From positions 2,815,001-2,879,000 of the forward strand of contig NZ_CP128988.1 in assembly GCF_030406045.1 (NCBI RefSeq): a stretch of DNA of 64,000 nt. Direction: 5' to 3'. The stretch is from Thiohalobacter sp. IOR34 (GTDB lineage: Bacteria; Pseudomonadota; Gammaproteobacteria; Thiohalobacterales; Thiohalobacteraceae). Of the stretch, positions 1-64,000 are shown one piece after another. Each line of letters opens with the position of its first letter. Position 1 is the first letter of the stretch. The notes under the pieces are model-generated. The model was given only the letters and a program-made list of their open reading frames with translations. It ran no database searches and had not been told where the DNA came from. A program made the translations under genes and the position numbers.

Positions 1-438
1 GACAACCTGCTGGACGCCGTCATCGGCCTGCCTGCCAATCTGTTCCCCACCACCGGCATCCCGGTGGCCATCCTGGTCTTCGACCGCACACGGGAGAAAG
101 GCGGTGCCAATGAGAAACGGCGCGACGTGGTGTTCATCGACGCCAGCCGCGAATACCAGTCCGGCAAGAACCAGAACACCCTGGACGAGACCCATATCGA
201 GAAGATCGTCGCCACCTACCAGGCGCGCAAGGACGTGGACAAATACGCCCACGTCGCCAGCTTCGAGGAAATCGCCGAAAACGACTTCAACCTCAACATC
301 CCGCGCTACGTGGACACCTTCGAGGAAGAGGAAGAGATCGACATCGACGCCGTGCAAAAGGAGATCGACCAACTGGAGAAGGAACTGGCCGAGGTGCGGG
401 CGAAGATGGCGCAGAAACTGGCGGAGATCGAGCGATGA
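1..438 (+). CDS. hsdM: Type I restriction-modification system, M subunit (3' end only)
   Basis: This is the C-terminal end of the adenine methyltransferase subunit of a type I restriction-modification complex; the gene starts before the window, so the SAM-binding and NPPY regions are not visible. The first residues, DNLLDAVIGLPANLFPTTGIP, are the typical HsdM stretch after the catalytic domain, followed by VAILVFDR. The C-terminus is a charged helix (QKEIDQLEKELAEVRAKM) that in this family packs against HsdS. The last codons overlap the start of the next gene by 4 bases (ATGA at 435), which indicates translational coupling. The identification rests on strong family resemblance and on hsdS and hsdR downstream. 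Confidence 0.93.
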   Translation, partial: DNLLDAVIGLPANLFPTTGIPVAILVFDRTREKGGANEKRRDVVFIDASREYQSGKNQNTLDETHIEKIVATYQARKDVDKYAHVASFEEIAENDFNLNIPRYVDTFEEEEEIDIDAVQKEIDQLEKELAEVRAKMAQKLAEIER

Positions 439-1499
439 GCCCGGAAGACGAAGACATCGTCTCGCAACGAGGCGAAATCCTGTTCTACCAGGCCGAGGAC
501 GGCACAACCCGCCTCGAATGCCGCTTCGAGGATGAGACCATCTGGCTGAGCCAGGCCATGCTCTGCGAGCTATACCAGAAATCCAAGGCCACCATCAGCG
601 AGCACCTGAAAAACATATTTAAAGACGATGAGTTACAGGAAGATTCAGTTGTTCGGTTTTTCCGAACAACTGCCGCCGACGGCAAGGAATACAACGTAAA
701 ACACTTCAACCTCGATGCCATCCTCGCCGTCGGCTACCGGGTGCGCAGCCAGCGGGGCACCCAGTTCCGCCGCTGGGCCACCGAGCGGCTGCGTGAATAC
801 CTGGTCAAGGGCTTCACCATGGATGACGAGCGGCTCAAGAACCCGCCCGTGGCCGACTGGGGTGTGCCCGACTACTTTGACGAGATGCTGGAACGCATCC
901 GCGACATCCGCGCCAGCGAACGGCGCATGTACCTGCGGGTGAAAGAAATCTTCGCCATGGCGGGCGACTACGACCCCTCCTGGCCGGAGACTACCAGGTT
1001 CTTCAGCATCATCCAGAACAAGCTGCACTACGCCGCCACAGGCTTGACCGCCGCCGAACTCATCCAGCGCCGCGCCGACCACGAACTCCCCAACATGGGC
1101 CTGACCTCCTGGAAAGGCGATGAAGTGCGCAAGACCGACGTCACCACCGCCAAGAACTACCTCACCGAACCGGAAATCGACGAACTCAACCGCATCGTCG
1201 TCATGTGGCTCGACTTCGCCGAAGACCAGGCCCGCCGCCGCAGGCAGATTTTCATGCAGGACTGGGAACGCAAGCTCGACGAATTCCTTACCTTCAACGA
1301 GCGCAAGGTGCTGCCTAATGCCGGATCAGTCAGCAAGAAGGCGGCGGATGAACACGCACGGCAGGAGTATGAGCGGTTTGCGGAGCGCAGGCGGGGGCGC
1401 AAGGAAGCCCTCGGAAAAGAAGAGTCCATTAAGGCGCTGGAGATTGTGGCAAAAAAGTTGGGGCAAGAAGATAAAAAGCCAGAGGTGAAGGGTGAGTAA
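435..1499 (+). CDS. RhuM-family protein inside the type I RM operon
   Basis: The 354-residue product matches the RhuM ('virulence protein') family: an N-terminal winged-helix-like part with WLSQAMLCELYQKSKATISEHL, then the family signature around SVVRFFRTTAADGKEYNVKHFNLDAILAVGYRV, then a helical C-terminal half. The family is named from a Salmonella pathogenicity-island gene, has no settled biochemical role, and is often found inside type I RM operons. Here it overlaps hsdM by 4 bases and hsdS by 8 bases, so it is very likely co-translated with them. A perfect 11-bp inverted repeat with a 5-T loop lies inside the coding sequence (646-672). A regulatory or accessory role in the RM system is inference. 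Confidence 0.9.
   Translation: MSPEDEDIVSQRGEILFYQAEDGTTRLECRFEDETIWLSQAMLCELYQKSKATISEHLKNIFKDDELQEDSVVRFFRTTAADGKEYNVKHFNLDAILAVGYRVRSQRGTQFRRWATERLREYLVKGFTMDDERLKNPPVADWGVPDYFDEMLERIRDIRASERRMYLRVKEIFAMAGDYDPSWPETTRFFSIIQNKLHYAATGLTAAELIQRRADHELPNMGLTSWKGDEVRKTDVTTAKNYLTEPEIDELNRIVVMWLDFAEDQARRRRQIFMQDWERKLDEFLTFNERKVLPNAGSVSKKAADEHARQEYERFAERRRGRKEALGKEESIKALEIVAKKLGQEDKKPEVKGE
646..672 (+). repeat. Perfect hairpin inside the rhuM-like gene
   Basis: An 11-base arm CAGTTGTTCGG (646-656), five T, and its exact complement (662-672) lie within the coding sequence, over the conserved SVVRFFRTT motif. The RNA would form a strong stem. Whether it has a function or follows from the codons used is not known. 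Confidence 0.6.
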
Positions 1500-2670
1500 G
1501 GAAAACGATTTCTGGCGAGAGGTGCAGCTCAATACCCTTGTAGACAATGAGTATCCTATTTGTTACGGGATACTTAAGCCCGGGAAATTCTTCCAGGGCG
1601 GTGTGCCTGTAGTGAAGGTAAAAGATATCACCAACGGCATTATTCAGACCGAATCATTGCTACTCACTGACCCTCAAATTGAGAATCAGTATAAACGTTC
1701 TCGGTTAAACGGGGGCGACATATTGTTATCAATAAGAGGCACCACAGGTAAGGTTGCTATTGTTCCAGATCTTTTGAAAGGAGCTAACATCACACAGGAT
1801 ACAGCGCGTATACGGATTTCCTGTGATATAACGAAACGATATGTATTGCAAGTACTAAGAAGCGACTATGTGCAAACGCAGATAGAAAAGGACAAGGTAG
1901 GTCAGGCCGTAAAAGGAATAAACATTAGAGATGTAAGAAAATTATCGTTTTTGATCCCAAAGACCCTATCAAGCCGCAAGAAAGTTACCGATTTGCTCGA
2001 AATATGGGATGCCGCCATCGAAAATACCGAGAAGCTGATCGCGGCGAAGGAAAAACGGTTTTCGTGGCTGCTCAGCCGCCTGATTTCCGATAAAAGCCAT
2101 CCGCGTGGACATATCCGCGATTTTTCCACAGAAGTATCTGCACGCAACCGTGACGGCGCAGTCAAGCAGGTACTCAGTGTTACCAATCACAGTGGCTTTG
2201 TACTGCCCGAAGACCAGTTTGAGCGACGAGTTGCCAGCGCCGACCTGAGCAACTACAAGATTGTCAGGCGCGGCCAATATGCCTACAACCCTTCCCGCAT
2301 CAACGTCGGATCCATTGCCCGCCTGGATGATTGGGATATAGGGGTTCTAAGCCCAATGTACGTCGTTTTCGAACTGGACGAGAAGAGAATAAATTCTGAT
2401 TTCTTCCTGCACTGGCTATCTTCTCACGAGGCAAGACAACGAATAAAAAAGAGCGCTCAGGGTAGTGTACGTGAAACGGTAAGTTTTGGTGATTTTGCTG
2501 CCATACCGTTTCCGCTCCCATCACAAGAAGAGCAGCAGGCAATTGCTAGAACGCTTAACATCGCCCAGCAGGAAATAACAATACTTAACGATCTGGCGGA
2601 CGCTTATCGACAACAGAAACGCGGCTTGATGCAGAAACTGTTAACCGGTCAGTGGCGGGTAAAATCATGA
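1492..2670 (+). CDS. hsdS: Type I restriction-modification specificity subunit
   Basis: HsdS determines which bipartite DNA sequence the HsdMS and HsdRMS complexes recognise. The 392-residue product has two target-recognition domains. The first ends near residue 165 at KGINIRDVRKLSFLIP, followed by a helical spacer (RKKVTDLLEIWDAAIENTEKLI). The second ends at FGDFAAIPFPLPSQEEQQAIA, followed by a C-terminal helix (RQQKRGLMQKLLTG). The first domain is clearly AT-richer than the flanking hsdM and hsdR, which suits the frequent horizontal exchange of recognition domains. It overlaps the RhuM-family gene by 8 bases. Confidence 0.95.
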   Translation: MSKENDFWREVQLNTLVDNEYPICYGILKPGKFFQGGVPVVKVKDITNGIIQTESLLLTDPQIENQYKRSRLNGGDILLSIRGTTGKVAIVPDLLKGANITQDTARIRISCDITKRYVLQVLRSDYVQTQIEKDKVGQAVKGINIRDVRKLSFLIPKTLSSRKKVTDLLEIWDAAIENTEKLIAAKEKRFSWLLSRLISDKSHPRGHIRDFSTEVSARNRDGAVKQVLSVTNHSGFVLPEDQFERRVASADLSNYKIVRRGQYAYNPSRINVGSIARLDDWDIGVLSPMYVVFELDEKRINSDFFLHWLSSHEARQRIKKSAQGSVRETVSFGDFAAIPFPLPSQEEQQAIARTLNIAQQEITILNDLADAYRQQKRGLMQKLLTGQWRVKS

Positions 2671-2693
2671 AAAATCACCAGGAGGATTAGGTC

Positions 2694-4580
2694 ATGCAGC
2701 TAAAATCATTTCACATCTGGAATTACAAAAATATCGATGATTCCAAAGAAATTGTCGTTGATCAAAATGTAACTTGTTTCGTTGGAAAAAATGAGGCAGG
2801 AAAAACTGCCTTACTCCAAGCGCTATACCGTCTGAACCCCGTGGAAGACGTCGAATACGACGAGGTAAAAGACTACCCAAGAAAAGGGCTTCGTGAATAC
2901 TTGCGGAAAGTCAAGGCAGGGAAAGAGGAGTCAGCAAAAGTCATTACCGCAGACTTTGAACTAGATAATGATGATATTGCTGCGGTGGTAGAGGAATTCG
3001 GTGATTGCATTTCACAAGGGGCAATACTGACTATCACAAAAAAATACGATGGAACAAAACTTATTGGCCTGAACATCGATGAGCACAAGTGGATCAAACA
3101 TTACACATCAAATAGTAATTTATCAGGTAATTCTGCCCAGAAGGCGAAAGCCACCAAGTCTCTTGATTCTCTAATTTCCTCGCTGGAGGAGTGCGAAGAT
3201 GATGCTGTTGCCCAGCAACACTTGAGTTATCTAACAGGTGTTGCGAATAAAGGGATTATTATTGAGGTCTGGCAGAGTTGCCTAAAGGAGCGTGTGCCTA
3301 AGATTTTCTTCTTTGATGATTATCGAATAATGAAAGGGACGGCGTTGCTAGACCAAATCGACGCAGAAGCAGATGAAGGAATAAGGACACTAAAGGACTT
3401 GCTGGATTTGGCTGGCATAACGGCCCAGGAGCTGCGAAATAACACAGATTACGAGCACCACAAGGCCAATCTCGAAGCCATTGCCAATGAGATCACGGAT
3501 GATGTATTCCACTACTGGAAGCAGAACCCATCACTCGAAGTGGAATTTGATGTGCATCGATCTCCCGGAAACAATCAGCCAGGTGAATTTCATGTGCGCA
3601 TCAAAAATAAAAAACACCGCGTAACAGTTCCCTTTGACGAGCGCTCACGAGGGTTTGTCTGGTTTTTCTCCTTCCTCACGGCCTTCAAAAAGCTGTCTGA
3701 AGATAACGAACAAATGATTATCCTTCTGGATGAACCGGGCCTCAATCTTCATGCCAGTGCACAGGCAGACTTGCTCAGATTCATCGAGGATGTTCTTGCA
3801 CCTGATCACCAGGTTCTTTACACAACGCATTCACCATTCATGGTTGATGCACACCGGTTTGAGCGTGTTCGCACCGTTGAGGACATAGATAACGAGGGCG
3901 TTAAGGTCTCCTCGGAATGCCTGAGTGTTGATGCGAACACCGTATTCCCATTGCAGGCCGCTCTGGGGTATAGCTTGGCGCAAACATTGTTTCTCGGCCC
4001 AAATTGCCTGCTTGTGGAAGGTCCGTCTGATCTCCTCTACTTGCAAACCATGTCAGCAATACTGTCCAGCGCAGGGCGAGAGACATTGAGTGACAAATGG
4101 GTCGTAACCCCTGTAGGCGGCGCTGACAAACTGGCGACTTTTGTTTCTTTGATAGGAGCAAATGAGTTGAATGTTTGTGTTCTTATGGACATATCGAAAA
4201 AGGACAAGCAGCGTGTAGACAACCTGATAAAAAGCCATTTTCTTGACCGTAATAAGATCATGCAGCTAAATGAATTTGTCGATGCGAAGGAAGCCGATAT
4301 TGAGGATCTGTTTACCGAGGAAGAATATCTTGCTCTGGTGGTCTCTGCATATCCAGGCACCAAAGAAAAACTCTCAACTGATGTTCTTGATAAATCACCA
4401 CGCATTGTCAAGCGAGTCGAGAAGTTTATTTCATCAAACGTACCTGCTGTCAGATTTAATCACTTCGCCCCAGCCAGGTCTGGGCTTAGCGAGTTAGGGA
4501 ATAGTCTGGAGGTCAGTGAGGAAACAATCAATCGGTTTGAGAGATTGTTCAAGCGAATTAACGAGCAGTTGCCCGTATGA
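2694..4580 (+). CDS. OLD-like ATPase with C-terminal TOPRIM domain
   Basis: The 628-residue product has an SMC/RecF-type ATPase head: P-loop GKNEAGKT at residues 31-38, Walker B IILLDEP ending near 348, and a following THSPF motif. A TOPRIM-like nuclease region contains VEGPSD (441-446) and VLMDIS (D499). In OLD nucleases the second TOPRIM motif is usually DxD; here it reads D-I-S, so the metal site may differ or lie elsewhere. A strong ribosome site (AGGAGG) precedes the ATG. The gene lies between hsdS and hsdR and overlaps the DUF3800 gene by 4 bases, so the two probably act together. OLD-family proteins are known phage-defence nucleases; a defence role here is inference. The coding sequence is AT-rich compared with the window. 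Confidence 0.85.
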   Translation: MQLKSFHIWNYKNIDDSKEIVVDQNVTCFVGKNEAGKTALLQALYRLNPVEDVEYDEVKDYPRKGLREYLRKVKAGKEESAKVITADFELDNDDIAAVVEEFGDCISQGAILTITKKYDGTKLIGLNIDEHKWIKHYTSNSNLSGNSAQKAKATKSLDSLISSLEECEDDAVAQQHLSYLTGVANKGIIIEVWQSCLKERVPKIFFFDDYRIMKGTALLDQIDAEADEGIRTLKDLLDLAGITAQELRNNTDYEHHKANLEAIANEITDDVFHYWKQNPSLEVEFDVHRSPGNNQPGEFHVRIKNKKHRVTVPFDERSRGFVWFFSFLTAFKKLSEDNEQMIILLDEPGLNLHASAQADLLRFIEDVLAPDHQVLYTTHSPFMVDAHRFERVRTVEDIDNEGVKVSSECLSVDANTVFPLQAALGYSLAQTLFLGPNCLLVEGPSDLLYLQTMSAILSSAGRETLSDKWVVTPVGGADKLATFVSLIGANELNVCVLMDISKKDKQRVDNLIKSHFLDRNKIMQLNEFVDAKEADIEDLFTEEEYLALVVSAYPGTKEKLSTDVLDKSPRIVKRVEKFISSNVPAVRFNHFAPARSGLSELGNSLEVSEETINRFERLFKRINEQLPV

Positions 4581-5362
4581 AATTTGCTTATATTGACGAG
4601 TCTGGCTGTTCTGATGAGGGCGATGTGTTTGTCATGGCCGGACTTCTCATTGACGCTTACCGACTACGCAAGTACACCAATAAATTTGACCATGAACTAA
4701 AGGAATTTCTTGCCAGACATCCTGGCACACCAAAAGAATTAAAGACCAAGGCATTTATCAACGGTAAAGGGGGCTGGAATAAGGTTTCACCAGATGAGCG
4801 AAAAGCATTCTTGTCTGAGATGTGTGATATTGCCGTAGAGTGCTCAAAGATTTATGCATTTGGCATGTCGTTTCAAGCATTTGAGGCCGCATGTGCTAGC
4901 GGCAAGTATATGGTGCCGTGTTCGGGTAATTATTGGGCGCTGAATGGCATGTTCATTTGCGGGCTTATTCAGAAAAAAATGCAAATCATCAAGAATAATA
5001 AAGGCCTAACCGTCCTCATTTTCGATGACAACAGAGCCCATATGCCGAAAGTATCTGACGGGTTGTATCTGGCAGATCCATGGTTTGATGGACTGTACCA
5101 GCAAAGCAAGAAAGTGAGAGGCAAGACCAAGTGGTTAGACCTGAAAGAGGAAGATCGATTTGATCATATTGTGAATACAGCATTTGCGATTAAATCTGAA
5201 TACTCATCACTTATCCAGATTGCTGACGCTGTCAGTTATGTATACCGTCGCCATCTCGAACTGACAACGGAACCAGAAGCTTACGCTGGAGAGAAAGTAT
5301 TTTTCGATGGACTGGCACACAAGCTCAATAGCAGGCGGGAACGATTATTGAGCCTTGCATAA
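4577..5362 (+). CDS. DUF3800 protein, 3' end replaced by an IS630 insertion
   Basis: The 261-residue product has DUF3800 hallmarks: N-terminal FAYIDESGCSDEG, a central LIFDDN, and a late LIQIADAVSYVYRR. The family is thought to have an RNase H-like fold with conserved acidic residues; its activity is not established. It overlaps the upstream ATPase gene by 4 bases. The last four residues (LSLA) and the stop come from the left end of the IS. If the IS and one TA copy are removed, the frame continues from codon 257 for 22 more residues (GQTPKYEC...HPAWDI) and stops at 6520-6522, just before the hsdR start at 6531. All core motifs are retained, so the protein may still work. Confidence 0.85.
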   Translation: MKFAYIDESGCSDEGDVFVMAGLLIDAYRLRKYTNKFDHELKEFLARHPGTPKELKTKAFINGKGGWNKVSPDERKAFLSEMCDIAVECSKIYAFGMSFQAFEAACASGKYMVPCSGNYWALNGMFICGLIQKKMQIIKNNKGLTVLIFDDNRAHMPKVSDGLYLADPWFDGLYQQSKKVRGKTKWLDLKEEDRFDHIVNTAFAIKSEYSSLIQIADAVSYVYRRHLELTTEPEAYAGEKVFFDGLAHKLNSRRERLLSLA

Positions 5363-6451
5363 ATAGTGAACATTATTCTGTTTTCGTTGTCTATGGAATC
5401 GGGTATGTTGGGAGGATTCCATGGACAGCAAGACGCAATGCAAAGAGCTGGAGAAGCGGCGACTGCGGGCCGGCCGCCTTCTCTTGAAAGGCGTCCCCCA
5501 GGCGGAAGTGGCGCGACGCGTGGGAGTAGCCCGATCAACGGTCTGCGGGTGGGCCCGGCGCCTGGAACAAGGCGGATTGGATGCGCTGCGGTCGACAGGT
5601 CTGCGCGGCCGTCCGGGTTCGCTGGACAAGGCCGACCTGCGTGAGCTGAAGCGGATCCTGTTGAAAGGCGCGCTGGCCAGCGGGTTTGCCACCGAGGTCT
5701 GGACCCTGGGGCGTGTGCGGAAGGTGCTGGACGAGCAGTTCGGGGTGCAGCTGTCAGAGTCGCAGGTCTCCCGCGTGCTGGGGCGCATGGGGTTCAGCTG
5801 CCAGCGGCCGGCCCGGCGCGCCTTGCAGCGCGATGAGCGTGCGGTGCGGGAGTGGAAGACCAAGCGCTGGCCGGCACTAAAAAAAACGCTGCAAAAGAGG
5901 GGCGTGTGATCGTGTTTGTCGATGAATCGGGTCTGTCGGAACGGCCCACACTGGTGCGCACCTGGGCACCGAAGGGACAGACGCCTGTCATCCAGTACAG
6001 CTTCACCTGGAAGCAGCTGTCGGTGATCGCCGGGGTCAGCTTCTGGCGTTTCTACTTTCGTCTGTTCCCCGGTACGATCCGTGCCCCCCAGTGCATCGAG
6101 TTCCTCAAGGCACTCAAGCGCCAGATCGGCAGGAAGCTGCTGATCATCTGGGATGGCCTGCAGGTCCACAAGAGCCGCCTGGTCCGTCAGTATGTCGAGG
6201 ATTGCAATGGGCAGATTCAGATCGAGTTCCTGCCGGCCTATTCGCCGGAGCTCAACCCGGTTGAATATCTGTTCGGGCATCTCAAACCGCATGAGCTGGG
6301 TAACTTCTGTCCCAGGGACATCGGTGAATTGAGTGACTATGCCCGGCGCAGGCTCCGTTCCATGCAGCGACGCCAGAAGACACTGGTGACCGCGTTCTGG
6401 AAACAGGCCGAGCTTCCTTTGTGATGTGTTCATCATTTATGCAAGGCTCAA
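5348..6451 (+). mobile_element. IS630-family insertion sequence, complete
   Basis: The element is 1104 bp with 17-bp perfect terminal inverted repeats (TTGAGCCTTGCATAAAT at 5348-5364, complement at 6435-6451). It is flanked by the TA target duplication typical of IS630/Tc1-mariner elements (5346-5347 and 6452-6453). It carries one transposase gene in two overlapping frames. The target was the 3' end of the DUF3800 gene. The intact repeats and duplication suggest a recent insertion. Confidence 0.95.
5421..6424 (+). CDS. IS630-family transposase, made by -1 frameshifting
   Basis: The first frame (5421-5909) encodes the helix-turn-helix DNA-binding half (GVPQAEVARRVGVARSTVCGWARRLEQGG). The second (5852-6424) encodes the DDE catalytic half, with VFVDESG, LLIIWDGLQVHKS and YSPELNPVEYLFGHLK supplying the D, D and E. 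The frames overlap at a run of eight A (5879-5886), and a -1 slip there joins ...PALKK to NAAKEGRVIVFVDE and gives about 334 residues. Many IS630 members use such A-run frameshifting. No other interruption is visible, so the transposase looks functional. Confidence 0.93.
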
Positions 6452-6530
6452 TAGGCCAAACACCAAAATATGAGTGTGTGGAGTTCTATAAAGACATCAA
6501 ACACCCGGCCTGGGATATCTAGGAGGAGTA

Positions 6531-9500
6531 ATGCAAGGTTTCAGGTTCAACGAAAAATGCCTCTCCCAGATCCCGGCACTGCAACAACTCATCAACCTGG
6601 GTTTTGAATATCTGCCGCTGGATCAGGCGTTGGCCGCGCGCCAGGGAAAGACCGGCAACGTGTTGCTGGAGGATGTGCTCCGTGAACAGTTACGGGGAAT
6701 TAACCGCATTCATCACAAGGGCCGGGAATACCTGTTCAGCGAGGAGAATATCCAGTCGGCGGTTCAGAAGCTGAAGAACCTCAAGTACGACGGCCTGTTG
6801 AAGACCAACGAGGCCATCCATGAGCTGCTGACCCTGGGAACGTCGCTTGAGCAGACTGTCGAGGGTGATACCCGGAGCTTCAACCTGCGCTATGTGGATT
6901 GGGACGACTGGCGCAACAACCGCTTCCATGTAGCGGCGGAATTCAGCGTGGAGCGTACCCGCAGCACGGAAACTGCCCGGCCGGATATCGTGCTGTTCGT
7001 TAATGGCATCCCCTTCGCGGTCATCGAGTGCAAATCGCCCAAGGTAGAGGTGGAGCAGGCGATTTCCCAGTCTATCCGCAACCAGCGGGATGAGTATATC
7101 CCCAAACTCTTTGTTTATAGCCAGCTTGTGCTGGGCGTGAACAAAAACGCTGCCCGTTATGCCACGACAGGCACGCCCGCCAAGTTCTGGTCGCTGTGGA
7201 AGGAGCGGCAGGACAAGGAAGAGGCCGTGGCGGAAAGTGTTCACCACGTGCTCCCGGAAGGAGTGAAGGATACTTTGTTCTCTGGCGAGTTCGCCCCCGC
7301 CCGCCGGTTTTTCGACGCGCTGGAAGCCGAGGGCGAGCGCGAGATCACGGAGCAGGATTGGGCCATTCATAGCCTCTGCCGTCCCGAGCGGCTGCTAGAA
7401 CTGGTGTACAAGTTCACCGTGTTCGATGCGGGCATCAAAAAGATTGCACGCTATCAGCAGTATTTCGCCATCAAGCGCATTCTAACCCATGTGAAACAGC
7501 GCGACGCGCAAAACCGTCGTCGGGGCGGCATCGTCTGGCATACCCAGGGGTCCGGCAAGTCGCTCACCATGGTGATGCTGGCCCGCGCCCTGGCACAGGA
7601 ACCTAACATCAATAATCCGCGCATTGTGTTGGTCACCGACCGCAAGGATCTGGACAAGCAGCTCAAGGATACTTTTGCGGCCTGTGACATGGCGCCGCAA
7701 CGGGCGCGCACCGGGCGCGATCTGCTGGAACTGGTGTCTGAGAAAAAGGCTGGCTTAGTTACCACGCTGGTGCACAAGTTCGACAAGGCGCTGAACGTTA
7801 AAAAATATCAGGATACATCCTCTGATATTTTTATGCTCATCGACGAAAGCCACCGCACCCAGTTCGGCAACTTCGCTGCCCGCATGCGGCAGATGTTTCC
7901 CAATGCCTGCTACCTTGGGTTCACCGGCACGCCGCTGATGAAAAAGGAGAAAAACAACTTCGCCAAGTTCGGTGGGCTCATCGACAAGTACTCCATCGAC
8001 CAGGCCGTGGCGGATGGCGCTATCGTCCCGTTGCTCTACGAAGGCCGCCATGTGGAGATGGAGCAGAACGAAAAGGCCATCGACCTCTGGTTCAGCCGCC
8101 ACACCCAGGGATTGACGGATGCACAACGGGCCGACCTGAAGAAGAAATACGCCCGCGCCGAGATGCTGAACAAGACCGACCAGGTCATCTACATGCGCGC
8201 CTTCGATATCAGTGAGCACTTTCGCGCCAACTGGCAGGGAACGGGTTACAAGGCGCAGCTCGTCGCCCCCAGCAAGGCCGCCGCGCTCAGGTATCACGAA
8301 TATCTGGAAGAAATCGGCTTTGTATCTTCGGAAGTGATCATTTCCGGGCCGGACAGCCGCGAAGGCTATGATGACGTGGATGACGAGCCCACCGATGAGG
8401 TCGTGAAGTTCTGGCAGAAGATGATCAAGCGGTATGGCTCAGAGGAAGAGTACAACAAGCAGATCATCAACTGCTTCAAATACGCTGATGAGCCCGAAAT
8501 CCTGATCGTGGTGGACAAACTGCTCACCGGATTCGATGCCCCGCGCAATACCGTGCTCTACCTCACCCGCATCCTGCGCGAACACACCTTGTTGCAGGCC
8601 ATTGCCCGCGTGAACCGGATTTATGAAGACGAAGGCGGCGCCACCAAGGAGTTCGGCTACATCGTGGACTACGCCAGCGTGCTGGGCGAACTAGACAGGG
8701 CGCTGTCCATGTACAGCGTGCTGGATGGTTTCGAGGATGAAGACCTTGCTGGCACCCTGATCGCCGTGCAGGAGGAGGTGGCCAAGCTGCCCCAGCGCTA
8801 TTCCGATCTGTGGGATCTGTTCAACGAGGTCAGGAATCAGTACGACGAAGAGGCCTACGAGGTATTGCTTGCCGATGATGCGCTGCGTGAGGAGTTCTAT
8901 GAGCGCCTGTCCGACTACAGCAAGACGCTGGGGATCGCCCTTTCAGTTGAAAGGTTCATCATGAACACACCGGAAGAGAAGCTCCGCCAATACAAAAACG
9001 ACCTGAAACGATTCCAGAACCTGAAGGCGTCCGTGAAGCTGCGCTATGCCGAGGCCATCGACTACCGCGACTACGAGCCGAAGATCCGAAAATTGCTGGA
9101 TACCCATATTTCTGCCAGCGAAGTTGTCCAGCTTAACGCGCCGGTGAACATCTTCGACGAAGAAACCTTTTCACAGGTCAAGGAGGATCGTGGTGTCTAT
9201 GGTGCAAAGACCACGGCGGCAAAGGCCGATGCCATCGCCCATGCAACGAAGAAGGCGATTACCGAGAAAATGGAGGAAGATCCCGCTTTCTATGAGAAAT
9301 TCTCAAAGCTGATTCAACAGGCCATCGATGACTTCAAGGCCAAACGCCTCTCTGATCTGGAATATCTGCAACGGGTCAGTGAGATTCGGGAAAAGGTCGT
9401 CAATCGCGAGCATGACGACATGCCGGAAGCCCTGCAAGGTAATGACGACGCTATGGCCTACTATGGAATCCTGAAACCCTATTTTGACGCATCCGATGAA

Positions 9501-9725
9501 AAGACAGCCTGTGATGCCGCACTGACCATCAATGACATCGTTCGCCACCACTGGAAAGTGCACTTCTGGGATGACCTGGACGCACAGAAGCAGGCGATGA
9601 ACGACATCGACGACTACCTGTATGACGAAGTCAGGGGCGAACGTGGCATCGATCTTAGCACCGAGCAGATGGACGAGATTATCGAAAAATCCATGCAGCT
9701 CGCCAGACACCGGATGCCCGAGTGA
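6531..9725 (+). CDS. hsdR: Type I restriction enzyme, R subunit
   Basis: HsdR is the ATP-driven translocase and nuclease of the type I complex. The 1064-residue product has an N-terminal PD-(D/E)XK nuclease (RPDIVLF with D152, then AVIECK with E166 and K168). The superfamily 2 helicase motifs follow: P-loop TQGSGKS near residue 340, LIDESHR near 437, GFTGTPL, and IARVNR with TGFDAPRN. The C-terminal part is helical and binds HsdM. The start is preceded by AGGAGG at 6521-6526, which overlaps the ancestral stop of the DUF3800 gene, so hsdR was part of that transcription unit before the IS inserted. It overlaps the next gene by 4 bases. Confidence 0.97.
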   Translation: MQGFRFNEKCLSQIPALQQLINLGFEYLPLDQALAARQGKTGNVLLEDVLREQLRGINRIHHKGREYLFSEENIQSAVQKLKNLKYDGLLKTNEAIHELLTLGTSLEQTVEGDTRSFNLRYVDWDDWRNNRFHVAAEFSVERTRSTETARPDIVLFVNGIPFAVIECKSPKVEVEQAISQSIRNQRDEYIPKLFVYSQLVLGVNKNAARYATTGTPAKFWSLWKERQDKEEAVAESVHHVLPEGVKDTLFSGEFAPARRFFDALEAEGEREITEQDWAIHSLCRPERLLELVYKFTVFDAGIKKIARYQQYFAIKRILTHVKQRDAQNRRRGGIVWHTQGSGKSLTMVMLARALAQEPNINNPRIVLVTDRKDLDKQLKDTFAACDMAPQRARTGRDLLELVSEKKAGLVTTLVHKFDKALNVKKYQDTSSDIFMLIDESHRTQFGNFAARMRQMFPNACYLGFTGTPLMKKEKNNFAKFGGLIDKYSIDQAVADGAIVPLLYEGRHVEMEQNEKAIDLWFSRHTQGLTDAQRADLKKKYARAEMLNKTDQVIYMRAFDISEHFRANWQGTGYKAQLVAPSKAAALRYHEYLEEIGFVSSEVIISGPDSREGYDDVDDEPTDEVVKFWQKMIKRYGSEEEYNKQIINCFKYADEPEILIVVDKLLTGFDAPRNTVLYLTRILREHTLLQAIARVNRIYEDEGGATKEFGYIVDYASVLGELDRALSMYSVLDGFEDEDLAGTLIAVQEEVAKLPQRYSDLWDLFNEVRNQYDEEAYEVLLADDALREEFYERLSDYSKTLGIALSVERFIMNTPEEKLRQYKNDLKRFQNLKASVKLRYAEAIDYRDYEPKIRKLLDTHISASEVVQLNAPVNIFDEETFSQVKEDRGVYGAKTTAAKADAIAHATKKAITEKMEEDPAFYEKFSKLIQQAIDDFKAKRLSDLEYLQRVSEIREKVVNREHDDMPEALQGNDDAMAYYGILKPYFDASDEKTACDAALTINDIVRHHWKVHFWDDLDAQKQAMNDIDDYLYDEVRGERGIDLSTEQMDEIIEKSMQLARHRMPE

Positions 9726-10486
9726 ATCACCCACAGATTTCACAGATGAAGCATATAACAAGCAATAGTCTGCGGGAATCTGCGGATTTCCACATCCTAT
9801 ACGGGGGTCAGAAGATCTCATGCCAGATTCTGTATGTGAATCGCAAAACCATGGAGATAGCCGTTCACCCCGACGGTCAGGTGGTCATCACGGCTCCCTC
9901 GGACGCCGGGCTGGAAGCCATCCAACAGCGAGTCAAAAAGCGTGTCCGCTGGATCACCCGCCAGATTGCTTATTTCCATCAGTTTCAGCCTCGTACTCCA
10001 CCCCGGCGATATGTCGGTGGAGAGACCCACCTCTATCTTGGCAGGCAGTATCGGTTGAAACTTTCACGTGGCAAGCAAGATGAAGTAAAACTGATACGTG
10101 GCTATTTTTTTGTATCCTGCCGGAATACACCAGCCCCCCTGAAGGTTCAGCAATTACTTGAAAAATGGTATCTGGACAAGGCCAGAAAGAAATATTCTGA
10201 AATTCTGGAATCCCGGTTACCTGAGTTCAGGCGGTTTTGCTGCATGGAACCAAAGCTGCATATTCGGCGCATGAAAACTCGCTGGGGAAGCTTATCCCCA
10301 GCCGGGGTGTTGACACTCAACCGGGATCTCATCCGCGCGCCTCGTGAATGCATCGAATATGTGGTGACTCATGAGCTTTGTCACCTGAAATATAAAGACC
10401 ATTCCGCAGCCTTTTATAAACTGCTGGAACAACTACTGCCAGACTGGAAGAAACGCAAGCACCGCCTAGAATGCATGCTTGTATAG
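9722..10486 (+). CDS. YgjP-like zinc metallopeptidase (DUF45/M48-related)
   Basis: The 254-residue product belongs to the YgjP-like metal-dependent hydrolases. The zinc motif is VVTHELCHLKYKDHS (HExxH), preceded by the family-typical MKTRWGSLSPAGVLTLN, and the C-terminus is LLPDWKKRKHRLE. Such genes commonly follow hsdR in type I RM operons, as here with an ATGA overlap. The first 20 or so residues (MNHPQISQMKH...) look like a chance N-terminal extension; the conserved part starts near HILYGGQKI, so a downstream start is possible. The substrate is unknown. Confidence 0.88.
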   Translation: MNHPQISQMKHITSNSLRESADFHILYGGQKISCQILYVNRKTMEIAVHPDGQVVITAPSDAGLEAIQQRVKKRVRWITRQIAYFHQFQPRTPPRRYVGGETHLYLGRQYRLKLSRGKQDEVKLIRGYFFVSCRNTPAPLKVQQLLEKWYLDKARKKYSEILESRLPEFRRFCCMEPKLHIRRMKTRWGSLSPAGVLTLNRDLIRAPRECIEYVVTHELCHLKYKDHSAAFYKLLEQLLPDWKKRKHRLECMLV

Positions 10487-10748
10487 CGGCATCAACATCA
10501 ATTCCACATCTCCGGAAGGTTCACGCCCAGTTCGATCTGGTCGACATATTCAAGCAATTGAAGGTAAAAGATCCAGAAGTGTCATCCGCAGTCCTGGGAC
10601 TATGGAAGATCCAATCAAAGCTGCCGAGTTCATGGCAATGCCATCCCGCGGGCTTGCCGGAAAATCACCTCTGCAGGCCATCGAAGATGGCGAGCGGCAG
10701 AACCTGTTTGATCTTATCGGCCGGCTAGAGCACGGAAGCGTACCGTAG
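10487..10748 (+). pseudogene. Remnant of a DUF2384 (MbcA/ParS-type) antitoxin gene
   Basis: From the ATG at 10602 the frame reads EFMAMPSRGLAGKSPLQA, continues to LFDLIGRLEHGSVP, and stops at 10746-10748. This resembles the C-terminal tail of DUF2384 antitoxins, with the family's L-G-G-x-T/S-P-L and DLLGRIEHGV blocks. The preceding 100 bases read plausibly only in another frame (FDLVDIFKQLKVKDPEVSSAV), so the gene seems frameshifted and truncated. No RES-domain toxin partner follows. It is probably a decayed toxin-antitoxin module at the edge of the RM island. Confidence 0.4.
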
Positions 10749-10944
10749 CGGCTGCCATCTGCATTAAACAGACATCTCTTCCTCGATAAATCCTCAAAAT
10801 CAATGGGTTAGCCTGTCGGCCCATTTATGCTTTCAGAACCCGGCCAGTTTATGGTTTCGTGCACATCTGTGGACGCGGGGTAAAACACCTTCCACTGCAA
10901 ACGACAAGAAGAGAGGCGCCCACGTGCCCCGTTGTTATGCGTTG

Positions 10945-11778
10945 TCACGCTTTTCCGTGCCTTGCCACGCCCAGCAGCCCGATCAGACCGCTTCCAAAAA
11001 ACCACACCGCCGCCGGTACCGGTACAGCACTGACATCGCCGGTACGTACAGCCCAGACGTTGTTGACGATGAACTTGCTTCTTGACTGTTGAAGACCATC
11101 GTGGAAGTCAAACATCCATACGACGCTGGTTATGGGCGCATACTCCAGCCCGGTCCAGTAAACCGTAGACTGCATGTTGCTGAACGGACCTTTGTTGGAC
11201 AGACAGAACTCAGGTTCCAGCAAGAAGCACGTGTCTTGGTTCTTGTTGACGTCGTAACGAGCGGTATTGCCCAGCGTGTTATAGAACAGGTGCGCCAGCT
11301 CGCTTGCCGTACTGCCCGGATAAGCTGAATCTGGTGCCGTGGTGTTATAACCTCGATCCGCACTGCCGTCGTAGACATAACTGTAATCGAAGGCGACACC
11401 GTTGACCGGACCCAGCGTTGGCAGCCGCCAGTCGTTGAAACCCAGGTAGCTGGCGCTGTTCATCGCATCGATCCAGTGCAGTGCCGCGCCCCAGGTCATT
11501 TTGCCGTTGGTCAGTATCTGTTCAGTGTAAGAGGCCGCATCTCCGTCATCAGGGTGATCACCCAGATCGGTGTTGTAGGCCAGGCCGAAGGTATTACTCG
11601 CCGCCAGATTCGCATCCGCGATCCAGGTGACGTTCAGCACATCGTCATAGTAGGCCTGATAATCCGTACCACCCGGCGTCGCCGGCAAGCGCCCCAGTAG
11701 CGCCGCATCCGCAGTTGTCGCCAATCCCAGGGAAAACACGCCGGCGCAGATCACGCCGGCGAAATGCTGCTGTTTCAT
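10945..11778 (-). CDS. Secreted DUF1566-like protein with PEP-CTERM-type sorting tail
   Basis: The 277-residue product has a signal peptide (MKQQHFAGVICAGVFSLGLATTADA). The body carries DUF1566-like motifs (YDDVLNVTWIADANLA, WRLPTL, YWTGLEY, VWAVRTGD). A PEP-CTERM-like C-terminus follows: VPVPAAVWFFGSGLIGLLG, then basic residues. Such tails are known to be processed by exosortase/archaeosortase systems in bacteria making exopolysaccharide; no exosortase is visible here. The start at 11778 is chosen because GAGGAGG lies just upstream; an in-frame ATG six codons earlier lacks such a site. Its function at the cell surface is unknown. Confidence 0.8.
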   Translation of the reverse strand: MKQQHFAGVICAGVFSLGLATTADAALLGRLPATPGGTDYQAYYDDVLNVTWIADANLAASNTFGLAYNTDLGDHPDDGDAASYTEQILTNGKMTWGAALHWIDAMNSASYLGFNDWRLPTLGPVNGVAFDYSYVYDGSADRGYNTTAPDSAYPGSTASELAHLFYNTLGNTARYDVNKNQDTCFLLEPEFCLSNKGPFSNMQSTVYWTGLEYAPITSVVWMFDFHDGLQQSRSKFIVNNVWAVRTGDVSAVPVPAAVWFFGSGLIGLLGVARHGKA

Positions 11779-13140
11779 TTTGTAACTCCTCCTCAAAGCG
11801 CTTTGTTTTTCTCATGCGCCCACGACGCAGTTTTGGTCATTGATCAGGGTTTCCCTAGCCGGGGCAAATCACCGCCAGACACCGCATCCGGCCATGTCCA
11901 ATCTCGGGGAGGGAAGATTTTCTATCTTTAACAGCAAATTTCATGCCCGCTGATTGCTCGTCGATCTACTAGCCTTTTGTTTTTACTGATGTTCTACAAA
12001 TTCGCATTGCTTGTTGAGCATAAGGCCCTGGCACGAAGTGCAAGGTTTCCCGACAAATACGGCATCCACCTGAATTCGTGTCCCGTTGATTTTCCTGGCT
12101 TATTCGCAGGATCCCTGCTTTTTGGGAACTATCAGTTTTCTTTACGCTACCCTGCCGGGCTCGACCAGGCCGCCAGGAAACAAGCTGGTCTTCCCCGAGA
12201 GGGGAGTGGTGACTTGAGATGCCAAATGGGCAGCAACTCGCCGAGTCCTGTGCGGGGCAGGCAAAAGCAAACAGCCTGGACCCACCGCCCCCTTGGTTCC
12301 TCTATGCAATTGGAATAAAAAGACAATTTACGAGCCTGCCGGGCCCATCAGGGGCTTCGGAATGGTATAATTACGCATACCCGAAGATGTTGTCGTCCTC
12401 GTCGGCGCCCCGATTTCTGCTGCGGCCTGATTTACCGGGGCGGTCTCTGTATCCAGGCTGCCGAACGCCATGGCTGGGAAATTGAAATTCAACCTCACGA
12501 CGATCTGCAGGTGAGTCTGCTATCACTCGTACATCTATGATCCGAAGACGCGCCGCCTGCGTCCCGGATGCCCGGAGTGCGAAGAAGGGCCGGTATCACC
12601 GGCACGGCGCCTGCAACGCTCGCAAGTCCGTCAGGCCGCGAAAGCACAGCCTCTCCGAATCGTGTATTGAATACCCTTAGTCGTTACTGTCCCCATCGCA
12701 GTCGGGTGGTGCCGCCCTGCGCAGGAGCAACGGCCACATCGTGATTCACCGCCACTCTCATCACCACCTGGAGTTCGCTCCTACGAAACCCTGGCGGAAC
12801 CCTCCCCGCCGGCCGGCGGTTATGCACAACGCAGCGTCAGAAATCCGACTCTATTGACGGCTGGCGTCAGCTTGCGGCAGGGCAGCCCGCCACGTTCAAT
12901 AAGACATTGTTTTTAGGTAGACTACCCGCACTGGTCACAAAATAGTCAAAATAACGCAAATGCGATATTTATAGTAGAATTGCCATTATCTGCCCAATTC
13001 ATCCACAACCTTATCCACAGGAAATGTGGATAAGCGGCGTTTGTGACGGACAGACAACCAGTTAGCAAAATTTCGTCGATTCCGCCGCAAAAACCCACCG
13101 GAATCGACCTCCCTGCCGCGGCACCGGCCGCCCGGACAGC
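11779..13140. other. Long intergenic region without a recognisable gene
   Basis: About 1.36 kb between the PEP-CTERM-type gene and uup. Open frames exist (for example 11977-12318 and 12219-12485), but their products have no recognisable motif, and base use does not look coding. The last 200 bases are AT-rich and hold the DnaA-box palindrome at 13010-13034. The rest may be decayed coding DNA. Confidence 0.5.
13010..13034. promoter_or_regulatory. Palindrome of two perfect DnaA boxes
   Basis: TTATCCACA at 13011-13019 and its inverse TGTGGATAA at 13025-13033 form a 10-bp-arm palindrome with a 5-base spacer. A near-match box (TCATCCACA) lies at 12999-13007. The 100 bases to the left are AT-rich. 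The boxes match the known DnaA consensus exactly; binding and function (regulation of uup, a titration site, or origin activity) are inference. Confidence 0.5.
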
Positions 13141-15036
<1,896 letters not shown>

Positions 15037-15042
15037 TATTAA

Positions 15043-15316
15043 CCCGGCAAGGGTTTACATTATATTCAGCGCCTTGGATTCGTGTCGGATCAAGGCGCGC
15101 TGCGCAGGCAAGGGGCATTCCCTTGGCAAGCGCCACAACACCGAGCCGGCGCGAATCCAAAGCGCCCAGGCTCTTGTAGAGTAAAAAGGTTGGGCCACAG
15201 CCAGCGCTCCCACAACTGCGTTGGCCAGGCTGGCCGCAGAATGACTGCGGCGGCGCCTGTCCGCCTTGCTGTGGGGACGCTGGCTGTGGCTGAATGCAAT
15301 GTAAACCCTTGCCGGG
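15043..15316. mobile_element. 274-bp inverted-repeat element with TTAA duplication
   Basis: The ends are 19-bp perfect inverted repeats, CCCGGCAAGGGTTTACATT at 15043-15061 and its complement at 15298-15316. TTAA flanks both sides (15039-15042 and 15317-15320). The interior has further palindromic segments and no gene. It separates uup from the LTA-synthase-like gene and shares the CCCGGCAA start with the element at 18126-18493. Confidence 0.8.
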
Positions 15317-15354
15317 TTAATAGAATCCGCTCCCAAGCTCATGAGTCATCTCCC

Positions 15355-17292
15355 TTGAACACGCTACTTCGCACCCGCTACGGTGCCGTCTTCCTCTTTG
15401 CGGCGCTGACCGTTCTCGTCTCCCTGCTGCTGCGCACGGCGCTGCTGCTCAAGACCGGCAGCGCCGCCGACCTGGCACCGCTCAGCCTGCTGCAGGTCTA
15501 TGGCGTCGGCCTGCTCTATGATCTGGTCACCGCCAGCTATCTCAGCCTGCCGCTGGTCGTCTACCTGACCCTGCTGCCTGAGCGGATCTACCGCAGCCGC
15601 TGGCACCGGCCGCTGATGATCCTGTTCCTGCTCGGCGGCATTTATCTGCTGCTGTTCGACGCCGTGGCGGAATGGCTGTTCTGGGACGAGTTCGAGACCC
15701 GCTTCAACTTCATCGCCGTCGACTACCTGGTCTATACCCACGAGGTGCTGGGCAACATCCGCGAGTCCTACCCCCTGCCGGCCCTGCTCGGCGGCATCGG
15801 CGCCGCCTCGCTGCTGCTGCTGGCCGCGCTGCGCCGCCCGCTTGCACTCGGCCTGCAGGCCGAGAGCCGGCTGCGGCAGCGCCTTCCCCTGGCCGCCGGC
15901 CTGCTCGCCGTGCCGCTGGCCGCCATGCTGCTGCTGGACGAGTCGCTGAGCCGGATCTCGGACAACCGTTACGACAACCAACTGGCCGCCAACGGCATCT
16001 ACAGCTTCTTTGCCGCCTTCCGCAACAACGAGCTGGACTACGCCAGCTTCTATCCCACCGAGCCCGAGTCACAGGTGCTGGCCGATCTGCGCCGGCTGCT
16101 CGCCGAGCCCGATGCCCGCTTCCTGCCGCCGGAGGACGACATCCTGCACCGCGTCGAGCACCCCGGGCCGGAGAAGCGCCTCAACGTGGTGCTGATCACC
16201 GTCGAGAGCCTGAGCGCCGAATACCTCGGCCTGTTCGGCAACCCCGATGATCCCCAGCCCTACAGCACGCCCTATCTCGATGCCCTGGCCGAGGAGAGCC
16301 TGCTGTTCACCCGCACCTTCGCCACCGGCACCCGCACGGTGCGCGGCCTGGAGGCGCTGACCCTGTCGCTGCCGCCGACCCCCGGCCGTTCCATCGTCAA
16401 GCGGCCGCACAACGAGAACCTGTTCTCGCTCGGCCAGCTGTTCCGTGAACGCGGCTATGTCACCGAGTTCCTCTACGGCGGCCACGGCTACTTCGACAAC
16501 ATGAACTATTTCTTCAGCCACAACGGCTTCGATGTCGTCGACCGCACCGACCTGGACGAGGACAAGATCCACTTCGCCAACATCTGGGGGGTGGCCGACG
16601 AGGATCTCTACACCCGCACCCTGGAGGAGATCGACCGCGCCCATGCCGCCGGCCGGCCCTTCTTCGGCCTGGTGATGACCACCTCCAACCACCGCCCCTA
16701 CACCTACCCCGAGGGGCGCATCGACATCCCCTCGCACACCGGGCGGCGCGGCGCGGTGAAATACACCGACTACGCCATCCACGACTTCCTGCAACGCGCC
16801 CGCCAGCGGCCCTGGTTCGACGACACCCTGTTCGTGATCGTCGCCGACCACTGCGGCAAGAGCGCCGGCAAGACGGCCCTGGCCGCGCACCGCTATCACA
16901 TCCCGCTGCTGTTCTACAGCCCGAAGCACATCAAGCCGGGACGGGTCGACACCCTGACCAGCCAGATCGACGTCGCCCCGACCCTGCTCGGCCTGCTCAA
17001 CTTCAGCTACGACAGCCGCTTCTTCGGCCGCGACGTGCTGCGGCTGCCGGCAGGGCAGGCGCGCGCGCCGCTCGGCAACTACCAGAAGCTCGGCCTGCTT
17101 GAGGACGGCCAGCTCACCGTACTCTCGCCGCGTCAGCCGACCCGGGCCTACGAGGTCGACGCCGAGGGCCACGTCGGCCGCGAGATTCCGGCCGACAGCC
17201 GCCACGTCCGTGACACCATCGCCTATTACGAAGGGGCCGGCCTGCTGTTCCACAAGGGCCGCCTCGCCTGGACCGGCGGGGCCACGCCTTGA
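15355..17292 (+). CDS. LTA synthase/MdoB-like membrane sulfatase-fold protein
   Basis: The 645-residue product has about five N-terminal membrane helices (residues 8-200) and a periplasmic alkaline-phosphatase-superfamily domain. Motifs include VVLITVESLSAEYLG (metal), the nucleophile region FATGTRTVRGLEAL with a threonine, MTTSNHRPYTYPEG, and VIVADHCGKSAGK. Relatives transfer phosphoglycerol or phosphoethanolamine to glucans or lipids; the substrate here is unknown. The TTG at 15355 is chosen because the helices begin there. The same frame stays open through the upstream repeat element (from 15082), but that part has no protein-like features. No strong ribosome site is seen. It overlaps the next gene by 4 bases (TTGA). 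Confidence 0.85.
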   Translation: MNTLLRTRYGAVFLFAALTVLVSLLLRTALLLKTGSAADLAPLSLLQVYGVGLLYDLVTASYLSLPLVVYLTLLPERIYRSRWHRPLMILFLLGGIYLLLFDAVAEWLFWDEFETRFNFIAVDYLVYTHEVLGNIRESYPLPALLGGIGAASLLLLAALRRPLALGLQAESRLRQRLPLAAGLLAVPLAAMLLLDESLSRISDNRYDNQLAANGIYSFFAAFRNNELDYASFYPTEPESQVLADLRRLLAEPDARFLPPEDDILHRVEHPGPEKRLNVVLITVESLSAEYLGLFGNPDDPQPYSTPYLDALAEESLLFTRTFATGTRTVRGLEALTLSLPPTPGRSIVKRPHNENLFSLGQLFRERGYVTEFLYGGHGYFDNMNYFFSHNGFDVVDRTDLDEDKIHFANIWGVADEDLYTRTLEEIDRAHAAGRPFFGLVMTTSNHRPYTYPEGRIDIPSHTGRRGAVKYTDYAIHDFLQRARQRPWFDDTLFVIVADHCGKSAGKTALAAHRYHIPLLFYSPKHIKPGRVDTLTSQIDVAPTLLGLLNFSYDSRFFGRDVLRLPAGQARAPLGNYQKLGLLEDGQLTVLSPRQPTRAYEVDAEGHVGREIPADSRHVRDTIAYYEGAGLLFHKGRLAWTGGATP

Positions 17293-18092
17293 GCGCCTCC
17301 CGCCCCTGTCCGCTCTGCGAGCACCCCCACCCCCGGCTCATCCACGACCAGCCGCAGGCCCGCTTCTTCCCGCGCCGCATCCACCGCTGCCCCGGCTGCG
17401 GCTTCGCCTTCGTCGACCCGCTGCCGGATGCCGCCACCCTGTCCCGGGTCTACAACGACAGCAACTACTTCCACGATCCCGGCCAGGCCTTCAGCGAGAC
17501 GCCGCCACGGCCGGGCGTGGTGCGCCGCGCCGCGAGCCGCGCCCGCTGGCTGCAGCGCCAGGGAGTGAGCGGGCGGCTGCTGGATGTCGGCTGCGCCGAG
17601 GGGGTGTTCCTCGACCAGGCACGGCAGGCCGGTCTTGAGCCGGTCGGCGTCGAACTGTCCCGCTACGCCGCCGACGTGGCGCGCCGCCGCACCGGCTGCG
17701 AGGTCCACACCGAACCCCTGGCGGCGCTGATCGAACGCGACCTGTCCTTCGACGCCCTCGGGCTCTGGGACGTGCTGGAGCATGTCACCGACCCCTTTGC
17801 CTTTCTCGGCGAATGCCGTGCCCTGCTGCGCCCGGGCGGCTGGATCGCCCTCTCCACCCCCAACCAGCGCAGCTACAACGGCGTCCTCCGGGGCGATGAC
17901 TGGAAGGGCTACCGCGACGGCCCCGAACACCTGTATTTCTACAACGCCCGCACCCTGTCCCGCCTGCTCGAACGCTGCGGCTTCCAGGTACAGGCCCGGC
18001 GCAGCCGCAACATCGCCCCGGTGCTGATGCGCTGGGCGGTGGTGCTCGGCTGGGGCGGCGATCTGGAGATCCTCGCCCGCCGCCGGTACTGA
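17289..18092 (+). CDS. Zinc-ribbon SAM-dependent methyltransferase
   Basis: The 267-residue product starts with a zinc ribbon (CPLCEH...CPGCGFAFVDP). A class I methyltransferase domain follows, with LLDVGCAEGVFLDQA (SAM-binding motif I, about residues 97-111), the acidic end of strand 2 (VGVELS), and LWDVLEHVTDP. Proteins of this layout often methylate sugars in cell-surface polysaccharides. Translation probably starts at TTG 17289, which overlaps the stop of the LTA-synthase-like gene, so the two form an operon that may modify a surface glycan. The exact substrate is not known. Confidence 0.85.
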   Translation: MSASRPCPLCEHPHPRLIHDQPQARFFPRRIHRCPGCGFAFVDPLPDAATLSRVYNDSNYFHDPGQAFSETPPRPGVVRRAASRARWLQRQGVSGRLLDVGCAEGVFLDQARQAGLEPVGVELSRYAADVARRRTGCEVHTEPLAALIERDLSFDALGLWDVLEHVTDPFAFLGECRALLRPGGWIALSTPNQRSYNGVLRGDDWKGYRDGPEHLYFYNARTLSRLLERCGFQVQARRSRNIAPVLMRWAVVLGWGGDLEILARRRY

Positions 18093-18125
18093 GGCCGCCA
18101 GCGATCCGTGCCAGGGTCTGATTAA

Positions 18126-18493
18126 GCCGGCAACTAAATATGCCGTGTTCAGCCGACGGCGGCCGAACCCATTGAATCATATAATGACCGGGGCTACAGG
18201 CCTGAACACGGCATATTTACTAAGACAAACGATAACAAAGCCTCATTCAGAGCTTGCCAGGCGCCCCGGATCAAGGCGTGCTCCGCAGGGAATGGCCCGC
18301 CCTTGCCAAGGGGCACAACGCAGAGCCGGGGCGCCTGGCAAGCTCCCTGCGGGCGGGCCTCTGGACGGCCATCCGCAACGTTGCAATGGCTTGACAGGGA
18401 ATTACCCTGCCGGCGCCATTGCGCCTTGCGGGCTGATCGACCAGAGACCCGCTGAATGAGGCTTTGTTATCGTTTGTCTTAGTAGTTGCCGGG
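18126..18493. mobile_element. TTAA-flanked inverted-repeat element, interrupted by a second element
   Basis: The left end GCCGGCAACTA joins AAATATGCCGTGTTCAG (to 18152). The right end is split: CTGAACACGGCATATT lies at 18202-18217 and TAGTTGCCGGG at 18483-18493, with the TA-flanked element 18220-18482 between them. Removing that element restores a 27-bp terminal repeat with a single mismatch. TTAA flanks both sides (18122-18125 and 18494-18497). Confidence 0.75.
18220..18482 (+). mobile_element. 263-bp CTAAG-type element, copy 1, with TA duplication
   Basis: It has 31-bp perfect terminal repeats starting CTAAGACAAACGATAAC (18220-18250 and 18452-18482) and TA on each side. The interior holds a second palindrome built on CTTGCCAGGCGCC. 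It has no coding capacity. A second copy, inverted, lies at 40637-40898. TA duplications suggest mobilisation by an IS630/mariner-type transposase, but its ends do not match the IS630 at 5348. Confidence 0.8.
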
Positions 18494-18510
18494 TTAATAA
18501 CACCACGCCA

Positions 18511-18580
18511 ATCACGGCCTGGAGGCCGCTCCTGCCAGGGTGCCGCCATGCCCCGTAGGAGCGGCCTCCAGGCCGCGATC
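18511..18580. repeat. REP palindrome pair
   Basis: Two inverted copies of the GTAGGAGCGGCCTCCAGGC unit face each other around a 20-base spacer. They are followed by a GGGTCCAGCCACGCCAT segment that also follows REP pairs at 36.3, 38.8, 45.5 and 63.5 kb and ends in ATGCAATATCCGGGTTAG. Confidence 0.8.
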
Positions 18581-18648
18581 CCCGGCGGGTCCAGCCACGC
18601 CATCGTCCGGGGGCCTGATGCAATATCCGGGTTAGTTGCCGGGTTAAT

Positions 18649-18895
18649 AACACGCCCCCAATGGGCTCTGTTGCCCCTGAAAAAGCGCCAATCGAGGCGC
18701 GAGGAGAGCAGTTTGGTGACGCAAATGAACGGCGAGCAACGCGGAGTGGCGCTTTTTCAGGCGCTACCCGCAGGGCTGGGGCTGTTTTTCCGCCCAGCGG
18801 CGTTATCATTCGCTCATGTAGACTGACTACATTTCGCTCATTCTGCCTTGCTGGACGAAAAAAACGGTCCCAGCAGAACCCATTGGGGGCGTGTT
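18649..18895 (+). mobile_element. About 247-bp inverted-repeat element (AATGG/TCTG ends), copy 1
   Basis: The outer ends AACACGCCCCCAATGGG...TCTG are inverted at the right side (18871-18895). The interior shares a long, nearly identical sequence with the second copy at 40.9-41.15 kb, including GAAAAAGCGCCAATC and TATCATTCGCTCATG. No gene is present. It lies directly upstream of metH and may carry promoter or terminator signals. Confidence 0.7.
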
Positions 18896-18940
18896 AACAG
18901 GCCCTGGACTCCAGGGTCTACTACAGGTCATTGAATCACC

Positions 18941-22656
<3,716 letters not shown>

Positions 22657-22660
<4 letters not shown>

Positions 22661-23022
22661 ACGGCGGCAAGGGCGGCAGCCGGCTCGACCAGGTGGTGGC
22701 CGAGGCCCGCGCCAACCGCGAGGCGCGCGAACGCGGCTACCGGGAGAAGGCGCTGGGCATGTACCCCTGGGTCTGCGGTCGCTGCGGCCGCGAGTTCAAC
22801 CGCACCAACCTGCGCGAGCTGACGGTACACCATCGCGACCACAATCACGACAACAACCCGCCGGACGGCAGCAACTGGGAATTGCTCTGCCTCTACTGCC
22901 ACGACAACGAGCACCAGCGGCAACTGGAGGCCGGCAACCCCGCACCTGGCGAGACAAGCCCCACGGACAGTGCCACCCACAACCCCTTCGCCGCCCTGAA
23001 GGACCTGCTCGACAAGGACTGA
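22657..23022 (+). CDS. yajD: YajD-family HNH nuclease
   Basis: The 121-residue product matches YajD: N-terminal [40 protein letters not shown], then [33 protein letters not shown]. This gives the HNH fold with zinc-binding CxxC pairs. The family is widespread in gammaproteobacteria; the physiological substrate is not known. It overlaps metH by 4 bases (ATGA). Confidence 0.92.
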
Positions 23023-23052
23023 GGCGGTTGAACACAACCTATTTGGTTGCCG

Positions 23053-23170
23053 GGTTAGAAGGAGGATGGTCTCTGGCCATGGTCACCAAATGTTCCTGTC
23101 GCGGCCTGGAGACCGCTCCTACGACAAATCGCGCTGCCATACCCCGTAGGAGCGGCCTCCAGGCCGCGAT
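23053..23170. repeat. About 120-bp direct repeat with REP pair, copy 1
   Basis: GAAGGAGGATGGTCTCTGGCC starts a segment that ends in a REP pair (23099-23170). It recurs, nearly identical, at 26270-26394. The last base of a TTGCCGGGTTAG element end directly precedes it. Confidence 0.75.
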
Positions 23171-23206
23171 CTCCAGCGGCTCCAGCCACGCCATCATCCG
23201 GGTTAA

Positions 23207-23497
23207 CCCGCATGTTGCACCAAGCCGGTCCGCATGATCGGCGTGCAGGCTGGTATTAACCCGGCTTTGTGCCTGTTCGGTCGACTCCGGGCATTGCCCG
23301 CCGTGCCCCCCCCCAATCGCGGCCTGGAGGCCGCTCCTACGTCAACACATTGTGCCGCCATGCCTTGTAGGAGCGGTCTCCAGGCCGCGATCGAGGCGCG
23401 AACTGTAACAGGGCACAATTGTTCGCATAGGGAATTACTGCCTTGATATATACTGGAAAAATTACGCTTTCAAGGCCGCCTTGGTGCAATATGCGGG
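23207..23497. mobile_element. CCCGCAT-ended element with TTAA duplication, containing a REP pair
   Basis: The left end is CCCGCATGTTGCACC (23207-23221) and the right end is GGTGCAATATGCGGG (23483-23497). TTAA flanks both sides (23203-23206 and 23498-23501). A REP pair lies inside at 23316-23391. The right TTAA contains the TAA stop of slyX. The interior near 23400-23450 resembles the element at 43980-44101 in inverse orientation. Confidence 0.75.
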
Positions 23498-23713
23498 TTA
23501 ATAGTGTGGCGGCCGCTCCTCCCCGACCTGCCCTGGCATGCGTTCGGACAGTTGCTGCAGCTGGAGCTGCAGCCGCCGCAGGGTCTCGTCCTGCTCGCGC
23601 AGCAACCGTTCCTGGGCCAGCAGGGTACGGGTCAGCTCCTCGATCGCCAGTTCCTGGTGCGCAAGGCGCGACTCCAGGGCCTCGATACGCGCCGCCTGAT
23701 CCGATTCGCTCAT
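23498..23713 (-). CDS. slyX: SlyX-family protein
   Basis: The 71-residue product is an almost continuous coiled coil (ARIEALESRLAHQELAIEELTRTLLAQERLLREQ). It ends with the short polar tail ERPPHY typical of SlyX. The role is unknown; it is conserved in proteobacteria. Its stop codon TAA lies in the TTAA duplication of the adjacent mobile element. Confidence 0.88.
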   Translation of the reverse strand: MSESDQAARIEALESRLAHQELAIEELTRTLLAQERLLREQDETLRRLQLQLQQLSERMPGQVGEERPPHY

Positions 23714-23726
23714 CGCCGCCTTCGCT

Positions 23727-24209
23727 TCATAGCATCTCCACCACCCACTGGGTCACCAGCGCCGTTGCCCTGGCGCAGTTGTGCTCGCGTGCCTTGTCGA
23801 AGGCGGCGTATTCCTTGGCATCCCACAGATTGTAGGTCTGGCCGGTGAACTGCTGCTGCAACTCCTGGCAGGTGGTGCCGCCGAATTCCTCGCGGAAACG
23901 CTCCACCAGCTGCTGACCCAGCTTGAAGTTGGAGATGCACTTGCCCTTGTCGAACTTGTCGCGATCCCGGCCGCGCTTGGCGCTCAGAGCGACCAGGCCG
24001 CCGGACAGCGCGCCACAGGTGCCGATGCCGCTCAGCCCGCCACCGCCGGACAGGCCGTGGCTGGCCTTGATGGTTTCGTCGCTGACCACGCCGATGGTCT
24101 CCTTGACCGTGGTCAGCACGCACTGCGGACAGCAGCCGTATTGCAGCTCGTAGTCAAAGGCCTTCTGGTAGGCCTCTCTGGCCAGTGCCGCCTTTTCCTC
24201 TGCCTTCAT
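23727..24209 (-). CDS. C_GCAxxG_C_C-family redox protein
   Basis: The 160-residue product resembles the putative redox-active C_GCAxxG_C_C family. It has an N-terminal helix with YGCCPQCVL, a glycine-rich GLSGGGGLSGIGTCGALSGGLVAL, and later cysteines (KCISNF, TTCQEL, NCARA). No signal peptide is seen, so it is probably cytoplasmic. The family may bind a metal or take part in thiol redox chemistry; no activity is proven. It lies 13 bases upstream of slyX on the same strand. Confidence 0.8.
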   Translation of the reverse strand: MKAEEKAALAREAYQKAFDYELQYGCCPQCVLTTVKETIGVVSDETIKASHGLSGGGGLSGIGTCGALSGGLVALSAKRGRDRDKFDKGKCISNFKLGQQLVERFREEFGGTTCQELQQQFTGQTYNLWDAKEYAAFDKAREHNCARATALVTQWVVEML

Positions 24210-24288
24210 GCCACCACCTCATCAATGTTCGGCTACCGCAATCGACTTCGACTATAGGCAATGTGTCGCCGCCTGTGTTTGACCCCGG

Positions 24289-25131
24289 TCAAGGGTGCCG
24301 ATAGAGGTCGATGCAAAAGGCCACCTCGGTCGCCAGCCCCGGCAGGGCGGCGATGCGCGCCTGGCGTTCGGCCGGCACCTGCCAGTAATAGGGCGTCATC
24401 GCCAGCAACCGCGCCACATCCGCCGCGGCGACCTCGATCTCGAAGTCGAGGGCGATGCGCTGCAGATGCCGCAAACCCTCGATCCGTGGCTGTCGCGGAG
24501 CATGCTCGCGCGGCCGGTCGTAGAGCTGGCGGCGCAGGGCATGCAGATGGCGCGCTCCCGGGTTCACCGTGAGCAGATGGCCACCCGGACGCAACAGACG
24601 CGTCACCTCGCTGTCATGGGGCGGCGCGAAGATGCGCAGCACGAGATCCAGGCTGTGATCGGCCAGCGGCACCTCGGCGCTGCTGGCGACGGCGAAGTCG
24701 ATGCCGGCATGGCGGCGCGCCGCCATGCGCACCGCCGGCTTGGCGATGTCCAGGGCAGCGCACCAGCTCGAGGCCGCCGGACGCACCTCGGTCACGGCGG
24801 CACTCACCCGTGCCGTGTAATAACCTTCGCCGCAGCCGAGATCGAGCAGGGCAAAACCCTCCCCGGCATGGGATGCCGCCAGACCGGCAGCAAGCCCGGC
24901 CAGGCGTTCGGCGAGCGGCCGGTAGTAGCCACGCTCGAGAAACTCGCGCCGGCCGAGCAGCATCTGCCGGTCGTCGCCCGGCGCCTTGCTGCGCCGCCGA
25001 TGGGCGAGCAACAGATTGACATAACCCTCGCGGGCACGGTCGAAGGCATGCCCCTGGACACAGCACAAACGCTGCCCCTCACCCTGCAGGGGCGCACGGC
25101 ATACGGGGCAACACCAGAGCGTGAACAGCAT
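24289..25131 (-). CDS. rlmA: 23S rRNA (guanine-N1) methyltransferase RlmA
   Basis: RlmA methylates a guanine in hairpin 35 of 23S rRNA (G745 in E. coli). The 280-residue product starts with the RlmA zinc finger (CPVCRAPL...CCVQGHAFD) followed by REGYVNLLL and the GDDRQMLLGRREFLERGYYRPLA block. The SAM motif LLDLGCGEGYYTARV and a late LLTVNPGARHLHALR follow. All of these are typical of the family, and length is normal. It is a single gene. Confidence 0.93.
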   Translation of the reverse strand: MLFTLWCCPVCRAPLQGEGQRLCCVQGHAFDRAREGYVNLLLAHRRRSKAPGDDRQMLLGRREFLERGYYRPLAERLAGLAAGLAASHAGEGFALLDLGCGEGYYTARVSAAVTEVRPAASSWCAALDIAKPAVRMAARRHAGIDFAVASSAEVPLADHSLDLVLRIFAPPHDSEVTRLLRPGGHLLTVNPGARHLHALRRQLYDRPREHAPRQPRIEGLRHLQRIALDFEIEVAAADVARLLAMTPYYWQVPAERQARIAALPGLATEVAFCIDLYRHP

Positions 25132-25355
25132 GGGAAACGACCATCAGGCTGGAGGGACGATAAGCCAGAAAAGTATAACCGCCAGCGCGCGTCAACGGCA
25201 TGGCGCGGGCCATTGGCGCTTTTCCAGACGGTCGGTTAGAATCGGGCGAATTGCATGCTGTCACGGATCGTTGTGCTCGCCAGCTCATCTGCTTCCGCCA
25301 TCTGCAATTACACGCACGTCTTTATCCAACAGGCTATACCAGAGGCACTATTCAA

Positions 25356-25562
25356 ATGGCTACAGGCACGGTTAAATGGTTTAACGAATCCAAAGGCTTT
25401 GGTTTCATCGCTCCGTCCGATGGCAGCGAGGATGTCTTCGTTCACTTCTCCGCCATCCTCGGCGACGGCTTCAAGACCCTGGCTGAAGGTCAGACCGTCA
25501 GCTTCGATGTCGAGAAGGGCCCCAAGGGCCTGCAGGCGACCAACGTCTCGGTACAGAACTGA
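25356..25562 (+). CDS. CspA-family cold-shock protein
   Basis: The 68-residue OB-fold product has the two RNA-binding motifs KGFGFI and VFVHFSAI and the start [16 protein letters not shown]. It binds single-stranded RNA and DNA and probably acts as an RNA chaperone. The ATG at 25356 is supported by the family N-terminus. A rho-independent terminator follows at 25571-25602. It is a single-gene unit. Confidence 0.96.
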
Positions 25563-25570
25563 TTTGTCAT

Positions 25571-25602
25571 CGGAGCCGTCCGTCGGCGGCTCCGGTTTTT
25601 TT
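25571..25602 (+). terminator. Rho-independent terminator of the cold-shock gene
   Basis: Perfect 8-bp stem CGGAGCCG (25571-25578) and CGGCTCCG (25587-25594), followed by GTTTTTTT. Confidence 0.92.
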
Positions 25603-25725
25603 CCTGCACGAACTCCCGCCTCGCGTGCCGGGAGGTAACCTCGGCTTTTGCCGTCCAGTGACAAAGTCACTGTCATCCCTCCTGCCGCAACCCTATCCTC
25701 TGCCCATGCTCCGAGGTTTGTGCTC

Positions 25726-26232
25726 ATGTGCCTGGCGATAGGCCCGCTCCAGCCCGCCGAACGCGGCCCGCTCGGTCACCTTTGGTGGCAACTGGCCGCA
25801 GAGCCCCTGCGTCTGCTCGGCTTCGCCGCCGCCGTCCATGTCCTGTGGCTGGGCGCCCGGCTGCTGCCGCCCCCTGCCGGCGGTGTGCCACACGGCGGCC
25901 TGCTGCTCTATGCCATCGGCGGACTGCCACTGCTCGGCCTGGCCATGCGTCGTCTGCCGCAGTGGTCGGAACGGGCCGCGATCGGCTACCCCGCCTACAC
26001 AGCCAGCTTCCTGGCCGCCTTTCTCGGCCTCGGCCTGCTGCAGATCGGCGAGCCGGCCGCCGGCAGCGGCCCGGCACTGCTGCTCCTGGCCTGGCTGGTC
26101 GGCCTGCGCGCCCTGGCCGCTTACCGGCCCTGGATCCGCCGCCGCTATCGCCGCAGCGCCCGCCTGCTTCTCGGACTGCTGTTCGCTTATCTGCTGGGAT
26201 TGCTGGGCTGGGTGGGCAGTACCCTGGCCTGA
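25726..26232 (+). CDS. Integral membrane protein of unknown function
   Basis: The 168-residue product has about four to five hydrophobic helices (LRLLGFAAAVHVLWLGA, GGLLLYAIGGLPLLGLA, YTASFLAAFLGLGLLQIG, PALLLLAWLVGLRAL, LLLGLLFAYLLGLLGW). ATG 25726 is chosen over 25648 because a GAGG lies 11 bases upstream and no membrane segment is lost. There is faint likeness to parts of NnrS (a heme-copper membrane protein linked to nitric oxide stress), not enough for a name. Confidence 0.55.
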   Translation: MCLAIGPLQPAERGPLGHLWWQLAAEPLRLLGFAAAVHVLWLGARLLPPPAGGVPHGGLLLYAIGGLPLLGLAMRRLPQWSERAAIGYPAYTASFLAAFLGLGLLQIGEPAAGSGPALLLLAWLVGLRALAAYRPWIRRRYRRSARLLLGLLFAYLLGLLGWVGSTLA

Positions 26233-26269
26233 AATCGAACAGGTGCAAGGCGCAAGCCACCAAGCCTCG

Positions 26270-26394
26270 TCATGAAGGAGGATGGCCTCTGGCCATGGCC
26301 GCCAGGGCGCCAAGTGTTCCTGTCGCGGCCTGGAGACCGCTCCTACGACAAATCGTGCTGCCATACCCCGTAGGAGCGGCCTCCAGGCCGCGAT
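26270..26394. repeat. About 120-bp direct repeat with REP pair, copy 2
   Basis: It matches 23053-23170 nearly base for base, including AAGTGTTCCTGTCGCGGCC and the REP pair 26323-26394. Confidence 0.75.
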
Positions 26395-26434
26395 GGGGCA
26401 GGCAGGATGTCCAAAATATCGAGCAGGCTGCTAG

Positions 26435-26606
26435 CCCGGATATTGCACCAAGGCGGCGCGCATGAATGGGGTTCGCGCTGTAATTCAGGGACGATAAGCC
26501 ATGAAAGGCCCCCAGGGCGGGTCACGGTTTGTGCCTGTTCGATGTCAGGCCGACTCTGGCAAGGCAGCCTCGCCCTGAGCATCGAATCCTTGGTGCAATA
26601 TCCGGG
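26435..26606. mobile_element. CCCGGATA-type element with CTAG duplication
   Basis: The ends CCCGGATATTGCACCAAGG and its exact complement bound 172 bp. CTAG is duplicated at 26431-26434 and 26607-26610. The right CTAG supplies the TAG stop of the HD-GYP gene on the minus strand. The interior sequence (TTTGTGCCTGTTCGATGTC) is shared with the copies at 30.4, 57.9 and 63.6 kb. Confidence 0.85.
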
Positions 26607-27809
26607 CTAGAGAAAGGCGCCGAGATCGATGCCGTAGCGGGACGGCACCACTGCGGAGAGGATGCGGTCCGACTTCTCGCGGGCCAGGTCGATGTCCTCG
26701 ACCTTCAGGTAACAGCGTTTCTTTGCACTGTAGATGATGCGCAGCTGGGGACGCAGCATGTCCTCACCCTGTTCCAGGACGATGCCCAGCCGCCCCGACT
26801 CCAGTTCGACCAGCGATCCCACCGGGTAGATGCCGAGACAGCGGATGAAGTGCTGTACCAGCTCGCGCGAGAAATGCCCCGGACTCCATTCCAGCATCTT
26901 CTTCAGGGTATGGGTCGGCTCCCAGGCATCCTTGTAGACACGCACCGAGGTCAGGGCATCGTAGACGTCGACGATGGCCGACATCTGTCCCACCTGGCTG
27001 ATCGCCTCCCCATCGAGACCCAGCGGATAACCCGTGCCATCCATGCGCTCGTGATGCAGCATGGCCACGTCAAGCGCGGTCTGCGACAGATCCAGGGTCT
27101 CCTGCAGGATCTCGCCACTGTGGGTGACATGCTGCTTCATGATCTCGAATTCCTCCGGCGTCAGCCGTCCCGGCTTGTTCAGCACCTCGTCCGGGATCAG
27201 CGTCTTGCCGATGTCGTGCAGCAGGGAACCGATGGCCACCTGGCGGATCCGCGCCTCGTCGAAGCCCTGGCTGCGGGCGAAGGTGATCATCAGCCCGGCC
27301 ACGCTGACGCAGTGCATGAAGGTGTATTCGTCCTTGGACTTGATACGCGAGATGCCGGTCAGCGCATGGTGGTTGCGGAACACCGACTGCACCATGCGCT
27401 CGGCCAGTGGATCCAGGGCCTCGACCTCGACCGCCTTGCCGAGGCGCACATCCTCCATCAGGTTGCGGATCACCGAGGTCGCCTCGCTGAACAGCTGGCG
27501 GGCGCAGACCTCCTCGGTGGCGGTGCTGACCCGCGGCGCCAGTGGCGGCGGCGCGGCGCTGGCGGCACGCTCCACCTCCTCCTGCATGGCCTGCTCGACC
27601 TGTTCCACGCTGGGCGCCGATTCCAGGTCGCCCCCCCTGGCGGTGTCGATGTACAGCTCGCTGATGCCCGCCGCGCGGATCTTGCTGATCTGTCCCTCGT
27701 TGCGGATCGCGAAGCGGTTGGCCACGAAGGGATGGTCCATCCAGCGGCAGTCGAGCTCGTGCACGTACATGCCGACCTTCAGCTTCTCCAGGGGGATCTT
27801 CTTGATCAT
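26607..27809 (-). CDS. HD-GYP domain c-di-GMP phosphodiesterase
   Basis: The 400-residue product starts with a DUF3391-type domain (MIKKIPLEKLKVGMYVHELDCRWMDHPF), then a helical linker, then an HD-GYP domain. All catalytic motifs are present: TFMHCVSV, LLHDIGKTLIP, EIMKQHVTHSG, MLHHERMDGTGYP and IVDVYDALTS. It should hydrolyse c-di-GMP. The start at 27809 is chosen from the family N-terminus; the open frame extends further upstream without protein-like sequence. Its stop is in the CTAG duplication of the neighbouring element. Confidence 0.93.
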   Translation of the reverse strand: MIKKIPLEKLKVGMYVHELDCRWMDHPFVANRFAIRNEGQISKIRAAGISELYIDTARGGDLESAPSVEQVEQAMQEEVERAASAAPPPLAPRVSTATEEVCARQLFSEATSVIRNLMEDVRLGKAVEVEALDPLAERMVQSVFRNHHALTGISRIKSKDEYTFMHCVSVAGLMITFARSQGFDEARIRQVAIGSLLHDIGKTLIPDEVLNKPGRLTPEEFEIMKQHVTHSGEILQETLDLSQTALDVAMLHHERMDGTGYPLGLDGEAISQVGQMSAIVDVYDALTSVRVYKDAWEPTHTLKKMLEWSPGHFSRELVQHFIRCLGIYPVGSLVELESGRLGIVLEQGEDMLRPQLRIIYSAKKRCYLKVEDIDLAREKSDRILSAVVPSRYGIDLGAFL

Positions 27810-27849
27810 GTCCAGTGTATCGGACGGAAACTGCCACTCCTGAAGCCGC

Positions 27850-28638
27850 TCAGCCCGCCTCTGCCCGCCACCAGGCGGGGAGGTCGGCAACCGAATCCAG
27901 CACCCCGTCCGGCGTAATCCCCTGCTCCAGATCGGCGGGACGGAACTTGCCGGTCCGCACCAGCAGGGCCCGCATGCCGGCCCGCTGCGCACCCTGCACG
28001 TCGCCACGGATGTCGTCGCCGACCATCAGGCAGTCGGCCGGCTGCACGCCGAGGCGCTCGGCCGCCGTCGCAAAGAAGGGGGCGGCCGGCTTGCCCAGCA
28101 CCACCGGTTCCACGCCGCTGGCATGCTGCAGTGCCACGACGAAGGGCGCCACATCCAGGCGCAGCCCGTCCGGTGCGCGCCAGTAACGGGTCATCCCCAG
28201 GGCCACGAACAGCGGCGTCGGCTCGGCCATCAGCAGGCGGAAGGCGGTGTTCAGCCGCCGGAAGTCCCAGGCCTCGCCGAGATCGCCGATCACCACCGCC
28301 GCGGCCTGCTCCTCACCCTCCTGCCAGACTGCGAACCCGGCAAACTCGCAGCGCGTCGCCTCGGGCACGAACAGGGCCACCGAGCCCCGAACCCTGGTCC
28401 GCAGCCAGCGGCTGGCCGCCGCCGGCGGGGTCAGCAGATGCTCGACATCGGTGTGGATACCCATGGCCGCCAGCTTGTCGACCAACCCCTGGCGGGGCCG
28501 GGAACTGGTATTGGAGAGAAACAGATGGGGGATGCCCTGTTCCGACACCCAGCGCAGCGTGGCCTCGCCGCCGGGAATGGCGGTCTCGCCCTGATAGAAC
28601 ACCCCATCGAGATCGAACAACAGCGCCTTGCTCCGCAT
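27850..28638 (-). CDS. HAD-superfamily subfamily IIA phosphatase
   Basis: The 262-residue product has HAD motifs LLFDLDGVFYQGE (nucleophile aspartate), LFLSNTSS (motif II), a lysine in LGKPAAPFF, and MVGDDIRGDVQGAQRAGM (motif III). The C2-type cap is typical of NagD-like enzymes; the closest type is the HAD-IIA hypothetical family also found in animals as LHPP-like proteins. The substrate is unknown. The start MRSKALLF at 28638 is chosen from the family N-terminus. It lies upstream of the HD-GYP gene on the same strand. Confidence 0.9.
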   Translation of the reverse strand: MRSKALLFDLDGVFYQGETAIPGGEATLRWVSEQGIPHLFLSNTSSRPRQGLVDKLAAMGIHTDVEHLLTPPAAASRWLRTRVRGSVALFVPEATRCEFAGFAVWQEGEEQAAAVVIGDLGEAWDFRRLNTAFRLLMAEPTPLFVALGMTRYWRAPDGLRLDVAPFVVALQHASGVEPVVLGKPAAPFFATAAERLGVQPADCLMVGDDIRGDVQGAQRAGMRALLVRTGKFRPADLEQGITPDGVLDSVADLPAWWRAEAG

Positions 28639-28820
28639 CGCCCTCACCCCCTCACAAGCGGTCGGGAAGCCTCTCCATATCCCTGCCCTGAGGATATAGC
28701 ACAGCGGCGGTTGCCGTGAGGCCCATCGCCCAACGCTTCCCATAAGCATTTGTGTGGTTTATATTTTTGAATGAACGGGGCGAGACGACCCCGCAACGCG
28801 TCCGCGGGGAGGAGGCCGAA

Positions 28821-29756
28821 TTGCCCAGCGCAGTCCTCTACATCCTGGCCGGAATCGGGCTCTATGCCGCGCTGCAGCAGGCCACCCAGGCGGTGACCCG
28901 CCCCACCGTCCGCCCCGCCACCCACCTGCTGCTGGCCCTGATGGCGCTGGCCCTCGGCGGCTTCGCCCTGGCCGGTCTGCTCGGCGAGGAGGGCAGCCCG
29001 GAGTGGCTCCTCGGCGGCAAGCTGAGCGTGGCCTTCGGCGTGCTGTTCTGGGGACTGCTGCCCTGGGCCATTGCCGGCTACTGCGGCAGCCGCGCGCGCC
29101 TGGTCCCGACCCTGCTGAGCTGTGTCTGGACGCTGCTGCTGCTGGCCAACTTCGAGCCCCCGCTGAACCTCATGTACCAGGCCGTCGCCACCGGCTGGAG
29201 CCTGATCGTGCTCACCTTGCTCGCCACCCTGGTATTCGGCTTCTACGCCGCCTACGTCCAGTATGAACGCGGCGAGCGGGGGGCTGCCCTGGCGCTCGGC
29301 GCCGGTCTGATCCTGCTCACCGAGACCGCCACCTTCGACCTGTTGGTGGCTGCCGGCCTGCTGCAGGCCGCCTTCCCGCTCACCCCCTTCGGCCTGCTCG
29401 GCATGCTGCTCTGCAGCGGCCTGGCGCTGGATATGCGGCCGACCGCCCCTGCGGCCGATCGCCCCCGCCCCGCCGCGACACCGGCCCAAGCGGAGGACGA
29501 GGCACCCCGCTGGACGGCCCCCGCCCGGCTGCAGCGCCAGCCGGCCACGGCGGAGGAGACGCTCGGCCGGCGGCTGGCGGCGATCGGCGGCTACTCGGCC
29601 ATGGCCCTGCGCCGCATCGAACGCGGCGACACCGATCCGGGCAAGCTCCAGGTACTGTTGAAGAAGATCCACCGCGAGGCGACGGAGGGGAGGGACAGCG
29701 CACCGGCCGCCAGCGGTAGCGGCCCGGCCGTGATCCTCCGCCAGCCATCACCCTGA
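28821..29756 (+). CDS. Seven-helix membrane protein of unknown function
   Basis: The product (about 311 residues) has about seven hydrophobic helices in its first 200 residues, then a proline/alanine-rich linker and a helical cytoplasmic tail ending in KLQVLLKKIHRE. The layout recalls the 7TM sensory modules of some histidine kinases, but no signalling output domain is present. TTG 28821 is proposed because GGAGGAGG lies six bases upstream; an in-frame ATG at 28752 would add 23 unlikely residues. An AT-rich promoter-like stretch lies at 28750-28780. Confidence 0.6.
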   Translation: MPSAVLYILAGIGLYAALQQATQAVTRPTVRPATHLLLALMALALGGFALAGLLGEEGSPEWLLGGKLSVAFGVLFWGLLPWAIAGYCGSRARLVPTLLSCVWTLLLLANFEPPLNLMYQAVATGWSLIVLTLLATLVFGFYAAYVQYERGERGAALALGAGLILLTETATFDLLVAAGLLQAAFPLTPFGLLGMLLCSGLALDMRPTAPAADRPRPAATPAQAEDEAPRWTAPARLQRQPATAEETLGRRLAAIGGYSAMALRRIERGDTDPGKLQVLLKKIHREATEGRDSAPAASGSGPAVILRQPSP

Positions 29757-29824
29757 ACGGCACACCGCTTTGCGGCCGCCACCGGTCGTGCCACAATCGG
29801 TCCGCCGCCAGAGGAGATTTCCCC

Positions 29825-29953
29825 ATGCTCCCGCACGAATGCCACCCCATCATCCCAGACCGTCGTGGTGGCCGCCCCGTTGCCGGCCATCGCCGCCGTG
29901 ATCCTCGACCTGCCGCTTCCCGGCAGCGACCGGGGGCTGCCTCATGCGCCTGA
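29825..29953 (+). CDS. Possible short leader-like reading frame
   Basis: ATG 29825 is preceded by an excellent ribosome site (AGAGGAG at 29812-29818) and opens a 42-codon arginine-rich frame that overlaps the start of the next gene by 10 bases. The peptide is not recognisable. It could be a translated leader coupled to the 82-residue gene, or the site may mark an older start disrupted by a frameshift. Confidence 0.25.
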   Translation: MLPHECHPIIPDRRGGRPVAGHRRRDPRPAASRQRPGAASCA

Positions 29954-30192
29954 AGGGTTTCGTCCCCCCCGATCCTGAGACCCGCGTCTCGGAACTGCGC
30001 TACGCGGTGGTCTATGTGCCACGCCGCAGCCGCAAGCGCTTTCCGGCCAGCTGCGTGCAGCTCATGGCATCGGCCGAGGCGGCGCGCCAGGCCGCCGATC
30101 CCGAGGCGCGACGCTATGCTGCCCAGGTGATCGGCCCGTCCAAGTCCTCCGAGGGGCAATACCTCTACTATCTCGCCGAGTGGCTCGACTGA
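29944..30192 (+). CDS. Conserved-looking small protein, 82 residues
   Basis: The product (RLKGFVPPDPETRVSELRYA...VIGPSKSSEGQYLYYLAEWLD) has no signal peptide, membrane helix or recognised motif. It is rich in arginine and alanine and looks like a compact cytoplasmic domain. No strong ribosome site precedes ATG 29944; translation may couple to the upstream short frame. Function unknown. Confidence 0.5.
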   Translation: MRLKGFVPPDPETRVSELRYAVVYVPRRSRKRFPASCVQLMASAEAARQAADPEARRYAAQVIGPSKSSEGQYLYYLAEWLD

Positions 30193-30395
30193 AGGGGATT
30201 TCCCGCCCCTCCTGATCCAGATCATGCCCGGCTCCCGACGGGCAGCGTATGTTTCCCGAGGGGGTGCCTGCACGCAGCCATGCAGGCGACCTCCACGGAT
30301 CATGCAGCAAGGCCACGAAGAATCGCCTGTATCGAGGCTGTCGCTACAAGAAGGCATGCGGAGGAACACGTTCATCCGTGCCATCACCCGGTTAG

Positions 30396-30756
30396 CCCGG
30401 ATATTGCACCAAGGCGGCGCGCATGAAGGAGGTTCGTGCTGTAATACAGGGACGATATGGCCATGAAAAGCCCTCTGGGCGGGTTACAGATGAGGAACGC
30501 GCAGCACTCGATGACTATACGAGACGATATGGCCATGAAAAGCCCTCTGGGCGGGTTACGGTTTGTGCCTGTTCGATTGACTCCGGGCATTGCCCGCCGT
30601 GGATCCCCCGATCGCGGCCTGGAGGCCGCTCCTACGGGGCATGGCGGCACAATATGTTGTCGTAGGAGCGGCCTCCAGGCCGCGATCGAGGCGCAAGGGG
30701 TACCGCGCCATCCTGCCACCCCGGCCCACGGAGCCTGCCTTGGTGCAATATCCGGG
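30396..30756. mobile_element. CCCGGATA-type element with TTAG duplication, enlarged by a REP pair
   Basis: The ends CCCGGATATTGCACC and GGTGCAATATCCGGG are flanked by TTAG on both sides in direct orientation (30392-30395 and 30757-30760). This shows that the four bases are a target duplication and not part of the inverted repeat. A stretch of about 37 bp starting GACGATATGGCCATGAAAAG is duplicated inside (30451 and 30523). A REP pair sits at 30611-30686. Confidence 0.85.
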
Positions 30757-30838
30757 TTAGCCGTTGAACGTCGCGCTCAAGAAATGCCCAGCCAGCTCGA
30801 CACAGGGGGGAACCAAGACAGCCGAGGGGGAAGCGCCG

Positions 30839-31165
30839 ATGAGTGACGAGTTCGAGATACCGAAATGGGACATTGCGCTGGAAGGCCTGGCCCGCGAGAC
30901 CTGCCAGCGGCTGGACCGGCCGCTGCGCCTGGACGACCTGCGGCAACTGGCACGCCAGCATGCCATTCGGCTCGACGACATCATGGTCACCCTCTTCCAG
31001 CTGGTGATCCATGGCCAGTGGCAGTGGCTGGATGCCGAGGGCGTGGCGCAATCGCTTGAACAGGAGACGCTGGACCGTCTCTACGTCAACCGCCGCCTGA
31101 CCGAACAGGATCTGATCGACTTCGGTGGCAGCTGGCAACCCTGTCAGTCACCGTCAGACAACTGA
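30839..31165 (+). CDS. Small protein of unknown function, 108 residues
   Basis: The product (MSDEFEIPKWDIALEGLARETCQRLDRPLRLDDLRQLA...FGGSWQPCQS) looks like a soluble helical protein with no recognised domain. ATG 30839 is chosen because GGGGGAAG lies upstream; the frame is open from 30764 without support. It lies upstream of a glutaredoxin gene with a short TTAA-flanked relic between them. Confidence 0.55.
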   Translation: MSDEFEIPKWDIALEGLARETCQRLDRPLRLDDLRQLARQHAIRLDDIMVTLFQLVIHGQWQWLDAEGVAQSLEQETLDRLYVNRRLTEQDLIDFGGSWQPCQSPSDN

Positions 31166-31219
31166 AGCGCCTCTTTCCCCGCCCCTCGCAATTCCCTCTT
31201 CAGCGCAGGATAATATTAA

Positions 31220-31239
31220 CTTGGCAATTAGTTGCCGGG
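31220..31239. repeat. 20-bp relic of two fused element ends between TTAA copies
   Basis: CTTGGCAATTAGTTGCCGGG sits between TTAA at 31216-31219 and TTAA at 31240-31243. Its two halves match the CCCGGCAA-type ends of the elements at 15043 and 18126, as if the whole interior had been deleted. Confidence 0.6.
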
Positions 31240-31271
31240 TTAATGGAAGGCCGGCCCGGAAGAGATTCGCG

Positions 31272-31538
31272 ATGGCACGACTCAAACTCTACAGCACCGG
31301 CATCTGTCCGGTGTGCGAAAAGACCAAGGCGCTGCTCGACAAGTGGCGTATCCCCTTCGAGGAAGTGCGCATCGATCTCGACCGTGCCGCGCTGCGCGAG
31401 TTCGCCACCCTCACCGAAGGCGCCCGCACCGTGCCACAGATCAGCATCGACGGTCGCTGGATCGGCGGCTTCAACGAGCTGACCGAGCTGCACATGGAAG
31501 GCAGGCTCGACACACTGATGGAGCAGGACGACTCCTGA
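31272..31538 (+). CDS. Glutaredoxin-family protein
   Basis: The 88-residue thioredoxin-fold product has the redox motif GICPVCEKTK (CxxC), a cis-proline region RTVPQISIDG and the glutathione-site GGFNEL. It probably reduces disulfides with glutathione in the cytoplasm. ATG 31272 is supported by GGAAGAG upstream. CPVC differs from the usual CPYC of Grx. Confidence 0.88.
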   Translation: MARLKLYSTGICPVCEKTKALLDKWRIPFEEVRIDLDRAALREFATLTEGARTVPQISIDGRWIGGFNELTELHMEGRLDTLMEQDDS

Positions 31539-31591
31539 CCTCCAGCTTCTAGCTTCTGGATTCTGGATTCCATGGCGGCGTTTTGCGCCGC

Positions 31592-31616
31592 ATCGCGGCC
31601 TGGAGGCCGCTCCTAC
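31592..31616. repeat. Single REP unit
   Basis: One inverted-orientation REP unit (ATCGCGGCCTGGAGGCCGC) lies between the glutaredoxin gene and the histidine kinase gene. Confidence 0.75.
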
Positions 31617-31617
31617 A

Positions 31618-31672
31618 CTCTCTCTTCTGACTTCTGACTTCTGACTTCTGACTCCTGAATTCTGAATTCTGC
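31618..31672. repeat. CTTCTGA heptamer tandem repeat
   Basis: Several head-to-tail copies of a 7-base unit (TTCTGAC and variants) end just past the 3' end of the histidine kinase gene. A similar tract is at 58285-58345. Confidence 0.7.
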
Positions 31673-31676
31673 CCCC

Positions 31677-33011
31677 CTACCCCACCTCCAGCTCCAGTTC
31701 CAGCCGCGCCCCGCCGAGTTCGCTGCGGCCGATCTCCAACCGGCCCTGATAGGCCTCGACGATGTCCTTGACCACTGCCAGGCCGATGCCGTGCCCCGGC
31801 ACCGACTGATCGGCGCGCCGGCCGCGCGCCAGTACCGCCTCGACCTCGGTCTCCGGAATGCCGGGCCCGTCGTCCTCCACCACCAGCCGCAACCGGCCAT
31901 CCTCCAGACCCGCCTGCAGGCGTATCCGGCCGCGTGCCCACTTGTAGGCATTCTCCAGCAGGTTGCCGGCCAGCTCGAACAGGTCGCCCTCGTCCAGCGC
32001 GCACTGCAGCTCCGCCGCCACCTCCAGCTCGCAGCGCAGACCCCGGTCGGCATGCACCTTGTCCAGGCTGGCACAGAGCCGTTCCAGCACCGGGCGCAGG
32101 CGCAACGGCGGGCGCAGTGCGCCCTGCCCGGCGGTGGCCGCCCGCTGCAGCTGGTAGTCGACGATCTGCCCCATGCGCGCTGACTGCTCCTCCACCACCG
32201 CGGCGAGGGGCGACCCGGCGTGCTCGCGGGCCGCGCCGCGCAGCACCGCCAGCGGCGTCTTCAGGCTGTGCGCCAGATCGGCCAGGGCATCGCGGTAACG
32301 CGCCAGCTGGCGGCGGTTGGCGGCGATCAGGGCATCCAGGTTGTCGGTCAGCGCCTGCAGCTCGCGGGGATAGCGCCCGCCGAGGCGCTCCTGGCGACCG
32401 GCCTGCACCCGGGCCACCCCGGCGGCCACGGCACGCAGCGGCGCCAAGCCCCAGCCCAGCACCCCGAGCTGCACCAGCAGCAGCAGCGCACCGGCCGCCC
32501 CCAGCCACAGCCAGAGGCTGCGGCGGAAGGCCGCCACCTCCTGCTCGTAGGCCTCGGCCGACTCGGCGACGCTCACCGTCAAGCGCCGCGCGGCACCGGG
32601 CGCATAGTCCCAGACCAGCCCCAGGTCGAGGCGGAACAGACCACCCCCCGGGGCCGGGACGCGCTGGAAGCGGCGCTCGCCAGGGGGAACGGCGGACACC
32701 GGGAAGCGCCGCTCCAGGGCCGAGTGAGAGCGCCACAGCACGCGGCCGTCCGGCGCCGTGAGCTGGGCGTAGAGACCGGAATCCGGCTGTTCGAAACGCG
32801 GTTCGGGGAGAGTTCGCGGCACCAGCAGGCGCCCCTGCTCGTCCAGGTCCAGCACGCCCAGCAGACCGTACAGGCTGGCCTGTAGCCGGCTGCGCACCGC
32901 CTGCTCGGCACTGGTGCGGAAGGCGCGGTCCAGGGCCAGGCCGGTGAGGCCCATGAAGGTGACCAGCACCAGCAGGGCGGCAAGCAGCAGGCGAGCCCGC
33001 AGCGACAGCAT
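31677..33011 (-). CDS. PhoQ-like sensor histidine kinase
   Basis: The 444-residue product has an N-terminal membrane helix (residues 8-27), a periplasmic sensor, and a second helix (about 165-185). A HAMP-like linker, the dimerisation motif LADLAHSLKTPLAVLRG with the phospho-histidine, and an ATPase domain with NLLENAYKWA, VVEDDGPGIP and GHGIGLAVVKDIVEAY follow. It overlaps its response regulator by one base (TGATG). The layout and the slyB-like gene upstream suggest a PhoP/PhoQ-type envelope sensor; the signal is unknown. Confidence 0.92.
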   Translation of the reverse strand: MLSLRARLLLAALLVLVTFMGLTGLALDRAFRTSAEQAVRSRLQASLYGLLGVLDLDEQGRLLVPRTLPEPRFEQPDSGLYAQLTAPDGRVLWRSHSALERRFPVSAVPPGERRFQRVPAPGGGLFRLDLGLVWDYAPGAARRLTVSVAESAEAYEQEVAAFRRSLWLWLGAAGALLLLVQLGVLGWGLAPLRAVAAGVARVQAGRQERLGGRYPRELQALTDNLDALIAANRRQLARYRDALADLAHSLKTPLAVLRGAAREHAGSPLAAVVEEQSARMGQIVDYQLQRAATAGQGALRPPLRLRPVLERLCASLDKVHADRGLRCELEVAAELQCALDEGDLFELAGNLLENAYKWARGRIRLQAGLEDGRLRLVVEDDGPGIPETEVEAVLARGRRADQSVPGHGIGLAVVKDIVEAYQGRLEIGRSELGGARLELELEVG

Positions 33012-33694
33012 CAGGCCGGATCGCGCCCCAGCGCGCAGCGATAGCCGCGGCCGCGCACCGTCTCGATCGGCGCCAGGCTGCCGTCCGGATCCAGCTTGCG
33101 CCGCAGGCGGCCGATGAACACCTCGATCACATTGCTGTCCCGGTCGTAGTCCTGCTCATAGAGATGCTCGGTGAGTCGGGTCTTGGACACCACCTCGCCG
33201 GCGTGCAGCATCAGGTATTCCAGGGTGCGGTACTCGTAGGCAGTCAGCTCCACCGGCCGACCGTCGACGCTGACCTGCTGGCTGCCGGTGTCCAGCTCGA
33301 TGGGGCCGCAGCGCAGCCGGGGCGAGGCCCAGCCGCCGCTGCGCCGCAGCAGGGCGCGTAGCCGGGCCAACAGTTCCTCGACCTCGAAGGGCTTGACCAG
33401 GTAGTCGTCGGCGCCGGCCTCCAGGCCTTCCACCTTGTCCTGCCAGCGGCCGCGGGCGGTCAGGATCAGGATCGGCAGGTCGCGGCCCTCGGCCCGCAGA
33501 CGACGGATGATCTCCAGCCCGGACAGGCCGGGCAGCCCGAGATCGATCACGGCGATGTCCAGCGGATACTCGCGGGCCAGATAGAGCCCCTCCTCGCCGT
33601 CGGCGGCCAGGTCCACGGCGTAGCCGGCCGCCCGCAGCCGCTCGGCCAGCTGCTCGCGCAACGCCGCCTCGTCCTCCACCAGCAGCAACCGCAT
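33011..33694 (-). CDS. PhoP/OmpR-family response regulator
   Basis: The 227-residue product has a receiver domain (MRLLLVEDEAALRE with the acidic pair, phospho-aspartate in IAVIDLGLPGLSG, lysine in YLVKPFEV). A winged-helix OmpR-type DNA-binding domain follows (LTAYEYRTLEYLMLHAGEVVSKTRLTEHLYE, RVRGRGYRCAL-like end). Start and stop overlap its neighbours by single bases (TGATG), so the pepSY, regulator and kinase genes are translationally coupled. Confidence 0.95.
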   Translation of the reverse strand: MRLLLVEDEAALREQLAERLRAAGYAVDLAADGEEGLYLAREYPLDIAVIDLGLPGLSGLEIIRRLRAEGRDLPILILTARGRWQDKVEGLEAGADDYLVKPFEVEELLARLRALLRRSGGWASPRLRCGPIELDTGSQQVSVDGRPVELTAYEYRTLEYLMLHAGEVVSKTRLTEHLYEQDYDRDSNVIEVFIGRLRRKLDPDGSLAPIETVRGRGYRCALGRDPA

Positions 33695-33963
33695 CAGCGC
33701 GCCTCCAGCCAGAGCACCTGCACCCGACCGTCCGGGGTCAGCAGTTTGATCCGGTACCAGGGGCGGCCGTCGCGCAGGCGGCGTTCCGCGCTCAGCACCC
33801 GACCACCGCTGCGCCGCTCGGCGCGCCGCACCGCCTCGGCCAGGCCAGCCTCCGCCTGGCGCGGCGCAACGGCCCGTCCCGGCGGCGAATCGGGCCGGGC
33901 CAGCACGACCGCCGGCGGCAGGGCCAGCAGCAAGCCCAGCATCAGGGGGATCATCGAACGCAT
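33694..33963 (-). CDS. Small periplasmic PepSY-like protein
   Basis: The 89-residue product has a signal peptide (MIPLMLGLLLALPPAVVLA) and a PepSY-like fold (EAVRRAERRSGGRVLSAERRLRDGRPWYRIKLLTPDGRVQVLWLEA). Small PepSY proteins are often encoded next to two-component systems and may modulate the sensor. ATG 33963 has GAGGAG six bases upstream; a GTG 18 bases earlier would bury that site. Confidence 0.85.
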   Translation of the reverse strand: MRSMIPLMLGLLLALPPAVVLARPDSPPGRAVAPRQAEAGLAEAVRRAERRSGGRVLSAERRLRDGRPWYRIKLLTPDGRVQVLWLEAR

Positions 33964-33994
33964 GGTGCTCCTCGTCGTCACAGCCCCGGCCGCC

Positions 33995-34543
33995 TCAGAA
34001 GTCGGGTTCCACCGTGACCCGCACGCGCAACCGGCGGCCGGGACGGCTGGCCATGCGGGTCGTGAATTCCCGTCCCTGATAGCGATAGGTTACCCGATAA
34101 CCCTCGACCCTTTCCTCTTCTTCGTAGTCGTTGACGGTCCGGCAGCGGCGGCGAACCTCGCTGTCGTAGGCCGGTGGCCGGTCCCGATAGCCGATGTCGC
34201 GGCCGATGGAACCCCCGAGGATGGTGCCGGCAATGGTGGCGGCGTCCTTGCCCCGCCCCTTGCCCATCTCGTGACCGATGACACCACCGATGATGCCGCC
34301 GAGAATCATCGGCGTGGCCGAGCGGTAGTCGTCGGCCTGGTACACCGGCACGGCCTCGTCCCAGCACTCCTGCCGCGGCACGGCGACGCGCACGTATTTC
34401 ACGATCGGTTCCACCCCGACCACGGTGGCATAGTCGCTGAAGCCGTGGTGGCGGCCGCGCGGACCGGCCTCGGCAGGCAGCATGGCACTGGCCAGTGTGA
34501 GGCCGGCGAACAGGGCGATGAATGTCTTCTTCATTTTGTTCAT
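33995..34543 (-). CDS. Glycine-zipper outer-membrane protein, SlyB-like
   Basis: The 182-residue product has a signal peptide (MKKTFIALFAGLTLASAMLPAEA) and a glycine-zipper 2TM segment (MILGGIIGGVIGHEMGKGRGKDAATIAGTILGGSIG). A basic C-terminal domain with RRRCRTVNDY and YRVTYRYQGREFTTRM follows, as in the 17-kDa surface antigen family. A clear lipobox is not seen. AAGGAG precedes ATG 34543. It heads a minus-strand cluster with pepSY, regulator and kinase. In enteric bacteria slyB belongs to the PhoP regulon, which fits, but a PhoP box was not identified. Confidence 0.85.
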   Translation of the reverse strand: MNKMKKTFIALFAGLTLASAMLPAEAGPRGRHHGFSDYATVVGVEPIVKYVRVAVPRQECWDEAVPVYQADDYRSATPMILGGIIGGVIGHEMGKGRGKDAATIAGTILGGSIGRDIGYRDRPPAYDSEVRRRCRTVNDYEEEERVEGYRVTYRYQGREFTTRMASRPGRRLRVRVTVEPDF

Positions 34544-34746
34544 GGCGTGTCTCCTTCCGTTCGACGGGGTACAACAGCTACCCTTCAGTGTTGGAGACAG
34601 CCTAGCGGGAACAAACTGAACAGCGACTGAATCCCGTCACCGGCGACCACGCGCGGCACCGCTTTCCAGACCTGGATCAAGGCGCCGCACTGCTGTCGCT
34701 CCTTAGATAGGGCGACCGGACAACAACAACAGCGGAGGAACCCCCC

Positions 34747-36099
34747 ATGTCCCAGACCAAGATCCTGCTCGACGAGACCGACATCCCCGACCACTGGTAC
34801 AACGTGGTCGCCGACATGCCCAACCCGCCACAACCACCACTGGGGCCGGACGGCCAGCCGATCGGCCCCGAGGCGCTGGCCGCCATCTTCCCCATGGCGC
34901 TGATCGAACAGGAGGTCTCCGCCGAGCGCTGGATCCCCATCCCGGAGCCGGTGCGCGAGGCCTACCGCCTGTGGCGCCCCAGCCCGCTGTTCCGCGCCCA
35001 CCGGCTGGAGCAGGCACTGGGCACCCCGGCGCGGATCTACTACAAATACGAGGGCGTCAGTCCGGCCGGCTCGCACAAGCCCAACACCGCCGTTGCCCAG
35101 GCCTACTACAACCGCGAGGCGGGCATTCGCCGCCTGGCCACCGAGACCGGTGCCGGCCAGTGGGGCTCTTCCCTGGCCCTGGCCGGACAGATGTTCGGCC
35201 TGGAGGTGCGGGTCTACATGGTCAAGGTCAGCTACCAGCAGAAGCCCTTCCGCCGCTCGATGATGCACACCTGGGGTGCCGAGGTGCTGGCCAGTCCCAG
35301 CGACCGCACCCAGGCCGGCCGGCAGATCCTCGCCGAGCATCCGGAATCGCCGGGCTCCCTAGGCATCGCCATCTCCGAGGCGGTGGAGGAGGCGGCCTCA
35401 CGCGAGGACACCAACTACGCCCTGGGCTCGGTGCTCAACCACGTGCTGCTGCACCAGACGGTGATCGGTCTGGAGGCGAAGAAACAGTTCGAGAAGATCG
35501 ACGACTATCCGGACGTGATCTTCGCACCCTGCGGCGGCGGCTCCAACTTCGGCGGCGTTGCCTTCCCCTTCTTCGCCGACAAGGCGGCCGGCCGCGAACT
35601 GCGGCTGGTGGCGGTGGAGCCCAGCTCCTGCCCGACCCTGACCCGGGGCCACTATGCCTACGACTTCGGCGACAGCATCGGCCTCACCCCGCTGCTGAAG
35701 ATGTACACCCTGGGCCACGACTTCATGCCGCCCGGCATCCACGCCGGCGGGCTGCGCTACCACGGGGACTCGGCCCTGGTCTCGCAGCTCTACCACGAGG
35801 GTCTGGTCGAGGCCGTCGCCGTGCCGCAGATCGCCACCTTCGAGGCCGGGGTGCAGTTCGCCCGCTGCGAGGGCATCATCCCGGCACCGGAATCCAACCA
35901 CGCGATCCGTGCCTGCATCGACGAGGCCCTGCGCTGCAAGGAGAGTGGCGAGGCCAAGACCCTGTTCTTCAACCTCTCCGGCCACGGCCACTTCGACATG
36001 GCGGCCTACGACAAGTACTTCAACGGCGAACTGGAGGACTTCGAGTACCCGGAGGAAGCCATCGAGGACGCCCTGCGCCACCTGCCGAAGGTGGGCTAG
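34747..36099 (+). CDS. trpB2: TrpB2-type tryptophan synthase beta chain
   Basis: The 450-residue product is the long TrpB2 form, with the N-terminal extension [20 protein letters not shown]. The PLP lysine is in [13 protein letters not shown], followed by [14 protein letters not shown], the phosphate-binding CGGGSNFGG and a C-terminal [11 protein letters not shown]. It should make tryptophan from serine and indole. There is no trpA neighbour, as is usual for TrpB2, which is thought to salvage indole. GGAGG lies upstream. The TAG stop is part of a CTAGCCCGC sequence like the ends of nearby mobile elements. Confidence 0.95.
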
Positions 36100-36130
36100 C
36101 CCGCAGCAGCCAGGAAGCTTCCGTGTTTTT

Positions 36131-36224
36131 CCGTGGATTCCGTGGCCATCAATCTTTTTTGTGGGTTTCGCGGCTTTCGTGGCCATCGCCGTTTCCGTCA
36201 ACGGCGGGTGATGCCACCTCGATC
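36131..36224. repeat. Dispersed 95-bp repeat (CCGTGGATTCCGTGG type), copy 1
   Basis: The sequence is built on GTGGATTCCGTGGCC and GTGGGTTTCGCGG and ends ACGGCGGGTGATGCCA. It recurs inverted at 51372-51474 and both copies abut REP units. No coding function. Confidence 0.7.
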
Positions 36225-36345
36225 GCGGCCTGGAGGCCGCTCCTACCAGGGTGCCGCCATGCCCCGTAGGGGCGGCCTCCAGGCCGCGATCCCCGGCGGG
36301 TCCAGGCGCGCCATCATCCGGGGTCCTGATGCTATATGCGGCTGT
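36221..36345. repeat. REP pair with tail segment
   Basis: Two inverted REP units (36221-36290) are followed by GGGTCCAGGCGCGCCATCA and a CTATATGCGG end. They lie between trpB2 and the ABC transporter genes. Confidence 0.75.
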
Positions 36346-36472
36346 CAGGCCGGGCGCGCGGGGCGCCCCCGGCGCGCCAATCCCCCACCCGGCGTGCGGC
36401 GGGAAGCCGCGGGCGCTGTGCTAAACTTGCGGCCCCTGAACGATCCGCGCCACAGGAACCCAGCCCAGCCGC

Positions 36473-37411
36473 ATGACCCCGGCCCTCTCCATCCGCGACC
36501 TCCGCAAGACCTACGCCAACGGCTTCGAGGCCCTGAAGGGCATCAGCCTGGACGTGGCCGAGGGCGACTTCTTCGCCCTGCTCGGTCCCAACGGCGCCGG
36601 CAAATCGACCGCCATCGGCATCGTCTGCTCGCTGGTCAACAAGAGCAGCGGCCGCATCGAGGTGTTCGGCCACGACACCGACCGCGAGCTGGCCGCGGCC
36701 AAGAGCTGCATCGGGCTGGTGCCGCAGGAATTCAACTTCAACGTCTTCGAACCGGTGATCGAGGTGGTGGTCAACCAGGCTGGCTACTACGGCATCCCCC
36801 GGCGCCAGGCCTTCGAGCGCGCCGAGGCCTGCCTGCGCGAACTCGGCCTCTGGGAGAAGCGCCACAGCATGGCGCGCAACCTCTCGGGCGGCATGAAACG
36901 CCGGCTGATGATTGCCCGCGCCCTGGTGCATCGGCCAAGACTGCTGATCCTCGACGAGCCCACCGCCGGGGTGGACATCGAGATCCGCCGCTCGATGTGG
37001 CAGTTCATGCGCCGCATCAACCAGCAGGGCACCACCATCATCCTCACCACCCACTACCTGGAAGAGGCCGAGAGCCTGTGCCGCAACATCGCCATCATCG
37101 ATCACGGCGAACTGATCCACAACACCAGCATGAAGGCGCTGCTCAACCAGCTGCACACCGAGACCTTCGTCCTCGACCTGCGTGAACCCATCGAGGCGAC
37201 ACCCGAGGTCGAGGGCTACCGCCTGCAGCGCATCGACCCGCTGACCCTGGAGGTCGATGTCTCCCGGGAATGCAGCCTCAACCAGCTGTTCGAGGCGCTG
37301 AGCCGCCAGGGCATCGAGGTGCTGAGCATGCGCAACAAGAGCAACCGCCTGGAGCAGCTGTTCATGAATCTGGTGGAGGACAACAACGGCTGCTGCGGGG
37401 CATCCGGATGA
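36473..37411 (+). CDS. yadG: ABC transporter ATP-binding protein, YadG-like
   Basis: The 312-residue product is a single ABC ATPase with P-loop LLGPNGAGKST (about residues 37-47), signature NLSGGMKRRLMIARAL, Walker B LLILDEPTAGVD and switch histidine TTHYLEEAE. The C-terminal extension is typical of ABC-2 exporter ATPases. It pairs with the permease below (overlap ATGA), so the two form an efflux-type transporter of unknown substrate. Confidence 0.92.
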   Translation: MTPALSIRDLRKTYANGFEALKGISLDVAEGDFFALLGPNGAGKSTAIGIVCSLVNKSSGRIEVFGHDTDRELAAAKSCIGLVPQEFNFNVFEPVIEVVVNQAGYYGIPRRQAFERAEACLRELGLWEKRHSMARNLSGGMKRRLMIARALVHRPRLLILDEPTAGVDIEIRRSMWQFMRRINQQGTTIILTTHYLEEAESLCRNIAIIDHGELIHNTSMKALLNQLHTETFVLDLREPIEATPEVEGYRLQRIDPLTLEVDVSRECSLNQLFEALSRQGIEVLSMRNKSNRLEQLFMNLVEDNNGCCGASG

Positions 37412-38181
37412 CGCCGCGCGAGAAATACATCGCCTTCCAGACCATCCTCATCCGCGAGGTGCTGCGCTACATCCGCATCTGGGTGCAGACCGTGCTGCCG
37501 CCGGTGATCACCACCGCGCTCTACTTCATCATCTTTGGCAACCTGATCGGCTCGCAGATCGGCGACATGGCCGGCTTCCGCTACATGGACTACATCGTCC
37601 CCGGCCTGATCATGATGTCGGTGATCACCAACTCCTACGCCAACGTGGTCTCGTCCTTCTACGGTTCCAAGTTCCAGCGTCACATCGAGGAGATGCTGGT
37701 CGCGCCGGTGCCGAACTACCTGATCCTCACCGGCTTCATCGCCGGCGGCGTGGCCCGCGGCCTGACGGTAGGCGCCGCGGTGACCCTGACCGCCGCCTTC
37801 TTCAGCCCGCTGCAGGTGGAGCACCCGGCCGTCGCCCTGAGCATGGTGCTGCTGACCGCCATCCTGTTCTCCATCGGCGGCCTGATCAACGGCGTCTACG
37901 CCAAGAGCTTCGACGACATCTCCATCATCCCCACCTTCGTGCTCACCCCGCTGACCTACCTCGGCGGCATCTTCTACAGCATCGACATGCTGCCCGGCTT
38001 CTGGCAGCAGGTCTCGCTGGCCAACCCCATCCTCTACATGATCAACAGCTTCCGCTACGGCATGCTCGGGGTCAGCGACATCGACGTCGGCCTCTCCTAC
38101 GCCATCGTCATCGGCTTCATCGTGGTGATGTTCGGCTTCGCCCTCGGCCTGCTCAACCGGGGTGTGGGCATCCGCAGCTGA
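37408..38181 (+). CDS. yadH: ABC-2 family permease, YadH-like
   Basis: The 257-residue product has six membrane helices and the ABC-2 permease pattern: N-terminal FQTILIREVLRYIRIWVQTVLPP, the amphipathic YMDYIVPGLIMMSVI, and the late PLTYLGGIFYSIDMLPGFWQ. It overlaps yadG by 4 bases. A REP array starts about 30 bases after the stop. Confidence 0.93.
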   Translation: MTPREKYIAFQTILIREVLRYIRIWVQTVLPPVITTALYFIIFGNLIGSQIGDMAGFRYMDYIVPGLIMMSVITNSYANVVSSFYGSKFQRHIEEMLVAPVPNYLILTGFIAGGVARGLTVGAAVTLTAAFFSPLQVEHPAVALSMVLLTAILFSIGGLINGVYAKSFDDISIIPTFVLTPLTYLGGIFYSIDMLPGFWQQVSLANPILYMINSFRYGMLGVSDIDVGLSYAIVIGFIVVMFGFALGLLNRGVGIRS

Positions 38182-38206
38182 GGCGGCCGACCCGCCCCGG
38201 GCGCTT

Positions 38207-38858
38207 CCTCTATCGCGGCCTGGAGGCCGCTCCTACGGGGCATGGCGGCACCATGGTAGGAGCGGTCTCCAGGCCGCGAGATACGATCATCCCGCCCAGG
38301 TGCTTCCTCTATCGCGGCGTGGACGCCGCTCCTACAGGGGCATGGCGGACCCTTTGTCCGTGGGAGCGGCCTCCAGGCCGCGATCGATACGATCGACCCG
38401 CCCAGGCGCTTCCTCTATCGCGGCGTGGACGCCGCTCCTACAGGGGCATGGCAGAACCCTTTGTCCGTGGGAGCGGCCTCCAGGCCGCGATCGATATGAT
38501 CGACGCCCAGGCGCTTCCTCTATCGCGGCGTGGACGCCGCTCCTACAGGGGCATGGCAGAACCCTTTGTCCGTGGGAGCGGCCTCCAGGCCGCGATCGAT
38601 GTGATCGTCCCGCCCAGGCGCTTCCTCTATCGCGGCGTGGACGCCGCTCCTACAGGGGCATGGCGGACCCTTTGTCCGTGGGAGCGGCCTCCAGGCCGCG
38701 ATCGATACGATCGTCCCGCCCAGGCGCTTCCTCTATCGCGGCCTGGAGGCCGCTCCTACGGGGCATGGCGGCACCATGGTAGGAGCGGCCTCCAGGCCGC
38801 GATCCCCGGCGGGTCCAGCCACGCCATCATCCGGGGGCCTGACGCAATATCCGGGCTG
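38207..38858. repeat. Tandem REP array, about six 105-bp units
   Basis: Each unit carries two facing REP palindromes, with the spacer TTCCTCTATCGCGG between units and ACAGGGGCATGGC within them. Outer palindromes read GCGGCCTGGAGGCCGC; inner ones read GCGGCGTGGACGCCGC, a matched change on both stem sides. It ends with the GGGTCCAGCCACGCCATCA tail. It lies between two convergent genes (yadH and rnd). Confidence 0.9.
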
Positions 38859-38883
38859 GGCGGAAGGCACCGGGGCAAGGCCC

Positions 38884-40038
38884 TCAGTCCAGACGCAGCG
38901 CGCCCTGCTCGATGCGCACGCCACGTTCACCGCGCAACACCGCCAGCAGGATGTCGCCTGCCATCGCCCGCCGCCAGCCCTGCAGCAGCGGCAGTTCACG
39001 CTCGCCGCGCACCAGCTGCTCGACAGCCTTGCGGCCGGCGATGACCCCGGGGTTGAGCTGGTTCCCGGCGGCGATCAGGCGCAGCACGCCCATCAGCAGA
39101 TCGGCGGCCGCCTCCTGACCGGCGGAGAGTGGCGGCGGACGCTCGCCGGCGGGCAGCGGCTCGGGCCGGCGTGTCCTGGCCGTCTCGATCAGCGCCAGCA
39201 GCGCCTCGCCATCACGCTCGATGATCCCCTTCGGCAGGCCGCGCACCCGGCCGAGATCGGCCACCGACTGCACCTTGAGCCGCGCCAGGCTGAGCATCAC
39301 ATCGTCCGGCAACAGCCACTTGCGCGGCCGGTCGCGGCGCTGGGCCTCGGCCTCGCGCCAGGCACAGAGCGACTGGAACACCGACAGGGCAGCCCCCTTC
39401 AGCTTGCCGGCCCCCTTGTTGCGGCGCCAGGCCTCGGTCGGTTCCATGCGGTAGGTCTCGGGCGCGGCGAGGGCCGCGAAGTCGGCAGCCAGCCACTCGA
39501 GTCGCCCGCGCGAGGCCAGCTCGTCACGCATCGCCGGGTACAGTTCGGCCAGGTAGCGCACATCGTCGGCCGCGTACTGCAGCTGATCGTGCGACAGGGG
39601 ACGCCGGCTCCAGTCGGTGCGGGTATGCGCCTTGCCCAGGCTGACCCCGAGCCGCTCGCGGACCAGGTTGCCGTAACCGATCTGGTCGGCATGGCCGAGC
39701 AGCGGCGCCGCGATCTGGGTGTCGAACAGTGGCGCGGGCACGGCGCCCCGCAGGTGATAGAAGATCTCCATGTCCTGGCGCGCGGCATGCAGCACCTTGG
39801 TGATGGCCGGATCGTAGAGCAGGGCATGCAGCGGTTCGAGGTCGTCGATGGCCAGGGGGTCGATGCAGGCGATGGCCCCGGGCGTCGCCACCTGCAGCAG
39901 GCAGAGCTGGGGATAAAAGGTCCGCTCGCGGAGGAATTCGGTGTCCAGGGCGATCCACTCTGCACCGGCCAGCTGCCGGCAGAAGTCGGCCAGCGCCGCG
40001 TGGCTGTCGATGAATTCGAAGTCGCCGGCGTGGCTCAC
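38884..40038 (-). CDS. rnd: Ribonuclease D
   Basis: RNase D is a 3'-5' exoribonuclease that trims tRNA and other RNA ends. The 384-residue product has the DEDD motifs: IALDTEFLRE (Exo I), LHAARQDMEIF (Exo II) and QYAADDVRYLAELY (Exo III). Two helical HRDC-type regions follow. The start is GTG 40038, which overlaps the stop of the sseB-like gene (GTGA); the open frame further upstream is unsupported. Confidence 0.95.
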   Translation of the reverse strand: MSHAGDFEFIDSHAALADFCRQLAGAEWIALDTEFLRERTFYPQLCLLQVATPGAIACIDPLAIDDLEPLHALLYDPAITKVLHAARQDMEIFYHLRGAVPAPLFDTQIAAPLLGHADQIGYGNLVRERLGVSLGKAHTRTDWSRRPLSHDQLQYAADDVRYLAELYPAMRDELASRGRLEWLAADFAALAAPETYRMEPTEAWRRNKGAGKLKGAALSVFQSLCAWREAEAQRRDRPRKWLLPDDVMLSLARLKVQSVADLGRVRGLPKGIIERDGEALLALIETARTRRPEPLPAGERPPPLSAGQEAAADLLMGVLRLIAAGNQLNPGVIAGRKAVEQLVRGERELPLLQGWRRAMAGDILLAVLRGERGVRIEQGALRLD

Positions 40039-40472
40039 TCGTCCACCTCCGCGTCCACCCGGGCACGCAGCTGCTGCACCGTCTCCGGATCGAGATCGAT
40101 GCCGGCCGACCAGCCGGGGTTGATGGCGATGGCCACGCCGCTGCCGACCCGTTGCAGGATCCAGCTGAAATCCGCCAGCAGCCCCCCGCCGTAGTCGCCG
40201 GGCACCTCGGCCACGAAGCGCTTGGCCCGTTCCGGGCTGGTGAACAGGATCAGCACCTGCAGGCCGTCCTCGGACTCCAGGGTCAGCGGCCGGGCCTGGG
40301 TGGATTTCTGCAGGCCCTTGATGCCGGTGGAATCCTCCTCCACGGGCATGAACAGCTGGGCTGCCAGCAGATCCTCCATGAAGGCCTCGGCGGAACGCTC
40401 CCCGGCCTGGGCCGCCAGCAGCTGCCGCTCGATGTCGTTGCGCGGTTCGAAGACGTCGCTCTGTTCGTTCAT
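40035..40472 (-). CDS. SseB-family protein
   Basis: The 145-residue product resembles the N-terminal domain of SseB (enhanced serine sensitivity protein): AEAFMEDLLAAQLFMPVEE, then LILFTSPERAKRF and FSWILQRVGSGVAIAINPGWSAGIDL. The function is not established. ATG 40472 is chosen from the conserved start. It is coupled to rnd by a 4-base overlap. Confidence 0.85.
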   Translation of the reverse strand: MNEQSDVFEPRNDIERQLLAAQAGERSAEAFMEDLLAAQLFMPVEEDSTGIKGLQKSTQARPLTLESEDGLQVLILFTSPERAKRFVAEVPGDYGGGLLADFSWILQRVGSGVAIAINPGWSAGIDLDPETVQQLRARVDAEVDE

Positions 40473-40624
40473 GGGTCTCGCCTGCCGTACCAGTGGTTGT
40501 TTCGGGCCGCACAGGCTCGGGCATTTGGCAGCGGAATGCAAACCCCGGTTTTCTGCCGGAATTCGGCGCCGGCGCGGACCGCCTCCCCGCAGCCTTAGAA
40601 ATCCCACCGAAAAGTAAAGAATGT

Positions 40625-41156
40625 TAGGGCCTGTTACTAAGACAAACGATAACAAAGCCTCATTCAGCGGGTCTCTGGACGATCAGCCCGCAAGGCGCAA
40701 TGGCGCCGGCAGGGTGATTCCCTGTCAAGCCATGGCAACCTGCGGATGGCCGTCCAGAGGCCCGCCCGCAGGGAGCTTGCCAGGCGCCCCGGCTCTGCGT
40801 TGTACCCCTTGGCAAGGGCGGGCCATTCCCTGCGGGGCACGCCTTGATCCGGGGCGCCTGGCAAGCTCTGAATGAGGCTTTGTTATCGTTTGTCTTAGTA
40901 ACACTAACCAATGGACTCTGTTGCGCCTGAAAAAGCGCCAATCAAGGCGCGAGGAGAGAGGTTTGGTGACGCCAAATGAACGACGAGCAACGCGGAGCGG
41001 CGCTTTTTCAGGCGCAACCCGGAGGGCTGGGGCTCTTTTCCCGCCCAGCGGCGTTATCATTCGCTCATGCAGACTGACTACACCTCGCTCATTCTGCCTT
41101 GCTGGACGAAAAAAGAGTCCCGGCAGAGCCCATTTGGTTAGTGTTAACAGGCCCTA
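40625..41156 (+). mobile_element. AATGG/TCTG-type element, copy 2, interrupted by a TA-flanked element
   Basis: The outer ends TAGGGCCTGTTA (40625-40636) and its complement (41145-41156) bound the region. Once the element 40637-40898 and one TA are removed, the left end reads AGGGCCTGTTAACACTAACC, which exactly mirrors the right end. The core (about 40901-41145) is nearly identical to 18649-18895. No gene is present. Confidence 0.8.
40637..40898 (-). mobile_element. CTAAG-type element, copy 2, with TA duplication
   Basis: 262 bp with the same 31-bp terminal repeats as 18220-18482 but with the interior in opposite orientation. TA flanks both sides (40635-40636 and 40899-40900). It is inserted in the left terminal repeat of the larger element. 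Confidence 0.85.
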
Positions 41157-41169
41157 GACTGTCCCGTCC

Positions 41170-43050
<1,881 letters not shown>

Positions 43051-43076
43051 GCCCGCCACCAGCCCAGCGGCAACCG

Positions 43077-43691
43077 CTACATGCCGTTGCGGAACTGTTC
43101 GCTCTCGGTGACGCCGCTCTTTCGCACCTGGCGCAGGGCCAGGGCATACTCGCGCAGGATGCCCAGCGCCCAGTCGATGCGCGCCCGGAAATAGGGGTCG
43201 GCCTGCGGATCGTTGGCGGCCGGGTCCTCGTTCAGCACCGACTCGACGTGGCGCACGATGACCTGCTCGGGGATGTAGCACAAGCGGTTGTTCTTGTAGC
43301 TGCTCATGCGCAGCTCGGCCACCGGATAGGCCCCGCCATCCGCCGAGGAGACGCTGACGATCAGCGCCGGCTTGTGACCCAGCTCGGTGGCGCCGCAGAG
43401 CAGGAAGAAGTTCTTCAGCCCGGCCGGCACCTGGCCGTGCCACTCGGGGGTGACGATCACGAAACCGTCGCTGCTGCGCAACTCGGCGTGCAGTGGGTCC
43501 AGCCGGCGCGTCCAGTCCTCGTCCCCGTCCCACACCCCCTGGTCCCAGAGCGGCAGGGGGTTGTTGGCCAGGGCATAGAGCCAGGTCTGGTCGCAAAGCC
43601 CCTTGTCGCGCAGGCGCTGCTCGATGAAACGCGCCACCTTCATGCTCTGCGAGGGGTCGCGGTGGCTGCCGCTGATGATACTGATCTTCAT
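43077..43691 (-). CDS. NAD(P)H-dependent FMN reductase family protein
   Basis: The 204-residue flavodoxin-fold product has the FMN phosphate loop ISGSHRDPSQS at the N-terminus, then IVTPEWHGQVPAGLKNFF and ATELGHKPALIVSVSSADGG. It probably reduces FMN, quinones or azo-type compounds with NAD(P)H in the cytoplasm. The physiological substrate is unknown. The gene is convergent with the ABC-F gene. Confidence 0.88.
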   Translation of the reverse strand: MKISIISGSHRDPSQSMKVARFIEQRLRDKGLCDQTWLYALANNPLPLWDQGVWDGDEDWTRRLDPLHAELRSSDGFVIVTPEWHGQVPAGLKNFFLLCGATELGHKPALIVSVSSADGGAYPVAELRMSSYKNNRLCYIPEQVIVRHVESVLNEDPAANDPQADPYFRARIDWALGILREYALALRQVRKSGVTESEQFRNGM

Positions 43692-43793
43692 GGCCGGCTC
43701 CGGGGCATTCGACGGACTTCCATTCTAGCAGGCTGTTGGACTTGGGCGATCGTAGCAAATATAGCGGGCATCACCCCACGGAGAAGCCGCCCA

Positions 43794-43864
43794 ATCGCGG
43801 CCTGGAGGCCGCTCCTACGGTGCATGGCGACAGAATGCGGTAGGAGCGGCCTCCTGGCCGCGAT
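43794..43864. repeat. REP palindrome pair
   Basis: Two facing REP units; the second has TCCTGG in place of TCCAGG, so its stem is imperfect. Confidence 0.75.
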
Positions 43865-43979
43865 CGAGGTACAAGGACGCCCCCCATTCTGCCCCCCGGT
43901 GAGCCCGGCCCACGGCACACGCCTTGGCTCATGGGCAGCCCGCCCCACCAGGCAAAACCCTTCCCCGACAGAGGCCTTG

Positions 43980-44101
43980 CCCGCATATTGCACGAAGGCG
44001 TGCCTTGAATGCGTAATTTTTCGATATTTATCAAGGCAGTAATTCCCTATGCGAGCAATTGTGCCCTGTTACACTTTGTGCCTATTCGCGCAATATGCGG
44101 G
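43980..44101. mobile_element. 122-bp CCCGCAT-ended element with CTTG duplication
   Basis: The ends CCCGCATATTGCAC and GCGCAATATGCGGG bound a short AT-rich interior (TTTTTCGATATTTATC), also seen inverted in 23400-23450. CTTG flanks both sides (43976-43979 and 44102-44105). Confidence 0.75.
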
Positions 44102-44193
44102 CTTGCCCCTTTGGTCCGCCGGGGGTCAAGCCCCGGCGAAAACGGCCGACAGGGCATGTGGAACCAACAGCTACAAAAAGGATGGCGCACACA

Positions 44194-44487
44194 ATGGACA
44201 AGACCTTCGACAAAGTGGAGGCGGACGATTTCTGCCGCATCACCTGTGATCTCCTGCCCCACCAGCAGATCGAGAAGGCGCTCATCCAGCTTGGCGGCAA
44301 CGGTCTGGAGGGCATGGAGTTCATGGCCCAGGCACTGAAGGCGGCCGGCTGGAAGTACGAGCGGCTGACCACCTTCACCACCCACCCGGAAGTGGCCGCC
44401 ACTGCCTTCAACCGCATCGCCCGGGCCCTGGCCGGGAGCGATACCCGGGAGGCGCTGCTCGCGGCCGTGAGCGAGGCCGATGCCTGA
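44194..44487 (+). CDS. Small protein of unknown function, coupled to HDOD gene
   Basis: The 97-residue product (KTFDKVEADDFCRITCDLLPHQQIEKALIQLGGNGLEGMEFMAQALKAAGWKYERLTTFTTHPEVAATAFNRIARALAG) is soluble and helical, with no known domain. AAGGA lies ten bases before ATG 44194; an upstream ATG at 44182 is possible. It overlaps the HDOD gene by 8 bases, so the pair is likely co-translated. Confidence 0.65.
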   Translation: MDKTFDKVEADDFCRITCDLLPHQQIEKALIQLGGNGLEGMEFMAQALKAAGWKYERLTTFTTHPEVAATAFNRIARALAGSDTREALLAAVSEADA

Positions 44488-45457
44488 AGCGGCAGGCGAT
44501 GCGCTGGCGGAGGTCCCAGCCCGGCCCCTGGAGAGTGAGCAACCGGTGAGACGCGCTGCCGACCTGGTACGCGACAACCTGGAGCTGCTGTCGCTGCCGG
44601 AGGTCTGCCTGCGCATCCAGCAGATGGCCGACGACCCCGACTGCATGCCGGCCGAGTTCGGTGAACTGGTGGCCCAGGATGCGGCCCTCAGCGCACGCCT
44701 GCTGCGCCTGGTCAACAGCGCCTTCTACGGCTTCCCGGCCCGCATCGACACCCTGAGCCGCGCCCTGCAGCTGGTCGGCATCGAGGCCCTGCGCAGCCTG
44801 GCCCTGGCCAGCTCCGCGGCCGAGGTCTTCGAACGGCTGCCCCTCGCACGGGTCACCCTGGTCGAGTTCTGGCGTCACAGCCTGTTCTGCGGCCTGCTGG
44901 CCCGGGCCCTGGCCCGCCGCGCCAGCGTCTTGCACTGCGAACGGCTGTTCATCGGCGGCCTGCTGCACGACATCGGACAGCTGCTGCTCTGCAGCCGGCT
45001 GCCGGAGACCATGGGCGCGGTGCTGGCCGAGATCGAACATGGCATGGAGGTGATCGATGCGGAACGCGAGCAGCTCGGCTTCGATCACGCCGAGCTGGGC
45101 GCCGAGCTGCTGCTGGCCTGGCAATTGCCGCTGACGCTGCGCGAGGCGGTACGCTTCCATCATCAGCCGGAACTGGCGCCGCCGCCGGGCCTGGAGGCGG
45201 CCCTGCTGCAGGTCGCCGATGCCGCCACCGGGGAACTGGAACGGCTGGAAGCGAGCTGCGCCCGTCCCCACTACGACCCCTACGACGCCTTCCTCAACCC
45301 CGAGCCCCTCAACGATGGCCGGCCCACCCCCCTGCTGGACCGCATCCGGCCCTCCTGCTGGGCGCAGGCCCGGCTCGACCGCGGCATGCTGGATGGCGCC
45401 ATCCGCGAGGCGGCACACGCCTTCGACGATACCCTGACCACCCTGTTCGGCATCTAG
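44480..45457 (+). CDS. HDOD-domain signalling protein
   Basis: The 325-residue product is one HDOD domain with short extensions: LSLPEVCLRIQQMADDP, VAQDAALSARLLRLVNSAFYG, DTLSRALQLVGIEALRSLAL, FIGGLLHDIGQLLL and AVRFHHQPE. HDOD proteins are regulators related to HD domains, often tied to c-di-GMP and stress signalling, and usually not enzymes. Its TAG stop lies in a CTAG duplication shared with a mobile element. Confidence 0.9.
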   Translation: MPEAAGDALAEVPARPLESEQPVRRAADLVRDNLELLSLPEVCLRIQQMADDPDCMPAEFGELVAQDAALSARLLRLVNSAFYGFPARIDTLSRALQLVGIEALRSLALASSAAEVFERLPLARVTLVEFWRHSLFCGLLARALARRASVLHCERLFIGGLLHDIGQLLLCSRLPETMGAVLAEIEHGMEVIDAEREQLGFDHAELGAELLLAWQLPLTLREAVRFHHQPELAPPPGLEAALLQVADAATGELERLEASCARPHYDPYDAFLNPEPLNDGRPTPLLDRIRPSCWAQARLDRGMLDGAIREAAHAFDDTLTTLFGI

Positions 45458-45582
45458 CCCGGATATCGCGGCCTGGAGGCCGCTCCTACCAGGGTGCCGC
45501 CATGCCCCGTAGGAGCGGCCTCCAGGCCGCGATCCCCGGCGGGTCCAGCCAGCCATCATCCGGGGGCTGATGCCATATACAG
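45458..45582. mobile_element. REP-pair element between two CTAG copies
   Basis: CTAG at 45454-45457 and 45583-45586 bound a segment that starts CCCGGATA, contains a REP pair (45465-45533), and ends GGGTCCAGCC...ATATACAG. Each CTAG supplies the TAG stop of one of the two convergent neighbouring genes. Confidence 0.7.
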
Positions 45583-47130
45583 CTAGCCCGTCAGCCGTCG
45601 GTCGGGGCCGTGGATCACCTGCGCGACATACTGGCGCAGCGCCGGCTGGTTGCGGGTCCTGATCACGAAGCCCGAGATCAGCCGGCAGGCGGCCGAGACA
45701 CAGCGCTTGTCCAGCGCCATCGCCTGCTCCAGCAGCTTCACTCCCTGCGGCTCCTGCCGACCGATGAAATACTTGCCGACCCCGAACAGCACCCCTGGAT
45801 CCTCCGGATTCAGCTCCAGGATTCGTTCCGCGGCCGCCCGTGCCTGCGCCTCGCTGCCATGGCGGCGGACCAGGGCGAGGTACTCCATCGCCGGGCTGCC
45901 TCGCAGCGTCCCGGCCTCGGCCTGGCTGCGCAGGCGGCGCAGCCGTTGCCGCTCGGAACAGCTGCGCTGGTGACGCAAGGCCCAGCCCTCCTGTTCACGC
46001 GCCAGCCAGCGACGTTCGAGCCGCACCGCCAGCGGCCGACCGGCATCCTCCAGCAGGGCCTCGGCGGCGCTGCGGCCCGGCGCCCGCGGCGGCCAGGGCT
46101 CGGCCAGGCCAAGGGCCGCCAGGCGTTCCCTGAGACTGGGTCCGGCCGTGGCGCTGGACGCCCGGGCGAAGGCCTCGCGTACCCAGGCCTGGGGGTTGCG
46201 GTCCTTCAGCTTGCCGGCGAAGACCACGCCGAGATTCGAATAGACGCGGAAGCCCGGCCGGGCCAGCCGCTCCGCGCTGCGGTAGATCCTCGGCCAGTAG
46301 TAGTCCTCCAGGAACCGGGCCGCGGCCACCTCCAGGCTGAGGGTAGCGGCCAGCACCTCCTCCTCCACCAGTTGCAGGGCATAGTGGTCACGGCGCAGTT
46401 CCCGGTCGCGTACCAGCGGTGCCGAGAGCCGGGCATAGAGGGGCGTGAAATGGTCGAAGAACAGCCGCAGCAGGAAACCGGAGGGACCGCCCAGACGGGC
46501 CGCCGCGACCCGGTACTGCAGCCAGGTCTGGCGCAGCTGGCAGAGCCAGGCCACCACCCCCAGGTTGTGCACCGAGATCTCGCCGATGCGTCCGGCGAGC
46601 AGGGCGCGCAGCTGCTCCGCCGAGAAACAGGCCAGCAGCGGGTAACCGATCAGCAGCACGTTGTCATGGGTCAGCGGCAGACCGTGGCGCGGGATGCGCA
46701 GCAGCTCCACCCCCAGCGATTCGTCGACATGGACCCGGTGGACGGGTGCCGCATGCAGCTGGCGCCGCACCTCCTCGATCAGGCCGAACAGCCGCGGCGC
46801 GGTGCGGCGCGATAGCCGGATGCCCTGCGGCCGGGGAAACTCCAGCCGCAGCAGGGCCAGGCTGAACAGGGCCAGCCCTGCCGCGGCCGCGGCCGGCGAC
46901 AGGGCCGCGGCCGGACCCTCGGCCAGGGCAGCGAGGGCGGCCGCCGCGAAGGCGGCCGACAGCAGCGGCGGACCCAGCAGGAAGGCGTAACCCGTCAGCG
47001 CCAGCCCCAGGGTGAGGGTCAGGTGCAGGCGCGGGTGACTCTGTGCCAGGCGCTGGAGACGGGCGAAGAGACGCTGCGCCAGACGGGCCCGGCCCCGTTC
47101 CAGACGCAGCAGCAGTCGACTGAAAGGCAT
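45583..47130 (-). CDS. M48-like membrane protein with a lost zinc site and TPR-like tail
   Basis: The 515-residue product has an amphipathic N-terminus, two to three membrane helices (about residues 35-110), and a region that aligns with M48 peptidases at FSAEQLRALLAGRIGEISVHNL. Active members have HExxH where this has GRIGE, so zinc binding and proteolysis are probably lost. Positions that fit the family elsewhere (ELRRDHYALQL) are kept. The last 100 residues look like a tetratricopeptide-type repeat (ERILELNPEDPGVLFGVGKYFIG). A scaffold role is inferred. The start MPFSRLLLR is preferred over an upstream frame extension. Confidence 0.7.
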   Translation of the reverse strand: MPFSRLLLRLERGRARLAQRLFARLQRLAQSHPRLHLTLTLGLALTGYAFLLGPPLLSAAFAAAALAALAEGPAAALSPAAAAAGLALFSLALLRLEFPRPQGIRLSRRTAPRLFGLIEEVRRQLHAAPVHRVHVDESLGVELLRIPRHGLPLTHDNVLLIGYPLLACFSAEQLRALLAGRIGEISVHNLGVVAWLCQLRQTWLQYRVAAARLGGPSGFLLRLFFDHFTPLYARLSAPLVRDRELRRDHYALQLVEEEVLAATLSLEVAAARFLEDYYWPRIYRSAERLARPGFRVYSNLGVVFAGKLKDRNPQAWVREAFARASSATAGPSLRERLAALGLAEPWPPRAPGRSAAEALLEDAGRPLAVRLERRWLAREQEGWALRHQRSCSERQRLRRLRSQAEAGTLRGSPAMEYLALVRRHGSEAQARAAAERILELNPEDPGVLFGVGKYFIGRQEPQGVKLLEQAMALDKRCVSAACRLISGFVIRTRNQPALRQYVAQVIHGPDRRLTG

Positions 47131-47354
47131 GGCAAACCTCGTTCCGGTAGAGGACCTGGAAGCCATTGTCGGCCCCCTGCCAGGGATTTTCGTGGCCTGG
47201 GTCACAGCCGCGGCCTTCCCGTGCCCTGCGGCGTCCCGGACGCGGCGCCGGTCACAACCCGGCCATGACCGGCGTCACGTCCGCCACGGTTCCCGGCCCC
47301 GCCACGAGCGGGTAGAATGGGCCGCCACCATGACCCGCCAGCCGTTCTGAATCC

Positions 47355-49355
47355 GTGTCCGACCTCAACCCCCGCCAACGCGAGGCCGTGCGCCACGTGG
47401 ACGGCCCGCTGCTGGTGCTGGCCGGCGCCGGCAGCGGCAAGACCCGGGTCATCACCCGCAAGATCGCCTACCTGATCCAGGAGCAGGGTATCGATGCCCG
47501 GCGCATCACCGCGGTGACCTTCACCAACAAGGCGGCGCGCGAGATGCGCGAGCGGGTCGGCCGGCTGCTCGCCGGCAACAGCGGCCGTGGCCTGACCGTC
47601 TCCACCTTTCACACCCTGGGCCTCAACATCCTGCGCCGCGAACACACCCGGCTCGGTTTCAAGGCCGGCTTCTCCATCTTCGACAGCCAGGACAGCGGCC
47701 ACCTGATCAGCGAGCTGGTGAAGAAGGCCCGGCTGTCCGCCGATCCCGACCCGCTGCGCTGGCAGATCTCCACCTGGAAGAACGACCTGGTGCTGCCGGA
47801 GGAGGCGCTCGCCCTGGCGGGGGACAACCTGCAGCTCGCCGCCGCCCAGGTCTATGCCGAGTACCAGCGCCACCTCAAGGCCTACAACGCCTTCGATTTC
47901 GACGACCTGATCCTGCAGCCGGTGCTGCTGCTGCGCAGCGATGCCGAGACCCGCGAGCGCTGGCAGAACCGCATCCGCCATCTGCTGGTCGACGAGTACC
48001 AGGACACCAACATGGCGCAGTACGAGCTGGTCCGGCAGCTGGTCGGCCCGCTCGGCCTGTTCACGGCGGTCGGCGACGACGACCAGTCCATCTACACCTG
48101 GCGCGGCGCGCGGCCGGAGAACCTGCACCGGCTGCAGCAGGACTTCCCGCGGCTCAAGGTGATCAAGCTGGAGCAGAACTACCGCTCGAGCGGCTGCATC
48201 CTGAAGTGCGCCAACCACCTGATCGCCAACAACCCGCACCTGTTCGAGAAGCGGCTGTGGAGCGAGCTCGGCTATGGCGAGCCGCTGCGCATCATCCGCT
48301 GCCGCGACCCGGAGCACGAGGCCGAGCGGGTGGTCTCGGAGATCCTGCACCACAAGTTCACCCACGGCGCCCGCGACGGCGACTTCGCCATCCTCTACCG
48401 CGGCAACCACCAGTCACGCCCCTTCGAGAAGGTGCTGCGCGAGCACCGCCTGTCCTACCATCTGAGCGGCGGCATGTCGTTCTTCGACTACAGCGAAGTG
48501 AAGGATCTGGTCGCCTACCTGCGGCTGCTGGTCAACGAGGACGACGACCGCGCCTTCCTGCGGGTGGTCAACACGCCGCGCCGGGAGATCGGCGCCGGCA
48601 CCCTGGAGAAGCTCGGCGGCTATGCCACGGAACGCGGCGTCAGCCTGCTCGCCGCCTGTTTCGAGGTTGGCCTGGAACAGCAGCTCGGCGCCCGCTATGT
48701 CGCCCGCCTGCGGCGTTTCGCCGAATGGGTGGTCGCCACCGCCGATCTGGCGCGACGCGGCGACCCGCTGCGGGTGTTCAAGGATCTGCTGAGCGACATC
48801 GACTACGCCCAGTGGCTGGAGGACAGCACCCGCGACCCGGAGGCCGCGGCGCGCAAGTGGCAGAACGTCGAGGAACTGCTCGGCTGGATGGAACGCACCG
48901 CCGGCCAGCTGGAGGGCGAGGCCAACCTGGGCGACATCGTCAACCGCATGAGCCTGATGGACATCCTCGACCGCAGCAAGGACGAGGCTGGCGGCGACTG
49001 CATCCATCTGATGACGTTGCACGCCGCCAAGGGACTCGAGTTCCCGCACGTGTTTCTGGTGGGAATGGAAGAAGATCTGCTGCCGCACCGCAGCAGCCTG
49101 GAGGGGGACAACCTGGAAGAGGAACGGCGCCTGGCCTACGTCGGCATCACCCGCGCCCAGCGAAGCCTGACCCTGACCTTCGCGGCCAAGCGCAAGCGCG
49201 GCGGGGAATGGTCGGGCAGCGAACCCAGCCGCTTTCTCGGCGAGCTGCCCGAGGAGGACGTCTGCTGGGAGGGCGGCCGCAGCCGCCAGGATCCAGCGGC
49301 CCGCCAGGAGCGCGGCCAGGCGCACCTGGCCAATCTGCGCAACCTGTTGTCCTGA
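47355..49355 (+). CDS. rep: ATP-dependent DNA helicase Rep
   Basis: The 666-residue product is a superfamily 1A 3'-5' helicase with Q-motif LNPRQREAV, P-loop GAGSGKT, VTFTNKAAREMRERV, VDEYQDTN, VGDDDQSIYTWRGA, YRSSGCIL, and late LMTLHAAKGLEFPHV and VGITRAQRSL. The length and pattern match Rep rather than UvrD. Rep helps replication forks pass protein barriers. The start is GTG 47355. Confidence 0.94.
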   Translation: MSDLNPRQREAVRHVDGPLLVLAGAGSGKTRVITRKIAYLIQEQGIDARRITAVTFTNKAAREMRERVGRLLAGNSGRGLTVSTFHTLGLNILRREHTRLGFKAGFSIFDSQDSGHLISELVKKARLSADPDPLRWQISTWKNDLVLPEEALALAGDNLQLAAAQVYAEYQRHLKAYNAFDFDDLILQPVLLLRSDAETRERWQNRIRHLLVDEYQDTNMAQYELVRQLVGPLGLFTAVGDDDQSIYTWRGARPENLHRLQQDFPRLKVIKLEQNYRSSGCILKCANHLIANNPHLFEKRLWSELGYGEPLRIIRCRDPEHEAERVVSEILHHKFTHGARDGDFAILYRGNHQSRPFEKVLREHRLSYHLSGGMSFFDYSEVKDLVAYLRLLVNEDDDRAFLRVVNTPRREIGAGTLEKLGGYATERGVSLLAACFEVGLEQQLGARYVARLRRFAEWVVATADLARRGDPLRVFKDLLSDIDYAQWLEDSTRDPEAAARKWQNVEELLGWMERTAGQLEGEANLGDIVNRMSLMDILDRSKDEAGGDCIHLMTLHAAKGLEFPHVFLVGMEEDLLPHRSSLEGDNLEEERRLAYVGITRAQRSLTLTFAAKRKRGGEWSGSEPSRFLGELPEEDVCWEGGRSRQDPAARQERGQAHLANLRNLLS

Positions 49356-49429
49356 GGGCGGCGGCCGCCGGTCTCAGCAGTGGGAGGCGGGGGCGGACAG
49401 CGCCCGCCCCGCGCGTGCCGGTCCGGCGG

Positions 49430-49912
49430 TTACTGGCTCTGCGACACCATGTATTCGATGGCCGCCTTCAGCTCGGCCTCGGAACAGGTCATACAGGTGC
49501 CCTTGGGCGGCATGGCGCGCAGGCCAGTGATGGCATTCTGCAACAGGGTGTCCATGCCCTGGGCGATGCGCGGGGCCCAGGCGGCCTTGTCGCCGATCTT
49601 GGGCGCACCTGCAGCACCGGTGCCATGGCAGGCAAAGCAGCTCTGGGTGACGATCTGCTTGCCATCGGCCGCCGCGCCGCCCGCTGCGGCAGGGGCGGCC
49701 TCGGCTGCAGCGGCCGGTGCCGGGGCAGCGGCCGCCGTGCTCTCCGCGGCACTGCTCTCGCCCGCCACCTTCACCGTGCCGACCGGCCGGATGTTGTCCT
49801 CGATCGCCTGCTGCATCATCTCGTCCGCTGCCTGACCGGCCGTGGACATGACCAGCAGAAGCAGCGCGGCCGCGCCGCGTCCCAGACTCAGGCTTGCAAC
49901 TCGTTGCATCAT
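49430..49912 (-). CDS. Cytochrome c5-family protein
   Basis: The 160-residue product has a signal peptide (residues 1-28), an alanine/proline-rich linker (about 45-80) and a monoheme domain with CFACHG (CxxCH). A distal methionine lies in ITGLRAMPPKGTCMTCSEAEL, where the extra CMTC pair is typical of cytochrome c5. It probably carries electrons in the periplasm, perhaps to a terminal oxidase or to nitrogen-oxide reductases. Confidence 0.92.
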   Translation of the reverse strand: MMQRVASLSLGRGAAALLLLVMSTAGQAADEMMQQAIEDNIRPVGTVKVAGESSAAESTAAAAPAPAAAAEAAPAAAGGAAADGKQIVTQSCFACHGTGAAGAPKIGDKAAWAPRIAQGMDTLLQNAITGLRAMPPKGTCMTCSEAELKAAIEYMVSQSQ

Positions 49913-50025
49913 TCTTCAGGTCTCCGTTATCTACCACGAAATCGCCGCACCGCCCCGGCGCGATCCAGATGTGGGCGCCGAGTATAGCCGCCCGACCAGT
50001 CCGGGAAAACCACCACCCTCCGCCC

Positions 50026-50052
50026 TCAAGTCCCGGATTCAGCGGCCGCTAA
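50026..50052 (+). promoter_or_regulatory. Predicted FliA (sigma-28) promoter
   Basis: TCAAGTCC, 11 bases, then GCCGCTAA matches the known consensus TAAAGTTT-N11-GCCGATAA at 12 of 16 positions (7 of 8 in the -10). It is about 93 bases upstream of the SprA-related gene, which is followed by a flagellar-rod-like gene. Confidence 0.5.
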
Positions 50053-50144
50053 GGCTTCTGAGGCAAGCCTGACCTGCGCCCGCGGCCCGGGCAACCGCCT
50101 CCACCTCCCATGATTTATTCATGGGTAACAACAGGTTAGTGAAG

Positions 50145-50750
50145 ATGAACCTACATCCCGCGCCACCACCGACAGGACTCATGCCGACCCCGGCAACCCC
50201 CGTCGGTCAAAGACCGCAGCAGGTCACGGCCCGTCCGGTACAGGCGCCCGAGGCTGCAGAGGCCGCATCCCGGCAAAGCCGGGGACAGGCCACGATCCAT
50301 GAACGCCGGCCGAACAGGCGCGAGGACGAGGATGCGGAATCGCAGCCAACGGCCGAGGAAGAACGCGCGGTCCAGACCCTCAAGGCCCGTGACCAGGAGG
50401 TGCGTCAGCATGAGGCGATGCATCGCGCCGCCGGGCGGGAATATGTGCGGGGCGCCACCCGCTTCAGCTATGAAAACGGCCCCGACGGCCAGCGCTACGC
50501 CACGGGCGGCGAGGTCGAGATCGACACCAGCAAGCCCGGCGATCCCGACCAGGCCCTGAGCAAGGCCCGCACCCTGCGCGCCGCCGCCCTGGCGCCGGCC
50601 GCACCCTCGGCCCAGGATCGCAGCGTTGCGGCCCAGGCGAGCCGCATGGAGGCCGAGGCCCGGCAGGAACAGTTGCGGCAGCGGTCAGAGGGGCAGACGG
50701 ACACAGACCCCGACCCGACCCTCGGCCGGCGCATCGACCTCTATGCGTGA
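50145..50750 (+). CDS. SprA-related putative metalloprotease (CJM1_0395 family)
   Basis: The 201-residue product has a low-complexity N-terminus and the family core RDQEVRQHEAMHRAAGREYVRGATRFSYENGPDGQRYATGGEVEID. A SKARTLRAAALAPAAPSAQDRSVAAQAS tail follows. The HExxH-like QHEAMH suggests zinc binding; activity is unproven. The preferred start is MNLHP at 50145; an ATG at 50121 is possible and lies in a small hairpin (50107-50125). It is 39 bases upstream of the flagellar-rod-like gene behind a predicted FliA promoter. Confidence 0.85.
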   Translation: MNLHPAPPPTGLMPTPATPVGQRPQQVTARPVQAPEAAEAASRQSRGQATIHERRPNRREDEDAESQPTAEEERAVQTLKARDQEVRQHEAMHRAAGREYVRGATRFSYENGPDGQRYATGGEVEIDTSKPGDPDQALSKARTLRAAALAPAAPSAQDRSVAAQASRMEAEARQEQLRQRSEGQTDTDPDPTLGRRIDLYA

Positions 50751-50789
50751 CCGGCCACCCCAAGCGCTCCCAAGCGAGGTATCAGAACC

Positions 50790-51026
50790 ATGAAGATCGG
50801 ATCAGCCACAGACTTCGCACTGCTCGGCATCCAGCGCGGCCTGGCCGGGGCCCGAGACAACGCGGCCCAGATCGCCAGCGCCGAGCAGGCCGGCAGCGAC
50901 AAACCCGAAGGGGTCGTCGAGCCGTTGATCGGCCTGCAGCAGAACAGCCGGCAGGTCGCTGCCTCGGCCAAGGTGATCCAGTCCGTCAACGACATGCTCG
51001 GCAGCCTGTTCGACGACCGGGCCTGA
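50790..51026 (+). CDS. Small flagellar-rod-like protein
   Basis: The 78-residue product begins [28 protein letters not shown]. It ends [33 protein letters not shown], resembling the terminal coiled-coil segments of flagellar rod and hook proteins (FlgC/FlgG type), which assemble as helix bundles. The middle domain is missing, so it is either a minimal axial-like protein or unrelated to the filament. Its partner gene and the FliA-type promoter support a flagellar link. Confidence 0.6.
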
Positions 51027-51072
51027 GCGGCGTTGGACCTGGCACCGGCGAGGCGGTATTCTTAGCTGCCTC

Positions 51073-51149
51073 GCGCCCGTAGCTCAGCTGGATAGAGTAC
51101 CGCCCTCCGAAGGCGGGGGTCAGAGGTTCAAATCCTCTCGGGCGCGCCA
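51073..51149 (+). tRNA. tRNA-Arg (anticodon CCG)
   Basis: The 77-base sequence folds as a cloverleaf: acceptor GCGCCCG pairs with CGGGCGC, the D arm is GCTCAGCTGGATAGAGT, the anticodon loop CTCCGAA gives CCG, and the T arm is AGAGGTTCAAATCCTCT. CCA is encoded at 51147-51149. Confidence 0.97.
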
Positions 51150-51204
51150 TTCACTGACGTTCATTCTGCGCCCACACTTCGGATTTCCTGCCCTTCCGGG
51201 CGTG
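51134..51204 (+). repeat. 71-bp direct repeat spanning the tRNA 3' end, copy 1
   Basis: It starts in the T arm (CCTCTCGGGCGCGCCA) and continues 55 bases past the tRNA into TTCACTGACGTTCATTC. Copy 2 is identical at 51248-51318. Confidence 0.9.
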
Positions 51205-51247
51205 GCCCGGGCTGCGTCTGTCCACAGGACAGACGGTCCCGACCCAC

Positions 51248-51318
51248 CCTCTCGGGCGCGCCATTCACTGACGTTCATTCTGCGCCCACACTTCGGATTT
51301 CCTGCCCTTCCGGGCGTG
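51248..51318 (+). repeat. 71-bp direct repeat of the tRNA 3' end, copy 2
   Basis: Exact copy of 51134-51204, 43 bases downstream. It carries only the last 16 bases of the tRNA, so it cannot fold as one. The pattern resembles an attachment-site or slippage duplication. Confidence 0.9.
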
Positions 51319-51351
51319 ATCCGCCGCACCGAGGGAAGCATCACGATGTGT

Positions 51352-51505
51352 CGTAGGAGCGGCCTCCAGGCCGCGATCGGGGATGGCATCACCCGCCGTC
51401 GCCAGGCGGAACCGAAAATGGCCACGAAACCCGCGAAACCCACGAAAAGATCGATAACCACGGCATCCACGGAAGGCATTGTAGGAGCGGCCTCCAGGCC
51501 GCGAT
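51352..51505. repeat. Two REP units around an inverted copy of the 95-bp dispersed repeat
   Basis: Single REP units at 51352-51377 and 51481-51505 flank a segment (51372-51474) that is the reverse complement of the repeat at 36131-36224 with scattered changes. Confidence 0.7.
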
Positions 51506-51556
51506 CGGGTCGGCCGCCGGCATCGCGCTGTGGCCGCCTCGCCGCAAGAGGCAGGC

Positions 51557-52858
51557 TCACCGCGCCCAGCGTGTGCTCCCGATCCATTCCAGCACCTCGT
51601 CGGCCGGCATCGGCCGGGCGATCCAGAAACCCTGGGCGTAGTCGCACCCCATGGTGCGCAGCAGGTCGAGACTGGGCTCGTCCTCGACGCCCTCGGCCAC
51701 CACCTCGATACCGAAATTGTGGGCCAGATCGACAACGCTGCGGACCAGCGCCGCATCGGCCGGCTGGGTCGCCATGCGCTGCACGAAGGTCTTGTCGATC
51801 TTGAGTTCCTTCACCGGCAGATCGCGCAGATAGGCCAGCGAGGAATAACCGGTGCCGAAATCGTCGATCGACAGGGTGACGCCGATGCCGGCCAGCGCCT
51901 GCAGGGCCTCCATGGCGGCCTTGGGATCCTCCATCATGGCACTCTCGGTGATCTCCAGGATCAGGCTGCCGGGCTCCGTGTTCCAGATCTTCATCGCCTG
52001 TTCGATCAGCGGCACCACCTCCGGGTCGTGCAGGACCCGTGCCGAGAGATTGACCGCCACCGCCACCTCGGCATAGCGCTCACGGTAGAGGCTGCACTGG
52101 CGCAAGGCGGCGTTCAGCGACCAGAAGGTCAGGCTGTCGATCAGCCCCGATTGCTCGGCAATGGGGATGAAGACGTCCGGGGGGACCAGGCCGCGCTTCT
52201 CGTGCGGCCAGCGCGCCAGGGCCTCGGCACCGGACAGGCGGTTGCTGCGCAGATCGATCTGTGGCTGCAGATTGAGCTCCAGCCCCCCTTCACGGATGGC
52301 CTCCTCCAGATCGCCGCGCAGGGCGAGAGAGGCGACGCTGCGCCGGTCCAGCTCCGGATCGTAGATCCGGCAGTCGGCGCCAGCGAGCCGCGCCGCGGCG
52401 AGCGCCGCATCGGCATTGCGCAGCAGCTCCGCCGCCTCCTGACCATGTTCTGGATAGAGCGCCATGCCGATGCGGCTGCGCACCGGGACCATCTTCCCCT
52501 GCAGGTGCAGGTTGAGCTGGGTCGAGGCGCGCAACCTGTCGGCCGCCAGGCGGACGATGCCCTGATGGCGAAGATCGTGCAGCAGCACGGCGAATTCGTC
52601 GTTGCCGATGTGAAACAGGCGGTCTTCACTGCGCAAGGCTTCACCGAGGGAAGCCGCCACGGCCGCCAGCACCTGATCGCCGGCGCTGTGACCGAATCCG
52701 ACGTTGATCTCCCGAAAGCCACACAGGTTGATCACCGCCAGCGCCCCCAACCGGCCGGCCGGCAGGGCGGCCAGGCGCTGCTGCAGGGTCTGCAGCAGCG
52801 CGTCCCGCCCGGGCAGCCAGCCGCAAGCGGCCGGCGCCCCTGTGCTGCGCGCCGTCAA
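51557..52858 (-). CDS. GGDEF-EAL protein, probable c-di-GMP phosphodiesterase
   Basis: The 433-residue product has a degenerate GGDEF domain (residues 20-160; FHIGNDEFAVLL in place of GGDEF) and a complete EAL domain. Motifs of the latter include LQPQIDLRSNRLSGAEALARW, AVNLSARVL, LEITESAMM, IDDFGTGYSSLAYL, KIDKTFV, VAEGVED and AQGFW, so it should hydrolyse c-di-GMP. The start is TTG 52858, overlapping the stop of the upstream HD-GYP gene (TTGA), so the two form an operon. Confidence 0.9.
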   Translation of the reverse strand: MTARSTGAPAACGWLPGRDALLQTLQQRLAALPAGRLGALAVINLCGFREINVGFGHSAGDQVLAAVAASLGEALRSEDRLFHIGNDEFAVLLHDLRHQGIVRLAADRLRASTQLNLHLQGKMVPVRSRIGMALYPEHGQEAAELLRNADAALAAARLAGADCRIYDPELDRRSVASLALRGDLEEAIREGGLELNLQPQIDLRSNRLSGAEALARWPHEKRGLVPPDVFIPIAEQSGLIDSLTFWSLNAALRQCSLYRERYAEVAVAVNLSARVLHDPEVVPLIEQAMKIWNTEPGSLILEITESAMMEDPKAAMEALQALAGIGVTLSIDDFGTGYSSLAYLRDLPVKELKIDKTFVQRMATQPADAALVRSVVDLAHNFGIEVVAEGVEDEPSLDLLRTMGCDYAQGFWIARPMPADEVLEWIGSTRWAR

Positions 52859-54102
52859 AGGTAGAAATCCTGCGGTTCGACGCCATAGGCACCGGGCTCC
52901 AGCGCGCGGCGGATCTCGATCGGCCTGCCGTCAGAGTCGAGCGGATTTTCGATGAGATCGAGCACCGGATTGAAGTCCAGCGCCACCTTGTCCCCATCCA
53001 GCACCAGCACGATCTTTGGCCGCAAGCGCCGAACCCGGTTCTGGGCGAAGACGATGCCGACCTCGCCGGTGCTGAGTTCCACCAGCGTGCCGACCGGGAA
53101 CACGCCCAGGCACTGAATGAACTGTTCGATCATGTCGGACTGGAAGTCCTTGTCGCGCCATTCGTACAGCTTCTGGATGGCGGCATAGGATGAGACGGCG
53201 CGCGCATAGGGCCGGTCCGAGGTGATGGCGTCGTAGCAGTCGACGATCGAGGCGATGCGCCCGAACACCGGGATGCGATGGCCGGGAAGCGCCTGCGGAT
53301 AGCCCTTGCCATTGTGGCGCTCATGGTGATGCAGCACGGTATCGACGATCAGCGGATTGGCGCCCTCCATTGCGCTGACGATCTGCACCCCGAACTCGAC
53401 ATGGCGCCGGAACAGCGCAAGCTCGCCTGGCGTCAGCCGGCCGGGCTTCTGCAGCAACCCCTCCGGCAGCTTCATCTTGCCGACGTCGATCAGCAGGGTG
53501 CCGATCGCCAGATTCTCCAGCTCGTGCCGGCTGAAGCCCAGATGACGGCCGAAGGCGACCGCCAGGCCACAGGCGTCCACGCAATGGGCGTAGGTGTAAT
53601 CGTCCTTTTTCTTCAGCCGGGTGAGCCAGAGGAAGGCATCCGGGTTGCGGATCACGCTGCCAACGGTGTCGCGCACCGCGTCGCGCACCGCGGCCACGCC
53701 GATCTTGCGGCCGGCGCGGATATCGTCGAGCACGCTGCTGATGGCCTCGGTGCTGGCCCGGTAGGCGTCACGCGCCGACTCCAGTTCCTCCTGCACCGTG
53801 GCCCGCTCCGGGTACTTGCTGTATCCGGTGGGCACGCGGAAGACATCGGCATCGGGGTCCTCTTCCAGCAGCGGACCGCTTTCGGGCAGGTAACGGCTGG
53901 CCGGCGGGCCTTTCTCGATGTCGATGTAGACGTAGTCGCACTGGCGGCGGAGGTCTTCCAGTGCCTCGTGACTCTCGATGAGGAAGCCCTGGAACAGGAA
54001 GGAGGTCTCCAGCCAGGGGCGGTCGAGCGCGGCCACATACATGCCGATGATCAAGTCCTCGACAGCGACCTTTCTCAGACTGCTTTGGGCGGCGACAGAC
54101 AT
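52855..54102 (-). CDS. HD-GYP-domain protein with a mutated HD motif
   Basis: The 415-residue product has an N-terminal DUF3391-like part (VEDLIIGMYVAALDRPWLETSFLFQGF) and an HD-GYP domain. The motifs YTYAHCVDA, HVEFGVQIV, LHHHERHNGKGYP and IVDCYDAITSD are present. The core HDxGK reads LLIDVGKMKLP, so the metal-binding histidine is isoleucine. In known HD-GYP enzymes this histidine binds catalytic metal, so the protein is probably inactive and may act as a sensor or partner. It is coupled to the active-looking EAL gene. Confidence 0.88.
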   Translation of the reverse strand: MSVAAQSSLRKVAVEDLIIGMYVAALDRPWLETSFLFQGFLIESHEALEDLRRQCDYVYIDIEKGPPASRYLPESGPLLEEDPDADVFRVPTGYSKYPERATVQEELESARDAYRASTEAISSVLDDIRAGRKIGVAAVRDAVRDTVGSVIRNPDAFLWLTRLKKKDDYTYAHCVDACGLAVAFGRHLGFSRHELENLAIGTLLIDVGKMKLPEGLLQKPGRLTPGELALFRRHVEFGVQIVSAMEGANPLIVDTVLHHHERHNGKGYPQALPGHRIPVFGRIASIVDCYDAITSDRPYARAVSSYAAIQKLYEWRDKDFQSDMIEQFIQCLGVFPVGTLVELSTGEVGIVFAQNRVRRLRPKIVLVLDGDKVALDFNPVLDLIENPLDSDGRPIEIRRALEPGAYGVEPQDFYL

Positions 54103-54240
54103 GCGGTCTCTTCAGGGGGGACAAAGGGCCACTGCCCGGATAACGGCAGGCGATGGCAGAACTTGATCCAACAGGGGCAGGCCTTCGGTCTGCCTGCATG
54201 CACGGGGGGGGCGCACCTCGCGATTTCGGCGGGACACCCC

Positions 54241-54805
54241 ATCGCGGCCGGGAGGCCGCTCCTACACACACATTGGACCGCTAGGCCCGGTAGGAGCGGC
54301 GTCCACGCCGCGATTCCGGCGGCACACCCGATCGCGGCCGGGAGGCCGCTCCTACACAACAAGGGGTGACGTCTTGCCCCGCGTAGGAGCGGCGGCCACG
54401 CCGCGATTTCGGTGGGACACCCATCGCGGCCGGGAGGCCGCTCCTACACAACAAGAGGTTCCGCCATGCCCTGTAGGAGCGGCGGCCACGCCGCGATTTC
54501 GGCGGGACACCCATCGCGGCCGGGAGGCCGCTCCTACACAACAAGAGGTTCCGCCATGCCCTGTAGGAGCGGCGGCCACGCCGCGATTCCGGTGGTACTC
54601 CCGATCGCGGCCTGGAGGCCGCTCCTACACAACAAGAGGTTCCGCCTTGCCCTGTAGGAGCGGCGGCCACGCCGCGATTTCGGCGGGACACCCATCGCGG
54701 CCGGGAGGCCGCTCCTACACACACATTGGACCGCTAGGCCCGGTAGGAGCGGCCTCCAGGCCGCGATTCTGAGGACGAACCCGTCGCGGCCTGGAGAACG
54801 CGCCT
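54241..54805. repeat. Tandem REP array, about seven palindrome starts 90 bp apart
   Basis: Alternating REP types, GCGGCCGGGAGGCCGC and GCGGCGGCCACGCCGC with variants, are joined by ACAACAAGAGGTTCCGCC-type spacers. Starts lie near 54241, 54331, 54423, 54513, 54603, 54694 and 54783. It lies between divergent HD-GYP and chemoreceptor 3' sides. It is not CRISPR: there are no unique spacers. Confidence 0.9.
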
Positions 54806-54838
54806 ACCGATGGGCAGGCCACCCACCACGCGCCATGA

Positions 54839-56863
54839 TCAGACCCGGAATGCCCCCACCAGCCCCTGCAACTCGGCGGCGAGCCGCGACAGATCCTCGC
54901 TGGCCGATGCGGTCTGCTGGGCCCCCGCGGCGGTCTGGTCGGCCATGGTGGTGATGCTGACGATATTGCGGTTGATCTCCTCGGCCACGCAGTTCTGCTC
55001 TTCGGCCGCACTGGCGATCTGCGAACTCATGTCGTTGATTCGCGCCACCGCGGCTGCGATGGTCGCCAGCGAGGTCCCGGCCTGGGTCGCCTGACCGACC
55101 ACCGACTGCGCCTGCTCGCGGCTCTGGTTCATCACCTCCACCGCCTGGCGCGAGCCGGCCTGCAAGCGCTCGATGACCTGGTTGATCTCGTCGGTGGATT
55201 CCCGGGTGCGCCCGGCCAGGGTGCGGACCTCGTCCGCCACCACCGCGAAGCCACGCCCCTGCTCACCGGCGCGGGCCGCCTCGATGGCGGCGTTGAGCGC
55301 CAGCAGATTGGTCTGCTCGGCCACCCCCTTGATCACGTCGAGCACGGTGTTGATGTTCTCGCTGTCCTGTTCCAGGCGATGGATGACCTCGGCGGCGCTC
55401 TCGATCTGGCCGGCCAGGCGCTCGATGGCCTGCACGGCGTCGTCGACCACCTGCCGCCCCTCGGCGGTTTCGCTGTTGGCCTCGTGCACCGCCTGGGCGG
55501 TGGTGTTGATGTTCTTGCTGACCTCCTGCACCGTGGCACCCATCTGGTTCATGGCGGTGGCCACCTGCTCGGTCTGTGCCTGCTGCTCGTAGATGCTCTG
55601 GCTGGTCTGGCTGGTGATCGCCGACAGCTCCTCCGAAGAGGCGGCGACCTGGTGGGCCGAGCCACTGATCCGCGAAACGATGTCGGCGAAGCGCTCCGCC
55701 ATGACGTTGAAGCTGTCGGCGATCTGCTTCATCTCGTCACGCACCTGGACCTTGCAGCGCGCGGTCAGATCGCCCTCCGCCAGGCGCCGGGCAGCGGCGT
55801 TGATGGCGCCCACGCTGTCGGCCACCGCGGCATAGAAGCCGGCGAACAGATAGGCCATCAACAGCAGCACCAGGCCGATGACGATCATCGACAACTGCTT
55901 GCCACTCTGGCCGGCGGCCTCGCGCTGATGAAGGATGTCGTCGAGCACCGGCAGCACCGTGTCATAGAGGCGGAAATCCGCGCCGATGGCAGCGGTACCG
56001 GCCTTGAACAGCGCCTCGGGAGCGATGTCGATCGAGTCGGCCTCCAGGATGCGCGTCTTCACCAGTTCGAGAAAACGGTCGCCGGCCTCGACCGCGTCCT
56101 TGCCCTTGCCACCCAGGCGCCCGCCGATCTGCGGATTGCTGCGCTGGGCCACCTGCAGGGCGTAACCCAGGCCCTGGTTGCCCTCACGGATGTTGTCGAG
56201 CAATACCGCCAGGCGCGTGCGCTGTCCCTGTTCCATTCCGCCTGCCGCCGCGATCCCCGAGGCCAGGCCACGGACCTGGCCCATCTTGTCGGTCAGGGTC
56301 GGCATGCGGTTGACCACCGCATCCATCAGATAATAGGAATCCAGCTCCGGATCCAGGATCAGGTTGGAGGTGTCGGCGACATGGGCGATCAGCGCGATGA
56401 GTTCGCCGATCAGGCGGCTGTGCTCGGCGAAGGCCTCGGCCGGCGCCATCCCGAAGGCGCGCTGCTTGAGCTGCTCCCAGCGGGCGCGCAGCGCCGCCAG
56501 TTCGCTGCTGCTGTCGAGCCGCTCGCCGAGACGCTCATCCAGTGCGGCGAGTTCCTCGAAGGCGGCATCGATGACCTGACGCTTGGCGAGGATCTTCTCC
56601 TCGAAGGCGCTATCGCCGTTCAGATAGGCATGGGTCATGCCACGATGCTGGGGCAGGGTCTCGAGGAGACTGCGCAGCCCCCCGAGGTACTCGACGCCGC
56701 GGCGCTCCTGCTCCACGAAGCTGACGTCCTGGTTGATGCTGCTGAACAGCATCGAGGTCAACACCACCAGGGGCAGCAGAAAAACGATGAAGATCAGAAT
56801 GAACTTGTGCAGATAGCGCAGGCGGCCCATCAAGGCCATGGCCGGTTTCAGAACAGCATTCAT
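54839..56863 (-). CDS. Methyl-accepting chemotaxis protein
   Basis: The 674-residue product has a membrane helix at about residues 20-42, a long periplasmic helical sensor domain (nitrate/nitrite-sensor-like helices with [15 protein letters not shown]), and a second helix at about 325-350. A HAMP domain ([23 protein letters not shown]) and the signalling tip ([31 protein letters not shown]) follow. ATG 56863 has AAGGAGA upstream; two upstream ATGs are less supported. A predicted FliA promoter lies at 57063-57089. Confidence 0.95.
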
Positions 56864-57062
56864 ATCCCTTGTCTCCTTGTCTTGCTTCATGAGCACATCC
56901 ACTGATGGTGCACGGTCTTGGCACCCGACCCGCTGGCTTCAACGGTGGGGACATCGACAAGGGTTGGGGCGATGCCGCTTGAAGGCCGGCGGGGAAACCT
57001 TCCTCACCGGCGCCGCCTGGACAAGGCGTTCTCCTGATCCAAGGCGATGCAGTTCATCCGGG

Positions 57063-57089
57063 GTTTCGGCGGCCCGGCTCCAGACTTTA
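57063..57089 (-). promoter_or_regulatory. Predicted FliA (sigma-28) promoter of the chemoreceptor gene
   Basis: On the minus strand TAAAGTCT, 11 bases, then GCCGAAAC matches the FliA consensus at 13 of 16 positions. The transcript would have a leader of about 190 bases before ATG 56863. Chemoreceptor genes are commonly FliA-dependent. Confidence 0.55.
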
Positions 57090-57188
57090 GCGCCGGCAAA
57101 AGTCGGAAAATTGACGCAACACAGCGGACTGGCAAGGGAAAACCGCTCTCAGTGGCAATTCATAATATTCTCATGCCGCACGGGCGGC

Positions 57189-57217
57189 TTGCTGCGCCCC
57201 GACCAAAGCCGTATGAT
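57189..57217 (+). promoter_or_regulatory. Predicted sigma-70 promoter of the ANTAR regulator gene
   Basis: TTGCTG (57189-57194), 17 bases, then TATGAT (57212-57217); the start of transcription would be near 57224, about 50 bases before the ATG. Confidence 0.5.
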
Positions 57218-57275
57218 GGCCATGGTTATAAAAAACGACAGATCCCAAGACGCAACCCTGGAGTGAGCAAGACCA

Positions 57276-57866
57276 ATGACAAAGGCTCGCGTTCTGGTTG
57301 CCGAGGGCGACCGGTTGGCGTTGACGGCGCTGGGCAAGGGACTGCGCGAGAAAGGCTACACCGTCTACGAGGCCACGGATGGCGAGGAGGCCGCAAGGCT
57401 CTGCAGTCAATACCGGCCAGACCTGGCAATCCTCGAGGTACGGCTGACCGGCATGGACGGCATCGAGGCCGCCCGGCGGCTGCGGGAGGAAACCGCCACC
57501 CCCTTCATGATGATTTCCGAATCGGACGACTGCCGCACGGTGGTCGAGGCCGCCAGGGTCGGCGCGCTCTGTTATCTCCTCAAGCCGGTCGATGCCGAAC
57601 GGCTCGCACCGAGCATCGAGGCGGCGCTGCACCGCGCCGCCGAGCTGCAAAAACTGCGCGACGCCGAGAATCACCTGAACACGGCGCTGGAAAGCAACCG
57701 GCTGACCAGCACGGCCATCGGCCTGATCATGGAACGCTATTGCCTGACCCGCGAGGCGGCCTTCGAGATGCTGCGCAGCCAGGCCCGCAGCCAGCGGCGC
57801 AAACTGGCCGAGATCGCCGGCGACCTGGTGCAGGCGGCGGAGACGATCAACGGAGTCAGGAGCTAG
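57276..57866 (+). CDS. ANTAR-domain response regulator (NasT/AmiR type)
   Basis: The 196-residue product has a receiver-like domain and a C-terminal ANTAR RNA-binding domain (STAIGLIMERYCLTREAAFEMLRSQARSQRRKLAEIAGDLV). ANTAR proteins relieve transcription termination at tandem hairpins in target leaders. The receiver lacks the usual phospho-aspartate: PDLAILEVRLTG has glutamate at position 54, and the acidic pair reads EGD. The conserved lysine (LLKPVD) is kept. It may be locked in an active-like state. The TAG stop lies in a CTAG duplication of the next element. Confidence 0.9.
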   Translation: MTKARVLVAEGDRLALTALGKGLREKGYTVYEATDGEEAARLCSQYRPDLAILEVRLTGMDGIEAARRLREETATPFMMISESDDCRTVVEAARVGALCYLLKPVDAERLAPSIEAALHRAAELQKLRDAENHLNTALESNRLTSTAIGLIMERYCLTREAAFEMLRSQARSQRRKLAEIAGDLVQAAETINGVRS

Positions 57867-58020
57867 CCCGGATACTGCACCAAGGCGGCGCGCATGAATG
57901 GGGGCCGCGCTGTAATTCAGGGACGATATGGCCATGAAAGCCCCCCCTGGGCGGGCTGCGGTTTGTGCCTGTTCGATGTCAGGCCGACTCTGGCTTCGTA
58001 TCCTGGGTGCAATATCCGGG
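57867..58020. mobile_element. CCCGGATA-type element with CTAG duplication
   Basis: 154 bp between CTAG at 57863-57866 and CTAG at 58021-58024. The left end CCCGGATACTGCACC differs by one base from the mirror of the right end GGTGCAATATCCGGG. The left CTAG holds the stop of the ANTAR gene. Confidence 0.8.
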
Positions 58021-58045
58021 CTAGGAGTCTGTTAACGCCACCCCA

Positions 58046-58211
58046 ATCGCGGCCTGGAGGCCGCTCCTACCGGGCATGGCGGAACCTCTTGTTTGTAGGA
58101 GCGGCCTCCCGGCCGCGATGGGGTGTGCCGCCGGAATCGCGGCGTGGACGCCGCTCCTACGCGGGGCAAGGCGGTACGGTTTGTGTGTAGGAGCGGCCCC
58201 CATGCCGCGAT
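58046..58211. repeat. Four REP units in two facing pairs
   Basis: The first pair reads GCGGCCTGGAGGCCGC and CCTCCCGGCC; the second reads GCGGCGTGGACGCCGC and a partner that lost symmetry. They follow a TGTTAACGCCACCCCAA segment shared with other REP boundaries. Confidence 0.8.
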
Positions 58212-58284
58212 CCCCAGCGGGTCCGGCCGACATTATCCGGTAGAAGCGCGCTTCGCGCGTATCGCGACCTGGCGATCGCTCCTG

Positions 58285-58345
58285 CTTTCTTACTCCTTAC
58301 TTCTTACTTCTGAAATTCTGGCTTCTGAATTCTGGCTTCTGAATT
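58285..58345. repeat. CTTCTGA-type heptamer tract, second copy
   Basis: Repeats of TTCTTAC and TTCTGGC-like units run up to the 3' end of the GIY-YIG gene, like the tract at 31618-31672. Confidence 0.65.
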
Positions 58346-58614
58346 CACCCCCTCCCCTTCTCAATCAACCGCAGCTTGTCCTCGCGCCGCAGCTTCTTGA
58401 TCTCCATCTCGCGGCTGCTGGCCGAACTGCGGCTGTGGCCAGCCTCGACGAACAACAGCCGCTGCGGCCGGCGGCCGCGGAAATATTTCGCGCCGCGGCC
58501 CTTGCGGTGCGCCTCCAGGCGCCGCGCCACGTCGTTGCTGATACCGGTGTAGAGACTGCCGTCGCTGCACAGCAGGATGTACACGCACCAGTCTCTGGCT
58601 GGCGCGCCGCTCAT
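58345..58614 (-). CDS. GIY-YIG domain nuclease-like protein
   Basis: The 89-residue product is a minimal GIY-YIG domain of the YhbQ type: CVYILLCSDGSLYTGISNDVARRLEAHRKGRGAKYFRGRRP, with a late EMEIKKLRREDKLRLI. The GIY is VYI and the YIG is YTG, as is common in this subfamily. It may nick DNA; the role is unknown. ATG 58614 overlaps the stop of sprT by 4 bases. Confidence 0.9.
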   Translation of the reverse strand: MSGAPARDWCVYILLCSDGSLYTGISNDVARRLEAHRKGRGAKYFRGRRPQRLLFVEAGHSRSSASSREMEIKKLRREDKLRLIEKGRG

Positions 58615-59153
58615 TCCGCACAGACCAGGACGGCACCGCAGTTGCGGCAATGATAGCTGGCCTCGCCACGCAGCAACCGCTGGTGCCGGCGAATGCCAAG
58701 CCGGTGGCTGGAACAGGCACAGCGGTAGAGGACCTGCCGCTGACGCCGCTGAGGGATGCCGCGCAAGTCGTAGTCGTGACGCAGCCGCGGCTCGACCCCC
58801 AGCGCCCGCATCACGGCCTGCCACTCGGAACCATGTGGCCGCGGCCTGGCAGAGACTGTCAGCAGATCGACCACGTAGTGGGCCACCTCGTGCGGCACGG
58901 TGTTGGCCAGGCTGTCCTCGAAATACCTGGCGAACAGATAGGGATTGTAGCGGATGCAGCGCTCCGCGCCGCGCCGCCGGTACATGCCGGCGGCGCGACC
59001 GATCAGATCGAAACGCACTTCGATCGGCGGAAAGATACGGGCATGCAGTTCACCGGCCCGCCGCAGGCAATCGCGCGTCGCCCGGCGCACGACATCGCGT
59101 TGCCGGCCGTCGATTGGCGAAACGGGCCTGCCGTGTGAAATAACATCATTCAT
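58611..59153 (-). CDS. sprT: SprT-family zinc metalloprotease-like protein
   Basis: The 180-residue product has the SprT zinc motif TVPHEVAHYVVDLL (HExxH), an upstream IRYNPYLFARYF, and a C-terminal zinc ribbon (YRCACSSHRLG...YHCRNCGAVLV). SprT relatives include the DNA-protein crosslink protease SPRTN; the bacterial function is not settled. It is transcribed away from nirS and coupled to the GIY-YIG gene. Confidence 0.88.
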   Translation of the reverse strand: MNDVISHGRPVSPIDGRQRDVVRRATRDCLRRAGELHARIFPPIEVRFDLIGRAAGMYRRRGAERCIRYNPYLFARYFEDSLANTVPHEVAHYVVDLLTVSARPRPHGSEWQAVMRALGVEPRLRHDYDLRGIPQRRQRQVLYRCACSSHRLGIRRHQRLLRGEASYHCRNCGAVLVCAE

Positions 59154-59283
59154 GCGTGAAATCCCGAACTCGAGACACTGTCACCCCTCCAGCATGATCT
59201 CGATCAATTTGATTGCCATTGCGGAACAAACGAGGCTCTCCTATATATGTAGAGGTTTTCCTTGACTCAAGCCGGACAAAGGC

Positions 59284-59297
59284 TTGATGCAAATCAA
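59284..59297 (+). promoter_or_regulatory. FNR/DNR-type binding site upstream of nirS
   Basis: TTGATGCAAATCAA is a perfect FNR-type palindrome. A -10-like TACAAA (59320-59325) predicts a start near 59332, which places the site at -41.5, the class II activator position. Confidence 0.75.
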
Positions 59298-59389
59298 GGT
59301 GTTCTATGCGGGAATAACCTACAAAACACCCACGGCTGTAAATGGCCTACCGCATTCTACCTCGCTGTCTATCTCAAGGGAGCATAGCA

Positions 59390-61045
59390 ATGACCATGAA
59401 ACACAAGATGAAGTACGGAGCGGCAATGCTCGCAACGTGCGTGGGGTTGGCAATCTGGTCCGGGGCCAGCTTCGCCAAGAAGGAGGAAGTATTCAAGCCA
59501 CTCAGTGAAGCCGAATTCGAGAAAGCCAAGACCATGTACTTCCAGCGCTGCGCCGGTTGCCATGGCGTGCTGCGCAAGGGTGCCACGGGCAAGAACCTGG
59601 AGCCGAAGAACACCCGCAAGAAGGGCCAGCGCCGCCTCGAACGCATCATCACGCTGGGCACCGAAGGTGGCATGAACAACTTCGACGACATCTTCAGCAA
59701 GGACGAGATCCGCATGCTGGCCACCTACATCCAGATGGAGCCACCGGTACCGCCGGAAATGCCGCTCTCGCTGATGAAGGAACGCACCAAGGTCTATGTA
59801 CAGCCCAAGGACTATCCGACCAAGCCCCTGCACGGCCGCAACTGGAAGAACTTCTTCGTCGTCATCGAGCGTGACGCGGGCAAGGTCGCCATCATCGACG
59901 GCGACAAGCACGAGATCGTGACCCATATCGACACGGGTTATGCGGTGCACGTCATCAAGGCCACCGAGCACCACAACAAGGAGCACCCCAAGGGCAAGGG
60001 CAATGTGCCCGGGCGCTTCTGGTACACCATGGGCCGCGATGGCAAGATGAACAAGATCGACCTGTGGCAGACCCCCGACAAGATGCTGGTCGCCGAAACC
60101 CAGATCGCCTATGACGCCCGTGACGTGGCCGTCTCCGGCGACGGCAAGTACGTGATCGGCGGCGGCTACTGGCCGGGTCACTTCGTCATCGTCGACGCCA
60201 AGACCATGACCCCGCTCAAGGCCGTCTCCACCCGCGGCGTGAACGTGGATGGCGAATTCGTCAACGAATCGCGCGTCGCCGCCATCTACACCACCCCCAA
60301 CGAATCCACCTTCCTGGTAGCCGCCAAGGAGCTGGGGCAGATGTGGCAGGTGGACTACTCCGATCTCGACAATCTGCGCATCGAGATGATCGACTCCGCC
60401 AAGTATCTGCACGACGGCTTCTTCGATCCCACCGGGCGTTACTTCCAGATTGCGGCCAACGCCTCCAACAAGATGGTGGTGGTGGATACCAAGGAGCGTA
60501 AGCTGGAGGCCATGATCGACACCGACAAGAAACCGCATCCGGGTCCGGGCGCCAACTGGAACGATCCCAAGTGCGGTCCGGTCGCCGGCACCACCCACCT
60601 GGGTGTCGGCAAGGTCACCGTCTGGGGCAACGATCCCGCAGGCCATCCGAAGCAGGCCTGGAAGATCTGCTATGAGGTCGAGACCGACGGCCCCGGGGTG
60701 TTCATCCGCACCCATCCGAAGAGCAAGTACGTCTGGGCCGACCAGACCAAGCACCCGGAGCCCGAGATCCAGCAGAGCGTGAAGGTGTTCGACAAGAACA
60801 CCCGCAAGATCGTCAAGACCATCCGCGTCACCGACGAGCCCGGCAAGGCCGCGGTGCACATGGAGTTCAATGCTGACGGCAGCGAGGTCTGGGTCTCGGT
60901 CTGGAACCGCAAGGAAAACAAGAAGCCGACCGGCGAGATCGTGATCTATGATGCAAACACCCTGAAGGAAAAGACTCGCATCAAGGGTCTGACCACACCG
61001 ACCGGCAAGTTCAACGTCTATAACCGCACCAACCATGTAACCTGA
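59390..61045 (+). CDS. nirS: Cytochrome cd1 nitrite reductase
   Basis: NirS reduces nitrite to nitric oxide in the periplasm. The 551-residue product has a signal peptide (residues 1-25, cleaved after ASFA), a c-type domain with CAGCHGV (heme c) and GMNNF, and an eight-bladed d1-heme propeller. The propeller shows YAVHVIKATEHHNKEH, GYWPGHFVIVDAKTM, HPGPGANW and HLGVGKVTVW. ATG 59390 follows AAGGGAG. The FNR-type box upstream predicts induction by low oxygen and nitrogen oxides. A terminator follows at 61085. Confidence 0.97.
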   Translation: MTMKHKMKYGAAMLATCVGLAIWSGASFAKKEEVFKPLSEAEFEKAKTMYFQRCAGCHGVLRKGATGKNLEPKNTRKKGQRRLERIITLGTEGGMNNFDDIFSKDEIRMLATYIQMEPPVPPEMPLSLMKERTKVYVQPKDYPTKPLHGRNWKNFFVVIERDAGKVAIIDGDKHEIVTHIDTGYAVHVIKATEHHNKEHPKGKGNVPGRFWYTMGRDGKMNKIDLWQTPDKMLVAETQIAYDARDVAVSGDGKYVIGGGYWPGHFVIVDAKTMTPLKAVSTRGVNVDGEFVNESRVAAIYTTPNESTFLVAAKELGQMWQVDYSDLDNLRIEMIDSAKYLHDGFFDPTGRYFQIAANASNKMVVVDTKERKLEAMIDTDKKPHPGPGANWNDPKCGPVAGTTHLGVGKVTVWGNDPAGHPKQAWKICYEVETDGPGVFIRTHPKSKYVWADQTKHPEPEIQQSVKVFDKNTRKIVKTIRVTDEPGKAAVHMEFNADGSEVWVSVWNRKENKKPTGEIVIYDANTLKEKTRIKGLTTPTGKFNVYNRTNHVT

Positions 61046-61084
61046 TGCGCCCTGCCGGCATCAGAACATGATATAGCTGGAACA

Positions 61085-61122
61085 GGGGGCGGGCATGCAG
61101 TTCGGTGTCCGCCCCCTTTTTA
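61085..61122 (+). terminator. Rho-independent terminator after nirS
   Basis: 8-bp stem GGGGGCGG (61085-61092) and CCGCCCCC (61109-61116), followed by TTTTTA. Read-through into the next gene remains possible. Confidence 0.88.
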
Positions 61123-61207
61123 TTGGCAACGTCGGGAACCATGATCCACGAGGCGTTCCCGGCCAACTCCCGAACGACCCCTACTCCACCCACAGCAGGT
61201 GTTGACA

Positions 61208-62920
61208 ATGGTTAAGCCAAGCAGAAAACCCGGTTTGATGTCGCGCAAGGTCATCCTCGGAACCACCGTCGGCGCGGCGCTGTTTTTCATGATCGTAGGC
61301 GTCATCTTCTGGGGTGGCTTCAACACCGCCATGGAAGCCACGAACACCCTGGACTTCTGCATCTCATGTCATGAGATGGAGGAGAACGTCTACCAGGAAT
61401 ACAAGAAGACCATCCACTACACCAACCGCAGTGGTGTACGGGCGGTCTGCTCCGACTGCCACGTGCCCAAGGACTGGGTACACAAGGTGGTACGCAAGAT
61501 AAAGGCCAGCAACGAGATCTTTCACAAGATCATGGGCACGGTGGACACGCCTGAAAAATTCAACCAGCACCGGCTGGAACTGGCCAAGCGCGTCTGGAAC
61601 GCCATGAAGTCGACGGATTCTCGCGAATGCCGGAACTGCCATGATTTCGCATCCATGAATCCGCAGAACCAGAAGGGCCGGTCCCGCAAACAGCACATGA
61701 ATGCCATGCGCGCAGGCAACACCTGCATCGACTGCCACAAGGGCATTGCCCACACGAAGGTGCATGACCAGCTCAGCGATGAGGAGCTGGAGGCGCTCGA
61801 GGCCCCGAACCCCGCCTACAAGCGACCCATCCCGAAGCAATGGCTGGCCCTGGAAGCCGAGGCGGCCAAGAAGCCGGCCAGCCACGCCAAGCCCAAGCCG
61901 GCACCTGCTGCCAGCGCCAAGCCTGCCGCACCCGCCGCGGCTCCGGCAGCCGCCTCCGGCAGCGGCATCGACTGGAGCAGCGTGCCCGCCACCGAGATCG
62001 TGCTGTTCTATCCCGGCCAGGCGTCGCTGGAATGGGTGCTCAACGGTCGTGATCATGGTGGCGCCCGACCGCTCAAGGCCGGCGACCGCTGCTACGACTG
62101 TCACGAGGGTGAGGAGGCAGACATCGGCGATCTGATCGTCTCCGGGGAGAAGGTGGAGCCCACCCCCATCCCCGGCAAGCGGGGCAGCATCCCGCTCAGC
62201 GTCCAGGCCGCCCATGACAGTGACTATCTGTATCTGCGCTTCCAGTGGCCGGCTGGCGAACATACCCCGGCACCCTTCGTCGAGGGTGGCAAGATGGATC
62301 CGGAAAACCCGATCAAGCTGGCGGTCATGCTCGCCACCGACGACGAGAAGGTGGAGTTTGCCGACCGCGCCGGCTGCTGGCAGACCTGCCATGCCGACCT
62401 GCGGACCATGCCGGATACTCCGGATGCCGCCACCCTGGCCGCCAGTCCGCTGGCCCAGCGGCTCGATCTCGGCCAGGGCGTCACCAAGTACCTCAAGGAG
62501 AGCCGCACTGCGCTGGAGATCAAGGGCAAGGGCGGCAAACCACGCGGCGGCTGGGACAAGCTGAAGGAGCAGGCCGAGATCGAGGCAGCCCTGAAGGACG
62601 GCCGGTTCATGGACCTGCTGCGCTTCAATGCCGGCAGCGGCGTATCGGAGGACGGCTACATCCTGGCCGAACGCGTCATGCAGGGCGGCCAGGGCGTGGA
62701 GTTCACTGGCCAGCTGAACGACGGCGTATGGACGGTGGAGATGAAGCGCAAGCTGGTCTCCGATCAGCCGGGCGACATCAGTCTGGCGACCGATCAGTGG
62801 TACAACATCGGTTTCGCCATCCACGATGACTACACCAACAGCCGTTATCACCACGTCTCCCTGGGCCTGAAGCTCGGCTTCGATGACGAGGACGCGGAGA
62901 TCAACGCCATCGCCCGCTGA
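61208..62920 (+). CDS. NapC/NirT cytochrome fused to an ethylbenzene-dehydrogenase-like heme domain
   Basis: The 570-residue product has a membrane anchor (residues 14-38) and a NapC/NirT tetraheme domain with CISCH, CSDCH, CRNCH and CIDCH. An alanine/lysine/proline linker (about 210-250) follows, then a C-terminal domain. That domain carries CYDCHEG, a CxxxCH-like CWQTCHADLRTMPDTP, and the long beta-rich segment of the ethylbenzene-dehydrogenase/cytochrome b-type heme family (DYLYLRFQW, GYILAERV, VEMKRKL). It probably passes quinol electrons to periplasmic nitrite reductase. Five CxxCH motifs and one CxxxCH are visible. ATG 61208 is chosen from the anchor. Confidence 0.88.
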   Translation: MVKPSRKPGLMSRKVILGTTVGAALFFMIVGVIFWGGFNTAMEATNTLDFCISCHEMEENVYQEYKKTIHYTNRSGVRAVCSDCHVPKDWVHKVVRKIKASNEIFHKIMGTVDTPEKFNQHRLELAKRVWNAMKSTDSRECRNCHDFASMNPQNQKGRSRKQHMNAMRAGNTCIDCHKGIAHTKVHDQLSDEELEALEAPNPAYKRPIPKQWLALEAEAAKKPASHAKPKPAPAASAKPAAPAAAPAAASGSGIDWSSVPATEIVLFYPGQASLEWVLNGRDHGGARPLKAGDRCYDCHEGEEADIGDLIVSGEKVEPTPIPGKRGSIPLSVQAAHDSDYLYLRFQWPAGEHTPAPFVEGGKMDPENPIKLAVMLATDDEKVEFADRAGCWQTCHADLRTMPDTPDAATLAASPLAQRLDLGQGVTKYLKESRTALEIKGKGGKPRGGWDKLKEQAEIEAALKDGRFMDLLRFNAGSGVSEDGYILAERVMQGGQGVEFTGQLNDGVWTVEMKRKLVSDQPGDISLATDQWYNIGFAIHDDYTNSRYHHVSLGLKLGFDDEDAEINAIAR

Positions 62921-62945
62921 AACCGGCCCCTCCGGGCCACGGCTC

Positions 62946-62990
62946 CCGGGGCCGCCGCGGATTGGCACCGTCGGCGGCCCCGGCCTTTTT
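62946..62990 (+). terminator. Rho-independent terminator after the multiheme cytochrome gene
   Basis: 12-bp stem CCGGGGCCGCCG (62946-62957) and CGGCGGCCCCGG (62972-62983), then CCTTTTT. Confidence 0.9.
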
Positions 62991-63062
62991 CGCACCTGCA
63001 CATCACCCCCCGGCTCGGCTATGCTTGGCGGCAGCGACCGCTCACGAAACAGGAACCGAGCC

Positions 63063-63398
63063 ATGAAAAAATGGAAAGCCATCCTCCTCCTGGCCTTGTC
63101 ACTGGGCCTGGCCGCCAGCCCTGCCGCAGCCGGCGGCGAGGATGTCGTGCTGGTCATCATCAAGGACTACAAATTCATCCCGGCCGAGGTCAGCATCCGG
63201 CGCGGCCAGACGGTGCGCTGGGAAAACCATGAAAAGCGCCAGTACCACAGCGTCTGGTTCGAGGCCCTGGGCGAACCCGAGCCGGATTACTTTTTCCCGG
63301 ATGAATCCTATGAACGAACCTTCGACCAGCCCGGCGACTTTCCCTACCGCTGCGGCCCCCATCCGGAGATGACTGGCGTGGTGCATGTCGGCGACTAG
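63063..63398 (+). CDS. Plastocyanin-like cupredoxin
   Basis: The 111-residue product has a signal peptide (residues 1-23) and a type 1 copper domain. The ligands are a histidine in RQYHSVWF and the CGPHPEM loop (cysteine, histidine and likely methionine). It could donate electrons to NirS or accept them from the cytochromes nearby. AGGA lies before ATG 63063. Its TAG stop lies in the first of three CTAG copies (63395-63398). Confidence 0.9.
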   Translation: MKKWKAILLLALSLGLAASPAAAGGEDVVLVIIKDYKFIPAEVSIRRGQTVRWENHEKRQYHSVWFEALGEPEPDYFFPDESYERTFDQPGDFPYRCGPHPEMTGVVHVGD

Positions 63399-63556
63399 CA
63401 ACCCGCATACTAGGGGCTGTTAACACCACGCCAATCGCGGCCTGGAGGCCGCTCCTACGGGGCATGGCGGCACCCTGGTAGGAGCGGCCTCCAGGCCGCG
63501 ATCCCCGGCGGGTCCGGCCACGCCATCATCCGGGGCCGGATGCAATATGCGGGCAG
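63399..63556. mobile_element. REP-pair element with CTAG duplication
   Basis: Ends CAACCCGCATA and TATGCGGGCAG are inverted and flanked by CTAG (63395-63398 and 63557-63560). Inside are a TAGGGGCTGTTAACAC segment, a REP pair (63434-63502) and the GGGTCCGGCCACGCCATCA tail. Confidence 0.8.
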
Positions 63557-63560
63557 CTAG

Positions 63561-63733
63561 CCCGGATAGTGCACCAAGGCGGCGTGCATGAATGGGGGTC
63601 GTGCTGTAATACAGGGACGATATGGCCATGAAAGGTACCTTGGGCGGGTTACGGTTTGTGCCTGTTCGATGTCAGGCCGAATCTGGCAAGGCAGCCTCGC
63701 CCTGGGCATCGAATCCTTGGTGCACTATCCGGG
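63561..63733. mobile_element. CCCGGATA-type element with CTAG duplication
   Basis: 173 bp between CTAG at 63557-63560 and CTAG at 63734-63737. Ends CCCGGATAGTGCACC and GGTGCACTATCCGGG mirror each other, including a G/C change absent from the other copies. It shares its left CTAG with the preceding REP element. Confidence 0.85.
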
Positions 63734-63885
63734 CTAGGCCGATGAATTCCCCGGCCAATCAGGCGGTTAAACAGTTGATGTACGTCAATGTCGACGACCG
63801 CCCCTTGCCCCAGACTGAATCCTGACGCAGATCTGTTTCACGAGCCGGCTGGCCTCTGCCGCCGGGCGGAGAACATCGAACGGAC

Positions 63886-64000
63886 ATGACCACGAAACCC
63901 CGTGTCTACCTGGTGGGAGCCGGGCCCGGCGACCCGGAGCTGCTCACCGTCAAGGCCCTGCGGCTGATCCAGCAGGCCGAGGTGGTGGTCTACGACCGCC
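63886..64000 (+). CDS. Uroporphyrinogen-III C-methyltransferase, start only
   Basis: The first 38 residues ([20 protein letters not shown], then [17 protein letters not shown]) are the unmistakable N-terminus of SUMT enzymes (CobA, CysG C-terminal part, NirE), with the SAM-binding [11 protein letters not shown]. They make precorrin-2 for siroheme, cobalamin or heme d1. Next to nirS, a nirE role in heme d1 synthesis is likely but not provable from this fragment. The gene runs past the window. Confidence 0.9.

Follow-up and report, generated by a model that had tools for sequence, protein, structure and literature searches.

Two convergent genes of Thiohalobacter sp. IOR34 face each other across a short MITE whose two flanking CTAG tetramers supply their stop codons. 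We give roughly even credence to a history in which the MITE entered a single CTAG that served as the stop of both genes, and then duplicated it. Within the window (the whole 64-kb stretch of DNA analyzed here), the HDOD-domain gene (44480–45457, + strand) ends in the TAG at 45455–45457, inside the left CTAG (45454–45457), and the gene for an M48-like/TPR protein (45583–47205, − strand) ends in a TAG inside the right CTAG (45583–45586); the two open reading frames close as ATC TAG and GGC TAG, respectively. Each CTAG is both a copy of the target-site duplication and a stop. The MITE insert (45458–45582) has a REP/REPIN core formed by two inverted GTAGGAGCGGCCTCCAGGCCGCGAT palindromes, a pair that occupies 45465–45535 as the core of a hairpin. 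CTAG occurs 29 times in the window versus 120 expected, a fourfold depletion, and its presence flush on both sides of the insert is therefore not a matter of chance.

The first-pass annotation had located both stops in these CTAGs, in agreement with the ORF ends, and had described a 129-bp REP element, which corresponds to the 125 bp between the CTAGs plus one CTAG and is borne out by the REP/REPIN core. Its statement that the element left both proteins unchanged also holds, as the duplicated CTAG contains each stop in full and the C-termini of the two proteins have kept their old length. It had put the gene overlap after collapse at two bases; the actual overlap would be 4 bp, with two bases common to the stop codons only. 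If the insert and a CTAG copy are taken out, ...GGCATCTAGCCCGTC... remains at the junction. The HDOD domain is assigned by a Pfam match of 4e-61, and the M48-like label is weak (Peptidase_M48, E = 0.18, short of the cut-off). The latter protein (45583–47205) has no HEXXH motif within the region matched to M48, and from its sequence it may be a degenerate, non-catalytic M48 relative with a TPR tail.

The inserted copy begins with CCCGGATAT, nine bases of which match the terminal inverted repeat of its family, and closes with ATATACAG, a degenerate version of that repeat. It is 95–97% identical to other copies in the Thiohalobacter sp. IOR34 genome (G000), so the insertion looks recent relative to the divergence of the genes. 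Right ends of the same kind (CAG followed by CTAG) occur in other copies, and the direct join of CCCGGATAT to the REP core occurs in this copy alone within the genome; an internal deletion in a composite copy of the L118 type could have produced this unique join. Both the unique left end and the degenerate right terminal repeat count against the reading of a single shared CTAG. As a transcript, the element is predicted to form a long hairpin (−89.3 kcal/mol, z −8.8); we found no U-tract or intrinsic terminator in it, and no Rfam family for it.

Comparison with related genomes indicates how the two genes came to face each other. The HDOD C-terminus here aligns to its end with those of relatives, as does the M48-like C-terminus with those of G001 and G008 (RLTG-stop here, RQTG-stop and RRAG-stop in relatives). 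The M48-like stop is TGA in nine of nine relatives examined and TAG only here. No empty CTAG junction was found in relatives from other genera, where the HDOD and M48-like genes are not neighbors, and a search of the contig collection with the M48-like protein returned no relative. In G007, HDOD is followed by MFP and RND efflux genes and then a pentapeptide gene, an order also seen in G001, which belongs to another genus, once its contigs C55 and C30 are joined; in G002 the pentapeptide gene directly follows HDOD. The M48-like gene of G001 faces DUF446, Sel1-type, and YkgJ-like genes and ComM. The Sel1 and YkgJ parts of this arrangement recur in G004 and G008, and DUF446 recurs in G008 (DUF446 was named from a search match; Sel1, YkgJ, ComM, MFP, and RND from our own reading of the sequences). 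In the Thiohalobacter genome, the ComM and DUF446 genes lie at 150–156 kb and are followed there by the MFP, RND, and pentapeptide genes. Because the HDOD and M48-like genes have other neighbors in relatives and the displaced neighbors lie together elsewhere, the HDOD/M48 junction is probably an inversion breakpoint; a single inversion of ∼255 kb, with breakpoints at HDOD/MFP and DUF446/M48-like, would explain the gene orders. The reciprocal junction, from the DUF446 gene to the efflux MFP gene, measures 87 bp and contains no recognizable element or CTAG, and G001 has 46 and 30 bp in the two equivalent spacers. As 87 bp is close to the sum of these two, little spacer would be left for the HDOD/M48 side. 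An origin of that junction without a spacer is favored, yet unproven, because spacer lengths vary among relatives.

A history with a single shared CTAG would begin with the lineage-specific inversion, or with later trimming, leaving the HDOD and M48-like genes spacer-less and overlapping by CTAG. A non-autonomous DNA transposon, namely a MITE with a REPIN core, would then have inserted into this CTAG and duplicated it, so that each copy would provide the TAG stop of the neighboring gene; neither protein would be altered, because YTAR targets, such as CTAG, hold TAR on both strands. The long RNA hairpin may protect both transcripts or help to end them. Counting against this history, the TGA stop of nine relatives implies that the M48-like stop had to become TAG before there could be a shared CTAG, and the inferred inversion breakpoint means that each CTAG could have come from an insertion of its own.

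Such an origin by two insertions, which we judge somewhat unlikely, would have placed MITEs at both stops before the inversion, with recombination or end joining leaving a chimeric element, and the CTAG would never have been shared. The location of the junction at the presumed breakpoint accords with it, as does the unique left end, which has the appearance of a REPIN element fused to the left end of a MITE. Moreover, CTAG stands at 128 of 219 element termini (58%), so that two independent insertions would both have CTAG in about a third of cases, and MITEs lie flush at the stops of many genes, HDOD itself carrying one in another genus. Against two insertions, the reciprocal junction, about as long as both ancestral spacers together, has no recognizable element or CTAG. 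The HDOD element of G001 is a 254-bp MITE flanked by GTAG target duplications exactly at the stop of the HDOD orthologue (L174 1–1111, − strand, and L206 1–131), and it contains the 57-bp overlap of contigs C55 and C30. With the element removed, 46 bp separate HDOD from the next gene, versus 44 bp in the element-free G007, so the collapse of an element and one 4-mer restores ancestral spacing in this MITE family, a point in favor of the single shared CTAG. The G001 copy has a 95.7% identical counterpart in the same genome and matches none of the G000 elements searched. It is thus most likely a separate insertion at the same HDOD stop codon, and we judged a single ancestral insertion shared by G001 and Thiohalobacter unlikely. 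Apparently recent and separate, the G001 MITE is no proof of an ancestral element at HDOD.

It is unlikely, in our estimation, that the element inserted beside HDOD alone (or within a short spacer) and that the M48-like gene acquired its CTAG stop later through small deletions or substitutions. The restriction of the TAG stop to this genome, where relatives have TGA, and the degenerate right terminal repeat would fit such a course of events. However, the M48-like C-terminus is of ancestral length, with no visible extension or truncation, and the right CTAG lies exactly where a target duplication would fall.

That CTAG is a 4-bp YTAR target duplicated on insertion is well supported by the copies in the genome. 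Identical 4-mers flank 49 of 77 element pairs (CTAG/CTAG 34, TTAG/TTAG 5, CTAA/CTAA 4, TTAA/TTAA 2, CTAT/CTAT 2, CTTG/CTTG 1, and CAAG/CAAG 1). Where these 4-mers are non-palindromic they are always direct copies, never inverted ones, which identifies the flanking CTAG as a target duplication. Of the 53 pairs flanked by YTAR at both ends, 45 carry identical 4-mers versus 28 expected, a count equaled in none of 20,000 permutations. We regard it as highly improbable that CTAG belongs to the element's own ends rather than to the host target, despite its presence at those 128 of 219 termini, and rejected this reading on account of the direct non-palindromic duplications, other copies being flanked by direct repeats of TTAG, CTAA, TTAA, CTAT, CTTG, or CAAG. 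A further MITE copy in the window (43976–44105) has CTTG on each side, a non-palindromic direct duplication.

The REP-cored form is present in about 50 copies in the 2.96-Mb genome, which share two inverted REP palindromes and a common right tail, mostly ending in TGCAATATCCGGG and then CTAG. This TGCAATATCCGGG tail is also a terminus of a large family of MITEs, whose ends are inverted copies of CCCG[GC]ATATTGCACCAAGG; the end motif has 374 matches in the genome, and the elements are mostly 244–245 bp long, with others of about 110–410 bp. With terminal inverted repeats, target-site duplications, short length, many copies, and no transposase gene, these elements are MITEs; the REP-cored copies are also REPINs, or BIMEs, having two inverted REP palindromes and a genome that encodes a RAYT. 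Other genomes also contain elements that match these in their ends and in the type of target duplication. No transposase-bearing pair of family ends (CCCGGATATTGCAC ends) was found in the sequences searched, and PF13701-like transposases were rejected as the source, their ends differing from those of the family. Three Y1_Tnp genes are encoded in the genome, one of which (RAYT-like; L088, 746–3276) is ringed by arrays of GTAGGAGCGG repeats. The REP cores probably derive from this gene and its arrays.

Elements are often found exactly on stop codons, because YTAR holds TAR on both strands. In the Thiohalobacter genome, 22 of 185 termini coincide exactly with the stop codon of a frame that looks coding, compared with 3 in two control frames, and in G001 the figures are 10 of 39 termini and 2 in control frames. 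By a simple gene call, six genes of the window end in CTAG, and four of the six, including HDOD and the M48-like gene, adjoin family elements; of 90 non-coding YTAR sites in the window, 6 lie at stops. This frequent position is compatible with an insertion preference or with survival at such sites. A possible second double-stop case (L170) was rejected, as both reading frames look spurious. The displaced pentapeptide gene (L205 1290–1758; 149.8–150.3 kb in the Thiohalobacter genome) has its TAA stop inside a CTAA that flanks a REP-cored copy, a further insertion flush with a stop.

The tetramers able to end two convergent genes are CTAA, TTAA, CTAG, and TTAG (PMC2174442), and these four are exactly YTAR. 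The overlap proposed here is of that four-base convergent kind, although it is reconstructed rather than observed. As YTAR is the full set of tetramers able to end two facing genes, insertion on stops is possible without change to a protein. We tentatively suggest that YTAR-duplicating elements may use stops, single or double, as safe sites that leave proteins unaltered, that the same stops may be hit recurrently across genera, and that a hairpin would be added to transcript ends. A duplicated target that holds a stop on either strand would give a transposon a simple route into a compact genome at no protein cost, would explain why many such elements directly abut the ends of genes, and yields a testable prediction for all YTAR-duplicating elements. 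The portion of the open-access literature searched contained no account of MITEs that insert at stop codons by means of their target duplication. At this locus, gene-end overlaps, inversions, and MITEs may have met at one junction.

The elements resemble bacterial MITEs (PMC10969869) in being short, gene-free, and of high copy number, with terminal inverted repeats and 4-bp target duplications, but many here contain an internal REP/REPIN palindrome pair and often lie flush with stops. With the REP/REPIN (BIME) elements associated with RAYT transposases (PMC2817692) they share a core of two inverted REP palindromes and a genome with Y1_Tnp genes; unlike in plain REPINs, the REP pair is enclosed in an element whose inverted ends are flanked by YTAR. 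IS711 has the same YTAR target consensus but is reported to duplicate TA only (PMC2266754), whereas the present element gives a four-base duplication, and the likeness to IS5-type (YTAR) elements is one of target type alone. A further repeat, which starts with CAGCCTGTCGGACTCAGG, is often found directly beside the CTAG ends of the MITEs (L054, L060, L064, L068, and others) and is apparently another mobile family that uses the same sites.
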